From Hysterium pulicare CBS 123377 (lineage: Eukaryota > Ascomycota > Dothideomycetes > Hysteriales > Hysteriaceae): a stretch of DNA of 64,000 nucleotides. The stretch lies in the NCBI GenBank assembly GCA_000467715.1, contig AJFK01000182.1, positions 1 through 64,000 of the forward strand, written 5' to 3'. The translations under genes and the position numbers were made by a program. Shown one piece after another: positions 1-64,000 of the stretch. Position 1 is the first letter of the stretch. Every line of letters begins with the position of its first letter. The notes under the pieces were generated by a model. It was not told the DNA's origin. It did no database searches and was given only the letters and a program-made list of their open reading frames with translations.

Positions 1-126
1 GGCATCGCCGTTGGAGGTGAGTTTCGCAGATTTGTAGGCTTGGTTTGGGTTGAGCTCGGACGGGTTCTCGAATTTGCGTTTTATAGGGAGATTTGGGCGC
101 TTGAAGAGATCATCTATGCTTGCCAT
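1..126 (-). CDS. N-terminus of a CTNNBL1-like nuclear protein (partial, runs off the window)
   Basis: On the minus strand an ATG at 126 opens a frame that runs to the window edge without a stop. It encodes about 42 residues beginning MASIDDLFKRPNLPIKRKFE, followed by NPNQAYKSAKLTSNGDA. A short 'SIDDLFK-P-LP-KRK' start followed by a 'YKSAK---NGD' segment resembles the N-terminus of fungal beta-catenin-like protein 1 (CTNNBL1), an armadillo-repeat protein linked to the spliceosome. Only this stretch is visible, so the armadillo repeats cannot be checked. Any fungal protein sharing this N-terminal signature would fit equally well. The ATG context (AAGATGG) is reasonable. Confidence 0.5.
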   Translation of the reverse strand, partial: MASIDDLFKRPNLPIKRKFENPSELNPNQAYKSAKLTSNGDA

Positions 127-549
127 CTTGGGCTCGGAGCATTGGAATACGGATTGTGGTGGTCTTGGAAAGTTGTGGAGTTTGGTGGGCAGCCAGAGTA
201 AAACTTTGGCTGCACAGTGCTGCGAGTTCGTTAGATGTGGTCCAAGCTCCCTTCACTCTCCATCACTGTAGCCAATCATAGTCAATTATCCAAAGCATCT
301 ATCCATATAACTATTCTATATGTATATCCACTTATAGGAGGCTCAAGAATCGCAAGGCCGGTTTATAACATCTCATGAAAAATGCCTCATCGAAAATATA
401 TACTAAAAAGGGTATCAGATGCAAGACCAAGAAAGGGTCATCTCTCGTGCCGAATCGACATATCCGATAAAGGACACGTGAGTGAAAGCCACAATACTCC
501 TAGATTCAGAACTCCAGAGCCTATTCCCCCCGAACAAAAAGAAGTAATT
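127..549. other. Intergenic region, no gene seen
   Basis: This is the upstream region of the minus-strand gene at 1-126 and the 3' flank of the gene ending at 550. I see no conserved reading frame or structural RNA here. Confidence 0.5.
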
Positions 550-3500
550 TCAGAAGACTGCTTCCGCATCAATACCAGCCGGCGGCGTCACCTTAACCTT
601 ATCCAACCACAAAATCGTCGGATCAGCTTGCGCAGTCGTAGATGCAGTATCTAAAGTCCGCGAGATATCGCTCGCCCAACTCTTCATAGAGTTTGTAGCC
701 TTAGCATTCCCACTACTCACAAAGGAACTGACCCAACTCCTATGCTCAGCCGCTAAGGCTTTGCTAGTAGCGTAAGGCCCCAGAGCCGATCGGACCGCGG
801 TGTTATTGGACATGGAGAATGAAGATACCATAGCGTTCAGTGTATCTTCGACGCTTTCGGCAGTATCTTTCATTTTCTGTCCGATAGCGCTGTCAGCCAT
901 GTAGTTCAAGGCTCTGCCGACGAGTGCCATGCGACTCAGTTTCAGCTGCACGTTTGAAGATTTCCACGTTGACTCGGCGATAATGTTGTTGCCCGGTGTG
1001 AAAATTCTAGCTTTCTCTCCGTTGATATTCTGCCGGAGGAATGCTAGCAGCTCCTGGTTCCGCGTGCTACCCAAGCTCTCCATAAGGGCCTGGATCCAGG
1101 ATGTTGCTGGATTGTTATTCGTAGGCGTCCGAATTGTTTTAAAAAATACAAGTTCGATATCCTCACAACTCATTTTACTTTCGAGCTCATGCAGAAACAA
1201 AAGGATCCATTTGCCTTCATAGACATGCTCAGTGTTGAACCCAGTAGGGTCCGAGGGTCGCGAGGTGGCTTTTATTTCCACATTGGTGCAGACGGTGGAT
1301 GAGGCAGCTTGATACCATTCACTGATCTTGCTAGGATTGTTCCTGCTGGGATAATCTGCAAGAGTGACTGTTTGTGTAACCGTAGAGCAGATGTATTTGT
1401 AATCTCGATCTCTCCGCTTGTTGATGGAATGGCCAAGAGAGCGGCCTTCGATTTCAAGGTATTCTTCTGTTTCTACACGGTCATAAGCATATTGAAAACA
1501 GTGATAATCGAATAAGTTGAAATGCACTAACCTGGATCAATGTCCTCAATGTCACTACAAGTATTGCAGCTAGCAATAGGGCATGATTCGGCACTTGAAG
1601 TCGACGAAACAGTTGATGATGTTGTAGAGACGCTGGGTTGTGAAGATAGTGCTGTGATTGATGTAGTGTCAGTTGGTTCTGAAACCTTCGAATTTGTTGA
1701 ATTTTTAAAACTGCTCAAGGAAGTGGAAAGCGAGTATGACGTGGTAGAGAGGCTCATCGAAGAGTCCGTCGTCGAGAAAGAACTACGAGTGTTTGCTATG
1801 AGAGTGTCTGAAGTACTGGTAACGGCAGATTCGGTTCGACTTGCGAGGAGCGAAGTTTTCCCCGTGGTCTTCCACGAAGACACGCTACCACTGCTGACTG
1901 CAGACTTCGAACTAATACTGGTTCGAGTTCGAGATGACAAGGATTCGGTTGCTTTGGACATAGCGGACGATCTGGTTATCTTAGCTGTAGTAGTAGCCTT
2001 CGAACTTCTCGGTCGCGAAGAGGTCATGGTGGAAGAATGGTGAGCTCTTGTTGAAGAACGCTTAGATTTCGTGATAGTTTTGGTGGGAGTCAGTTTCTCC
2101 GAATGAGTTGGGATACCCTTATGAGCAGTCGTTTTCGGACCCTTGGTTGTCTTCTTTTTACTGGTTTTACGCGCTGGGGGATTGGGGTTCGCTGGATTGC
2201 CAGAGTGAGCATTTTTGGGACCGAACGCGAAGCACTTGGAAAGCATCGGCCAAGTATTGCTCTAGATGCACGATTTCAGCATGTTTCAAGATATGTTGTG
2301 CTCATCGCACTTACGTAGAGATCCTGCGCCCAGAACGGATTGGCCTCGTTGCCAGCAGTAGCTGCCTGTGCAAAAAGATCGACACCAATACTGGCATCAA
2401 CATCGACACCAAGAGTCTGTAAACCACCACACACTCCAGTTGAATCTACAATAATTTAGATTAGATAAGGAAGGAAGCTAGAGGCTATGATAATACTTGC
2501 CGATCATAGCAGTAAAGTCCAGCTCAATATACGGCATTTTCATATTTACACCTACTTCAAATCCCTTCCCTGAAATCGGATGTATTTAGTCTCAGAAAAT
2601 CCGAACTATGGAAAAAGGCTTACCCAATGCCTCGGCTTCTAGCTTGATGTTAGGCTCTGCAAACACCTGAGCTGCGCCTTCGACTTTGGCGCTTACAGTC
2701 AGTGGGTTTGAGCTAAAGGTCGGGGCCCAACCGGAAAATCGATTGTTCGATGATTTGACAAGATCCACCACAAGAACGGCAGAGTTCGAGATCGCCATCC
2801 TTGCACCTACGGACGCATGAGCTTCGCCCTTCCACTCATCCAATGTGAATCCAACATCCACGTCTAGAAAGGCACCTAGCTTGACTACATCCGCAATTTC
2901 AATCCCTTCAATTGGGATTGAGATGACCGTCTTCTGCCAATTGTACGCACGGGAAAGTGTACCACTCTCGGACATAGCAATGTCAATGGATGCAGCAACA
3001 TCCTCGGCGGTTATCGTCATTTTCGCAGAGGATAGTTTGAACCAAGAAACATCAATATCGAAGTCGACATTGAGCTGGCCAGCGGTCCGAAGAACACAGT
3101 CAACGGACATGTCAACCCCAGCTACGGTAGTGCTGAAGAGATTTCGATCGAAAGAGCTGGCCAGACTCATGGAGAAGTCCGGATCATCCCTTATAGAAAG
3201 TCGTCGACTCGATGGCGACACTGGCAAGCGTCCTACGTTAAGTGTATAGGTATGTGCAATCTCAGTCCACGATTTCTGATCCGCAGTAAGGTAGGCCTTA
3301 AAGCCTTGTGGGTCGTACACGATATTGGACACAAGGAAGGGCTGTCTTTCAGCTTCAGGACCGCAGCCTTCATAATTTGCGACCATTATGAAGGTATTGT
3401 TAACATTCTGGTTGACCCAATTCCACACGTTCTGAGCATACTCAAATGAAGGTCTGTCTTTAAATTGAAGTACCATCTGATCACTACAGACAACCGTTTC

Positions 3501-3853
3501 AAGCATGCCGTCGAAACGCTCCATAGAGATGACATATTCGTAGTCGTCGGGAAAATATAGTGTCAAGTTCGCATATATGAGGTTCGTGGCTCCTTTAAAT
3601 TATAAGGTCAGCATTATTTGGCATCACGTCCTGATATTAACCTACCGTATGCACCCCAGTAGAAAGTTTCCCAATTTTGGAGGTCAAGAGTCTCGTTCCC
3701 TGTAAAATTCGATGCACGTTTGGAAGGCATGTGTCCACTAGTCAAGGTCCTTGGATGAGGAATTGGCGAAAGCTTGAGAGCATATACATCGCAAACCAAG
3801 AGAGATAGAATTATTGCTGAGACGTGGCGGACGGCGCTCTTTAAGACAACCAT
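550..3853 (-). CDS. Large secreted, Ser/Thr-rich cell-wall-type protein (DUF7029/DUF7223-like)
   Basis: Six exons join in phase (3853-3646, 3592-2624, 2569-2501, 2445-2315, 2261-1532, 1466-550) to give about 1007 residues. The N-terminus is a signal peptide (VRHVSAIILSLLVCDVYA). About 320 residues of beta-rich sequence follow, then a segment reading GKGFEVGVN and CGGLQTLGVDVDASIGVDLF. I associate this order with the fungal DUF7029 and DUF7223 domains, from memory. Residues about 480-700 are a Ser/Thr-rich, probably O-glycosylated linker. The C-terminal third carries a conserved-looking FNTEHVYEGKWILLFL block. The third intron has a GC donor (GCAAGT) instead of GT; the phase closes only with that donor. 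The role is unknown; extracellular or wall-attached is inferred. Other secreted fungal multidomain proteins remain possible. Confidence 0.7.
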
Positions 3854-5081
3854 AGTGTTGATGTGTAATAGCAAGTGGAAGGAAGTTAATTCAGGAGTGA
3901 AAAGAAAGACTTTGACTTCACAAACGAGCGACAATGAAGGATATGGGAACGGAAGGCTAGAGAGCCAGTCAACATGATGTTGAGTGCGGTATTCATTTGT
4001 CTTGTATAGACTGTTCCGCCCCTCAGGGTGCTACATGCCCAGAACTTACTCGACATCCTCGTCAGGGATCTCAAAATGCCTCCCTCTATTCATGGTGGTG
4101 CCTTACTGAAGGCCAAGAAGCCTACAGTAACCATAGCGGAAATTAAATATATTTTTAAGACCGTGCATCAGCCTCGAAATGTAGGACCGATACAATTCGT
4201 TGGGACTATGCAGGAGGCCGTTGATGCAGCATGATGTTTCTGCGAATGATGTGTAGGACGGCGAGCTTGGCAATGAGTATTCTCGCTCTCATCGTACTCA
4301 GCTTGAGTGGCTTAAGCAGTGCCCCCGCCAAGACGAGTGCCAAGACAGGCTCAAACATGTGGAGGGACGAAGGGTCCCTCTCCGGGAACTTCCACACCAT
4401 GGACCAATATCGTTGTACGGTGTAGATTGACACGATGTGGTTTGCGGGAGGTTAGAGAAGTGAACTCCTCATCATTGTCCAGTACCCTGAGAGAAGGCTA
4501 AAGAGAAGGTTTTGAATGCTGAACGGTTACAAGCGGATTTGATTCCACATTTCTCTACAGCACATAAGAGAGAGTCTCGAAAATTGATGAGAGCGAGCTT
4601 TTGTCACGCGATGGAGATACCTTGGAGAGCTGAAAGATAGAAATGAAAGGGTGTAACGGTTGCGTGAAAGGGAGTATGTGTGACAACAGACAAAAGAAGA
4701 CTCTAAAAATGTGTTTCTGTGCTGCGGAACATGAGACACGGCCCGTATTCCAGCAATCAAGATGGGGGCTGAATATCAGCCCCAAATCCTCCTGTTGCCG
4801 ATCCCCGAAGAAGCTCAGAATAGATAGCCAAGTGAATATAGTAACGTGACATCCGCGTGGAGGAGGGAAGGTTTTGACGGCGCATCGTGAAAAGCTGAGT
4901 GTGGTGTTGAAATGGTAGAAAGTTCAAGCGCGAGGGGAAGTACGTAGAAGTAGTAATGGTGAAAGTGGATGGCCCGTGCATGGTCCTACCCACAACGCGT
5001 CTTCAAGATTCTGTCCCAACACGTGCAACTCCAACATCATCGTAACTTTTCGCTGGCGAACACACCATAAAACATCCAAAA
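3854..5081. other. Intergenic region, no supported gene
   Basis: This 1.2 kb region separates two divergent genes. Several short frames exist on both strands near 4.0-4.8 kb, including one of 64 codons with a hydrophobic start (4231-4425), but none shows recognisable domains or clear splice structure. It probably holds two promoters and 5' leaders. Confidence 0.4.
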
Positions 5082-7012
5082 ATGCCTCGGACAATGTCTG
5101 CCGAGGAATACCAAGAGCTTGGGAAGAAGTATTACAAGCAAAAAGAGTATCAGAAAGCAGTAGACGCGTTTACCGAGGGCATCGAATCGATGAACATCCC
5201 CAGCGTCGCTATGTTAAACAATCGTGCAGCCAGCTTCGAGAAGCTTGAAGATTTCAAAGCGGCCGTCAAAGATGCGCGCGATATGATCAGGATTGATAAG
5301 AAAGACATTAGAGGCTATCTTCGAGCTGGGAACGTTCTCCAGAAAATGGAGAAGCTTGATGCTGCCATAGGCATCTATAAGTATGGTATCAAAAGTGTGC
5401 CGGTCACTGATGAACACTTCAAGGTAAACATCAACGTGTCCAACAATATATAACTGGAAGACATGAAGCTAACTTCGAACTAGCTTCTCCAAGGCATGCA
5501 TGATAAGCTGACCAGGCAGCTTTCGCCGGCGAAGGCTGTTGATCCTCTCAAAATGCTTCCTATAGAACTTGTGGAAATGGTTCTCAGCTACCTTACCTTC
5601 CGAAACATGGTGTAAGCAATGATTTGCTATTATTTCCCTTCCACCTTGTTTACATTTTGATGTCTCAATTTACTTTCATCCAAGAATCCCCCTCACGTCA
5701 CGTCACCCTGAAACTAAATATCACCAGTAACTGTCTTCGAGTCTCAAAAGAATGGAAACGATTCCTAACATCTCGGCCCTCCCTCTGGGCTGATCTCGAC
5801 CTCTCACATGCCCGCAAACCCGTCTCCGCCGCCTTCGTTCGCGACTGCATGCGCCGCTCCCAACATAAACTCAAACGCGCCACCATCCACCGCTTCTCCA
5901 AAATAGATGTCCTACGCAGCTTAGTAACTACTTGCAAAAATCTTTCAGAACTCGAAATTCTCAGCGGTTCGATATACGCAGACCCCTTAACCGAATTCGC
6001 CATGTGTGCCAAGAACCTCCAGAGACTGGTCGTCGGGGTTGATATCTCATGTGATGCAATGACGCAAATTCTACGATATCGGCCTACTCTCTTGCATGCA
6101 GAGTTCAATTCCATCACCTCCACAAGTTTACAAGCGGTGTGGAAAGTGGCCCAACCAAACCTTCACACGCTAGTTGTGCAAGGCAGCACCGGCACCAGCC
6201 TTTTTAAACTCAACCCAACAGACCTTATAGCATGCACACCGAATTTGCACTCACTCACTCTCGTCAACTGGGGGCATAATGAGTACCGTTCGGCTGCCGA
6301 AGACTTGGACTGCCGACATATACGGGACCTCAGCTCCCTTAACTTACATCGTTATCGCATGGCGTCCTTACCACTAGTACCAGAAAGCATCACGCATCTC
6401 AGTCTACGGCCTGACTCACACACACGCCTGCCAACTTATTTCGCATTGCACAATCAACCCCAGCAAATCAGCATCTCCCATCACCGAGCTTTATCCAACC
6501 ATCTCCCCAATCTAACACACCTCGACCTGAGCCACTTCACAGACATCGACCCTGAATTTCTAGACTTCTTATTACTGAGACGCTGCGAAGAAGACGACGC
6601 CTCCAACATCCTAGACGTACCCCTAGACTCCGTTTCTAAAATCACCCATTTCTCCATCGCCGAAGCCCTAATCCCAGACGCTCAAACCCTCTTCGCCCTC
6701 CTCTCAAACCCGCGTCTTTCCGAACTGTCAAGTCTCGACGTCACCGCCGCGCCCGTAGATGATGACGTCGTTGATACCCTCGTCACTATGTTTCCGAAGC
6801 TGCAGCGCGTCAATCTCAGCAGGACCGGCATCTCGGGCGTCAGTATCAAGACGCTTTGTTCCAAAGTGCCTCTGAAGTGGCTGAATGTAGACCATTGCAC
6901 TCGAATATCCAGCGACGATGCCGTAAAACTAGCTCGAGGCATCGGGGTCGAGGTTAGCTGGAAGATGGAGGAGAGGAGTGGGAAGGGGAGGACGGTTAGG
7001 TATTCTCATTAA
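5082..7012 (+). CDS. F-box/TPR/LRR protein, Dia2/Pof3 type
   Basis: Three exons (5082-5423, 5484-5611, 5728-7012) give about 584 residues. Residues about 5-115 form TPR repeats (KKYYKQKEYQKAVDAFTEGI and a DARDMIRIDKKDIRGYLRAG helix pair). The F-box spans about 135-180 (PLKMLPIELVEMVLSYL, then CLRVSKEWKRFL) and is split by intron 2. The rest is leucine-rich repeats (LTHLDLSHFTDID, LQRVNLSRTGISG, LKWLNVDHC). This TPR, F-box, LRR order matches budding yeast Dia2 and fission yeast Pof3. Those are SCF ubiquitin-ligase receptors linked to replication-fork stability and genome maintenance. The function here is inferred from architecture. The exon junction rebuilding V-N-C in the F-box supports the splice calls. 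The gene is convergent with the ubiquilin gene downstream. Confidence 0.88.
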
Positions 7013-7551
7013 GGCATTGTTACTGGGCATCTCGCTTCCAATCTGTCATTCTGCATATTGAATGTTTAATTCTGAGGCAAACCTTCAATCTCAGAGTATC
7101 CAAGCAAGCCCAAACCCTCCCAATCTTTACTCCCTTTCCGTCGACTTCATAGAATCTTGGCTTGTGGATGGGAGTAGCAAGCAGATCATATCATCGTGGA
7201 ATCTATCTATCACTATGGGAAATGGAGGGCACTTATTTCAAAAATGGAGGACACTTAGCTTTATTGGGCACAGGCCGCGATGAACTTTGAACGTAGTGTA
7301 ATTTATACTATATACCCATTTAGAAGTGTTCAAAAAAAAGGTAAGACAAGTAAACGATACGATGCCGCAGCGGATCCTTCATCTGCCGCTCGTATAAAAC
7401 AAGAGTGGAAAGATTTGTGAATTAAAGAAAAATATGCAACCGTGGCCTCTCATCAAAAATAGGATATCGTCGAATCCATTAACCTAAAGTAAAATCATCA
7501 CAAACTTCGTAGCCCATCAATCCATTGCATTCCAACCTACCTAGGGAACCC
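7013..7551. other. Convergent intergenic region (3' flanks), nothing seen
   Basis: This region lies between two gene 3' ends and is AT-richer than the coding regions. It should hold both polyadenylation regions. I see no conserved frame. Confidence 0.5.
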
Positions 7552-9134
7552 TCAGTTGTTAAGTAGAAACTCAATAGCACCCTGCACACTTCCTCCGCTC
7601 CTCCTAAGCGCTTGTACGTTTCGCTCGAACTCAAAGAAGCCCATGTCATTCAACTGCCTCAACTGACTCTCGTACACCTCCTCCGGCGGTCTGTTATCCT
7701 GTGGTGGGGGTGTACCGAATCCTCCGAACCCTCCAGCCGCACCACCAGCCATGCCTCCTAATCCGCCCATTCCGCCCGGTCCAAATAACGATGCGAAGGG
7801 GTTTGGAGGAGGACTTCCGGTGCCTGCGCCTGCTCCTGTGTTTGTATTTCCTGAAGGTGGAGCACCGAAAGGTGAAGCGCCAGCTCCTCCTCCTCCCATG
7901 GTACCCATCATTTGCATTGCAGCGCGCATGGCTTCTGGGTTTTGCATCATGCGCTGCGTCATTTCTGCGAGGGGGTTTGCGCCTTGCTGGTTTGGATCCG
8001 TGGCGCCACCGAAGAGGTTCGCGAAGGGATTCGGATCTTGAGTGGTTGGTGTAGGGTTTGCGGGTGTGCCTTGGCCTGCGGAAGCGGTGTGAGGAGGTGA
8101 TTGAGCGGGAGTATTTGCGGAATTATTTGTGGTGTTGGGTAGTGGTTGTGTAAAGGGGTTTGCGCCGGCAGTTCCGAAGAGTGCTCCGAAGGGGTTGGCT
8201 CCTGCTCCTGCCCCCATGTTACCGCCGCCAAAGAGACCGGCAAACGGATCAGCGGGTGTTTGTGTAGGTCCTGTTGTGTTAGGTTGGTTGGGCGTTGCCG
8301 TTGTACCGTCTCCTGTTGCCGTATTGCCTATCTGCGGTGTTGTATCTGTGACTCCTGGTGCAGGGAAATTGGAGCCGCCGCCTTGACCACCCATAGCCCT
8401 CTGCATCTGCATTTGCATGCGTATCATATTGGGGTCGAAGAGCATTCGGCGCGTTTCGGGGTTTCGGAGCATATTTAAGATCATGGGATTATTACGGATC
8501 ATCGGGTTCTGCGCCATGATATCGATAACAGCGGGATTATTCATGGCTTCGTTCATCTGTGAGAGGAACATAGGATTCTCCATCATTTCGAGAAGGTGTT
8601 CTGCGTCTGGAGGAGGTCCCATCTTGTAAATATTAGTAAAGCATTCACAGAAACAGCCTTGCGGACGCTTACCCCTCCATCCGGACCGAACATCTCTGCA
8701 CCTGGTAATCCATGGAATCCGGCATACCGTGCTCCAGTGAGTCCGGCGAGAGCGTTGTTACCAGTTCCGGTGGCGAGATTCGTAGGTACCTGAGAGGGCG
8801 CAGGTGCTGAGCCGCCAGTGGTCGTTGAACCTGAAGACTGGTTTGCTGGATTTTGACGAGCGTTGCTCGCTGCCCCTTTCACCAAGTGGACTGTATGGCC
8901 ATCTTTGATTTTCATACTAGCTAGCGTGTCTGGATCTTTCAGTACGCGGCCGGAGTATATGAGTCGTTGGCGATCTACGGGCAGATCCGCGTATTCTGCT
9001 GTAGAAAGCTTTGCTTTGAGATCGCCTATGGTGGTACTTGAAGGTACGGTTATAACATATTTGGCGTCGCTAGAAGATTTGACGTTGAAGGTGAGTTGTG
9101 TGTCTTCCGCAGACGTCGATGCGTCGTCCGCCAT
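7552..9134 (-). CDS. DSK2: Ubiquilin, proteasome shuttle factor Dsk2
   Basis: Two exons (9134-8673 and 8622-7552) give about 510 residues. The N-terminal ubiquitin-like domain covers about 10-85 (LTFNVKSSSDAKYVITVP, QRLIYSGRVLKDPDTLASMK, DGHTVHLVKG). STI1-type segments follow (MMENPMFLSQMNEAMNNPA, NPMILNMLRNPETRRMLFDP, and later MTQRMMQNPEAMRAAMQMMG). Between and after them lies a Gly/Asn/Pro-rich low-complexity region with repeated NPFA/G-LFG units. The C-terminal UBA domain ends the protein (LRQLNDMGFFEFERNVQALR). UBL-STI1-UBA is diagnostic of ubiquilins, which carry ubiquitylated substrates to the proteasome. The ATG at 9134 (MADDAST) is preferred over an in-frame ATG seven codons upstream, by resemblance to family starts. 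The gene is divergent from the quinone oxidoreductase. Confidence 0.95.
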
Positions 9135-9590
9135 GGCAGGTTGGCTGAGGGTCAAAGATACGAAATTGTCAAACGGAGAATAATATAGAAAAGGAGCTGT
9201 AGCCCTCGCAGTAGGTGTCTTTTGGTGTTTTGTAGGTGAGATCTTGTTCGCTCGTGAGACAAACTAGGTAGGGTTGCAGGATGGTGGTTTAGCTTGGTGG
9301 AAAGTGAAAGTAACTGCGAGAACCATGACGATGCGCACAGCCACACCTGACTCGCCACATCTTCTCTTAAGTAAGTACCAAGACTTTGCTGTGGGGGAGC
9401 AGTGGACCTCGGGAAGCCGAGGCACCTATCACTGACGCATGGAATCAACTCACCATCTCTTTAACATGCCGACGTCTGCATATTTGGAAGTATTCTTACC
9501 CTGTTGGAGTGATTGGAATTGGTCTTTTCCCTAGCATATCATAACATCTATTCGTTCTTCTATTTCACGTTCTGTTTGTTACCTTTCAAC
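9135..9590. other. Divergent promoter region of the DSK2 and quinone oxidoreductase genes
   Basis: About 450 bases between two divergent starts. No extra gene or clear binding-site repeat was recognised. Confidence 0.5.
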
Positions 9591-10730
9591 ATGCGGGGAA
9601 TTGAGATTAAGGAATATGTAAAGGTAACTCGCAATCCACAGGATAATCCATTGCCTTATAGGATAACTCTAAATGTCATCGATAGGGCCCAGAAGAGCTC
9701 AAAGTCTCTGATCTACCCGACCCGACCCCAAAGCCCGACGAATATCTCATCGCCATCCATGCATCCGCTACAAATTTCTTTGATCTACTCCAAATCCGCG
9801 GCAAATACCAACATCAGCCCGCTTTCCCCTGGGTATCAGGCTCTGAATTCTCCGGAGTTGTTCTGAAGTCTCCAACCTCGCTTCCCGGTGGCCGAACACC
9901 CAAGTACAAACCTGGTGATAGAGTGTTTGGTGCAAGTCAAGGCGGTTATGCAACAAAGGTTGCTGCTACGGAAGAACGCTTGCGGCCTGTGCCGAAAGGC
10001 TGGAGCTTCTTTGATGCGGCAGGCCTGTTTGTGACTGCTCCAACAAGCTATGCGGCACTGGTTGTCAGAGCTGGAATTAAGAAAGGTAAGCTTGCGAACC
10101 ACAAAGCACGCTTTAGCGCATGGCTAATATTCTGTTTGCATAGGTGACTGGGTTCTGGTACATGCTGCTGCAGGGGGTGTTGGTCTCGCCGCTGTACAGA
10201 TTGCGAAAGCTTTCGGAGCAACTGTTATCGCAACTGCAGGCGCGCAGCACAAGATGGATATCGCCAGATCCTTCGGAGCCGATTTTGCTGTTGACTACCG
10301 GCAAAGTGATTGGCCTGAACAAGTTAAGAAGCTGACTTCGAAAGGTCGAGGAGTGGATATTGTCTATGACCCAGTCGGACTCATTGCTCAATCCATGAAG
10401 TGTACGGCCTGGAATGGAAGGCTCCTGGTAATTGGCTTTGCCGCTGGTGATATCGAGAAGATGGCGACAAACAGAATTCTACTGAAGAACGTGAGTGTAG
10501 TCGGTCTGCATTGGGGCATGTACTCCACGATGGAGCCTGAGATGGTGGACAAGGTTTGGGATGGTATCTTTGAGTTGATGGAGTCTGGAAAATACAAAGG
10601 CACGTGCTTCACGGATCAAGAGTTTGTAGGCCTGGAAAGCGTCCCTGCAGCATTGAAAGCATTGGGTGGAAGAGAGAGTTGGGGTAAAGTGGTCGTTAAA
10701 GTACCACAAGAGGGCCAGAGTAAAATCTAA
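9591..10730 (+). CDS. Quinone oxidoreductase-like MDR dehydrogenase (NADPH-dependent)
   Basis: Three exons (9591-9623, 9686-10085, 10144-10730) give about 339 residues. The first exon encodes only eleven residues, MRGIEIKEYVK, and joins in phase to GPEELKVSDLPDPTPKPDEY, the usual start of this family. A GroES-like half is followed by the Rossmann motif AAAGGVGLAAVQIAKAFGA. Then come an NADPH-type segment and a C-terminal block IEKMATNRILLKNVSVVGLHWG. There are no zinc-ligand cysteines, which fits the zinc-free quinone oxidoreductase branch of the medium-chain dehydrogenases. These reduce quinones or activated enones with NADPH. The true substrate cannot be read from sequence. Confidence 0.88.
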
Positions 10731-11430
10731 GCCTCAGGCCAAAGCTGGTATTATTGAGCGGAACTTCGAGCTATAAAGGTCAATGCACATACAATTACCG
10801 AAATCTTCAGTTCAATCTGTGAGAAAGAAGAGCATAGTATTAAAAAGCAGTCAAAGTGTTCCGGTGAGCAATGTTTCTTCTCGAGAGATAGTCGAGACTG
10901 ACCAAAAGCCTTACATGACGATTGTCAATTTGTTGAAGCTCATTAGTGTTCTAATCGGGAGTCAGTCAAATAGAAGTAGACCGTTCAAAACAGATATTGG
11001 CCGGAAGATGAGAATCTATAACATTGAGGTACATGAGGTTTGCTTGGCAGGCACAGTTTCATGTTTCAGGGCCGTGCACAAAACCGGTCTTTGAGTGACG
11101 TCGATCTACACACCAGAAATACAGCCATCAACTCCATCCGACTTGAACTTTGCACTCATTCACTCCCGGCTTCCTCAGAGAGGCTGTGTGGTATATGACA
11201 ATGGGTATTCCAGTTTCCGCCGAGGCTGCGTAAAACTCTCGCGGAGAAATACACTCTCGAGAAGACAAGAAAACACAGCCTCGCAATATGCAATCGGGAT
11301 AACAAACACTCCTCTCCTTTTGGGAATTCAACATCCAACGACTCCGATTTGGATGATTTCTTGTTCTCTTTTACTTTCATTATACATTTTCAATTCCTCA
11401 GTTTCTTCTTAGTTTGAACAAACTCCCAGC
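10731..11430. other. Intergenic region, nothing seen
   Basis: A 700-base gap between two same-strand genes. It holds the 3' flank of the oxidoreductase and the promoter of the esterase. Short frames present here show no recognisable domains. Confidence 0.45.
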
Positions 11431-13734
11431 ATGTCTTTTCCAGCGCGAATCACTGGTAGCAAAACCGATGACATGGGTCGCCGTCTTACCAGACTCAGCA
11501 CCGGAAGCATTCCAAATGCAAAGAAACCAAAGTCACGTCCACCGAAAAGCTTGCGGGACAAGCTTGGATTTCTTCAAGGGCATCTACCGAACTACTCAGG
11601 ACCATACAGTGTACGCCTTTCCTTTGGCACAAATCGAAGTTGGTTAGAGGGCTAACCAAAATAGGTCGGTTCGATGGAAATAGAAGTGCCCGTGCAAAAC
11701 CCTCGAGTATTTTCTAACATAACTCGCCATGGCCACCATCTACTCAAGCTTGAAACTGTTCTTATGACGCTCTACTATCCTGCCGCATTTGGCTGTGGTA
11801 CAGGGAAGGACCCGGCAGGAAACAAGAAATGGTCTCGCCAGACTTGGCTTCCTCGACCTCGTATCGAACTGGCTAAAGGTTATGGAAAATTCGCTGGCAT
11901 CGGTGATTTCGGAGTTCCTTGGTTTGCTGCGACAACTATGTGCACAAAACTTCCTGCTTTTAGGAATGCTCCGCCGGCACGACACTGGCCACCTCCTGAC
12001 AATTATAAGCAGAGCGGGAAAAAGGTTAAGAATGAAGAAGGGGATCCACCGCCAGGAGAATCAAAAGAGCCCATGTTTCCGCTATTGTTCTTCAGTCACG
12101 GACTTGGTGGAACACGCACTGCATATTCAAGCTTATGTGGTGAAGTACGTTTATTATTCTCATTGATAGTCTTCTATCTATCTCTCGCTTGTCTGATTCA
12201 AACACTAACATATTGACAGTTTGCAAGCTATGGGTATGCGATTTGGTTCACAAATATTGATGCTTCTCATAGCGCTAACATATAATTCAGTTTCGTAGTT
12301 TGCGCGTTAGAACATCGAGATGGCTCAGGGCCTAGAACATTTGTCAATCATGCTAAGGAAGGCTTAGGTTCTTTGGACCAATTGGAGCAAGACGGTAAAG
12401 TCGATCACAGTGAGAAGGAAAGGCAGCAGGGGTATGATAAGGTTGTGAGTTTGATCTTTCTTAACATCATATTGGCCGAAAAGCTCGCTAATACTCAGCA
12501 GGATTACATTTTCCCCAAAGGTGCGGTCAATGAGCATGTCTTGTTTACCCTATATCAAGATATTCAACGAAGACGTTCTGACAGAGTACAGAAAATCCAT
12601 ATGACACGTCTCCAAACAATGACAAGGGCGTTGATAATGAACTTCGTGAAGCTCAAATCCAATTGAGACTCGCAGAAATCGAAGAAGCATATCACGTTCT
12701 TAGAGACATACGCGAAGGAAATGGTGAGAAAATAGCGCAGAAGAATCTGCGCCGCAAGGGGTACATTGGTGCAAGTTCCAGAGGCTTGGATGGCATTGAC
12801 TGGTCTGCGTGGAAGCATCGCTTTCATTGCGAAAGAGTGACCATCGCGGGCCATTCGTTTGGAGCTGCAACGGTCATCGAAGTTCTAAGGAATGCTGATC
12901 GGTTCAAACAAGTTGAACAAGGGATCATCTATGACATTTGGGGGTAATGGAGCAATATTCGTAACTATACATGGTTTACCCGATGCTAATATTGCTGGTA
13001 GTGCTCCGATCAAACCGCCAGCAGAAGACAAGCGACACCGAATACATACACCTTTACTGGGCATCAACAGTGAAGCCTTCATGTATTGGCCTGCAAACTT
13101 CGACAACGTGGCAAGTCTCATGAATGAAGCTCGAGGCCAAGGTGCCCCAGTATGGTCATGCACAGTCCGAGGAAGCATCCACTTGTCGCAATCAGACTTT
13201 CCCATTCTCTACCCACACGCATGTTCGTTCTTCTTGAAATCTACCGGCAATCCGCAGCGAGGTCTGGATTTGAACATCAGTGCATCCCTTGAATTCCTCA
13301 GAGAAGTGATGGGCGACGAGGGCGGCGGCAAAGAGATCATAAAACGGTGCATGACAGACGAAGGTATCCTTAAAACAGAACTCCTTGACGACTTGCCCAA
13401 TGATCATCGGCCAGAAGACAAGTATATTGCGACAAGGCTGAAGATCCCACATGAGTTTAGGCACCGAATGCTATCTAAGGCGGAAAGAAAGGCCAAAAGG
13501 AAAAGAGCCGGAGGCGTCCAGAAACCTGGGGACGAAGTGTGGATGCATGTGAACACTGATGAAGACGAGGTGATGGCATGGCGGCAGAAAGTGAAGCCTC
13601 CAGAGGAAGAGAGTGCCCAAAAAGAGTCTAAACAGGAGCCGTTCGCTTCCGGCGAAAAGGGGAAAGGAAATCAGGAAGGGAATATGGAACAGAACGACGG
13701 CGAATGGCTTGGCCGTCCGCCAACGCTCAAATGA
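11431..13734 (+). CDS. PAF-acetylhydrolase-like serine esterase
   Basis: Seven exons close in phase: 11431-11610, 11665-12144, 12220-12233, 12291-12444, 12502-12520, 12592-12943 and 13002-13734. The product is about 643 residues. The nucleophile elbow is GHSFGAATVIEVL. The oxyanion region reads LLFFSHGLGGTRTAYSSLC, with VCALEHRDGSG after it. The acid and histidine segments are plausible (LLGINSEAF, GSIHLSQSDFPIL). These match the fungal platelet-activating-factor acetylhydrolase family of alpha/beta hydrolases, which cleave short or oxidised sn-2 acyl chains from phospholipids. No signal peptide or transmembrane segment is seen, so it is probably intracellular. The C-terminus is a charged Lys/Glu-rich tail. 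Two exons are very small (14 and 19 bases), and the 12521 donor is a weak GTGCGG. Confidence 0.88.
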
Positions 13735-14448
13735 TTGCGGAGACTCACTTCTAGAACATCAAGATTAGATTTAGACTAAGGTAGAGCAGGGTTTCTCGGT
13801 CTTTCTACATACTAAAGATTCATCCGTAGTACTTGTTGATGTGATCGTAGGTAGAGCACACGGGCTGTCATAATTCGTCATATTCGGACGATGCTACCAA
13901 CGGCTTTCCTATCAGCCTACAAAGTAGATTTGGACTCTGAGAAAGGCACTAAAGCCAGTTGCGATCCTTGAGGTGATCTGGAAAGTATGACATGAATAGG
14001 TACTTGTACAGCCAAGGGAGTGCAGTACGACGAATCATGACACCCATCGTGGAGTGACCGCACGCTGCAGCTGATTTGAACAGGGGTAGTTGTTGGGCCA
14101 AATTCTGATTCGTTCGAGATAAATGTGCATCAGTTGCCTCGTCAGGCTGATTCTCATCGCCGAACTGAATACTACTGTCCCGAATGGACATTCCACCCAA
14201 TGGATGCCTGCCATCAATAATCATGCTGTCGCAGCGCAGCCTTGCTCGATGTGATTCGGAGACGAAGTTAAAGATCGAGCATTCCCCGCAGCTTCACCCG
14301 TTACTGAGGATAGCTGCCTAGGAGCCAGCCTTCTTCCCATGTCTACATTATAATATACTTCTATAACCCTCTTCCTACCTAACCTAAAGTAAGCTTTAGT
14401 AAAGAGAGATTGCTCTTTTCGGGAAACGTCCATGGGAGCAGTTGGACC
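13735..14448. other. Intergenic region, no supported gene
   Basis: About 700 bases. A minus-strand frame of 91 codons (13949-14224) has no recognisable domain. A 13-base stretch at 13950-13962 (taaagccagttgc) recurs in the same orientation at 16124-16136, on the other side of the next gene. Confidence 0.4.
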
Positions 14449-15896
14449 ATGACAGACCCCCTCAGCATTACTGCAAGCGTGCTTGCCATAGCGACGGCCA
14501 GCTTCCAAGTCGCCCAAGGCCTGCACAATGTCGCAGATGGAATCGGCTCGGCGGGAATGGAAGTGCGCATGGCAGCGCAACAGGTTACTTCCTTTTCTGG
14601 ACTCCTGACTAGCATTAAGACGGAAATGGAACGCCCAAACGGGGTCTCGTTTGTCGAACAGAGCCTTGCCATGGACATTGTCAACGTTTGTGAAGAAGTT
14701 CTTCGCCCTCTGCAGCGAGTACAAGACACACTCAAGCCACTGCTTAGACGTTACCGGACCAGGTCTGCGAAACTTCGTCATTTTGGGCTGAGAGTGCAAT
14801 ATGTCTTTAGTTGCAAGTCCAAATTATCGTTTTATCTTGAGCTCTTGCGGCACCAGACGGTCATACTCAATGCAGTCTTGGGCGTTATGAACCTGCAAGC
14901 AAATAGAGAAAGGAGTTCACCGGATACTCGGCTTGTTTTCCCCAATAGCTTCTATTTTCGCAAACTGACTAGCATCTAGAAGTACCCTTCACTCTCAAAC
15001 GTCCTTGAGAGAGTCTACGGACGCTGTAAGACATGAACTCGATGCCTCCCGAGGTATCAATCGTCACGTACCTCCCCTGACTACCAACGTGCGTACGTCT
15101 CGAGTAGTCGAAAATGGCAGTCTATACGGCGGGAATACATCTCCAGAGCAATCAACGGCACCAGGAGAGCATATTAATGGAGGACTCAGCGAACAAGAGG
15201 TCGAAGATATGGAGAGACAGATTGATCGCGATCTTGACCCCGATGATGGAGTCTTCGCCCTTGAAGTGTACGAAGACGTCCGCTCAGTGGGGCGCAAGGT
15301 AGTTCGACTCGCGGAAGAAGCGCTACATTCGGATCAAGAAGAATTCACCATACCGCGTCCAGCGAATGCTTTCCAACAAACGCAAGCCCCTAATCTCCCG
15401 GCCACGGCCTCAGCAAGCAGTGCGGGTAGTCAACAAGAAGGCGCTGAAGGATTGCGGACGGGCCCTAAAAGACGACATGATATCGTAACGTTCCAGAATT
15501 CAGAAGGGAGCAGATTCGAGTTCCCGTATCAATTTGCTCGTAAATGGAAGGTAAGAGCTCAACCTGGAGTTCAGCACCAAAATACTTTTGATGAGTAACA
15601 ATTTCTAGACTATGCTCAGCATGATGCAAGGGGTTGAGTCCATTAAAATGGCAGATATGGCATCTTATCCGTCTGGATTTACCATACGCAAATGCGCTAG
15701 TAGTGGGAACTACATTCATTACTTTTATACCCTTACAACCGAAGATGGCGCCCTTCTGGTTCCTGCAATCTGGTCTGATGTCGTGAAGCCCGATGATGTG
15801 ATTATGGTAAGGTTTAATGATGAAAGAAAACAACAAAGGGCGCGAGAGCGGAAAGAGGGAAAATTCATTACACCGTTTTCGCGTTTCTTACGATAA
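14449..15896 (+). CDS. Fungal STAND N-terminal domain protein with C-terminal ubiquitin-like (ULD-type) domain
   Basis: Proposed exons are 14449-14914, 14973-15550 and 15609-15896 (about 443 residues, phase-consistent). The start MTDPLSITASVLAIATASFQ is typical of the helical 'fungal_N' domain found at the N-terminus of many fungal NLR-like and signalling proteins. The middle is polar and probably disordered. The end, split by the last intron, reads IVTFQNSEGSRFEFPYQFAR then WK-TML and LVPAIWSDVVKPDDVIMV. This is the pattern of the ubiquitin-like domain (ULD_2 type) found in such proteins. There is no NACHT or NB-ARC core, so this would be an adaptor or remnant, not a full receptor. The first intron uses a poor GTTCAC donor, so that junction is the weakest part. 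Function is unknown; a self/non-self recognition link is inference only. Confidence 0.65.
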
Positions 15897-17252
15897 GTAA
15901 TAAATATTCAAATTGAATTGAAGAGTTTGGAGTTCCCAAAGATAAGAGTGCTCAGAGGTGCGGTTATTGACAGGAACGTGGGCGTAATAGGTTTTTTCTG
16001 GCCTTAGCAGCCTACCTCTAAGTACTTTTCATGAAGTAGAAAGACGCAATACTGACTCCGTCTACTCCTATCAACTCCGGTGCCAGGACTCTACAGAGGC
16101 CACTTGGGCTCGGTAAAAGGGATTAAAGCCAGTTGCCATCATTAAGCCTATGTAGCAAGTAATTAGGTATAGAAAGTCTGTGCAGGCTTTATAAACAAAA
16201 GGATTAGCATTACAAGCAACATAACCGCACCCGTGCCTGGAAGTGTGGTTGCTTTAAGGAAAGGTTAGCTCCGTAGAGCTGTTGCTGTTGCAACTTGGCC
16301 GAAAGGAACGATCGTTCCATTAGCTGCGGATTAATTGATATCCAACAATAGCATGTCTCGAGCTCAAAGCAACTAAAAGTACTGCTAAATAAGAACATCT
16401 ATAGAAAGAAGCATAGTATTAAACCTAACTATCAAGTGCCATAACTAGTGTCACAGTATAGGGAATTACGGACTTCCAAAGCTGCATAAGTCTAGGTAGG
16501 TTCTATTCTGTAGGCTACTTTTAACTCACCTTGAGGATGGCAACTTGCTTTAACGCTCTGTACCGAGGCTAAACCGGCTTTGCAGGCTGGCAGAAAAGAA
16601 GTTGGTAGACTGAGGCCTATCCTCTGAAAACCACAAATTATAACCCCAGTCAGTTCAGCATCTCTAAAAGCTTATGTGTGTCAGCGCCACCTTGACGAGT
16701 CGTCGTCGAAAGCGGCTTAGTCGGCATCCTCGCCCAGCCAGCCGACGGCTTTGTTGTTCAGTAATCAGGCACTCCGGCCCTCACCCGTACCATGGATTGT
16801 GCCGAGCGGCTTTGCAATCGGACCAAGCGCAGAGGCAGCTGACGTCTGGTTTAAACTGGCGCTGTCGTTGCTGAGGTAGAGCCTGGGACTGCTCACGAAA
16901 ACGACTGCATGCTGCTTTTGGGGATTCGCAACCCTGGCTTGAACGCGGCATGAGTAAGCCCAACCGTGCAACAAGATTACCAAGCTCCAGCGCCCTTCCT
17001 TATAGACCGACAGGAACGACTGGAGGGTGTGTGTAACACAAGTATTTTGCTTTTGAATGTCGTGTCGGCCATCCTGTTCTTTTCCGACCTTTGCTTTGCA
17101 CGTCTAGTTTCTTGACCCTCCGACAGCTCTGCAAGAGGAACGCTCAACCTTTACGTCTCCGCCAAGGCAATACTCAACAGCACATCAGCAATTGATATCC
17201 GAACTATCCGCTCAAAGCTACATCAGCCGTTAGAGAACAAACACCAACGATA
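15897..17252. other. Gene-poor region, possibly degraded repeat
   Basis: A stretch of 1.36 kb with no plausible coding frame. The part from about 15950 to 16640 is rich in short TAG/CTTA/TAAG words and shares a 13-base stretch with sequence at 13950. This is compatible with an old decayed repeat, but no ends, target duplication or protein remnant could be seen. The last few hundred bases should include the promoter of the bZIP gene. Confidence 0.35.
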
Positions 17253-19419
17253 ATGACATCCTCCGAGAGCGAGGGACAGCCTACCTCGAGAAAGCGTTCA
17301 AGAACGAGCGCTAGCAGTGAGGATGCCGGCAACAAGAAAGCTAGGGGACGACCGAGAGTGGATACCCAGGATGAAACGGCTGCCGACGTGAGTAGATCTT
17401 CAGCCCTATAACAAATACCATGTTCCGTACCCATCAGAGAATCAGGTCGCACATGATTCCGTACTAGTGACCGATGACCACTGTGTCCCTACAACACTCA
17501 AAGGACGTTCACTTCCTAGATCATACTGACATCCTAGCAGCGTCGTCGTACCCAAATACGCCTTGCGCAGCGGGCATATCGGCAACGCAAAGAGACGACA
17601 ATATCCTCATTGAAGAGGCAAGTCAACGAGCTGCAGTCGACCATTGAGGAAATGAATCGATCTTTCGTTCATTTCAATGATTCAGCAGTCCAATCAGGAA
17701 TTTTAAACCTAAGGCCAGAGCTAGCACATGAACTAAAGACAGTAACGGAGACTTTTGTCAGGCTGGCAAAGGCTGCGGCGGTAGATCGTAACGCCGACGA
17801 GGACGAGTTAGGGGAAGAAGATATCGAACCTGCAGCAGAACTACATAATGCAGCAATGGCAGCGAGAGCCTCACGAGAATCTCGTACAATTCCAACTCGT
17901 ACTTCACCTCCCGTGCCCGAGCATACGGATATCGGCTGGGGATACTCAGCTCGATATGCCAATGAACCCGAGCAGTCACCCGATCAACGGTATCAATCCA
18001 GCACTTTTTTTACTTCAAACCGCTCGCAATTGGATCAACCAGGGAACCACAGACTCCCCATGACAGTTGGTCAAGTAATAGATCAGTCTAGATCCGCCCA
18101 GGACTCTAATGGAAACAACCAACCTTTACCGTTTGGTCTCGTTGACCTGCTCTTGCGGGACGTTTCTCCAAACTCCATCAACCCCCAAGCCTACTTTGCT
18201 ACTATCCCATCTCCGAAGATTAATCCGGCCGCCATATCTCCGCCTCCAACTCGAACACCTACGCTTCCTTCGACTTCCCAGCTCCTAACCCCTAGCCTTT
18301 CGAAATCCTTAGCGCTCAAACCTCCTTACACGTATAGTTTCCAGGAATCTACCTTTGCTCGCCGCCTTACCCGAGCCGCGCTCGAACACGGCTTCCAACT
18401 GTTGAACATGGCTTCTGTACGCCCAGCTGCTGTCAATCACGTTTTCAAACTCTCGCTTCCTTACATCACCATCGACCAAATGCGAGAACGATTCAAAACT
18501 GTTCTAACGAAAGGAACAAGAGATTCCCTAGATTGTTGGACTGCGCCCTTCATCCATCTAGGCGGCGCCGGAACCCATTATCCCCAGAGGGATGCAAACG
18601 GGCATGTCATCCCCGAACCCAATTCCTGGAATGTGAGAAGTATCGGGCCTCAACGTAAACTTAGACTGGAGAACTCGACGGACCACACTCTGAGTCAGGA
18701 GCTCAACGTAGACCTACGCGGTTTTGAGGGCGAATGGTTCGATCCACATGATGTGGCAGGCTATCTCGAAGAGAAGGGTCTGCGTATCGAAGCAGAAGCC
18801 TCATTCGCCGAAGCCTATATGGAAGTCGAGGACAATAAAGATTCCGGCCTAGGAAGCCTAGTCTATTCAGGCAATATCAACATGAACCTAGATTTCACAG
18901 ACGTTGAACGATCCTTGGACCAGAATGGAAGTCCCGGGGCCAGCAGCAGCGACAGCGCTCCCAACGCAAGTCCTCGCACTCCAAACAACACCATGCCGCA
19001 ACTCAACAACCCACTGTTCTCACAGACCGAAACACCCTTCGGACTTGATATGGGATTCGACTTGTCCAATTTCGGCAAGACGAATGAGCTTGACACGACT
19101 GGTATCTTCGCCCAGCCGTTGGCACTCGATCTAGCTGGACCTTTCGATGCCAACTTTGGTAGCATGGGATATACGGCATTCGACATGATGGGCACGGAAG
19201 TAGAGCCGGAGGTCGTCAAGCAGAAGAAGAAGCAGACTGTTTTGGTGGATGTTCAAAAGCTGATTGATGGTGAGTGAACCCCTATCCAGTACAGCGCAAC
19301 CATAACTAACGATCTGGTCAGAAATCATCAAACGTGGCGTTTGTCTTGGGCGTTCGCCTGGATTCAGGAGGAAAGATGTTGATTTGGCGTTCAAGGCATC
19401 TGTGCTTCAGGCGTTTTGA
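17253..19419 (+). CDS. bZIP (AP-1-like) transcription factor
   Basis: Three exons (17253-17387, 17541-19269, 19322-19419) give a protein of about 650 residues. Right after the first intron the basic region reads RRRTQIRLAQRAYRQRKETT, the fungal AP-1-type signature. A short zipper-like coil follows (LKRQVNELQSTIEEMNRSF). The long middle is Ser/Pro/Asn-rich, with a helical segment FARRLTRAALEHGFQLLN. The last intron splits a conserved tail: VDVQKLIDEIIKRGVCLGRS, then PGFRRKDVDLAF. That tail recurs in a family of long fungal bZIP proteins. No cysteine-rich redox domain as in Yap1 is evident, so it is not a clear Yap1 orthologue. Its target genes are unknown. Confidence 0.85.
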
Positions 19420-20289
19420 AACTGCTCTAATGGATAGAGCTTCCTGGACAAGGTGATCTGGGTCATTTCGGTTCTTTAGTACTGGGTTTCTAAAGCGACG
19501 AGGGATCTTACGGAATATATTCACAGATGCCAAAAGTCCATAGAACTATGTCGGATGTATCTTACCTACCATTCTTACTTAATCAAATGGCATGCAAGCA
19601 TCTACTCCCTTGCTACCGTCTACCGGAGTACAGGGCTTTTTTGGGCTTCTTAGCGGAAACATGCCTTTCTAGTGCGGGCCACTAATATAATCCCTTTGAC
19701 AAGTCGATGTAAAAGCCTCAAGCTGTGTGGTACGAAGCCTACTTGGGTTACGGGTCGATGCACAAATAGAAGGGTTGGTGAAACGATGGCACCGACCATG
19801 TGCTGATTAAAGCATTGGTATCTACGCCGACACTGCAAGTGAGGCTTCAAGAGAAGACATAGAGAGTGAACAGAGCGCAGAGACAGTCTTGGGTGAATGC
19901 ATTTACGATGTTTGTCATTATGGGCGGCCACTAGCGTCACGGACGGGAGCTAAGCGAGGCCATGTCTTCAGGTTCGGCGGTTCCTGGTCGCCTTTCGCCA
20001 GTACAACTACCTGCCACCCCAAGACCACGGCAGTGAAAACACGCCGGATAGTCGTACAAATACAAGATATCGCATCCTCTGAACAGACAGACGCTGGCCC
20101 TGCACGCAAAGGGACCACCAGAGGAAGCCGGTCGTTGCGTAGCTGGCCTCTCAAGCGCTGACGTCGCCCCGTCCCTTTCACACTGCCTATTCGGAGAGCG
20201 AACGGCGACGATAACGCTGTGAAGGCGACCTCTGGTCTATCCGTCCTCAGATCCTCGTCTCCAGATTCTCCGTTTGTCCAACCGGCGCC
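19420..20289. other. Intergenic region, promoter of the TFIIA large subunit gene
   Basis: About 870 bases. Open frames here on both strands (for example minus-strand 19918-20532) are unsupported and overlap the first TFIIA exons. Confidence 0.45.
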
Positions 20290-21990
20290 ATGTCCAACCA
20301 GGTTGTTGTTAGTGGAATTTCCCATCTTCCCATGTATTCCCTTGGAGAGGCCACGGCGGCTGCACACGAGCACCTGGCTGACTGCTACAAACAGGGTACG
20401 GTCTATCAACAGATCATCGACAAGGTGATCCAGGCATCGCAGAATGACTTCGAGGAGTTTGGCGTTGACCAGTCGACGCTGGGTGAGATGAAGCAGGTGC
20501 GTGGCAAAAGATTCCCTTTGCACTTGTTCCATCAGCTCGTCATCTGCATCGTCGCAACAACCAACGCTCTATCCTTTATTTCTCTCCCGCACATTGTTTG
20601 TCTTTATCGATCTGTATTGTGAGCGTCGCAAAGCGATATGATATCGATGGGTCTTCATGGGGCAGGCTGGGCGCTGGAGGGTGGTGAGGCTGCCAGAAGC
20701 GGGGCTGGGTTGCCGGACGCGCAAAGTCGGGGGCCCACCTGTATTTGGGTCACTTTTTATAGCCACCGACCACCCCAAGGCCCCCGCCAAGCCTCGCTCG
20801 ACCTTCCTGCCTTGGGTTTAGCCTTCATGTGACATTCTTTTCTTTTCTCGTCATTGGGTTATTGTCTATATCGTCTTCACGAGTGTATATCCTGTTTTAC
20901 TTCTATGCTAACATACCATGGCTTTAGATGTGGCAAGACAGACTGTCTGCGCTCAGAGTCGCTCAGTTTCCGTGGGATCCTCAGCCGGAAGCGGTTCGAA
21001 ATCCGCCCACGGTGCCGTCCAATGTCCCCAAGGCTGAACCCTCGCCAGCGCCATCGTCTACTGTGCCACCTCAGCAGCAGGAGCCAATCAATAACTTTCC
21101 CAATGTTCCTATCAAGCAAGAGGGAGGAGGCTACGTGAACTCGATGCCTCAGAATCAGCCTTACATGAATGGTCTGACTTCGGGACTTGATGGCAATGCC
21201 GCTCAAATCCGCGCCCAGAATCTGATCTCGCAACGCTATGGTGCTCAGCTGAATCTTCAAAACATGAACCAGCAGGGAAACAACCCGCAAATGGCTGCAC
21301 AGCAGCAGCGTATGGGTATGCAAATGCCTGGTCAGCCTCAGCAGGGTCAGCGTCCACAGCAAATGGCACAGCGCCAGCCCAACGTGTATGCCTCGCAAAC
21401 GGATGGTGCTGATGAAGCGATGGACGACTGGAATGCTGTCGTCGCTGTCAAGAGCGCTGAAGGTGACAATGGTCCGAATGGTAGACACGTCGCCGACCGA
21501 CAGATGCGCGCACAGGTCGACGCCCTGGCAGCACGTCTCGACAGCGGCTTAATGGTCCCACTCGATCAACTTCCGAAAGGAAAGAAGAGAAAGGCGGCCA
21601 TTCGCGCTCAAAAGCAAGCCAACTCCTCCGAAGCCGGTCCCTCAAGTCTTCCGCAGATTCCCCAGCTCGATGGCGAGCTCGGCATCAAAGAAGAGGATGA
21701 GGAGAAAGAGGAGATTGATGAAGATGCCATCAACTCGGACCTCGATGATCCAGAGGATGCATTGGATGATGGAGACGACGAGAACGATGAGAATATCGAT
21801 TTCATGCTCTGCACTTATGATAAGGTGCAGCGCGTGAAGAATAAGTGGAAATGCACACTCAAGGACGGTATCCTTACCACCAACAAAAAAGAGTGAGTTT
21901 CTAACCTCTCAATATGTTATACATAATTTGGCTAATTGTTCTTCACTCAGGTACCTCTTCCACAAAGCCAACGGCGAATTCGAGTGGTGA
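20290..21990 (+). CDS. TOA1: Transcription factor IIA large (alpha/beta) subunit
   Basis: Four exons (20290-20307, 20395-20496, 20928-21892, 21951-21990) give about 374 residues. The first exon encodes six residues (MSNQVV) and joins to GTVYQQIIDKVIQASQNDFE, the N-terminal four-helix-bundle segment. Next comes MWQDRLSALRVAQFPWDPQP, the conserved end of that domain. The middle is Gln/Asn-rich and disordered, then acidic. The C-terminal beta-barrel half reads NIDFMLCTYDKVQRVKNKWK and ends KKEYLFHKANGEFEW, the typical TFIIA terminus. TFIIA stabilises TBP on promoter DNA. The large 431-base second intron is unusual for this genome. The 40-base last exon completes the conserved end, which confirms the splice. 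Confidence 0.93.
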
Positions 21991-22677
21991 TTCCAAAACT
22001 CACACCTCTCATCTCCTTTCCTCGGCCTTTTATCGCTTGCAGATCATTTTCTCTTGACATCGGCTCGGGAATACCTCTAGAGATCTAATCTTCTAGCTGT
22101 ACAACATCTCTCTTCCTGCTTTCCGTCCTTTTCTTTCTTTCCAAATAACCGTTTCGAACAATGACACGGGCCTATCCTATCGTCACCTCTGCGCTTTAGA
22201 TTGGATAAAATCACACGCGTTAGGACGTGTTAGCAAAAATCACTTTTCTATACCAACAATCAAACGTCGGGGTTCTGGATGCGAATATCTCCCTTGCTTC
22301 TTTTTTCTCTTTTCTTATTTGTGTGCTATGACTGGCTGACAAGGCTTTGGCCGGGGTGGTAGGGGTTGGTTCGGGTTCAGGTTCCGGATGGGATGGTGGT
22401 CTTCTTTCACATCATGGGAGGACTTTCGAGTGATTTTTCTCCTTCACCGCTCAGTCAGGCGCATACTAGCGACTGGCGAAAGGTCGCAGGAGTTAGGGAG
22501 GTGGCAAGGACCTGCAATGAGAATGTACGTTTGCTTTAGACCTCCAAGGAAGAGGAAGTTAAGAAAAAATGAAATTGATCAATATGAAAATAAACTTGCT
22601 TTTTCTATCTATTTCCACTATGTGCTACCTTACAACCTTTGGAGAAAGCGATCTACTAGCACTCTCGCTCACTCAAC
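21991..22677. other. Convergent intergenic region (3' flanks of TOA1 and RAD1)
   Basis: About 690 bases with no recognisable gene. A plus-strand frame starting at 22388 is mostly antisense to the downstream minus-strand gene. Confidence 0.5.
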
Positions 22678-23880
22678 TCATTCCTCCTCATCCATACTTC
22701 CCTCTCCCTCTCCCTCCCCCTCCCCACCATCCCCCAAAATCGTCCGATCCACCTCCTCCTCTTCCCCCTCCCCTTCACTAACGAAAGGCACGAACCTAAA
22801 ATCGACAAAACTAACCTTCCCCGCCTCAACCTCGATCATAAACTGCAAACTCAACACCCCCTGCGCATCACCCCTGACACTCACCTTCGTAGCCACAGAC
22901 ATGGCTCTCGCCGCTTTCTGGATCATGGAGAACTTATACGTGTTTCTGATGAGGGAGGTCGGGTCCGCGAGCTGGAATGTTTCGAGGAGGTTTGCGTTGT
23001 TGGAGGTGGATGACGTGTCGGGGTCGGCTGCTGTGGTTGTAGGAGGAGGAGGAGGAGGTTGAGCAGAGCCGCTATTGCGATTAGAACTAGAGTTATTGAA
23101 CTCGACGCGTGCGGAGCCAAGGGGCCCAGACGCCGAGAGCGCGAAGTAAGGTTGGCGTTTCTGCGTCCTGGCTACCAGAGTAAGGCGCTCGGGACCCGTC
23201 GACGCTAGCTCCGTTATAGCGTCCGCGAGCCAGCTCGCTCGCATGATGATTTTCACTTGGAGTTCGTTGCGCGCGAAGGGGATGTCTGTCGTGAATGCCG
23301 GCTCGTACGTCGTCAGTGCGCACGTTGTCCTCACGCTCCCTTCCGTCAATATAATGGTTAGAGGTGAGCCTGCGGAATGGTATGTTAAGCGGCATAGATT
23401 GTTCATGCCGAGGACTGGAGCGCTGAAGGCGGTGCTGGTCGGGTGTTGGTCGCGGGCCCAGGGGGGCCGGGAGTTGTTCGGGTCGGTGAGACCGAAGATT
23501 TGGAGGGTTTCGAGGAGGGAGGGGAGGGAGATTTGGAAGGTGGGGGTTTCGGTGTCTAGGGTGTCGGTGGAGGAGTCTTGTGAGTCGGGTGTTAGGGCTC
23601 GAGGGGTGGGGGCATGGTATTGGTAGCTGGAGAAGAGGGATTTGTCGAGGAATGCGTAGCCTGTGTGATTGTGAGTGGTTTTGAATGGATTAGGGAGGGT
23701 TGGAGACGATGTACCTTCCAAGACGCTGGATTCCTCTACGCTGAATCGTAGACCTTCCTCTGATATTTGGACATGGGATTTGTCTGCGAAGCTGATGCAG
23801 CGGAGGAGGAGGTAGAGTTGACGTGCGGAGCTAGAGACGGCGCTGAAGAGGGGAAGATCGTCTACGTCTTCGTCCGCCAT
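22678..23880 (-). CDS. RAD1: DNA-damage checkpoint clamp subunit Rad1 (9-1-1 complex)
   Basis: Two exons (23880-23715 and 23660-22678) give about 382 residues. The start LFSAVSSSARQLYLLLRCIS and the segment VQISEEGLRFSVEESSVLEG joined to YAFLDKSLFSSYQY are characteristic of Rad1. Rad1 is the PCNA-like subunit of the Rad9-Hus1-Rad1 ring that is loaded at damaged DNA to activate the checkpoint. Later blocks (MNNLCRLTYHSAGSPLTIIL, IIMRASWLADAITELASTGP, FSALSAS-like LFALSASG) continue the sliding-clamp fold. Inserts of low complexity (Asn/Pro-rich around the middle, acidic at the end) are accessory. The 54-base intron falls inside the first clamp repeat. The gene is divergent from GCN5. Confidence 0.85.
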   Translation of the reverse strand: MADEDVDDLPLFSAVSSSARQLYLLLRCISFADKSHVQISEEGLRFSVEESSVLEGTSSPTLPNPFKTTHNHTGYAFLDKSLFSSYQYHAPTPRALTPDSQDSSTDTLDTETPTFQISLPSLLETLQIFGLTDPNNSRPPWARDQHPTSTAFSAPVLGMNNLCRLTYHSAGSPLTIILTEGSVRTTCALTTYEPAFTTDIPFARNELQVKIIMRASWLADAITELASTGPERLTLVARTQKRQPYFALSASGPLGSARVEFNNSSSNRNSGSAQPPPPPPTTTAADPDTSSTSNNANLLETFQLADPTSLIRNTYKFSMIQKAARAMSVATKVSVRGDAQGVLSLQFMIEVEAGKVSFVDFRFVPFVSEGEGEEEEVDRTILGDGGEGEGEGEGSMDEEE

Positions 23881-24782
23881 AATTAAGTTGCTTAAGTGAG
23901 TGGTAGGTAAAATTGTAGAAACTTGGTCTCAGAAGATGGCAAGACGCCTGGCGAGCAAGATGATGTTATGATGTTATGATGGTATCTTGAATTCTTCAAT
24001 TGTATGACATGACCCAGTATAGACTACACAGTAGACCCGAACGCCGCGCTTTTCGAGGAGGGTAGAGAGGAAGATTTAGACGTAGACCCCGACTGCGCAA
24101 ATCATATAAACTGCTCCGAATCTAGATTATGTCAGGAATTGAACACAACTTTGGAGTGGACGCGCATACCCAAATGCTAATGAAGCCGGTATTCCGAGAA
24201 TAGGTAGATTGACGAAGGATCGGTCTGAAGGAAGAGAAGTTAGATTGGTCCTTGAGTACCTCAGTACAGATACATACTCAAGCTGAAGATTGTAGCGAGA
24301 ATGAGTGCTGCATGTCGAATTAGTGAAGCTCCAAGATGTCGCATTCGAGAGTGGGCGTACATGTCACAAGCAGCACGAAGCCGATTGAGAATTGCGAGCT
24401 CTTGGAAACACCAGGATAGTATGGCGAGCTACTAGCAGCCTCCCAGACGTCAGCGAGTGGCGACGACATGGATATGGTGAATGTCGTTTGGTGGGTTATC
24501 TTCAGCGGTGGGTTGTGGTGGTTGTCAGTTGAGCATCTGTCCTCAAACCAAAACCTACGCTACGGCAAATCCTCGGCTGTGGCGGCGTTTGACGACGACT
24601 CCTCATGAAGTTGGGTGAATGAAAGCGCACGGCAGGCGGATACCCGCAGCACATTCACCCACCATGGCTCCTGGCATAAAAGAAGAGGGTAAGTGTCGCA
24701 CACTCCACCTTTGTCTCAACATTTCAGTACTTTCACCCGCGACCTTTTCCCATGCTCTCGTATCTGATAGCACCCCAAAAAG
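23881..24782. other. Divergent promoter region of RAD1 and GCN5
   Basis: About 900 bases. The GCN5-proximal end contains an ATG at 24664 in a strong context (caccATGG). Its frame stops at 24787-24789, overlapping the main GCN5 start in another frame. A GTAAGT donor lies at 24689. Confidence 0.45.
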
Positions 24783-24789
24783 ATGGTGA
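24664..24789 (+). promoter_or_regulatory. Upstream open reading frame overlapping the GCN5 start
   Basis: An ATG in strong context opens a 41-codon frame (MAPGIKEEG...) that ends at a TGA overlapping the GCN5 ATG. An alternative is that it is part of a 5' exon with the donor at 24689. No acceptor I tried puts it in frame with GCN5. Confidence 0.3.
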
Positions 24790-26151
24790 ACAAGACGGCT
24801 GCTACGCGGAAACAGCCCATGCTACGAAACAGACTTGCGATGAGAACCGTCGGTCCCCTAGCTGACGATAATACCATTATAGTGAAGCGCAAAGCGACAC
24901 AAAGTCTAAACAGCCCCAGTCCCTCCAAGAAACCCAAACAGGCCTCCGAGACTCCCTCCGAAGGCGGCGCTGTCAAAGAAGTTCCCAAACCTGCACCCTT
25001 CCCCGAGAGGCCCGCCGCGGTAGAGGAACGAAATGGCGAGATCGAGTTTCGAGTTGTAAACAACGATGGGAGGAAAGACAGCTCCATCATATTAACCGGG
25101 CTGAAGTGCATCTTCCAGAAGCAGTTGCCGAAGATGCCGAAGGACTATATCGCGCGACTGGTATATGATCGGACACATCTGTCCTTGGCTATCGTGAAGA
25201 AACCGCTAGAGGTAGTGGGAGGAATCACCTATCGACCCTTTAAAGGCCGACAATTCGCCGAAATCGTCTTCTGTGCCGTTTCCTCTGATCAGCAAGTGAA
25301 AGGGTACGGCGCGCACATGATGTCTCACCTGAAGGACTATGTCAAAGCTACTTCGGACGTCATGCACTTCCTGACCTACGCCGACAACTACGCCATCGGC
25401 TACTTCAAGAAGCAAGGCTTCACCAAGGAAATCACCTTGGAGAAGTCACGCTGGATGGGCTACATCAAAGACTACGAAGGCGGAACCATAATGCAATGCA
25501 GCATGGTCCCCAGAATCCGCTACCTCGAATCCAGCCGCATGCTCCTGAAGCAAAAAGAATGCGTCCACGCCAAGATAAGAGGGGTCTCCAAATCCTACCA
25601 CATCCACGCTCCGCCTTCGCAATGGAAAAACGGCATTTGCAAAATCGACCCTCTATCCATCACCGCAATCAAAGAATCCGGCTGGTCCCCCGACATGGAC
25701 GAGCTGGCCCGCGCACCGCGCCACGGACCAAACTACAACCAACTCCTGCACCTGCTCAACGATATGCAGAATAACAGCAACGCCTGGCCCTTCCAGCAAC
25801 CAGTCAATAAAGACGAGGTCCTGGATTACTACGACGTCATCAAGGAGCCCATGGATCTGGCGACTATGGAAGAGAAGCACGAGAAGGATCTTTACCCCAC
25901 CCCGGAAGACTTCGTCCGAGACGCCATGCTTATATTCAAGAATTGTAAACAGTACAATACTGAAACGACGCCGTATGCAAAGGCGGCGAATCGACTGGAG
26001 AAGTTCATGTGGAGTAAGATCAAGGAGATTCCGGAATGGACTGTAAGTCTTTCCTTCCCTTCGTGATGCCAAAAAGCGAGAAGCTAAACTATCTGTTTAG
26101 CATCTTGAAAGCGAGTTGAAGGTAGACGAGGATGAGAAGAAGAAGAAATAG
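24783..26151 (+). CDS. GCN5: Histone acetyltransferase Gcn5 (SAGA/ADA)
   Basis: Two exons (24783-26042 and 26101-26151) give about 436 residues. The GNAT domain spans roughly 75-235, with the acetyl-CoA loop seen in [20 protein letters not shown] and the motif [15 protein letters not shown]. The C-terminal bromodomain lies at about 325-425 ([20 protein letters not shown], then [12 protein letters not shown] and [14 protein letters not shown]). Gcn5 is the catalytic subunit of SAGA and ADA and acetylates histone H3. The N-terminal 70 residues are basic, as is usual. The start is the first ATG in the main frame. An upstream ATG at 24664 opens a short overlapping frame and could reduce initiation at the main start. 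The gene is convergent with RPB1. Confidence 0.96.
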
Positions 26152-27474
26152 TATCAGGTCTTGCGGATTGGCGTTCTTGTATTGTGGTGCAGGTGGACTG
26201 TTTCAATGCCATCATGTTTAGCGGCATGGGAACCGGCGTATGTAGGATTTACTTTGTAGGCGATTTGCGACTCACTTTACCTTCACCTTCGGGCTGGATT
26301 TCATAGCTTTGGAAGCGGGGAGTTTGGACGGGCGGGCTGGGCTGGGCCACGGTGCTTTGGATCACGCAAGCTGCGTTCTCTGGCGGATTTGCTGGGTTTC
26401 TGTGGGATTAGGACTATGATAACGTGCCACTGGTTGTGACGGGGATACGATGCTTGCGGTGTTCTCTAGAAAGATTCAAAGACTCACAGATCAAAAGGCT
26501 TTCTTCACATAGTTCATGAAATTAACCATGACTACTTTCCCAACGTTCAAATCACCGAAATACTGCTAATTAATGGCGCGCTACATGTATCCTGCCACAT
26601 CACTTCACGAATCTACTTGATGGATGATAACACACAGACCACATTGCGACACGTATTCAACGTCAAGATAATTGACAAGAACATTTTTTGTCATTTGCTA
26701 TTTTCTCATCTCTCATCGAACCCCCAACCAGGGCCATCACCCGTATTTCTATCTCCTCACCTCACCACCAACTACTCCTCCACCGCCTCACTGGTCCCAG
26801 AAATCGGCCAACCCCACCTCTCATATCTCAATTTAGCTCAGCCCAAGCCACAAGATAAAAAATCTTATGCAAATGCATGCATAGCGACCACAGAGCGCCA
26901 ACCCATCTGCATTACTTTCCATAAAACGCCAGTCAGAAACGAGAGCAGCTTGCATTTCAAAAAGCACAAAGATTATCTCTCTTTTAGGAAGAAGAAAAAC
27001 GCACGAATGACTTGATTTGGCTACCCAAGAGGAAAAGAAGAAAGAAAGCCCAAACGCTAACCCATGGAGACCCCGGATATATAATGCAGAAAGACCAGCA
27101 GGGTGGAATTTTTTGGGGGTGGTGGTTCGCGCTTCTAAAAGCCTTGCGCGTTGTTTGGAAGAGAACTGGTGATGATACAGGTTGGGAATGGAAGAAAAGA
27201 GCCGAGGCTAACGTGGGCCTAGTTAAAGGTACGTCGGTCGTCGGTTGTTTTTGGAGTTTTGGATTTATTGGATCGGCATGTAAGGGCTTCACCAACCAAA
27301 AAAAATTAGTATGCGAGCATGTGAGGTATGTATACAAAATTTAAGACAGCGCCTTACGAGGTCTTCGTCCCTCTTCAAGCGTCGTAAATGTCTCAATAAG
27401 TCATCACTGTTTAGGTGATCTAGGCAACTATTGTTAGCTGATGCTATCTACATGGATCTATGCTGTAGAATGAC
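26152..27474. other. Convergent intergenic region between GCN5 and RPB1
   Basis: This 1.3 kb holds both 3' flanks. Frames at 26617-27015 and 27012-27344 on the plus strand show no domain and are not supported. It also contains a possible alternative 3' exon of RPB1, below 27428. Confidence 0.4.
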
Positions 27475-28120
27475 TTACGTAGGAGAGTAGGATGGCGAAG
27501 TAGGCGACCATTTCGGAGATGTTGCCGAATACGGTGCCGGACCAGGCGAAGTAGGAGAGAATCTCGGCGAGGTTGGAGAGTAGTGTTGAGCTGCGGGACT
27601 AGTGGGACTGTAGACTGGACTAGTCGGGCTGTAGCTGGGAGAAGTTGGAGACGTTGGGGAGCGTCTGTCGCTACCGCCGCCGAACTGTGGACTACTAGGA
27701 CTATACATCGGTGAAGTTGGACTATAGGCAGGTGACGTTGGGCTGTAGTGTGGCGAGGTTGCGCCTCTGGCCATCTGAGCAGGCGAAGTAGGACTATAGC
27801 TTGGAGACGTCGGCGAATAAGATGGCGAAGTCGGTGAGTAGCTTGGGGACGTCGGTGAGTAGGATGGAGATGTAGGCGACATGGATGACATAAAGGCGGG
27901 CGACGTTGGCGAATAAGTTGGCGACGTGGGAGTGTATTGCGGGCTGGTGGCAGAGAAGCCTGGAGATGTGGCGCCGAAGCGAGGACTGCTGATGCCTGGA
28001 GAAGTAGGCGAATAGCCAGGCGAGGTGGGAGAGTAGCCTGGTGACGTGGGGCTCGTGCCAAAGCCAGGGCTAGTAGGAGCATAGCCAGGGCTTCGGCCTC
28101 CATAAGGACTGAATCCGCCG
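27475..28120 (-). repeat. Heptad repeats of the RPB1 C-terminal domain
   Basis: A tandem 21-base coding repeat encoding YSPTSPx units. They are regular in the middle and degenerate at the N-terminal side (for example [18 protein letters not shown]). Confidence 0.93.
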
Positions 28121-31100
28121 TCGCCAAAGCCTCCTGGACCACCATAAACACTGAATCCTCCAGTTTCATCGCCGCCTGCAGCCGCAAGGGGAGAGAATGA
28201 GGCACCGAAGTCGTTGCCGCCCATGCCGCCCTCGTAGGTAGGAGATCCAAGGTCATAAGGCGTAGCAGCTCCATTGTCGATGTAAGTACCCGCTGCTGCA
28301 CCAACACGCATGTGGGCGTTGTCCTCGATCATGGTCAGCAACATTGCGTTGTCCATGACGAGGTCGAACTCTCCTGTTCCCATTGGTGCCAGTTGACCAA
28401 GCATAATGTTTTCAGAAACACCCTTGCAATCATCAAGCTCACCAGCACCGGCTGCGTCAAGAAGAATCTCAACAGTCTCTTCGAACGAGCATCGCATCAA
28501 AGCGCCGGTATCGGCACGGTTGATACCATGACGGGTGATTGCCATCAACATACCTCGCGCAGTCATAATGTCGACGAGAAGAGCTAAGTGGCGGTAGTTG
28601 ACATAGGAACCATCAAATGAAAGCACAGCTTTCAGTTCTCTCAACAATGCCGCTCGAGTAGCTTCAATGCCAAAAACCCCAAGAATCTCGACGAAGGAGT
28701 TTGAGTACGTGCGGTAAGGATCGACACCTTCCACAGACAGTACGTCGGCAAGCGCTGTGCCGCTGGTATCGAGAATCCATTCTTGACATCGCTCGTCAAG
28801 CCGACGCTTGATGATTGCACCGTCCGGTTGGATATGAATTTTTTCTTCGGTTCGAATAAAGGCACGTTCGACACCGCGGACACCACGTAGAGTGACTTCG
28901 TCAAGTAGATGCTTCTCGAGCTTTCTCATCCAGCGCTCATCCCTATCGTCGTCATCCTCATCGTCGGCTTCTTTGAAGACTGAATCGTGGACAAAACGGA
29001 CACGAAGAATCTGCTGATCCGCATTGTCGTCGCTAAAGATTACCGCAAGACTCGGTGCAAAATCTTCCTTGATCTTGGCAGCAACTTCAGAGATTGATAT
29101 ACTCTTGTCCAACAATTTCTTACGATCCAGGATGATACGTAACAGCCACTTGGACTGGCGATCGGTATTCTCGTTGTCCTCAGGAATAATGAAGTAAGAT
29201 TCAACCATGTCGGCGTCTTGCTCGATGACAGTGGACTGAATTTCAGGGTCATAGTAGAGCTCGCATGTCTCAGCAAGCGAGCGCAAGGTGGTGTGCTCTA
29301 TACGACTTCGCAACACCTTCGCCGTCTGTTGGCTCGCCTTCGGGTCTGTCTGACACACCGTCATTGACGGAGTTTTGATGTTCGTCGCAACGTTGAGAAT
29401 TTCTTTCAGACGAGGAACACCAAGAGTGACGTTCTTGGAAGAGATACCAGTAAAGTGGAAAGTGTTCAGAGTCATCTGAGTGGCTGGTTCACCAATTGAC
29501 TGAGCTGCAAGGACGCCGACCATCTCACCAGGAGCGACAGCGGCTCTGGCAAATCGATTCTCCAGGTCGCCTAGAACGTTCTCGAATGCAAGCTTGTTAA
29601 GGGAATATTCTGTAACAAGACGCTTGAAAGCTAGCCGTGAGCGTAAATGGCATTTGAACAGCTTGGTTGCACTATCCTGCGCCTCGATGGACAAGTGGTC
29701 GGTGCCACGGACAATGATGAGTTTGTCCAGTAACTGCTGCACTTTAGTGATCACTTCGATGGGGTGAAGATCACTTCGAGCGCCATCCTTGATTCGAAAT
29801 TTGTTCTTTGCGGCTTCGATCATTCGAACAATGTTGAGAGGGAGAGCCAGCTCTTCCTTATCATCATCGACACCGTCTCGAATGAACTCGCGGTCTTTGC
29901 GTAACTGCTCCCACTCGGCATCCAGGTAGCGCTGAACGTCGACATCGCCTTGAATCTCGGATGCGAGCTCCAGAACATCAATAGAGATAGGATGATTATT
30001 ATCCATGACATCGACGCGGAATCGTTGCTCAAACTTAGCATCTGAACAAGCGATAATATCCACAATTTGCTTTTCGATATAGACCGCATCGAGGCCGTCC
30101 TCTCCGTAAACGAACTCGACGATATCACCCAACGAGTTCCGGACCGTTCCATCGTACTTGACCATGACGTCTTCGAGAGCTTTGACAAGCCTACGCTGAA
30201 TATAACCAGTCTCGGCTGTCTTGACGGCAGTGTCAATAAGACCTTCACGACCAGCCATAGCGTGGAAGAAGAATTCAGTTGGAGTTAAGCCGCGTAAGTA
30301 TGAGTTTTCCACGAAGCCTCTAGCTTCAGGAGAATAGTCGTCTTTGGTGAAATGTGGCAAAGATCGATACTTGAATCCGAACGGAATACGCTTGCCTTCG
30401 ACGGACTGTTGACCTACGAGAGCAGTCATCTGGGAAATATTGATCGAAGAACCCTTCGAACCAGAACGCGCCATCTGGATCGCATTGTTCAGATCCTTCA
30501 GACTCTTCTCGGTGACATTACCGGCAGTGTCACGCGCTGTATTCAAGGACTTGGAGACTTTGCTCTCGAACGTCTCACGAACATTCATACCAGGCAAAGG
30601 CTCAAGTTCATTCCGTGTAGCGGCAAGGGTGGTCTCTTCGACCTCGTCTTTTTGCGTAACGATGGCATCCTGGATCTTTTTAGAAGTGGCTGGATCGGGA
30701 ATTGTATCACCAATTCCAATGCTGAAACCGTAGTGTAAGAGCCAATAGTTGACAACTCGCTGTGCACCATTGAAGAATGCAACAGCACTTTGCCAGCCAT
30801 ACTCGTTGAAAAGTATGTGGATGACACCTCCGCCGCTGGCGCCGACGATCTTTTTACTGAGCAAGCCAAACATCAGCTCACCTCCGGAGATTAAGAGACC
30901 ATCGTCGTTCAATGGGCATTTGTTTCCGCTTTCCAAACGAGCAAGATTGAGACCGGACGGCAACACCATGCTGATGATCTGCTTGCCAGTCCATCTGGGG
31001 CGCGGCTTGATGATGGCTGGTTGTGGAATAACTCCATCCCACTCTGGTACCCACATCATTATGTTCATGACTTGCTGCTTTGTCATGAAGACGTCACGAC

Positions 31101-32909
31101 GACAGAGCTTGTAGATACCGCAAAGCGTGTCTTGCACAATACCCATGAGAGGACTGTTTCGTTGCGGTGAGACAATATTGAGAGGAACCATACACAGGTT
31201 CATAATCTCAGCTCGAGTCTCGTCGCTCTGGGGTACGTGCAAGTTCATTTCATCGCCATCGAAATCAGCGTTGTACGGAGATGTGACTGACAAGTTGAGG
31301 CGAAATGTCGAATATGGCATGACCTTAACGCGATGTCCCATCATGGATTCCTTATGCAAAGATGGCTGTCGATTGAAGATGATGACATCGTTGTCTGAGA
31401 TGTGTCGCTCAACCTTCCAGCCATATTGAAGTCGCAGTTCGTCGAGACGTTTGTTGTGCTTCAAGTCTATTCTTGAACCATCGTTCTTAATCACATAGTT
31501 TGCGCCAGGATGCTGATTCGGTCCGTTTCTTACTAGGGTAGTAAGGTGACTAATATTGAACTTGGTGACCACTTCGGGGTATGTCAAAGTCCGAGCAATG
31601 CTTCGCGGAACACCTACTTCGTCGAGTGAGAGGTTTGGATCACCAGTGATAACCGTACGAGCGGAGAAGTCCACACGCTTTCCCATCAAATTGCCTCGTA
31701 GACGACCCTCCTTGCCTTTTAAACGGCCACGAATCGTTTTCAGCGGTCGACCGGATTTTTGGAGTGCTTGAGGAATACCAGCGGTATCATTGTCCATGTA
31801 CGTTGCAATATGATACTGCAACAAAGTCTCAAACTCATTCATGATATGCTGTGGGGAACCGTCCCGAATGCATTCTTGAACTCGACCGTTGGCGCGGATG
31901 ATGTCTCCCAATTTGTACGTCAGATCATCCTCACCGCGCATACCTTGACCGGTGCCATCAACGGATATACTGGGGCGAACAGGAGGTGGAGGGACGGGGA
32001 GGACGCTAATAACCATCCATTCGGGTCGAGCGTAGTCCTTGTTCAAGCCTAGCAAGTGGAGTGTGTTATCGGAAAGGTTTCGAAAGATGTTGAGCGCATC
32101 TTGGGGAGAGATCACTCTCTTGTCGTCACCCTTGTTATCGTCGTCATCCTTCTTGTTTACCTTGTGTGTCGCATAAAGCTTGAGACCTTCCTTCCGGATA
32201 GTGTCAGGTTGTTTATTGCCACAACCACCGTGAGGGACCTTCGAGGAGCTCTTCTTTTCATCGTCAGGAACCTCAACTTCGCAGACCCGTTTAGTCTTAG
32301 AGACCCGCCAGACGGCATCGAAGCGCTTCTTGGGATCCTTGATTCGAATAGCTGCTTTCCAGTCTGGGTGGTTCTAAAGGTGGCATTAGCATCATCGAGG
32401 CATATGATATGCATGGTCTCCCTATAAAGGTAGACTCACGTAATCCGCCAAAATCAACCCGCAATTGTGACACACTGACTCCAAGAGCTTCTTGATCTTG
32501 GTGATGTAACCTGCGACACGAGTAAGCTTGTGTTGCATGATTTGCCTTCAGAAACTGTACTGACCGACATGAAAGACGGGCACTGCCAGTTCAATATGCC
32601 CGAAATGACCAGGGCAGGTATTGATGTCTTCTTTGCAAGTCGCACAGGTATACATGCGATCTATAGTGCCGAGTTTGGGATCATTCAGACCTTGCTCGCG
32701 GGGTCTCTGCTTTTGCTCGTCCTGAGAGAAATCAGTACCGCTTGCTCGGTTTTACTTTATCAGTAAAGATAACTAACCATCGTCTCCGGGTATATTATGT
32801 GCACAACACTCATTGCCTTGATCTCCTCAGGCGAAAGGAGACCGAACTGGATCTCCTTTATGGTGCGCAAAGGGCACTTGGAGGGTATCTGGGTTCCTGG
32901 AGCGGCCAT
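27475..32909 (-). CDS. RPB1: RNA polymerase II largest subunit Rpb1
   Basis: Four exons (32909-32778, 32721-32565, 32510-32440, 32373-27475) give about 1752 residues. The start is [20 protein letters not shown]. The zinc-binding clamp head includes [10 protein letters not shown] and CHNCG. The catalytic magnesium loop is [14 protein letters not shown]. The bridge-helix and trigger-loop region is [16 protein letters not shown]. The protein ends in a C-terminal domain of roughly thirty degenerate heptads of the form YSPTSPS. Rpb1 is the catalytic core of mRNA transcription and its tail couples transcription to processing. The last codons are followed directly by the stop TAA, which lies inside a GTAAGT donor-like sequence, so the precise C-terminus may depend on splicing. 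The gene is divergent from the Swd1 gene. Confidence 0.97.
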
Positions 32910-33624
32910 GATTGCGGTGTTGGTCGAGAAGTAGATGAAGTCGGTCGTGGAGGTCGGTGTTCAACCGTTGACGGTGAGCCCCAAAGACTTCACCTCGAAG
33001 CCGGCCTTCTGGCCTCGCCGACACGGGCTCCTCCTCCTTCCTAGACCCTTCCGCAACTCGCAGCCGTCGTGAGTACTTTTCCACCGGTAACTTTTCCTGT
33101 TATTGTTCGTCGAGATGACTGCTGATGCGCCGGGCGCGCTGAAAGGCCGTCGTGAAAGAAACGGTCGTGAAAGGCTGCGACAGGTCGAGGGGAGCGCACG
33201 CCGGTCAGCACGGGGTCCGGGGACGCGAAAAGGCTCGTCGGTGCAGTCGAACGGACAGTCGCGACAAGCACAGTGGTGTAGAGAATGCGCTCACTGATTA
33301 AAGCGAGGCTTTGGATGATGGGGAGGTGGGTGGGAGGTGGAGTGGATGGAGTTTCGTGGTCAAGGCAGGAGGCAAGAACAAAGGCAGGGCCGTGCGGCTC
33401 TTTGAAATTCCACGCGCCAAAGAAGCCTAGCGCCAGCCACCGTCCTTCGTAGAGTCACATGTGCATCCTCCAATCGTTTGCTCTACGCAGACATTCACTC
33501 AACGATTGCAACCCACCAATTGAAGGCGTTTTCCCGCTCCCAGTGAAGATGCATGTTGCGCGCCCGTATTTTCACCTTCAACAGCTAGCTGGCTGAGACC
33601 CATCTTCCACCGCACACCACAGCC
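32910..33624. other. Divergent promoter region of RPB1 and the Swd1 gene
   Basis: About 715 bases between two divergent housekeeping starts. It is GC-rich near RPB1. The short plus-strand frames here have no domains. Confidence 0.45.
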
Positions 33625-35191
33625 ATGAATCTTCCTCTGGTTGACCCCAATGTTCTGGCCCAAGACTGTCCTGAAGCATTGACAGGCCGGCTGCGTAGGT
33701 AAAACACTGCCCGCAATACCTGACATCTTCTGACTCACTCATTCACAGGCAGCGGTCATTCTACGTCTATTCGGTTCAGTCATCGCGGTGACTTGCTCGC
33801 TTCTGGAAGGGTATGAAAACCCCCCCGCCGTTTCCTGCCGACACTACCCCAGCATTCTGACCGCCTATTTCTTACAGCTTGATGGCATAGTCGTCATTTT
33901 TGATATCGAGACAAATGGCGTTGCGCGGAAACTTCGGGGACATACTCGCCAGGTTCAGTCATTGAGCTGGTCTGCCAACGACAGGTATCTTTTAACCGCT
34001 TCACAAGACTGGAAATGCGTGCTTTGGGACATGAAGGATGGGTCACGTTTACGGACTGTGCGCTTTGAGGCCCCGATATTCATTGCGGAGCTACACCCAA
34101 AGAACCATCTTCTTTTTGTGGCCGCAGTCTTCGAAGATCAACCAGTCCTAGTCGACATCTCGTCGGAAATACCCGTAAAACGGAGTCTACCCTCTGCGCC
34201 TCGCCGATCCCAGCTCGAGCGAGACAATGCTACAGAAAAGCAAGCTGCGCAAGATGCGAAACAGACGTCCACAGTCACAGTCTTCACGCCTTCTGGGGAA
34301 CATATACTTGCAGGGACAAACAAGGGATGGCTGAACATCATCGACACCGCCAGCCGACAGGTTCAGTACTCGACTCGATTAACGAACAACCTGATAATAT
34401 TCATCCGAACGACACCATCGGGTAGAGACATCGTTGTTAATTCAAGCGACAGAATTATACGAACACTGCACCTGCCCGACCTTACCGATCTCAAATTTGA
34501 CTTTGACACCTTGAATCTGGAAGTTGAACACAAATTCCAAGATTTGGTCAATAAACTGTCATGGAATCACGTCTCTTTCAGCTCAACTGGCGAATACGTT
34601 ACCGCCTCAACCTGGATGAATCATGACATATATGTGTGGGAACGTGGACATGGCAGTTTGGTCAAGATTCTGGAGGGGCCTAAAGAGGAATTGTCAGTGG
34701 TTGAGTGGCATCCTCATCGACCTTTCGTTGCTGCTGTTGGTGTAGATTCCGGTCGTGTTTACCTCTGGTCCATACTCCAACCTCAACGATGGTCTGCACT
34801 CGCTCCCGACTTCATTGAAGTCGAGGAAAACTTTGAATACGTTGAACGCGAAGACGAATTCGACATCCAACCCATTGAGGAAATTCATAAACGACGACTT
34901 GATTTGGAGGACGAGGAGGTGGACGTCTTGACCATTGAGCCTTCAAAGGCAACTACAGAATTCGAACCAGGCGAGTTCAGAATGCCCGTTTTACTGGATA
35001 TTGAAGCCAGCGATAGCGAAGACGAAGTGATCGCCATTGGAGCAGGGCAATTCAGGCGGAAGAGTCCCGGGACAGGCAGAGATTGGATGAATGATAATGA
35101 AGCTACTGCAAGCGGCGATGAGGCTCGCAAAGCTGCGACTAATGGAACTCCTGCTGCCCAAAATGGAACGAAGAGGCGGAGAGCAGGATGA
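33625..35191 (+). CDS. SWD1: COMPASS (Set1 complex) WD40 subunit Swd1 / RBBP5
   Basis: Three exons (33625-33698, 33753-33810, 33878-35191) give about 481 residues. The start MNLPLVDPNVLAQDCPEALT is followed by WD40 repeats: SIRFSHRGDLLASGR joined to LDGIVVIFDIETNG, then LRGHTRQVQSLSWSANDRYL and LTASQDWKCVLWDM. Later blades include HILAGTNKGWLNIIDTA and VTASTWMNHDIYVWERG. The acidic C-terminal tail (FIEVEENFEYVEREDEFDIQ) matches RBBP5/Swd1, the scaffold subunit of the histone H3 lysine 4 methyltransferase complex. Exon 2 only stays open with the second of two adjacent AG acceptors (gcag at 33749-33752), which restores the conserved blade. Confidence 0.93.
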
Positions 35192-35782
35192 AAATCAAAA
35201 AGGATCCAACCGCCTTATAAAAGGGAATCATGAGGGGATGAGACAGACCATTTGAATAGAAGCTACTTATGACAGCGGCAAATTTCTTTCCATGGCTTGA
35301 CATGTCATGTATTAGTAAGCTAATGATCATTATGAACCAATTCTGACACTTTTTTGCAGTGAAATTACAAGTTCCTTCACGGTGGCGTAATTTGCTTTTT
35401 CTCTTTATTGACTCATTCTAAAATTTAGGGTATTATGGGATACAAATTTAGACGCCATATACAGCCATAATGGTGGCTCAGTCAAAAGGTGATTTAAAAG
35501 TTCATCGTAGGTTACCTTTTTCATTGTATTCCTTCAAGCCCTATCGTGTATTCTCCACCGTTTGCGGCAAATGGCACAATGGCTGGCATGAAAGACAAAT
35601 CATGATACCAAGAGACACAAAGACAATGGATAAAACAAACAAAGAATTCAAGTTTCCCACCGAGGCTAGACGCGCTTTTCAAAATTAAAGTATGTTTGGA
35701 GTTTGTCATTATTCTTCTTCAACTTCAGTGTTCTTCTGCCCAGCATAATCTCACAGCGTCCCTCTCGTTTATTCCCAACATC
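35192..35782. other. Intergenic region at the border of the accessory island
   Basis: About 590 AT-rich bases between a conserved gene and the first kinase-like gene. Only short unsupported frames are present. Confidence 0.4.
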
Positions 35783-37762
35783 ATGGCTTCGATAAGCGCG
35801 TACTGGGCTTACTATAGACACCGGAAGGCTGAAGGTGTGAAGAAGTAAGATATTAATTGGAGAACCTGGCGTGTACAGAGTGCTAATAGATACTTTGCGC
35901 AGGAAGAAGGATATTGATAGAGCTTGGAAAAAACTTCATGTAGAGGAGAAAGCGACTTGGGAACCTGAGGATGATGAGAGTGAGGAGGTAGAGGGGAGTG
36001 GGGATGAGAATAAGGGTGAGAACGAGGGAGAGAACGAGGGAGAGAATGAGGGAGAGAATACTCAAGAGAGTGGTCAGGGAGGTGCGGGTGCCCAAGAAGA
36101 TCCGAATGCTCGAGGAGACGGGAATGGTCAGAGATATCCGAATACTCAAGGAGAGGTGAATACCCACGAACGTCTAGATGAGGATGATCCTTCAGAGGAG
36201 TACGAACCGCCAGACACGTTCGGACCTCCAGATAAGAACAAGCACCTCAAGGAGAACGAACGCCCGAATAAGACTGGAGGTCACGTCCTCAGCTGGGACG
36301 ACGAGGCACTAGAGTTCTTAAAGAACTATGTTCTACCCGAGGTGCCTGTTGCAAAGCCGCCTGATGATCATGCTTCACCCAACGCTGTGAACGAACATTT
36401 GGGAGGAACAAATTGGATGTTCCAGAAAACGTTCGCTGAAGGTGCACAAGGCAAAACAAGCCTCTATCTAGAGGAAGACGAGAAGGGCAACGTTCGTGAC
36501 GTAAGTAGTTATTCTGCTCACTGCCCAGATACTATTGAATATGATGTGTAGCTAATGATTTTTTCAATCCATTTAGCGAATAGTGGTCAAATGTGTGAAA
36601 CCGGCGCGGCAGGTGGCAGAGAAACTTGATGAAGAACAGGAAGCCGAAGAACGAGAAGCCAAAGAACAAGAAGGGCAAGAACAAGAAGGGGAAGAACATG
36701 AAGAGGAAGAAAACGAAACGGAGGAGGATGATCAGCCAGTAGAAATCCAGTGCCATAAGTATATAACCACACAACGATGCAAACACATCATAGGGCTACG
36801 ACAGCATTCGATTCGCCCCAACCATAAATACCCGCACTATATGTACATCGAATTTGCACCGTACTCTACACTTCGCAAACTCTTGGATAACTATTGCTCA
36901 GCAAACTCTGGGTAAGCAAGTTCTTCTCTTTCTATATTCTTGCAACGCATATTAACAGCCGTTTCAAGAAAGACAGACTCGATAGACTTGGAAGAAATGC
37001 CAGAGCTCTTTATCTGGTATGTCTTCAAAGGACTTGCCGAAGCCTGCCACGTGCTCAGAAGAGGCCATCAATTTGGTGAGGAAACGGGTCCTGAAACCTT
37101 GAAATGCCAACTTGTGCATCTCGACATTAAACCGACCAACATTTTCTTCACTGAAGCCGACCCAGAGGAATTCCCTGCATACAAAACACCCGTCTTAGGC
37201 GATTTCGGAATTCTAGGGGGTGAGGAGGTGGTGCTTCATTCCCATGCGGGCACAAAAGGATGGATGGCTCCTGTGAGTTTTCTTCTACTAGCAGCTATCA
37301 TAACACCAAAGCCAGACTCCTTTACTCCGAGCAAGCTGCAAACGCTGACCGTATAAACATCAGGAGCAATACAAACCTTATCTTCCGTGTCTACCAAAAG
37401 GAGTGGACATTTGGCAAATCGGAATGGTCATCTGGAGTCTGATGCGCCAGCAGCCCAATGGGGATATAAGTCGCAAAGGAACACCCGAACTGCCGTGCAG
37501 CTCTTTATATAGCGAGTTCTATTCGCAGCGTCTCAATAGTCTGGTATGCGATTGTCTCAAACGAGATACAAAGGACCGACCAACCATCGAAGAATTGGTC
37601 GAGCGAACGCGAGCCGGCTTAGAGGGTATGGATCGAAGGATAGGACCTTGGCGAAAGAGAGACGACATGGTGGAACAGTTGAGGGCAAAGTTCAGTCGGG
37701 AAGAATTCCCAATAGGATCTCAGATGCCGGTCGGACGTAAGAGGAAGCGAACGGATTCATAA
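35783..37762 (+). CDS. HMG-box-like / protein kinase-like fusion, copy 1
   Basis: Five exons (35783-35844, 35903-36500, 36577-36911, 36969-37272, 37364-37762; intron phases 2,0,2,0) give about 565 residues. Residues 1-45 (AYWAYYRHRK, then IDRAWKKLHVEEKATWE) resemble the last two helices of an HMG box. An acidic, repeat-bearing linker follows. A kinase-like domain spans about 180-545. It has a beta-3 lysine (RIVVKCVK), catalytic loop HLDIKPTNIF with the usual Arg replaced by Leu, GDFGILG, and an activation-segment end GTKGWMAPEQ. The D of HxD, the N and DFG are kept, so activity is possible. A Glu-rich insert of about 45 residues sits between beta-3 and helix C. Substrate and role are unknown. 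The downstream gene is a tandem paralogue. Confidence 0.78.
36018..36059 (+). repeat. Short tandem coding repeat, 12-base unit (GAGAACGAGGGA type)
   Basis: Three and a half copies of a 12-base unit encode GENE repeats in the acidic linker of kinase copy 1. The third copy has one C-to-T difference. Such runs commonly vary in copy number between strains. Confidence 0.85.
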
Positions 37763-38157
37763 TCGTCTTAGGAAGTACCAGATTGAATGGATTAATGCTA
37801 ATGACTGCATCATTTGTGGCATCTTTGATCCGGCACTAACGTTTAATCAGGAATGGTGAATTTCAATCTAATATTCCGAATCAAACCTATATCAGCCTCA
37901 CACAATAAGCTTTTGTTTGATAGCGGCGCTTCTGGCTCGCAATCCAAGCCACAATTGAAGCCTCGCGTGGTTCTGGATTCCGCTTGCGTCGAGAGACAAA
38001 GGAGCATGACCACTGTTATGCTCCATGCACAAAGACGACTTGACCAAACAAAAGGATCGGTAGTGTCTCTCACACAATTCCCGAAAGGCTTTCTTGAGCC
38101 ACATGCTTATGCAAAACTTCCAGATGCATTCTTGCTCCTTTTCGAACAACCCTCGAG
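37763..38157. other. Spacer between the tandem kinase-like genes
   Basis: About 395 bases holding the 3' flank of copy 1 and the promoter of copy 2. Nothing else was recognised. Confidence 0.45.
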
Positions 38158-40308
38158 ATGACAAGATCAGGGTGGCATGAGTATCAACGACGACATAGTC
38201 ATTTGCCAGTTTCAAGAACGTATGGTTACTCTAGCTATTATTCGCTAGAAAAGTACTGGCTAACCCTTTCTTCGGCTGCGTCGACAGTCGAGGACAAATA
38301 GGTTCAAAATGGAAATCACTTACAGAGGACCAGAAGAATCGCTTTGAGCAATCCCACCCAGAATACATTCCACCTGGTCACCAAGATGAGGCTGCTTTGT
38401 TGGCTCCAGCAGGGGAAGGAAGAGAGGAAGAGGAATTTGTAGCAGGATACGGCGACAATGGTGATCCCAATGGGGCAGGACACTACATTAATGGTGGGCC
38501 GAATGGAGGAGAGTTTAGAGAAGACATAGGATTAGTAGATCCATGGGATGTCTATGAAGAAATAGAGCGACGAGTAGGGGTAGCAGGTCCCTCCCACTAC
38601 GGTGTACCTATCCAGCGTGAGCGAATACAAGGTCCCCCGCAATTCCCAGCAGCACGAGGCTTCGAGCATGCAACTCTGCCAGATCATGGCCCACATATCG
38701 ACGGTCGATTTCAAGATCCCCAAGGTGGTAACCAGTTTGTTAACATTCACGAAGCACTTTTCAATAGGAATACGCCAGCACTACAACAGTACCTAGGGCA
38801 CTATCCTGCTGATCAGTTCAATATGGGAGGGCAACAATACCATCCAGTTCCCGGTCCTGGCAATAATGGCGGTTATCTTCCACAGTCCTACCAGAGGATC
38901 CCCTTAGCTGCTCAGTATCTCCCTGGTGATCCCCCATTCCGAGCACTAGGGGTAGGGGAGCAGGATCAAAGAGAATACTTCCCTGACGAACATGAAAATC
39001 CGCAATTCCCTAGTCCTCAGAACCCCGAAGAACTGTATATCCAACAGGACTACAGCTTGGAAGTGCCGGGGTACTGGAAATTTGAGAAGGAGTATTGCAG
39101 TGGGGGAAGTAAAACTAGTCTCTTCCTACGGCTAGATTTGAATGGGAATATTACAGACGTAAGTGTCTACCCGTCAAACGTCATAATATGAATCTAATTA
39201 GCTTTCTCGATTGGCGCAGAGGGTAATCGTTAAACTCCTCAAGGACGCGCGACCCCCGCACATGTTTCTCCTCCCTGATGGGCGCGTGGTGCACCCTGAA
39301 GTCTTTATCAACGAAGGTTTACGTGCAGCGATTTGTGAGAACATTATCAGACTGCTCCATTGCTCTAGGCGGGAGAGGCATGAGTATTCAAACTATTTAT
39401 ACATTGAATACGCACCCTACGGCTCACTAGACGATCTTCTACAACACTATACGACGAAATTGAACGTGTAAGTCTTTCTTCAATCCTAGCAACCTTTTGT
39501 ATCACTTTATGCCGTATATGATTGGGTTTTAACGTCGCAATAGGATACCGGAAATCTTCATATGGCTCGTCTTCGATGCTTTGTGCAAGGCATGTTACGT
39601 ATTGAGATATGGTGTCAAACGCGGAAGCGGCCTGCAACGTCCTGGCTGGATACCTCAAATGCACTTAGACATCAAGCCACAGAATATTTTCTTGAAGGAA
39701 GCAGATCCTGAAGTTTACCCTGGGTACTATACGCCAGCCCTGGGTGATTTTGGCCTATTGGCTACTCCACAAACAAAACTACGTCACGCTAGAGGCACAC
39801 GAGGATTTTCTGGACCCGTAAGTTGCATTTGCCGTTTTTACCTTCTCATTCGTCACCTTTCTAGTTCTCCTATTTGCAAAAATTCCATCTAGCCCTATAT
39901 TGCTTGTGCTAAAGTTTATCCTACAAGGAAGAACTCGCCTATACACCCGACATTTGGGGCATCGGCATCACTATCTGGAGTCTAATGCGAAAGCAATGCC
40001 GAGGACATAGGGAGCCTGGAAAGATTCCTCCGAAAATATGCGAAGGTTATTACGGCTTGTACTCACAAAGACTCGACCACTTAGTGTACCAGTGCCTGAA
40101 GTTGGATCCATTAGAAAGGCCGAGCATAGAAGAACTCTGCACAGACGTATCAAATTCGCTGACGACAATTGAAAAGCAGCAAGGAGGATTGAGCAGGCTC
40201 GATAGAGAAATGATTCCGAATTTCCTCAAGTTAGCAGATATAGTAGACGAATTTGAGATCGGCCGAAAACACAATCACCAAAAAAGACGGGTGGGTCGAC
40301 AAAGATAG
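38158..40308 (+). CDS. HMG-box-like / protein kinase-like fusion, copy 2
   Basis: Five exons (38158-38219, 38288-39158, 39220-39467, 39544-39817, 39928-40308) give about 611 residues. Exon 1 is 62 bases, as in copy 1, and all four intron phases match, so the two genes are tandem duplicates. The N-terminus (GWHEYQRRHS, then IGSKWKSLTEDQKNRFEQSH) again looks like the end of an HMG box. The linker here is Gly/Pro/Asn-rich, not acidic, and longer. The kinase-like domain has RVIVKLLKDA, MHLDIKPQNIFL, GDFGLLA and GTRGFSGPEE. The His-Leu-Asp triad again replaces HRD. Partners are unknown. Divergent linkers with conserved ends suggest the linker is under loose or changing selection. Confidence 0.78.
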
Positions 40309-40629
40309 CTTTAGCCTTTGAACAATGGACAGAAGAGATTGGTAAAGCTGAACCATGCTTAAGCGTGATTACACTTACACCTCTCATTGTGATTGAGCAA
40401 TGCGCATGAGAGCTTCACAGCGCTTTCATTTCTCCTCGATGGATATGCGCTTCCCCGAGGCATGAATGCCACTTCACGTATCAACTCAGATACTAGAAGT
40501 GAATAATACTCTTCACGAACCTGGTAGCTGCAAGAGATGCAATCACTAATTCTACGCCTCCTTAAGAACCACAGACAATTATCTCCTTCTCCTCCTCAAC
40601 TTGCACAATCGGTTACTTCAACCACCAAC
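40309..40629. other. Intergenic region, pyrimidine-rich leader before the 2EXR gene
   Basis: About 320 bases. The last 90 are CT/CA-rich and look like a 5' leader rather than coding sequence. Confidence 0.45.
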
Positions 40630-42225
40630 ATGGATAGAGAAATCCCTAACTCGACAACACTAATTCCACTACCTGCGCATAATGTGCACCAAAATCGCCC
40701 CTTTCGAATCTTAGACCTTCCCGCTGAGGTGCGGCTGATAACATATGACATGATCTTCCGTCTTAAGTTCCCACTTTATTTTCGAGGACCTTACGACGTC
40801 TCCCGAGGATTTGACCAAGGCTCCCAAGGGTTTTACGAAGGGTGGCCGGATACCATCGATTTACATTCGATGCCCCTCGATCGCCAACACCCATCCTTTG
40901 GGAGAAATTTCAAGCCATATCTTGGCCTTTTCTTGACATGCCGGCAGCTGTACGATGAAGCCCGAATCGTTCTGTACAGCAAGAACGAGTTTAAGTTTGT
41001 TTGCGGCTCGTATGGCCGTATAGGATGCCTCCCAATCAAGGGCGCTCTGTTGGGCCGCGAGTTCAAGATATTCTCAAAGCGGATCGGGAAAGAGAACGGG
41101 AAGCTCTTAAAGAAAATTACGATTGTTTACCCTTCGATATGCGCCGTCGACGAAGGCGAATCGGACCACCTATCGAATATTCCAAGATCGGGATATCATT
41201 TGGCTTTTGCAATATGGCCTTTGGTTAAATTCCAAGCCAGCTCTCCAGGCTGCCTTGTCCAGTTTGAGACACCCCCTGTCACTTGTAGAGGCCACCACCA
41301 ACCATACATGTGGGTTTCGCGTACAGAAAATCTCAATAATTTATTAAAGGCTTGCCGAAATACGGGCTTCGACTGGATTAGAAAGCCCTTAGCGAACCGA
41401 TTTCTGAGCAATCTCATTGTATGGGATGATGGAAGCCAAGGAACAATCACCTATAGGGGACCAGACGGCTACTACCATTGGATCCAGCACTTTGCCATGG
41501 CTGGTGATGCTTCTATTCAGCTGCGAGAGAGAGTAAACCTGAGTCAATATTCGTTGACTGTAAACAGTTCCATCAAAAACACGCTCATGGATGAGCGGAC
41601 TCTCTGCAATATCCATGAGTATCGGTCCTTACGAGTTTGTGAGGTGAGGGAATCCCGCGGAGGTGTGCAAACACATAAAGAATATGAGTATCGACGTGGC
41701 CTCAATATGATGCGAACCAATCGATTCATACGAGAGACCGCTACCAGACTCTTCTATCAATGGAATGAGTTCTCTTTCTCTGTTGTAACTGAGAACGTTG
41801 TGACTACATTCCAAGATTTCGTCTTCCTACGATCGTGGTACGAAAAGAATCCCAAAACACACCATGAAGCTCTGCGGATCAATATGCACCTGGATTTCGA
41901 AGTTCCGGAGCATTGGGGCTACGAAAGCCTTCGAATCAACATCTCCCCCCTCATCAAGATCTGGATGGAAACAAATAAATCACATCATATCAAGCTTTTC
42001 ATTGGAAAACCAGAGCTTTCGGGACCGTATAAGGAGCCCCTAGATTTGTCGAAGATCTACAAAGCTCTGCATACAAGCTCTCCTCTCGCATCGAACGCAA
42101 ACGATGTTTGGATTGACGGATACGGTGAGGCGAAAGTGGTATCCTTCTTATCTGGACCCCCTACCTGGGATCTGACTGGACCGGAGCCAACGTGCAGTTA
42201 TAGCTCCTCACGGGAAAGACCCTAG
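40630..42225 (+). CDS. 2EXR domain protein
   Basis: A single-exon gene of about 531 residues. Near the N-terminus is RPFRILDLPAEVRLITYDMI, then LTCRQLYDEARIVLYSKNEF. These are the two signature blocks of the fungal 2EXR (F-box-like) family. A second, weaker copy of the CRQ-like block occurs near residue 370 (NMMRTNRFIRETATRLFYQW), so the protein may carry a duplicated module. The frame is open from 40537, but the ATG at 40630 has the better context (CAACATGG) and the stretch before it looks like a leader. Molecular function in the family is not established. It lies beside another 2EXR gene that has an in-frame stop. Confidence 0.8.
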   Translation: MDREIPNSTTLIPLPAHNVHQNRPFRILDLPAEVRLITYDMIFRLKFPLYFRGPYDVSRGFDQGSQGFYEGWPDTIDLHSMPLDRQHPSFGRNFKPYLGLFLTCRQLYDEARIVLYSKNEFKFVCGSYGRIGCLPIKGALLGREFKIFSKRIGKENGKLLKKITIVYPSICAVDEGESDHLSNIPRSGYHLAFAIWPLVKFQASSPGCLVQFETPPVTCRGHHQPYMWVSRTENLNNLLKACRNTGFDWIRKPLANRFLSNLIVWDDGSQGTITYRGPDGYYHWIQHFAMAGDASIQLRERVNLSQYSLTVNSSIKNTLMDERTLCNIHEYRSLRVCEVRESRGGVQTHKEYEYRRGLNMMRTNRFIRETATRLFYQWNEFSFSVVTENVVTTFQDFVFLRSWYEKNPKTHHEALRINMHLDFEVPEHWGYESLRINISPLIKIWMETNKSHHIKLFIGKPELSGPYKEPLDLSKIYKALHTSSPLASNANDVWIDGYGEAKVVSFLSGPPTWDLTGPEPTCSYSSSRERP

Positions 42226-43082
42226 GACCCACCTCAACGACAATGGTGGAGTGATTGAAACAGACTATGGCGATAGTGAGGATTTGTTTGATAGTTTGCT
42301 GGGAGGTTGGAGGCTCCGCAACTGGTGACGAAGGGAACTGCTGGATGACATGATTGATATATCAGCATGACCACTCAAAGTAGATAGTCAGAATCAAGGA
42401 AGTTGATGGAAACAAAGATTCTAAAGTGCACATATAAGTTCACAGGGAAACGGTGATTCACCTTCATCCCCTCTTAAGATCTTCTACCCCTGATTCAGAA
42501 GATTATATGCATTCAATTCATAGCAAGCAAACGTCAAACGCCAAACAGCTGCTGGATACATAGCTAGCCTTTCGCACAAGGCCAGTTCTTCACCTATCCG
42601 CTCTCTTACTACCTCTTCCTATTAGCTCGATCGAATATACCCGCCCACCTTCCTCTCCACTAGACGGTTTTGGAAGAATGCGGAGGTCTAAGTGTTGAGA
42701 GTGCGGCATCTACTCCACGGTTAAACTCTCACGTTATAGGACTACTCACCCAACTCAGGCCGCTTTTTAGAATGCAGTTGTTTAAACTTTCCCCAAACCC
42801 CGTTTCGCTCCCCGGTGTAAGCCAGTGAATGATATAAACATATCTGCCTAACCTAGGTAAACTTCATTTGAAGTTCACGTTGTATAAAATCAGCTAGCAA
42901 TGCCGTCGCTCTCGGCCAGAGCTTCGCTTTCTTTCACTTTTTCAACCACATACCAAACCATGCTGAAAGCCTCGACGACTTACCTTCCAAATACACCGTC
43001 CTTCCTCCCAGCAACTCAAATCCACAATCTCAACCAACTCGCACCACTACCAACAAGCGCGATCACTACCAATATTTAAGCA
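42226..43082. other. Intergenic region between two 2EXR genes
   Basis: About 860 bases with no supported frame. The last 120 bases are CA-rich and look like a 5' leader of the next gene. Confidence 0.45.
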
Positions 43083-43994
43083 ATGTCCTCAACTATTGTA
43101 CCGCCCACGGTACCTCGTCCCCAGGCAGCTACCCGATTTTTGTTCCTCGACCTCCCAGCAGAGCTTCGTAACATGATCTACAAGTTTCTTTTCTGCCCTG
43201 AGCAGGAGATTTGTTTGAAAGTCGAGGCCTTTGACCACTATGCGAAGAATGACGTACTTAAGGACATCTCAGCCGGAATCAGCCTACTGTTCACCTGCCG
43301 ACAGATCTAGGATGAAGGCCGATCAGTGCTTCTGGGCCAGAACAACTTCCGATTTACTCGGAGCTGGATTGAGGATCTTCACTATGGCATACCACAGATG
43401 GATAATGCAGCTGGTTGGATGTGGAGTATAGGGTCCGGGGCGAAGTATCTCAGGCATGTTACAATCATGGTGTCGAAGATATGGAAGATTCATCGTCGTT
43501 CCGCGATGGATATTCTCCCACTCCTCAAATACAGATGGGTCCATCCGAACTGCACCTTCACGTTCGTTCCTCGCAAGCGCAGTGCTCCAAAACCAGCTTT
43601 GCCTTTGGACGCAACCTTCTACCATCGAATTAAACTGAACACAGCAATCTTGGGGAATGTCTTTACAGCATTCGGAAATAACGGAGAACTTGCAAAGTAC
43701 GGCAGACTGTTGGAGAAAGTCATCCTAAACCGCAAGGGAGACGGGGGAAAGATCCATTACTACTCTACTACTCCGGAAGGGAAAGTGGTGGTCAACTTCA
43801 CCGCCAAAGACAACGGTCGAAGCCTCAAAATTAGAGCACCGAGAAAGCCCTCATTGGAGGGCTTCTGGTGCCTCCCGAAAGCCATCATCCAACGCATCTT
43901 GAAGGAGCTCTTTTCGGTTCCAGATGATCTGGTAGTCAGTCCAAATGGAATACCCAGTAGAACTTTCTTTGATAGCGACAAATGGACGAGCTAA
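43083..43994 (+). pseudogene. 2EXR domain gene interrupted by one in-frame TAG
   Basis: One frame runs from the ATG at 43083 to the TAA ending at 43994 (about 303 codons) with a single internal TAG at 43308-43310. Before it the protein reads FLFLDLPAELRNMIYKFLFC and ends LLFTCRQI. After it the frame continues DEGRSVLLGQNNFRFTRSWI. In relatives this block reads CRQ-I-Y-DE, so the stop sits where a Tyr codon is expected. Everything else looks intact, so the change is recent or the stop is bypassed (polymorphism, read-through, or mRNA editing of UAG to UGG as known in some ascomycetes). It may also be a sequencing error. No intron can remove it that I could find. Confidence 0.75.
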
Positions 43995-44108
43995 GAGAAA
44001 CGCCAACATGGCTCCCCTTCATAGAAGGAAAGAGTACTAGATCATTCAACGCGACCAACATCTCGCAGAGCACTAGTGAACTCCGACAGTGGGGTATGAC
44101 AGCGCTGT

Positions 44109-46753
44109 TCAAGATCCATTGACGATCCTACCATTACGCATGGTTCTTCTCACTAACTGATGTTGCGGAACCAAGCAGTGAATACCTTGCTCAAGGCAGG
44201 ACTGGCAGATATCGAAATTGCCACTGTAGCACGCGTTGCAATGGTAATGAACTTCAGTTGTTCTTGTACCACATTCATCGCAACATACCGACATATACCA
44301 ATCCCGACTGGCGTGGGCTTCTAGAAACTCGGTTAGGCCTGGTGGACGCTCTCCCTGGTAAGGAAAGGCCTCAGCTAATTTTCGCGCGGACGGTCTGGCC
44401 CTGGGATCTCGAGAGCGGCACTGTTCTATGATATCGTTGAAATATGAAGGTATGTCTTTGCCGCAGCTTGGTAGTTCTACGGGGTTTGCATGTTCGGCAT
44501 TGCACCTATAACGGGGAACATTTGTGCATGCTGATTTTGCACACAAGTAGCCATGGGGGCAATGCTTGTGCTCGGCGAGTAGCCACAGGATATACCCCAG
44601 CTGGAAGATGTCCGTTCGAAAGTTCATTCTATTGCGTGGAGTTTCGTTATCATGTTTGGAGATGTTTCGTAATTCAGGAGGCATGCGGCCGTATTCATCT
44701 TGCATATGTTTGTGAGATGTATTGAGGTAATGCAACACTGTCGTTCCATCTGTTGTGTTGATTCCAATTGAATATAGCCGAAGGACGCCCACAACCAATC
44801 CTCTTCTGTGGACCTCCGAGATCGTCTTAATGATTTGCTTCCCCCAGCTCTCCCTGATCGGCCATGGAATAAGTTCGTTTTCCTTATTGACAGCAGCAAA
44901 AAGGGATGCCATAGAAGTAATCATTGGGGCCTCGTACAAATAACTTTTGAGGTGTAGACTTGCATCGTCGAAGACGACGCCGATAAATCGAGCAATGCCA
45001 TCGCAGCCACGCAAGGAGCAGAGTAGTTTTAGATCGTTGCAAAAGTCTTTGTATCCATTTTCGACTTCCATTCCGGCACTTGCAAATGGTACTTTCTGCT
45101 CGATACACGGTCGCCCCTTGACCCAAGTCCTAAAGCGAGAAGAAGTGATTCGCGATTTAATGATAACCTCTCGCTCCAAGAACTGTGCACAGCCCAGATC
45201 CTCAATGTCTTGTAAGATCTGATCCTCATTGGTCATTCTTTTTTCCAATCCATCTTCTACTGCCACTATCCTGGATGAGTCCGTAATGATTTGACCGTAC
45301 TCATCTTCTTTCAAGCACATAGAGAGGTTGGTGACCGAGTCCGAAAGCCTCAGATCAGGAAGCACTGTTCTCACTAGACTCTGGAGTGCATCTGGCAGTA
45401 CTTTGCAACTATTGTCTATGTTGTCAGGAGCCAAAATTTGAGAGAGAGGTGATTTCTCCTGAATATCTGTGAAAGTAGCGGATAAAATAATTCGTCGCCA
45501 CCGTCGGGGAGTTTCTGCATAGAGGAGAAAGTATTTTTGCGAATGGTAATCTTCGTTCGATTGCATCATAGCACATGTAAATACTGGGTCCGCGAATAGT
45601 CCTTCAGTCGAGTATTGCTCCGGATAAAATGAAGGGGTGGATTCAAAATGGTAATTTGGTGCGCCAGAAAAGCTCGCACGAAGCGTCTCCATAGATGAAG
45701 CAGAGCAGTCGGTGGAGAATCTAGAGACACAATCCAAGAATATATCGACAGTCAAAGAGTTACGATCCTCGGACGTATTACTTTCCGAAAGCTGATCTGT
45801 AAATTCCCCGGAAACATGACTGTCATGTCGTGATAATATGGACATTCGATCGAGTTTTTGCTCATTTGAAAGCTCGGCTGCCAGTCTGAGCTGCTGTATT
45901 TGCAAACGATGTTGAGCCAAGTCTCGGTAAATCTGAGCAAGGTGTTGGTGGAGTGACCGATCTTCTGGCATGAACGCGTGTTTTGTCTCGTGCACCAAAG
46001 ATGTTACGGCGTTCGACATTTGATCTCTCTGCCTGAAATGAGGCTGTCTGTCGCCAGCCATCCGTTCTGGCACTGAAAGCTCCTGCGATGTCCGAGTTGA
46101 GTCTTGTCGTTCAGACTCCGCACAAATAGATTCCTCAACGAAGCGACGAATGGCAAAGCTGGCCTCCGCAGGCCCACTGAAACATCTTACAGATTGGGCA
46201 GCCTCAGCTTTACCCATAGCTAACAAGCGTACGGTACACAATCTTGTCGCCGTCAGTATTGCCCATAGGACAGAGAGTAGGCGGGTATGTCATACGTGGT
46301 GATAGAATTCAACGCGGTAACAAGAGTAGACTTCGCAGCCTCAAGTCGTAGCTGTAAGTGTTTGACCTCGCCCTTAGTGAATAGCCCCCACTTCATATTT
46401 ATGGAACTCATTCGAAAATCTTTTCCGTTGGAATCAGGCTTCAGGCGTTTCCGTATTTTAGCCATAAGCCTCTCCAGCACTGCTTGACAATTTTCTAGTG
46501 GAATCCTCAAGTTTCTGATCATCCCGACCATCACCTCATCTCCACAGATGACACCTCTGATCGCCTCCTCTTTTAGTGCGGCGTTCAAGGAAGAGACAAT
46601 AGAATAGAAAGCATGCACATCCCTGGAGACAGATCTGATCTCCTCAGGACCTCGTCGTATACCATCCACAAGATTGAATAACGCCTTTGAGGACTGGATG
46701 GCTGTAGTCGCAATGCCTACAATACCTGCCATAATGCTAAGCGGGTCCGCCAT
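44109..46753 (-). CDS. Fungal STAND N-terminal domain / pseudokinase / ZZ zinc-finger protein
   Basis: Two exons (46753-46296 and 46242-44109) give about 863 residues. Residues 1-150 form a fungal_N helical domain (MADPLSIMAGIVGIATTAIQ). A long variable middle follows. Then comes a kinase-fold region at about 540-790 (DLKLLCSLRGCDGIARFIGV, WGKQIIKTISEVHRRGLVVG, RTDIFQLGYILWLLAEHKHC, RDPRARPSARKLAEAF). The catalytic loop reads VVGVLRLYSIGIN and no DFG is present, so it should be a pseudokinase. The C-terminus is a ZZ-type zinc finger (CCDECGTRTTEVHYHCNACY, then DICQSCLEQGIHC). The start domain is typical of fungal NLR-like proteins. The whole suggests a signalling adaptor or sensor; this role is inference. 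Confidence 0.8.
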
Positions 46754-47732
46754 GAGGTGATCGTGCTAAAGCAGCCTCTCAGATCAGATCTTGCCAAGGC
46801 GAAATATGAATCTTGAAAATAGTCGGAAACTAATGAGTAAACACAATAGTTGTCTTGCTCGCTAGACCTCTTATTGAAATTAGTGGCCCAAGCAACGAAG
46901 AGATCGACGAGACCTGGAAACATGTCGCATTTGTAATACCGGGAAGAGGGTGTCAGACCCCTGGGAGATCTCCTTATTGCTATGCACAAGGCAAAAATGT
47001 TTTCAAACGGCAATGAACTCGTCAACAAGGCTGAAATTAGCCTCTGCAGCTTCCAGTGTGTCCCATAGTCAAATGGATTGACGAACCACGCTCTCTTTCA
47101 AACAAATCGTCGATGTATTGTAAGAAACCTGCCCCCAACCAATCAGGAGAATGACAAGGAATTGGAATTGATTGATTGTTGGCAGCTTCAGCACCGAACC
47201 CGTGGCCTTGGTACCAAGAAGGGGTCCAATTCGGGAGAGAGTTCGAGAATCCCAGTACATCGCCACGTAAGGCATCGATGTGAGAGGTGAATCATGCATA
47301 ACTTGCAGCAGTCCGAATTGTAGGGATGTATGAAGAGGTTAGAAGGGTGAGAACCGTCGTTATCGAGGACATGAGCGCAAGCCAATGATGTGGCTGATCT
47401 AACCGCTTTCTGCACTTGGCCCCCACAAGCATCTCCAACGTACGTTACATGTAGGTGTACATGCAGGTGTATCATTAACCCTCTTGTATACAGAACCTAC
47501 ACAGGCTTTATGTACCTAATCATTTTCGATATGGGCTTGATAATGGCAACTAGCTTTGATGACTTTTACCAAGCCCAAATAGGCTCTATAAAGTCCCAGC
47601 ACCGGAGTTGATAGGAGCAGACAGAGTCAGCTATTATTATTTTCCGCTTCATTACTGTAGGTAGGTAGGCTAAGGCCACAAAAAATACGATTATACGTGC
47701 ACGGCAATATGAGAGTAACTTACCCGCACCCG
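46754..47732. other. Intergenic region, nothing supported
   Basis: About 980 bases. Several frames of 70-100 codons on both strands lack domains and start or splice evidence. Confidence 0.4.
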
Positions 47733-48329
47733 CTATTCGACTAAAGTCATGAGCTCCTCACTTCTAATTACGGTACCTCTCTTCGCAAAGAACTTCATCA
47801 AAAATTCGTGCGTCTCCTCATTTGGATCCGCACAAGAATCCTCGACCACGAAGAGCCGATAATCCAGATCCGACGCCTGCACCACCGTCGCCGCCACAGC
47901 ACCGCCAGTGGAAACACCTCCAATAAGCAATGTATCGATTCCGCGTTCCTTGAAGATGGCATGGACATCTTGCGGCGCATTGAAGAACGGGCCCACTCTA
48001 TGTTTCCTGACGACGATGTCGCCGTCCTCGGGCGTCACAGCAGGGTGGAATGCGGCCTCTGACGAGTCTACATTGAACTTGGCTGCACGAGAGGGGTCGT
48101 GCTTTAGTTGAGAGAAAGTCGGGTTCGTGTCTGGCACAGTTCCAACCTCGGAGTTGGTGAAGGCGAGGCGGCAGTGGGCGATGGTGATGCCTTTACTTCT
48201 GGCTGCCTTGACGACGGAGGCCGTGTGCGTCATGAGTGCATCGAATTTTGGGTCCATTTTTGCGTATGTGACCTGGAGGTCGAGGAGGAATAGTGCGGTA
48301 CGTGACGGTACAATTTTGTTGGCTGCCAT
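47733..48329 (-). CDS. Isochorismatase-like hydrolase lacking the usual catalytic cysteine
   Basis: A single-exon gene of 198 residues. It starts MAANKIVPSRTALFLLDLQV, where the Asp of the family triad is in LLDLQ. The Lys is probably in VVRKHRVGPFF. The nucleophile region reads LIGGVSTGGAVAATV, where the family normally has Cys after the TxG segment. Here that position is Ala. Some fungal members of the isochorismatase-like superfamily also lack the cysteine, so the protein may have another activity or none. Length and fold pattern are normal. It is divergent from a Zn2Cys6 regulator and shares its 450-base promoter. Confidence 0.85.
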   Translation of the reverse strand: MAANKIVPSRTALFLLDLQVTYAKMDPKFDALMTHTASVVKAARSKGITIAHCRLAFTNSEVGTVPDTNPTFSQLKHDPSRAAKFNVDSSEAAFHPAVTPEDGDIVVRKHRVGPFFNAPQDVHAIFKERGIDTLLIGGVSTGGAVAATVVQASDLDYRLFVVEDSCADPNEETHEFLMKFFAKRGTVIRSEELMTLVE

Positions 48330-48782
48330 ATTTGTGGTAGGACTGAGCTGAAGACCTGCCAGGAGAAATTGAGAAGAAGATCGTTTGAAGCTTTATGATA
48401 ACTGCGATAAATGATTAAAACGATAGCGAATGCTGAAATAAAACTGTTCAACCATCTTTTTGATGTCTCTGCTCTGCTCCGGAACCGGTGTCTACTGACC
48501 GGGACCGGTCAGCATCCGCTGCTGGTCGACACAGTTGCCGAGTGGCTAGATGCCTGCGAATGTCCCCACATGTCACTCCTGCAATTCCAGTCCGCCGATT
48601 TGGTGGCTGCATATCCAAGAGTTAGGAGAAGATTTCATCAGGGGGGTTCGTGGACTTGTCGCGACACCCAGCCTTCCTCAACTGATGGTTGGTCCGTGCT
48701 TTGCGACACCTCTTTTCCCTCCTCCGGTCAAAACGACTTCAGATCGGGCTTCCATCGTCCAACTCGGAATCATGCTGCTAGA
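48330..48782. promoter_or_regulatory. Divergent promoter of the isochorismatase-like and Zn2Cys6 genes
   Basis: About 450 bases between divergent starts, carrying the two CCGG-N2-CCGG elements described separately. No other gene is seen. Confidence 0.6.
48479..48511. promoter_or_regulatory. Two CCGG-N2-CCGG elements, probable Zn2Cys6 binding sites
   Basis: CCGGAACCGG lies at 48479-48488. TGACCGGGACCGGTCA lies at 48496-48511; its TGACCGG and CCGGTCA arms are perfect inverted repeats around a GA spacer. Each contains a CGG-N2-CCG inverted pair, the kind of site Zn2Cys6 dimers bind. They lie about 300 bases upstream of the regulator's own start and 150 bases from the hydrolase start. Confidence 0.6.
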
Positions 48783-50995
48783 ATGGAGGATCCTCAGCCC
48801 CAGCAGACCCCACCCGCATCAGTCCGAAAGAACACAGCATGCGCAGAATGTAGACAACAAAAGGTCTGACGGACAGCTTCCGGTCTTTCGACGCCACCAA
48901 CTCCATGTAAACTAAACTTGCTGGAATAGATGCGATGCGAAGGCGATCCAAGCACCTCGGATCCGCCAGCTTGCTTGCGCTGCTGCCGGTTGAAGATTCC
49001 ATGCGTCTTTTCGGCGCCGTTCAAGAGGACGCATAAGCGGAAGTATGCCTGTCATTATTGAACCGCTCCTGTCTCTGTCATAGAGCTAATTGTCCGTGTT
49101 GTATAGACGGTTACAGGAACTTGAGGAAGAGACTACTGCTTTAAAACGCCAGCTATTGTCTGCTTCTCCAGCAGCACCTGGCAATGCTCTACCTAGTGGA
49201 GATGCTCTGCCTCCACGTCAGGAAGATAATATCGATGTCTCACGGATTCCTACGGCCGGGATAATACGCCGTCATGAACCCTCCGCTGATAATGATCCGA
49301 CCTTGTCGAGGAGTATCGGCGGAGTGGAGCTCGCCCCTGGCATTATTGATGATTGCGTTGAACTGTAAGTCTTCCTCGCTTCTCGATGGACTAGCAGTTG
49401 ATGCCACACAGATACTTCAAAGACTATCATTCCATGCTCCCAATTCTCGACCCTAGCGTAACCCCAAACACGTTCTACCAACATGCTCCATTTCTGTTCT
49501 GGGTTGTCGTCTCCATCGGATCGCGAAGATACACCCGACAACCTACCCTGACTCAAGCCTTAGCTCTACCAGTGACTCAACTTGCTTTGCAGTCGTTAAT
49601 CGTCCGAGCCAAACCGATCGAGCGCATGAAGGGACTGATACTTCTTCTCAATTGGCCATTTCCTTCCGGCCCCTTTTACCGTGACCCATCTTTTCTTCTT
49701 GCCGGTACTCTGCTTCATATGGCGATGCAATGTGGTCTGCATGCACCTACTTTTAGTCAGGACTTTTCAAAGTCATACCTCAAATTACCTGAACAGGAGC
49801 CCCTACGGAGAGCAGAGATGTGGGCATATGTTGTCATCATATACCAGAGGTATACCATCCTGAACTTAACCCCACATCTACCCTTGCTAAGCGTATTCAT
49901 CAGGACATGCTCTGGTAGTGGGCAAGCAAACTTAGTATCATTCGAGACCTATAACGAGCAAATACACCTCAAAGCATTACTGGAGAAGCTACCGGTTACT
50001 TTAAGAATACAAATTCAAATCAGCAACATCATCGCTCGCGCTCATAAAACCTTACTAGATCTCGGGATTCTCTCAATGACTCCGCAGCAGGAACGTACAA
50101 TGGACGCTCTTTTGAAAGGATTCAACACAGAGTTGGACAGCTTGGAGAATCTTGCGTCATCGGGTAGAGACCAAGTACAAGATGCAATTCCATATGCTAA
50201 CTTTTGCTCAGGTTGGGACCACCTCTACATAGCCTCTGCACGTCAAGATCTTGCCGCAATGCACTTTTACAAGTCCGCAGCAACTCTAGACATGCAATCC
50301 TCCATGCTGATTTTCAACGCCACATCAAGTGTCCTGGAACAAATTCGCGACCTTGACAGAGACTACAGCCTACACCGTATATGCACCCGGTCCCTTCTAA
50401 CAGTCACAATAATAAGCTTGGCCAGCATGGCTCGCATCCTCAAAGGTCCATTCGCAGGATATCTGGACCAAATTCGGGGGTACAATCTCTTTGACGCTGG
50501 CGTCCGTTTCGCACGGTCTTGTTCCGTCCAGAAAGCAGACTATGGAGAGAGAGGAGCTGCGTTTGCGGAGCAGGTCTGGAAGAGCAAAAAAGTGTTTCGC
50601 GATCCTGATGGATCAATCAATATTACTCTCCGTGTGAGGAACCGATTTTCGGGTGGTCCATTACATGATGTTATTCGATGCTGGAAGGAGGAATTCTTTG
50701 ATCTCGAGTACATGCATTCTGCGCCTGGCATGGATATTGGTACGCTCTTTACAGTACTTTTGTGCTTTCTGGCCAGCATGTATCGGCTAACGGTGGAGTA
50801 GAAACCGTTATACCCTCGAGTACGACTGCTGGACTCGATGCTGCGCTTGCTCCGAGTTCGGTTCCCAATGGCGGTCCGTCTAATTTCTCCACAGCACCGG
50901 ACTTTTTGTTGAACGATGAGCTTTGGGGAGATTTGGGTCTAGGAATGAGTGACAATTGGGATATGGCTGGGTCGGGTATGAGTTGGACGGCTTGA
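48783..50995 (+). CDS. Zn2Cys6 transcription factor, probable cluster regulator
   Basis: Proposed exons are 48783-48863, 48930-49042, 49107-49364, 49412-50707 and 50755-50995 (about 662 residues). The binuclear cluster is built across intron 1: NTACAECRQQK joined to MRCEGDPSTSD, then PACLRCCRLKIPCVFS, giving six cysteines. A short coil follows (RLQELEEETTALKRQLL). The middle-homology part includes YFKDYHSMLPILDPSVTPNT and SFLLAGTLLHMAMQCGLHAP, usual for fungal-specific regulators. The C-terminal exon is rich in Gly/Ser/Trp (NDELWGDLGLGMSDNWDMAG), like an activation tail. The last intron is the least certain; without it the frame stops at 50801. CCGG-type repeats in its own promoter suggest autoregulation. 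Confidence 0.82.
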
Positions 50996-51148
50996 GTGGT
51001 ACAGGTAATTCTTCAACCATTCCCTTTGTTCTGACTCTATTCCAATATCAATAGTGACTCTAAGATTGGCATTCCCGCCCATTAGTTAGCTACATTGCGT
51101 CTATAGACCCATGGAACCCCTTCAATTCCTCGTCGTTACTCATTCCAA

Positions 51149-52911
51149 CTAAGACTTCTGTTCTTCTTCTTGTGCCTTTTTCTTCTCTTCTCTCTGCCGC
51201 CTCTCCTCCCTCCAACCCATCCCCCATTTGTACTCTACCCAAAGCAAAGATATCGCAACAAGGTAAACCAACCCCAAGAAAGTATAACACCATCCCCACC
51301 CCATACCTTCAAGCATGGAGGCAATTGCCGCCGTCCCCGCGCCCGCAACCCAGCACCGCACCAAACTACTCGCCGCAGACACAGTCGACGGCTTCTCTGG
51401 GAACAAATCTACCAGCAATGAACTCAAAGCATTACTGGAAGACACTTGGCAGTACGCCATTATGAACTCCAGTATCAGCGGCACGGCGAGGTTGACGCGA
51501 TACTGCAACACCCATCCGAAAGGGATATAGGTTGCTACAACGAGCGGTGCGAAAATGAAGACGGGCTGCAAGCGCACTTTTTCGATGGGGAAGTTGCGTA
51601 GGTCGGTCCTACGTTTCTTTTCGAGCGGGAAGTTGAGTCTTTTTGCCCAGCGGCGGTAGTTCCAGTCCATCAGCTTACCGTTGAGTATGGCAGCGAAGAT
51701 CGCGGCGCCGCCGACGGGTCTGAGGAGATAAAAATCAGTCGAAAGCTTCAGGCGGACGCTGATTATAATGCTTACATGTAGCAGAGGCCGACTTTGAAGG
51801 TGCCGAAACCGTACACTTCGCCGAAAAGGGTGGGCAAACTTGCAAGTTGGGCCATCAGAACAAACATGCCCAACGCAATGTAGCAGATGATGAGGCAGGC
51901 ATCCTTTTCGCGCAGTATCACGACCGAAGTCAGCGGGTTCGGAAACTGGAATTTGCGCTTCTTCGCCAGTTCCTGTGCCTTGTCCTCCTTCTCGTCGATT
52001 TCGCTACCCCGTCCTTCACGAATCGCCCTCTTCTTCTCCCGCCGCGCGCTCCAGTACTGAAACGGACTCATCACCCACCAATCCGACGGCGGAATACTCC
52101 CATTCCCGACTACCTTCCTCGACGTCTCTGGCATGAAGAGCGCATACACGACCAAGTAACCCCCACTGATGATAGCCAGGAACCAGAAAATCGACCTCCA
52201 CCCTAGATACTGCGCCAACAAGCCTCCAATCGTCGGCCCAATGGCGGGCGCGAGCATGATGCCTGCGGCAGCTGGGCCAAGATACTTCCCGCGCTCCGCG
52301 GGCGTCGCGACGTCAGCCATCACACCGTACCCCAGCGCGATAGTCCCGCTGCTGCCTGCGCTCTGGAGGCAGCGCAAGACCAGCAGTGCGGCATAAGATT
52401 TCTGCGTCGCGAGCCCGATATTGGCGGCGAAGTAGATGGCGAATGTGAGGATGTATGCGGGCCGGCGACCAGTCGTGTCGCCGAAAGTGCCCATGATGGT
52501 GGGTGCTAGGCCTTGGAGGATCATGTATGTTGTTATTGTCAAGTTGATGCGCCCCGTGGTGGTGTGATAATCCTTTGCGATGTCCGGGATGGCGGGGAAG
52601 TAGATCTGGCCGCTGAGCGGGGAGAAGAATGAGGCGAGGCTGATCATTATTACTATGAAGATACGTTGGGGGCGGGTGAAGACTGTGTGTAGTGGTGCAG
52701 ATGGGGCCTTTGTGAGGCCTTCGGGGTCGTCCGGGGTGGTGGTATTAGGACTGTCATTGGTTGTCGTAGTGTGAACTTCCAGATCTGTAGGTTCTTGGTG
52801 GTTGTTTTGCAAGTTCGTGGGTTCTAGTCCAGATCTAATGCTTGATGTGTGGAATTTGTGACCATCTACCGGAGCGGTGATGCTTTCGCCTTTTGTCTTT
52901 TCTAAATCCAT
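51149..52911 (-). CDS. MFS drug:H+ antiporter-type transporter (DHA1-like)
   Basis: Two exons (52911-51776 and 51719-51149) give about 568 residues. After a polar 75-residue N-terminus come twelve predicted membrane segments. MFS motif A reads GTFGDTTGRRPAYILTF and antiporter motif C reads IMLAPAIGPTIGGLLAQYLG. The central loop is charged (about 60 residues). The fold and motifs match the 12-spanner DHA1 group that exports drugs and small metabolites and includes the yeast Qdr and Aqr proteins. The substrate is unknown. The gene is convergent with the Zn2Cys6 regulator and divergent from the reductase. Its promoter has CCGG-N2-CCGG elements like those upstream of the regulator. Confidence 0.9.
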
Positions 52912-53652
52912 AGTGGTGACGGTGGTGGAATATATGAACGTCGATCCCTGAAGACTGATATTCCTCGCTCTTCTGGGGTGAATAGATTGAAAGCAATCAA
53001 CTACGGTAGACGTGCCGAATGAAGTTCATGAGAGTTTTATATAGGATATTCTTCTGAGATACTGTGCAAATCTTAAAGAAAAATCCGAACTCTAGAAGTG
53101 ATGTCGTTCGTGATTTGCATCTCTGTGATTAGTCCACCGGCTCGAAACCGGCACCGGAGCCGGCTTGTTAAGGCGATTGACTTCAGATTGCAGCCAAAAA
53201 CCGGGCAGTTCCCATTGATCAGCGGTGTGTGTGTGCCGTGTCTCTGCACTTGCTACTCTTTCAATCAACCTCTATGGATTGTAAAAGCACTTAAAATGGC
53301 CTAATTCTTTAAACCAGCCGCAGGACTCCAACCTTCTGTTTACCTCAGACTTACTAGTCTAAAGGTCCCTATCTTCTTCTTAGGAGGATTGCTTGCCTAT
53401 GGCTGCATTTAGCAGGGTGATATCGCGGAGCAGTGTATGCAGGATGCGTGGGAGAACGGCATCAACATTGGAGGTCAGAGACTACACAACCTCGATGTTA
53501 CCCTATTTGGAATAGCGTAAATGACTCATTATGAGCCCAATCGAACTACACTACACTACGTAGCTATCTCATACACGACAACAAATGTATAAAAAAGAAC
53601 TTCGCTACATTGTTATCCCCATACACAAACTGCAACAACTTCCTTCTAAGCC
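52912..53652. promoter_or_regulatory. Divergent promoter of the MFS transporter and PRISE-type reductase
   Basis: About 740 bases between divergent starts. It contains a cluster of four CCGG words at 53137-53163. No gene is seen. Confidence 0.55.
53137..53163. promoter_or_regulatory. CCGG cluster with two overlapping CCGG-N2-CCGG elements
   Basis: Four CCGG words occur at 53137, 53148, 53154 and 53160. The last three form CCGGCACCGG (53148-53157) and CCGGAGCCGG (53154-53163). The outer arms CCGGCTC and GAGCCGG are also inverted repeats. The same CCGG-N2-CCGG spacing occurs twice in the regulator promoter, 4.6 kb away. Confidence 0.55.
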
Positions 53653-54938
53653 ATGTCTCCATCCAAATCCACAAACCAAGCTCTCATCTTCGGTGCCTCA
53701 GGCCTGGCAGGCTGGGCCGTCGTCGACCAACTCCTAAAATCCTACCCCTCTCCAAACACCTTCTCAAAAGTAACAGCGTTGGTGAATAGACCCCTTGATC
53801 TATCCTCATCCTACTGGCCCAAGCCCTCGGAATCAGGTCCAGAATTGCAGCTAGTATCTGGGATCGATCTGACCAGGGGCACGGAAGCGGAGTTTGCGGA
53901 GAAGTTGAGGGAGAAGGTAGAGGGGATTGAGGGTGTGACGGACGTGTTTTATTTTGGTAGGTCAAGGTACTAGGGAGTTTTAAGGGAAAGAGTTATTTAC
54001 AGAAAGCGCTAGCATATAAACAAGAAGACGATCCACCGACTGAAGTAAAACTAAACACCGATATGCTCACACGCGCAATTGGCGCTTTGAATATCCTTTG
54101 CCCAAACCTATCCTTCGTTGTATGGCCTAGCGGATCAAAGGTAACCAATATCCATTTTCCCTCTTCTTAAGACCGCCAGTCTTTATGATTAACCTTCTAT
54201 CCCAAGGCCTACGGTATCCAGCTCCCCGAAAAGCCGTTCAAAGCCCCATTCAAAGAGTCTTTACCTGCTCTTCCAGAGATCCATGCTACTACCTGGTATC
54301 CCGCCTTCCGCGAGGTTCTCAATCGCGCCAGTGCCGGTCGGAAGTGGACTTGGGCTGAAGTAAGGCCCGATGCCATTATTGGCTTTGCGCCTAGCGGGAG
54401 CACGTTTAATTTAACGGCGCACTGGGCTTTATACCTCTCGCTATACGCAAAAATTGAGGGGAAGGGGTCATTAGTCCCGTACCCGGGTTCAAAGAATGGA
54501 TATAACTCCTTATTTAATGAGGCATCCTCAAGTATGATTGCGAAGCTAGCAATCTGGGCATCGCTCCATCCGGAGAAGTGCACAGGTGAAGCCTTCAACA
54601 TCGCAGACCGAGAGAAAGCGGAGACTATGGCGGAGCGGTGGCCAATCTTGGCGGCTTATTTCGGCTTGAAAGGTGTCGAGCCAAGCGAGGATCCTACTAT
54701 CTTGTCGCCGGGAGCATACGTGAAGAAGCATGCTCATGTGCTGGAAGAGCTAGGCATCAAAGGAAGTCAGGTGTGGAAAGCGGAATTCTTGGATACGTAT
54801 GGTTTCTATCTCGATTTTGACCGACAGTTTAGTTTGAAGAAGACGAGAAGCGTGGGGTTCAAAGAGGAGAAGGAGCCTAACGAGAGCTGGTTTGAGGCGT
54901 TCAAAAGGTTTAAGGATGCGGGGATGATACCTAGTTGA
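53653..54938 (+). CDS. PRISE-type NAD(P)H-dependent reductase (SDR superfamily)
   Basis: Three exons (53653-53956, 54013-54140, 54207-54938) give about 387 residues. The dinucleotide-binding start is ALIFGASGLAGWAVVDQLLK. Later blocks are FVVWPSGSK joined to AYGIQLPEKPFKAP, then EVRPDAIIGFAPSGSTFNLT and AFNIADREKAETMAERWPIL. This pattern belongs to the progesterone 5-beta-reductase/iridoid synthase-like (PRISE) family. These proteins reduce activated double bonds such as enones; fungal copies often sit in secondary-metabolite or detoxification gene groups. The catalytic Tyr/Lys pair could not be assigned with certainty. It is divergent from the MFS gene, which suggests that the two are co-regulated. 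Confidence 0.86.
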
Positions 54939-55330
54939 AATTGATGGTTGGGAACTACTAGATTCGAAAGTCTCTAAAACAGCGAATTGTTCCAAGATAT
55001 CCGGTTCTAGTTGTGATTGACCCAGAAACTCTTATCGAAAGGGATAACTCGTGAAGTGGAGTCTATCAAAGGACCCAGATCTTGGAGCTGGAGCATGCTA
55101 GGCCGATCGATATTCTCCTCTTTCTTCTGTCCTATTGCGTTGCTGAGCGACTCCCAATATCTTTTGAAATTTGGTTTTCGGATTAGTTTATAATATTTCG
55201 GCATCTTGTACGGGTTCCGGTACTATACAATTAGGTATTCGTTAGTGAGTTACACTTCGTTATCTTTCTTTTGAACAAAGGAGGACGTCCCCGGAAAGTG
55301 TACGTCCAGTCTTAGTATTGTTCGTTTGTT
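54939..55330. other. Intergenic region, nothing seen
   Basis: About 390 bases between the reductase and the decayed HET gene, whose lower edge is not sharp. Confidence 0.4.
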
Positions 55331-57202
55331 TTGAGATTTGTCGCCTTTGTCTTGGTCGAGTCAACCAAATGTTTGACGGGCCGTATTCAGAAAAAGATCA
55401 ACAAGCCGAATGTTTTTATGGGGTTGTTATTGGCATCCTAGGTATTATTCTTGTCCATTTCCAAATGTTTTTCGAGGAAATCTGCAAGCCCGCAATCTGG
55501 ACCATAATAGCTATTGAGAGTCCTAATCAAGCACTGGATGACTTCGTGGGCGAACGGATCCAGTTGACGTTCGTTATGTGCGTGAGATCGAGGCCACTTC
55601 AATGACTCTCCAAGACGCCGTCGCTGATATGGATCCAGTTTAAGATTCCCATTGAAAGGCAGAAGGCGATACAGCCATCCCCGAGTCTTAAGTCCTTGAG
55701 CGGTGATTGTGGTAGTTTCGAAGCGACAATGATCTATGAAGGAGAGCTTATATTCGAATCCGGGCGGGTTGAATTTAAATTTGAACCTTGATAAGTTTTC
55801 CGCAAAGTGAGCTTCATTATTTCCTCAGGACTACTCTCGAGATTGTTCCGCAAAATCTCTCCACTTAGCAAGCACAGAGCAAGAATACAAGTACTCAGCC
55901 CATACTTCTCAGCGATAGAAGTGGGGAAGATGTCGCCGTATCCAGTCGGCTTGAAAACCTTGCAGAGTTTCCAGTAATGGCAATGCGGTCAGCCTCTTTC
56001 TCGATTGATCGACTGCAAACATCCTCTATTATACTAAGTGTGCTAGGATATTGCGTTATCCGGGCATAGTCCTCTTTAGTGTTGAGAGTGCGCGCTCCGG
56101 TTCGACCATACATATACCCTTGCCAATGACGAGGACCATTAACTATGTTAGGGTCTCGGAGACCGTTGTCATTGTGAAGAACCATCTTGTTCCAGATGAT
56201 GTATTGCTTGATCTTACCCAAGACGTAAGTGACTGGCCAGCGATAGAATTCACCATAAGCTAGGCAAAACATCGTCGTTGCCTGTCGAAAATGTGCTAGT
56301 TGGACTTCAAGCTCATTGGAGACATCTCCAAAGTTATGACTGTTTCCTTTGCGCAGATACTTGCTGTTGGGGGTGAGAAGAACCGTTTTCGATGACGCGC
56401 AATAATCTTCTTGAAATATCCAAGCGCGTGCCCATCTTTCGTCTGATAGAATCCGGAGGATCAAGAGCACTAGCTCAAGGTCGTTAACCCCATCTTTGAA
56501 TACAGGCTTTTCCTCGTCGTCTTTGTAGGTGAAAATTTCCCGAGACAGGAGAGACGAAAGCTGATCGATCTCGAATTGATTCTCGAGAGTGATGGTAAGC
56601 AAGCCAAGAGCACAAGAACTTGCTTCACAACGTCCATGATCTGGACTCCCAGCTTCACATCGTTTTCGTAGAGAGTTTGGTCGCCGGGAAGTTGATAAAT
56701 ACTCTCTTTGTTGATTCATTGTAACTCCACGATTTTGGGCGAATCGAATGCACCTTTCCATGTAACTGTCCGGAAACTCACTCTTATGCCGGAGTTTTCC
56801 AGGTCTTTGAGCGTAGTAATCGAAGGAAGTTGCCATACTGCCATCAGCTGTTGGAGTCCCCTGGGCCCATCTCCAAGAGACAGCAATATATGATCCCTCT
56901 TCATTGTCGTCATGTTCATCCGTCACGGGAAGGGTGAAAATCGGCAAAGGCTCTTCCTCTACTGAATCCCTCGTTGGTGTGAGTCTTCTCCGTTTGGTAG
57001 GACGCCATGAGTTGACCTCCCCATCCAGATCTGGAACACTCGATACGTCGAGAAATCGAAGATTCTGGACCCATTTCTCCGAGTTCTCACGCCGAATCTG
57101 GTATTCCTGAATTTCCAGCAACTGCTGCAAGAATGCTGAAGCGTCGTTGTTGTGTATCTTCCCAAAAGTGAGATCCAAATCGTATTTTATTCTGCCTCGC
57201 AC
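55330..57202 (-). pseudogene. Decayed heterokaryon-incompatibility (HET) domain gene
   Basis: The minus-strand frame from 57202 carries recognisable HET blocks: GSYIAVSWRWAQG, LGLLTITLENQFEIDQLSSL and DERWARAWIFQEDYC, with DRIAITGN further on. HET proteins mediate vegetative incompatibility in filamentous fungi. The domain core looks damaged: a conserved stretch expected in the middle is missing or out of register. Sequence related to the family's C-terminal part continues below 55895 outside the main frame. I judge it broken, with several disturbances. The upper end may also lack an upstream exon. Limits are approximate. HET genes are often variable or lost between strains, so an intact allele elsewhere would not be surprising. 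Confidence 0.65.
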
Positions 57203-57482
57203 GCAAAAAGTAGGAAGTTATAGATGGTATGAGGTTCCATCGTTCTGCTGTGCGTGAGAATGAATTGTGGTTTCACGTGCGCATGAATCATGTTTAGGGG
57301 GGCTTGTTCCCGATGCGGAAAGGCTGGCCGATCTTGATGCGGAGTGCCAACAACAAGTAATTCCTATCTTCATCTTCATCCTCGATTAGCAGTCCATTGA
57401 GTCCGTGTGGCTAGGAAGCGCAATAACACTTGTGCAATTGCTACCCTGTGGGGCTTTCGTGAACAATTGTCGCAAGGATGTT

Positions 57483-59497
57483 ATGGATACTTCGATTGTT
57501 TGTGTATTTGCTGAACTCTCTTGGCCCAGGTATACCTGGTTTGTCAACCCCAATAATAGGACAACATTGACAAAAAATCAGAAGGGAACTCCTTTGATCT
57601 TAATCAACGGCAACAGAAATGCGCCACTGGTGAGTTTCACAGCCTCATTGAAGCTTCTTCTCTGACCAGCTTCAAGTATCTCCTACCACTTCATCAAAGG
57701 TCCCAGACTACTTCGATACCACTCTAGGGTGGTTCGCTGGTAGGCTCATTATCTCTTTCCAAACTTCTAGAGACTTAACATGATCGAAGGTCCAACCCAG
57801 ACAGGTGCAGCTCCGTGGCTTGCCCAGACAAATGCAGCCCCCTTTAGCGGAGTCTCATACATACCCAACTCTCCCCTTGAAACACAAATGCCAATTCTAG
57901 GCAACAGCAAAAATGAAAACATTTTCCAAAGTATGGGAATTCTGAGTCCCTATTTTCCCAACCCGCGGGGTTTTGGAGTGGATGAGTTTTCAGTGCCACC
58001 AGGGTCCAATGTCACGTGGCTAAATATGATTTCACGGCATGGAAGCAGATACCCTGAAATCACCGGGAGAGCAACTGAGAGGAAGCTAGGAAAGAAGATC
58101 ATGGACGCGATGGGGAGATTCAATGCCAGCGGTGCCTTGTCGTTTCTCAACTCGTGGACATTCGCTCTCGGTGCCGAAATACTCGTACCGAACGGAAAAC
58201 AAGAGTAAGCAATATTTATTATTGACCACATCATGCTCACCCTAACTCCTGATCTTTTGCGAGTGCTAATCAACTGTAGACTGTTCAACTCCGGGACTCT
58301 CCACTACTACCAGTATGGACATCTGTATCCAAATAATGGAAGCAAAATCATCGCTCGCACCACTACGCAAAGACGCATGCTCGAATCAGCTGAGTATTTC
58401 ATGGCCGGGTTTTTCGGTCTGGGATGGGCGCAAAATGCCACACTGGAAATGGTCATCGAACAGACTGACTTCAATAATACCATGGCAGGATACAAGCTGT
58501 GTAAAAACTCAGGCTGGGAGGTTGCATACGACGGTAGGACCGCGAAATTGCTACTTTGTACTAGGTTCTAACCACAAGACGCATTATAGCCTCTGCCAGC
58601 TGGATCAAAACCTATCTGTCTGACGCCCACAATCGCCTTAAAGACATGATTAGAGGTGATCTAGACTGGACACTTGAAGATACTTGTAAGGCTATCAATC
58701 CAAACTTGAGCCGAAACTGATTATGCAGATAACGCGCAAGCTTTATGTTCCTATGAAACTGTCTCTTTGGGCTATTCGCATTGGTGCGGTGTGTTCACGT
58801 ATGAGGAATGGGAAGGCTTTGAGTACAGCTTAGATATTGCTGTCGCCGGCGGGGCCGGTTTCCAGTCACCAGTCGGAAGAGCCATTGGAATAGGTTTTTC
58901 TAACCCGCTAATGACAAGATTCAACCCTACTGACGTATGATAGGGTACGTACAAGAAGTGCTAGCCCGAATGCAGCACCATGTCATTACCTCTCCAGCGG
59001 CGCAAATTAATGTCACGCTTGACAACAATACCGTTACTTTTCCCGTAGATCAGACTTTGAATTTCGATTTCAGCCATGACACCAATATCATATCGATCCT
59101 TACGGCTTTCGGCCTCACTCAATTCAATCAGACGTTACCGAGGACGCGTATTGTGGACAGAGATTTCATAATCAGTCACCTCGTACCTTTCGCCGGACGA
59201 CTCGACATCGAGATCATCAAGGCACCGGCGCCCGTCAACTCCAACCGTTCAGATCCAGCTGTCTATGTTGATGGACTTCCAACTAGCTACGTACATTTCA
59301 TCCTCAATCAGCGAACTATTCCCCTGGGACGAAGTCTCGAAGAATGCGGGCAGCGGGATGACGGTTGGTGTGAGATGGAAACATTCTTCAAGGTGCAACA
59401 GAAACAGATTGAACTCGCTGATTATGACTATGCCTGCTTTGGCGAGTATGCCGATGTTCCATACGGAAACATCACGAACGGGCATCCCTTGCGGTAG
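57483..59497 (+). CDS. Histidine acid phosphatase (phytase family), probably secreted
   Basis: Exons that close in phase are 57483-57629, 57670-57739, 57790-58204, 58280-58533, 58590-58685, 58729-58893 and 58944-59497 (about 566 residues from this start). The catalytic motif is NMISRHGSRYPEITG. The distal proton donor pair is in FDFSHDTNIISILTAFGL. Cysteines such as those in CSYETVSLGYSHWCGVF and EECGQRDDGWCEMETF fit disulfides of the fungal phytase/acid phosphatase fold. Several N-x-S/T sites suggest secretion. These enzymes release phosphate from phytate or other phosphomonoesters. The 5' end is not settled: no clear signal peptide fits in frame, and another ATG lies at 57478. An upstream exon is likely. 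Confidence 0.82.
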
Positions 59498-59837
59498 ATA
59501 ATAAGGAATACAATCCACTATTCTCAAAACGGAGTGCAACTTGGAAGATACCCTTCTAGAGTATCTATCCACCCAACTCCAGAAAATGCTCAAATCATAC
59601 CTCTAACATTTCACCAACGCCTTTAACAATTATTGCACAAAAAAATCCAAAGTTCACCACCAAGTATCCACAGCCTACTAATCTTGCTCCGTCCACGAAC
59701 GAAAATCCTCCATTTCTCTCATTCTCATTTAATCTTCCATCAGCTCACGCGCTACTCCTCTCTCTACCTCACCTCCCGCTCCATTGCTTGCAAAGCGCCC
59801 GCTGGCTCAATTCCATGTCGCAAAAAACTAAGCCACG
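59498..59837. other. Convergent intergenic region, nothing seen
   Basis: About 340 bases of 3' flank for the phosphatase and the RING gene. The short frame at 59633-59968 lacks support. Confidence 0.45.
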
Positions 59838-60281
59838 TTACTGCTGCATTTCTTCTTTCTCCCTTTCCTCAAGTAATACACTTCTGCAAACAGGACACGT
59901 ATTCGCTACCCGCAACCACGCATCTAGGCAAGATTGGTGGAACACATGATAGCATTTCACCGTCATGACAGGACATGCTTCCGCGGACTCGTTTGGCGTG
60001 GTTGATTCATTTTCACCGCCGTTGATAGAGGTGGTTCGAGCTTCGCGCTGCTTTTCATCGAGATTGAAGCTATGGGGTTCGTAAGCGAAGGTTTCCAGGA
60101 CGGCCTCTCGATATGGCTCGTTGCAGATAGGACAGTCTTCGGCTGCAGATGACGAGTTTACAGGTATGTAGATGGATTCGCGGTGGCTGACAACTCTGGA
60201 GAGGGTTGGAGTCTCACTGGGAGGTGCTTGATTTGGGACGCTGGCTGGAGTCGCCATGATTGAGTAAGCGCTCGAGTCCAT
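59838..60281 (-). CDS. Small RING-H2 finger protein
   Basis: A single-exon gene of 147 residues. The first zinc ligands are in AAEDCPICNEPYREAV. After an insert of about 50 residues come VKCYHVFHQSCLDAWL and NTCPVCRSVLLEE. This C-x2-C, C-x-H-x2-H-x2-C, C-x2-C order is a RING-H2 finger with an unusually long first loop, typical of E3 ubiquitin ligases. No membrane segment or other domain is seen. A second ATG eight codons downstream (MATPASVP) could be the start. Substrates are unknown. Confidence 0.85.
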   Translation of the reverse strand: MDSSAYSIMATPASVPNQAPPSETPTLSRVVSHRESIYIPVNSSSAAEDCPICNEPYREAVLETFAYEPHSFNLDEKQREARTTSINGGENESTTPNESAEACPVMTVKCYHVFHQSCLDAWLRVANTCPVCRSVLLEEREKEEMQQ

Positions 60282-61744
60282 TAAAAAGAGTGTTAACTTT
60301 CGCTCGTGATAGTGAACCGAACGTTCGTCGATGCGAGATCCAGAGACTGTTCGGGATATGCCAAAGTGCTTGATGTGCTCTGGGTGTCGAATAAAAAGTC
60401 AAAAACCAAGCAGGCTTCTGGGCAGGTTTTATGCTTCGCTTTTCTTTGACTCATGGAGCTATACTTGCAGAGTCATGTGAGGCTCGGTGGCATTGTAGTT
60501 GCCGATTGGTTGAAGGTTCTTGGGAACCCTTTTTAATGCTCGATCTGGTGTGTTCCATGGTTGAGATGTGGAGTTTTTCGTAATGAGTCACGCGATAGTC
60601 TTAGTACTTAGACCGTAGGGCTTGAAGGGGGAAAGTGAGGTTTTCGAGGAGATGAGCGTTAAGCCCTTGAAGAAATGCTATTGCCTGGGATTCGACTTTT
60701 CGAGGCCTTGAAATGTACACACGTTACAACCAGCTGTAAGTACTTTGGCCCAGCGACTTCTTTCCTTGGATAACATAACGAAGCATCTATTCTCTTGGTC
60801 ACTCGGCCTCTAAATACTATTCATCTATTGTTGGAGTCCAGCAAAAGCGCCGCACGAAATGAAAACAGATTCTATTAACCGCCTTTTCACTCTTTACATA
60901 CAGCCTTCAGATTATATAGCCGATTGAAGAATCCATGATCAGGTCCCTTCTTTCTCCATGTCTTTAAATTATCTTCGAAATCTGCATTATTGAAGAGCTG
61001 GATAAATCGATGGAACGTTAAGTCACAGTGGTTCACCGGAGTACGTACTTGAGGCCTGCATTGCTATCAGTAGCAGCAATGGGCCCGCGTTCTCAGTGTT
61101 AAAGCTGAACGGACAGTCATCAGCGGAATGGTGCAAATTTCGTACGCCCACTGCTTGGTGCGGAGCATTGATAAGGTGAGAAAGTCGTAACAGGGTGGAA
61201 CATGATGCCAAGCCTGGATTGGGCTGGCTTATATCACAGATAACGGATTGTAACGGTTTTATGGGCTCACAGCCTACTTTGAGAAGGCATGGTATCTATT
61301 TAATTTATTTATTTCAGATCGAGTGAGCAGCGTAGGATTCTGCGACGCTTCGTATCGGGGAGTAAGTTTAGTGAAGGTAACTAAGTAGGAGTAGGCCAGG
61401 GTTTTCAGAAGAATCGGTTGAGATGAGATGGCGCTAGCATCGGCAGGCTGGATGTGGGCGACTGGGGAATAGATTTCGCGCTGAAACCGAGCCGAGCTAG
61501 GTAGCAGGAGCCTTTACAGGTCTAAGTAGGTGGCGAGGATTCCTGTGTGCCGGAGCTATGGCATTAGCTGCTCCCCCGCTATCAAGACTTGTATTAGCGA
61601 AATGATTGAACTACACGCGTTTTTGGTGCGGAAAAAATGTACTGCGTGGGCATAAGGTCTACGACAGATACACGGTGGCGGTGCGGCATCTGGAACATAT
61701 CGACTTTCAGAAAAAAAAAATTAAGCCTCAAAATCAAATCAACC
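60282..61744. other. Gene-poor region, nothing supported
   Basis: About 1.46 kb. Frames are short and without domains. The 61.2-61.6 kb part has TAG/TAAGTAGG-like words similar in feel to 16.0-16.6 kb and may be decayed repeat; no element ends are seen. Confidence 0.35.
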
Positions 61745-61833
61745 TGGTCCCATAGAGGATCGAACTCTAGACCTCCGCGTCTCTAGACAATAATCTATTA
61801 GCACGGCGCGCTAACCAACTGCGCTATGGGACC
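61745..61833 (-). tRNA. tRNA-Ile (anticodon AAU) with an intron of about 15 bases
   Basis: The minus strand folds as a cloverleaf: acceptor GGTCCCA pairs with TGGGACC. The D arm is GCGC-AGTTGGTTA-GCGC. The anticodon loop is CTAATA, then an intron (about 15 bases, GATTATTGTCTAGAG), then ACGCGG closing the CCGTG stem. The T arm contains the B box GTTCGATCC. It closely resembles other fungal tRNA-Ile(AAU) genes. The intron sits one base 3' of the anticodon, the canonical place. Confidence 0.93.
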
Positions 61834-62283
61834 TTTGCTCGGTGATTTGAGGGTGCACGAAATTTCCAACAAAATATATAGAACAGTTTACAAATGCGAG
61901 AAGATTGCCTCTGTAAACAATTCTTTTACCAAGCGATGCACTGTGGGCTTTTGGCAAATGACCTTGCAAGGTTAGGTCGAGTAGAAGTGCGCAATATTCG
62001 GCACCATCCAATAATGGAACCGCCGAGCCGCCCTTAATCGTCAGCCTTTTCCACATCTTATCAACTTATCATTGTTAGGTAGGCGGGAATATTTTCACAA
62101 TCTACCAACCTTTAAGTCTTGGTGTGGACAGTGTAAGCGCGTGTACAGTGTTGAGGTGAGAACTACCTATGTATAACCCTGTCTATTTATTGAGCAAGAT
62201 GGATTGCATCCACTGACCAACATCAGTAACGGCAATCGCTTTTTGCCTAATTTGCCTATCGTTCGCCCGTAGAGGTTGTAGAT
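61834..62283. other. Intergenic region, nothing seen
   Basis: About 450 bases upstream of the tRNA and before the decayed GIY-YIG-like gene. Confidence 0.4.
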
Positions 62284-63756
62284 ATGTATGACTTAGCTGA
62301 ACATGGATGGCCTCCCGGGCTAGAGTTACACCCTATTGCACCAATGCCGCACAGGATATGGTGGTCACTGAACGATACAAGTTTGGAGACTGAAATTGTT
62401 TTATCTAAGAAGCAGCAACATGAGCCTCCTCAGCCGGACGGTGTCAACGGCGGCGATGGACCTACATATGGCAGTCGCGATGACGTCCAGTCATGGACGT
62501 TTAAGTCGGTCCACGCTAAACCGGCAGAGCAGCGCAAGTCAGCCAAACAAGTATACCTAGTAGATAAGTAGATGGAGGTCAGCCTGGAGCTTCAGGGTCT
62601 TTTAAGGCCTGAAGTATGGGAGGTTTTCCAGGAAAAAGACTATAGCCGTGCAAGGTGATCAAAGTATCTAGACTTTGGTAGTATACAACTAATGGTATCA
62701 ATTAGATTGCTCGAGCTTGGTTCTGTTACTACACAGATCACCGGTAAAGGAATTTTTCTACATATCATTTGGCGAAAGCAAATCCAGACCACGCCTATTA
62801 TTACGTTGGTCAAAGTATCGAATTGGACAAACGACTAAAGAACCCTTGTGATCCAGCCTACAGGAAGAAGTATCCATCGGTACATTACTTTGTCTGGGAC
62901 CTTGGAGAGATTTATGAGGGATATGAGATGGAGGAGGCGTTTGTCTTGCTCTCCACGGCCACCGATAAATCCGTGGATCCCCTCCTTCTCAACCTCCTCG
63001 AAATGTGGTGTTGTCTGATACTCCAGACACTCACCGTAGAAGCTCTTTTGTCATTTCTTCCAGAAGGTAAGCTAGCGCCATGCGCTGGAATGCATCTCAA
63101 CGTCGCATTACCACTTAACGAGTGCGGTCGCCAAGTCTCTGAAGAGGAGGCGGATCAAGTAATATTCAACGATGTGCATCACTCTGAAGATCCGCTCATT
63201 CAAAAGTTTGTCCAAGATTACCGGAACAAATTCCATCGGCTAAAGCACTCACCTAATCCAATACTTCGAGAATACTACCACAAAAAAAAATAAGAGGACG
63301 GTCAACCATGCTTCAAGTACAAAACGGACGAGATTAGTTCAAGATGTTGCCGAGGGCAAAGAAAGAAAGGTTACTGTCAGCCCTGCTCGTCAGTGGGCTC
63401 AAGTCTTCAGTATATCTCACTGTGTATTCGGCATCTCCCCGAGGATGATTCGACTAGCTGAGAATGCCACTATGATGGTGAAATGTAATATAGTGAAAAC
63501 AGGCAGGCACCCAAAGGTATATGCAAGCGAGAGCTATGAAAGTGATCCCCCTTCGCGCCTAGGTATCTATGTTGAGGGTGTGGATACTAGTAAGATGCCT
63601 TTCGCGATCTGGATCCATAGCGGTGGCGAACAACAAGTGAAGAAAATGAACACTTTTGTGGAGTACCTAGAGTTGGTAGATCTGGAGACGATAAGCAAGC
63701 GATCAAGGAGTTGGATGCCTTTTCAGCATGGCATAGCCTATTATACCGATGGTTAG
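62284..63756 (+). pseudogene. Decayed gene with a GIY-YIG-like segment
   Basis: Sequence related across frames extends from an ATG at 62284 to a stop at 63756. The middle holds GIFLHIIWR and, in a neighbouring frame, KANPDHAYYYVGQSIELDKR. This resembles the GIY...YVG core of GIY-YIG nuclease-type domains. LLNLLEMWCCLILQTLTVEA follows, then a C-terminal part (WAQVFSISHCVF, PFAIWIHSGGEQQVKKMN). The coding path is interrupted by at least two in-frame stops (near 62570 and 62655) and two frame changes. One frame change is at the A9 run near 63285-63291, which could be a sequencing slip. A weaker alternative is an intron-rich gene whose splice sites I failed to find. Function is unknown. Confidence 0.5.
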
Positions 63757-64000
63757 GGTCTTGTTTGCTTCGGAGTTAAACCGCTTTGTTACGGTAGTCA
63801 CTCTTATTAAGGCGTTGACTATTTTGTAACGTACACTACTCCCTTAAACTAACAACAAATAACTTCTAGTAGTTGAATGTAATTATAAGTCAGACTTGCT
63901 GAGAATCAATTCCAATAAAGCAATCATTATAGAAGATTTTTTGACTAATCACACAATCAAATCAATTTGGGAGCAGCTCTCATACAGATTGCCAATTCTC

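Follow-up and report, generated by a model that had tools for sequence, protein, structure and literature searches.

A probable four-gene fungal unit with Leu3-type promoter sites and a putative local regulator of the Leu3/LeuB family

Four adjoining genes, coding for a Zn2Cys6 regulator, an isochorismatase-fold hydrolase, an MFS transporter and a PRISE-family reductase, probably form a small, locally controlled unit of known parts. Judged from the sequence, the unit would be under the control of the local regulator, a member of the Leu3/LeuB family, and this reading is held with a confidence of roughly 70%. Both divergent promoters of the unit carry paired Leu3-type sites, and the regulator gene next to them encodes a matching class of DNA-binding domain (DBD). 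That the regulator and the sites at a single locus are of matching class speaks for local control with autoregulation. A literature search on the four-gene unit returned no description, which does not prove its absence from print; PMC11537073, to judge from its excerpt on isochorismatase, Zn2Cys6 and PRISE, does not describe the unit.

Organisation of the locus

The window, i.e., the whole stretch of DNA analysed, comprises bases 1-64000 of contig C147 (64,000 nucleotides) in a genome of 37.2 Mb and 596 contigs. Genes with introns, together with a Zn2Cys6 regulator, identify the DNA as fungal. The hydrolase gene (47733..48329, minus strand) has one exon and encodes 198 amino acids (PF00857, E 8e-31). 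It is separated from the regulator gene by 453 bp, termed promoter A, of which 449 bp were used in the tests. The regulator gene (48783..50995, plus strand) is a predicted gene model in which six exons (48783-48863, 48930-49042, 49107-49364, 49412-49849, 49904-50739, and 50802-50995) are joined across GT...AG introns to give a product of 639 amino acids. The MFS transporter (51149..52911, minus strand; 568 amino acids; PF07690, E 1.5e-50) is modelled with the exons 52911-51776 and 51719-51149. Promoter B, with a length of 741 bp, lies between the transporter gene and the reductase gene (53653..54938, plus strand), a model with the exons 53653-53956, 54007-54140, and 54207-54938 and a product of 389 amino acids (PF22917, E 1e-50 with the last exon). 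The original prediction had placed all four genes between the two promoters, which is accurate for the regulator and transporter genes alone, whereas the hydrolase and reductase genes flank the promoters on their far sides.

Family profiles were also run against ten further open frames of the window, of which the nearest gave no sign of additional unit members. A PigL_N-type domain at 46256-46765 adjoins a 726-codon frame on the same strand (44112-46289) without a Pfam family, and the open frame at 55898-57217 is without a family match. On the minus strand, an uninterrupted frame of 1632 codons extends over 27475-32373.

Promoter sites and their class

The window has four copies of the word CCGGNNCCGG, two per divergent promoter, and the 20 kb of contig that follow it have none. 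Promoter A contains site 1 (CCGGAACCGG, 48479..48488) and, 20 bp from it, site 2 (48499-48508), which is part of the inverted repeat TGACCGGGACCGGTCA (48496..48511). In promoter B, sites 3 (53148-53157) and 4 (53154-53163) overlap and have their middle CCGG in common, forming one three-box element (CCGGCACCGGAGCCGG, 53148..53163). A lone extra CCGG is located at 53137-53140, seven bases ahead of this element. Two CCGG-N2-CCGG elements in each of two divergent promoters 4.6 kb apart, one of them held by a 16-base inverted repeat, had been described before; the repeat and all four elements were recovered, the latter as the sole four in the 64-kb window, with the start of the second corrected from 48498 to 48499.

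CCGGNNCCGG corresponds to the Leu3/LeuB consensus and is to be read as an everted CCG-N4-CGG repeat instead of a CGG-N2-CCG pair. The original prediction had named the latter as a Zn2Cys6-type site; the pair is literally present, but its class was misread, as the published reading is the everted CCG-N4-CGG. The excerpt of PMC2930855 gives GCCGGNNCCGGC as the consensus of yeast Leu3 and states that the linker specifies the everted site, and the title of a Leu3-DNA structure paper, as cited in PMC5559640, goes with this reading. For LeuB of A. fumigatus, the excerpt of PMC6221358 reports binding of CCGN4CGG in gel shifts (EMSA) and SPR, loss of binding upon mutation of one CCG, and control of genes beyond leucine synthesis. 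A CCGN5CGG target is also known for A. nidulans LeuB, according to the excerpt of PMC8262921. The four everted CCG-N4-CGG sites in the two promoters, two of which share a box, all have a G-NN-C middle, compared with 425 of the 6833 CCG-N4-CGG places genome-wide, or about 1/16.

The CGG boxes could in principle be read by another Zn2Cys6 protein, either as an inverted CGG-N2-CCG or as a direct CGG-N3-CGG repeat, each of which is found twice in each promoter. Such a reader is highly improbable, as the outer C and G required for the everted reading are present in 4/4 sites and the adjacent regulator is Leu3-like. In addition, CGG-N2-CCG is common in the window, with 16 copies against 10 expected and 4 of 100 shuffles reaching 16, and the inward pair was rejected as the main reading on account of this abundance.

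Clustering of the sites

Shuffled windows contained a mean of 0.44 CCGGNNCCGG sites, and none of 100 reached four. Genome-wide, the word was counted at 425 places in 37.2 Mb, compared with 468 for a reversed control pattern. Since the word is not enriched, a single copy carries little information; what stands out is the clustering of sites, which is locally far above chance. The genome-wide count and enrichment check suggested with the original prediction had a divided outcome, without enrichment of the word itself and with the two promoters far above the genome rate (0.014 sites expected, or 0.0136 in the 1190 bp tested across both promoters). When each promoter was subjected to 20,000 dinucleotide shuffles, one site appeared in 73 and 49 of them, and two sites in none. 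Among CCGG-CCGG spacings of 0 to 15, N2 alone occurs twice in both promoters, while the other spacings present occur once each (10 in promoter A; 7, 8, and 13 in promoter B). Apart from the sites, the promoters have six 9-mers in common, none of which is convincing.

Pairs of complete, non-overlapping sites within 30 bp are found at 2 places in the 37.2 Mb, one being this locus and the other a CCGGCT repeat on C39, and the reversed control pattern also yields 2 such places. The overlapping three-box form has 12 matches at 11 places genome-wide, and the control has 12. Because the reversed control is equally dense, neither dense element would stand out by itself. What carries the argument is the presence of both, 4.6 kb from each other and next to the gene for a Leu3-type regulator; from 12 distinct dense places in the 37.2 Mb, we estimate that about 0.018 pairs would fall within 5 kb of each other.

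Among the ten three-box places besides the window, those on C54 and C150 were inspected with their surroundings, and both were rejected as a second copy of the module. C54:38245 has the identical three-box 16-mer, but within an open frame of 471 codons, the start of which we take to resemble tyrosyl-DNA phosphodiesterase. At C150:61153, the element falls within open frames of 157, 117, and 64 codons and is possibly coding sequence. The contrast with these two places is not clean, because sites 1 and 2 are also located within an open frame, which has 152 codons, begins at 48411 and runs into exon 1 of the regulator. Its upstream part, 48411-48782, is a 124-codon extension in frame with the first exon. 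An N-terminal extension of the regulator across the sites is disfavoured by codon use, with a score of 0.014 compared with at least 0.029 in the regulator segments, although this test is weak because non-coding segments of promoter B reach 0.077. The start context of the extension is poorer, the extension would leave 81 bp as the promoter shared with the hydrolase gene, and a profile search of it found no family above cut-off (Smr, E 0.19). We regard this open frame as due to chance, with reserve. Because its length is similar to that of a frame covering one of the rejected sites, confidence in local control was lowered slightly and the chance reading was given a little more weight.

A chance clustering of CpG-rich words without a regulatory role would be in line with the unenriched word, with the dense places formed by the reversed control pattern, and with the open frame spanning sites 1 and 2. 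It is nevertheless rated as very unlikely, given the 0.018 dense pairs expected within 5 kb and the position of the sites in promoters together with a regulator of the matching class.

The regulator and its relatives in the genome

By sequence comparison, the DBD of the regulator is a Leu3-like Zn2Cys6 domain. The best PDB sequence match of its zinc cluster and linker is Leu3 (2er8, E 4e-9); further matches are 2erg (2e-8), PPR1 (2e-4), LAC9 (0.05), and GAL4 (0.99). The linker FKRTHKR is aligned to FRRTYKR of Leu3. For the rest of the protein, no relative was detected by the PDB sequence search, and profile matches comprise Zn_clus and, below cut-off in the middle region, Fungal_trans. The earlier proposal of shared sites read by an autoregulated local regulator is strengthened by this Leu3-like DBD in combination with Leu3/LeuB-type sites.

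In a search of the unspliced genome with the yeast Leu3 DBD, a gene on C451 ranked first (2.4e-5) and the window gene was the lowest of the 15 matches (E 0.11), because its DBD is split and the second exon alone was matched. When spliced DBDs were compared with Leu3, C420 scored 44.8 bits, the window regulator 43.2, C451 31.1, PPR1 21.8, and GAL4 14.7. The own best match of the window regulator DBD is C451 (45.9 bits). Its identity is 36% to Leu3, 33% to PPR1, 32% to GAL4, and 42% to C67, and plain identity separates the classes poorly.

Leu3-like relatives of the regulator were found on C420, C451, C425, and C37. The DBD is interrupted directly after CRQ(Q/R)K in four of the five genes, namely the window gene, C420, C37, and C425, and not in C451. 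The interruption takes the form of stops in the window gene and C420, of a frame change in C37, and of an extra open stretch in C425, the splice sites of the paralogues being putative. In 16 stretches of about 10 kb near the four paralogues and four more distant matches, one strict site was detected, at C425:87091. This site (position 8092 of L021) has the form CCGGAACCGG and lies about 7 kb from the Leu3-like gene, inside an open frame of 149 codons.

The gene at C420 (134995-135831) is the candidate for LeuB proper. The main rival explanation is that the genome's own LeuB uses the sites, which would tie the four genes to leucine or alpha-isopropylmalate status instead of a local inducer, with the neighbouring regulator acting elsewhere or sharing the sites. 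The DBD of C420 is slightly closer to yeast Leu3 than that of the local regulator (44.8 vs 43.2 bits), and A. fumigatus LeuB both binds the same core and acts beyond leucine synthesis, as stated in the excerpt of PMC6221358. Opposed to this are the Leu3-type regulator adjoining the sites and the upstream regions of leucine genes. LEU1-like and LEU4-like genes were identified by TIGR00170 and TIGR00970, both over cut-off, and upstream of them the looser CCG-N4-CGG sites CCGAGACCGG and CCGATATCGG are present, with about 0.55 loose sites expected by chance according to our estimate. Strict sites were absent from 1.5 kb upstream of the matched regions, a weak argument as it concerns two genes. This rival reading is considered unlikely, with cross-control by LeuB being possible.

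Hydrolase, transporter and reductase

Isochorismatase-superfamily cysteine amidohydrolases employ a nucleophilic Cys that acts with Asp and Lys. The hydrolase of the unit keeps D17 and K109 and has Ala144 where related amidohydrolases have Cys, leaving the Cys, Asp and Lys pattern incomplete. In the four PDB alignments shown, the equivalent position is occupied twice by Cys and twice by Ser. Owing to Ala144, cysteine-dependent amidase chemistry appears unlikely from the sequence. Isochorismatases without the Cys exist. A relative at C488 (L046) retains the Cys in the same motif, TTDACV.

The best NCBIfam model for the transporter is Bcr/CflA drug efflux, which remains below its cut-off; the designation as an exporter is a family-level guess.

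PRISE enzymes reduce activated double bonds and use Lys and Tyr as catalytic residues. PDB matches of the reductase are progesterone 5-beta-reductase (E 2e-17) and iridoid synthase (E 1e-14). In both alignments shown, the Lys of SGSKAY and the Tyr of TTWYPAF align with the Lys and Tyr of these enzymes. The match to PF22917 and the conserved Lys/Tyr assign the predicted protein to the PRISE family.

Four relatives of the hydrolase and two of the reductase were matched elsewhere in the genome, and no strict sites were found near them in the four loci inspected of these six matches. From its gene content, the unit is plausible as a detoxification or metabolite module.

Proposed regulation and comparison with known systems

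Under local control, a dimer of the regulator would occupy the Leu3-type sites and drive both sides of each divergent promoter, its own gene included. A small molecule may switch the regulator, as alpha-isopropylmalate does with Leu3. More speculatively, the transporter, the enone-type reductase and the Cys-less hydrolase might handle one small compound that is made or met by the fungus. A more specific and rather tentative proposal is that a duplicated Leu3/LeuB-family regulator kept the Leu3 DNA alphabet, in the form of strict G-NN-C sites, changed its ligand, and now serves a private non-leucine module that is possibly cross-read by LeuB. If this were true, one site alphabet would serve leucine status as well as a local inducer. 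The regulator-site pair is directly testable, and the unit offers a handle for finding the compound dealt with, as well as a case in which to ask how cross-talk is prevented between related regulators that use one DNA alphabet.

The unit resembles Leu3 and UAS-LEU of Saccharomyces cerevisiae in the zinc cluster, the linker (36% DBD identity) and the site CCGGNNCCGG, as far as described in the excerpt of PMC2930855, and differs in that the genes adjoining the regulator are non-leucine genes. With the Aspergillus LeuB regulon, it shares the CCG-N4-CGG core and targets beyond leucine synthesis; in the excerpts of PMC6221358 and PMC8262921, LeuB is wide-acting, whereas the window regulator sits inside a four-gene unit with strict G-NN-C sites. 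A similar arrangement, with a pathway-specific Zn2Cys6 regulator encoded in a fungal gene cluster and with shared promoter sites, is represented by TerR of the terrein cluster (PMC4360782). In contrast to TerR-type clusters, the four genes described here come without a polyketide or peptide synthase, and the DBD of their regulator is of the Leu3 type.
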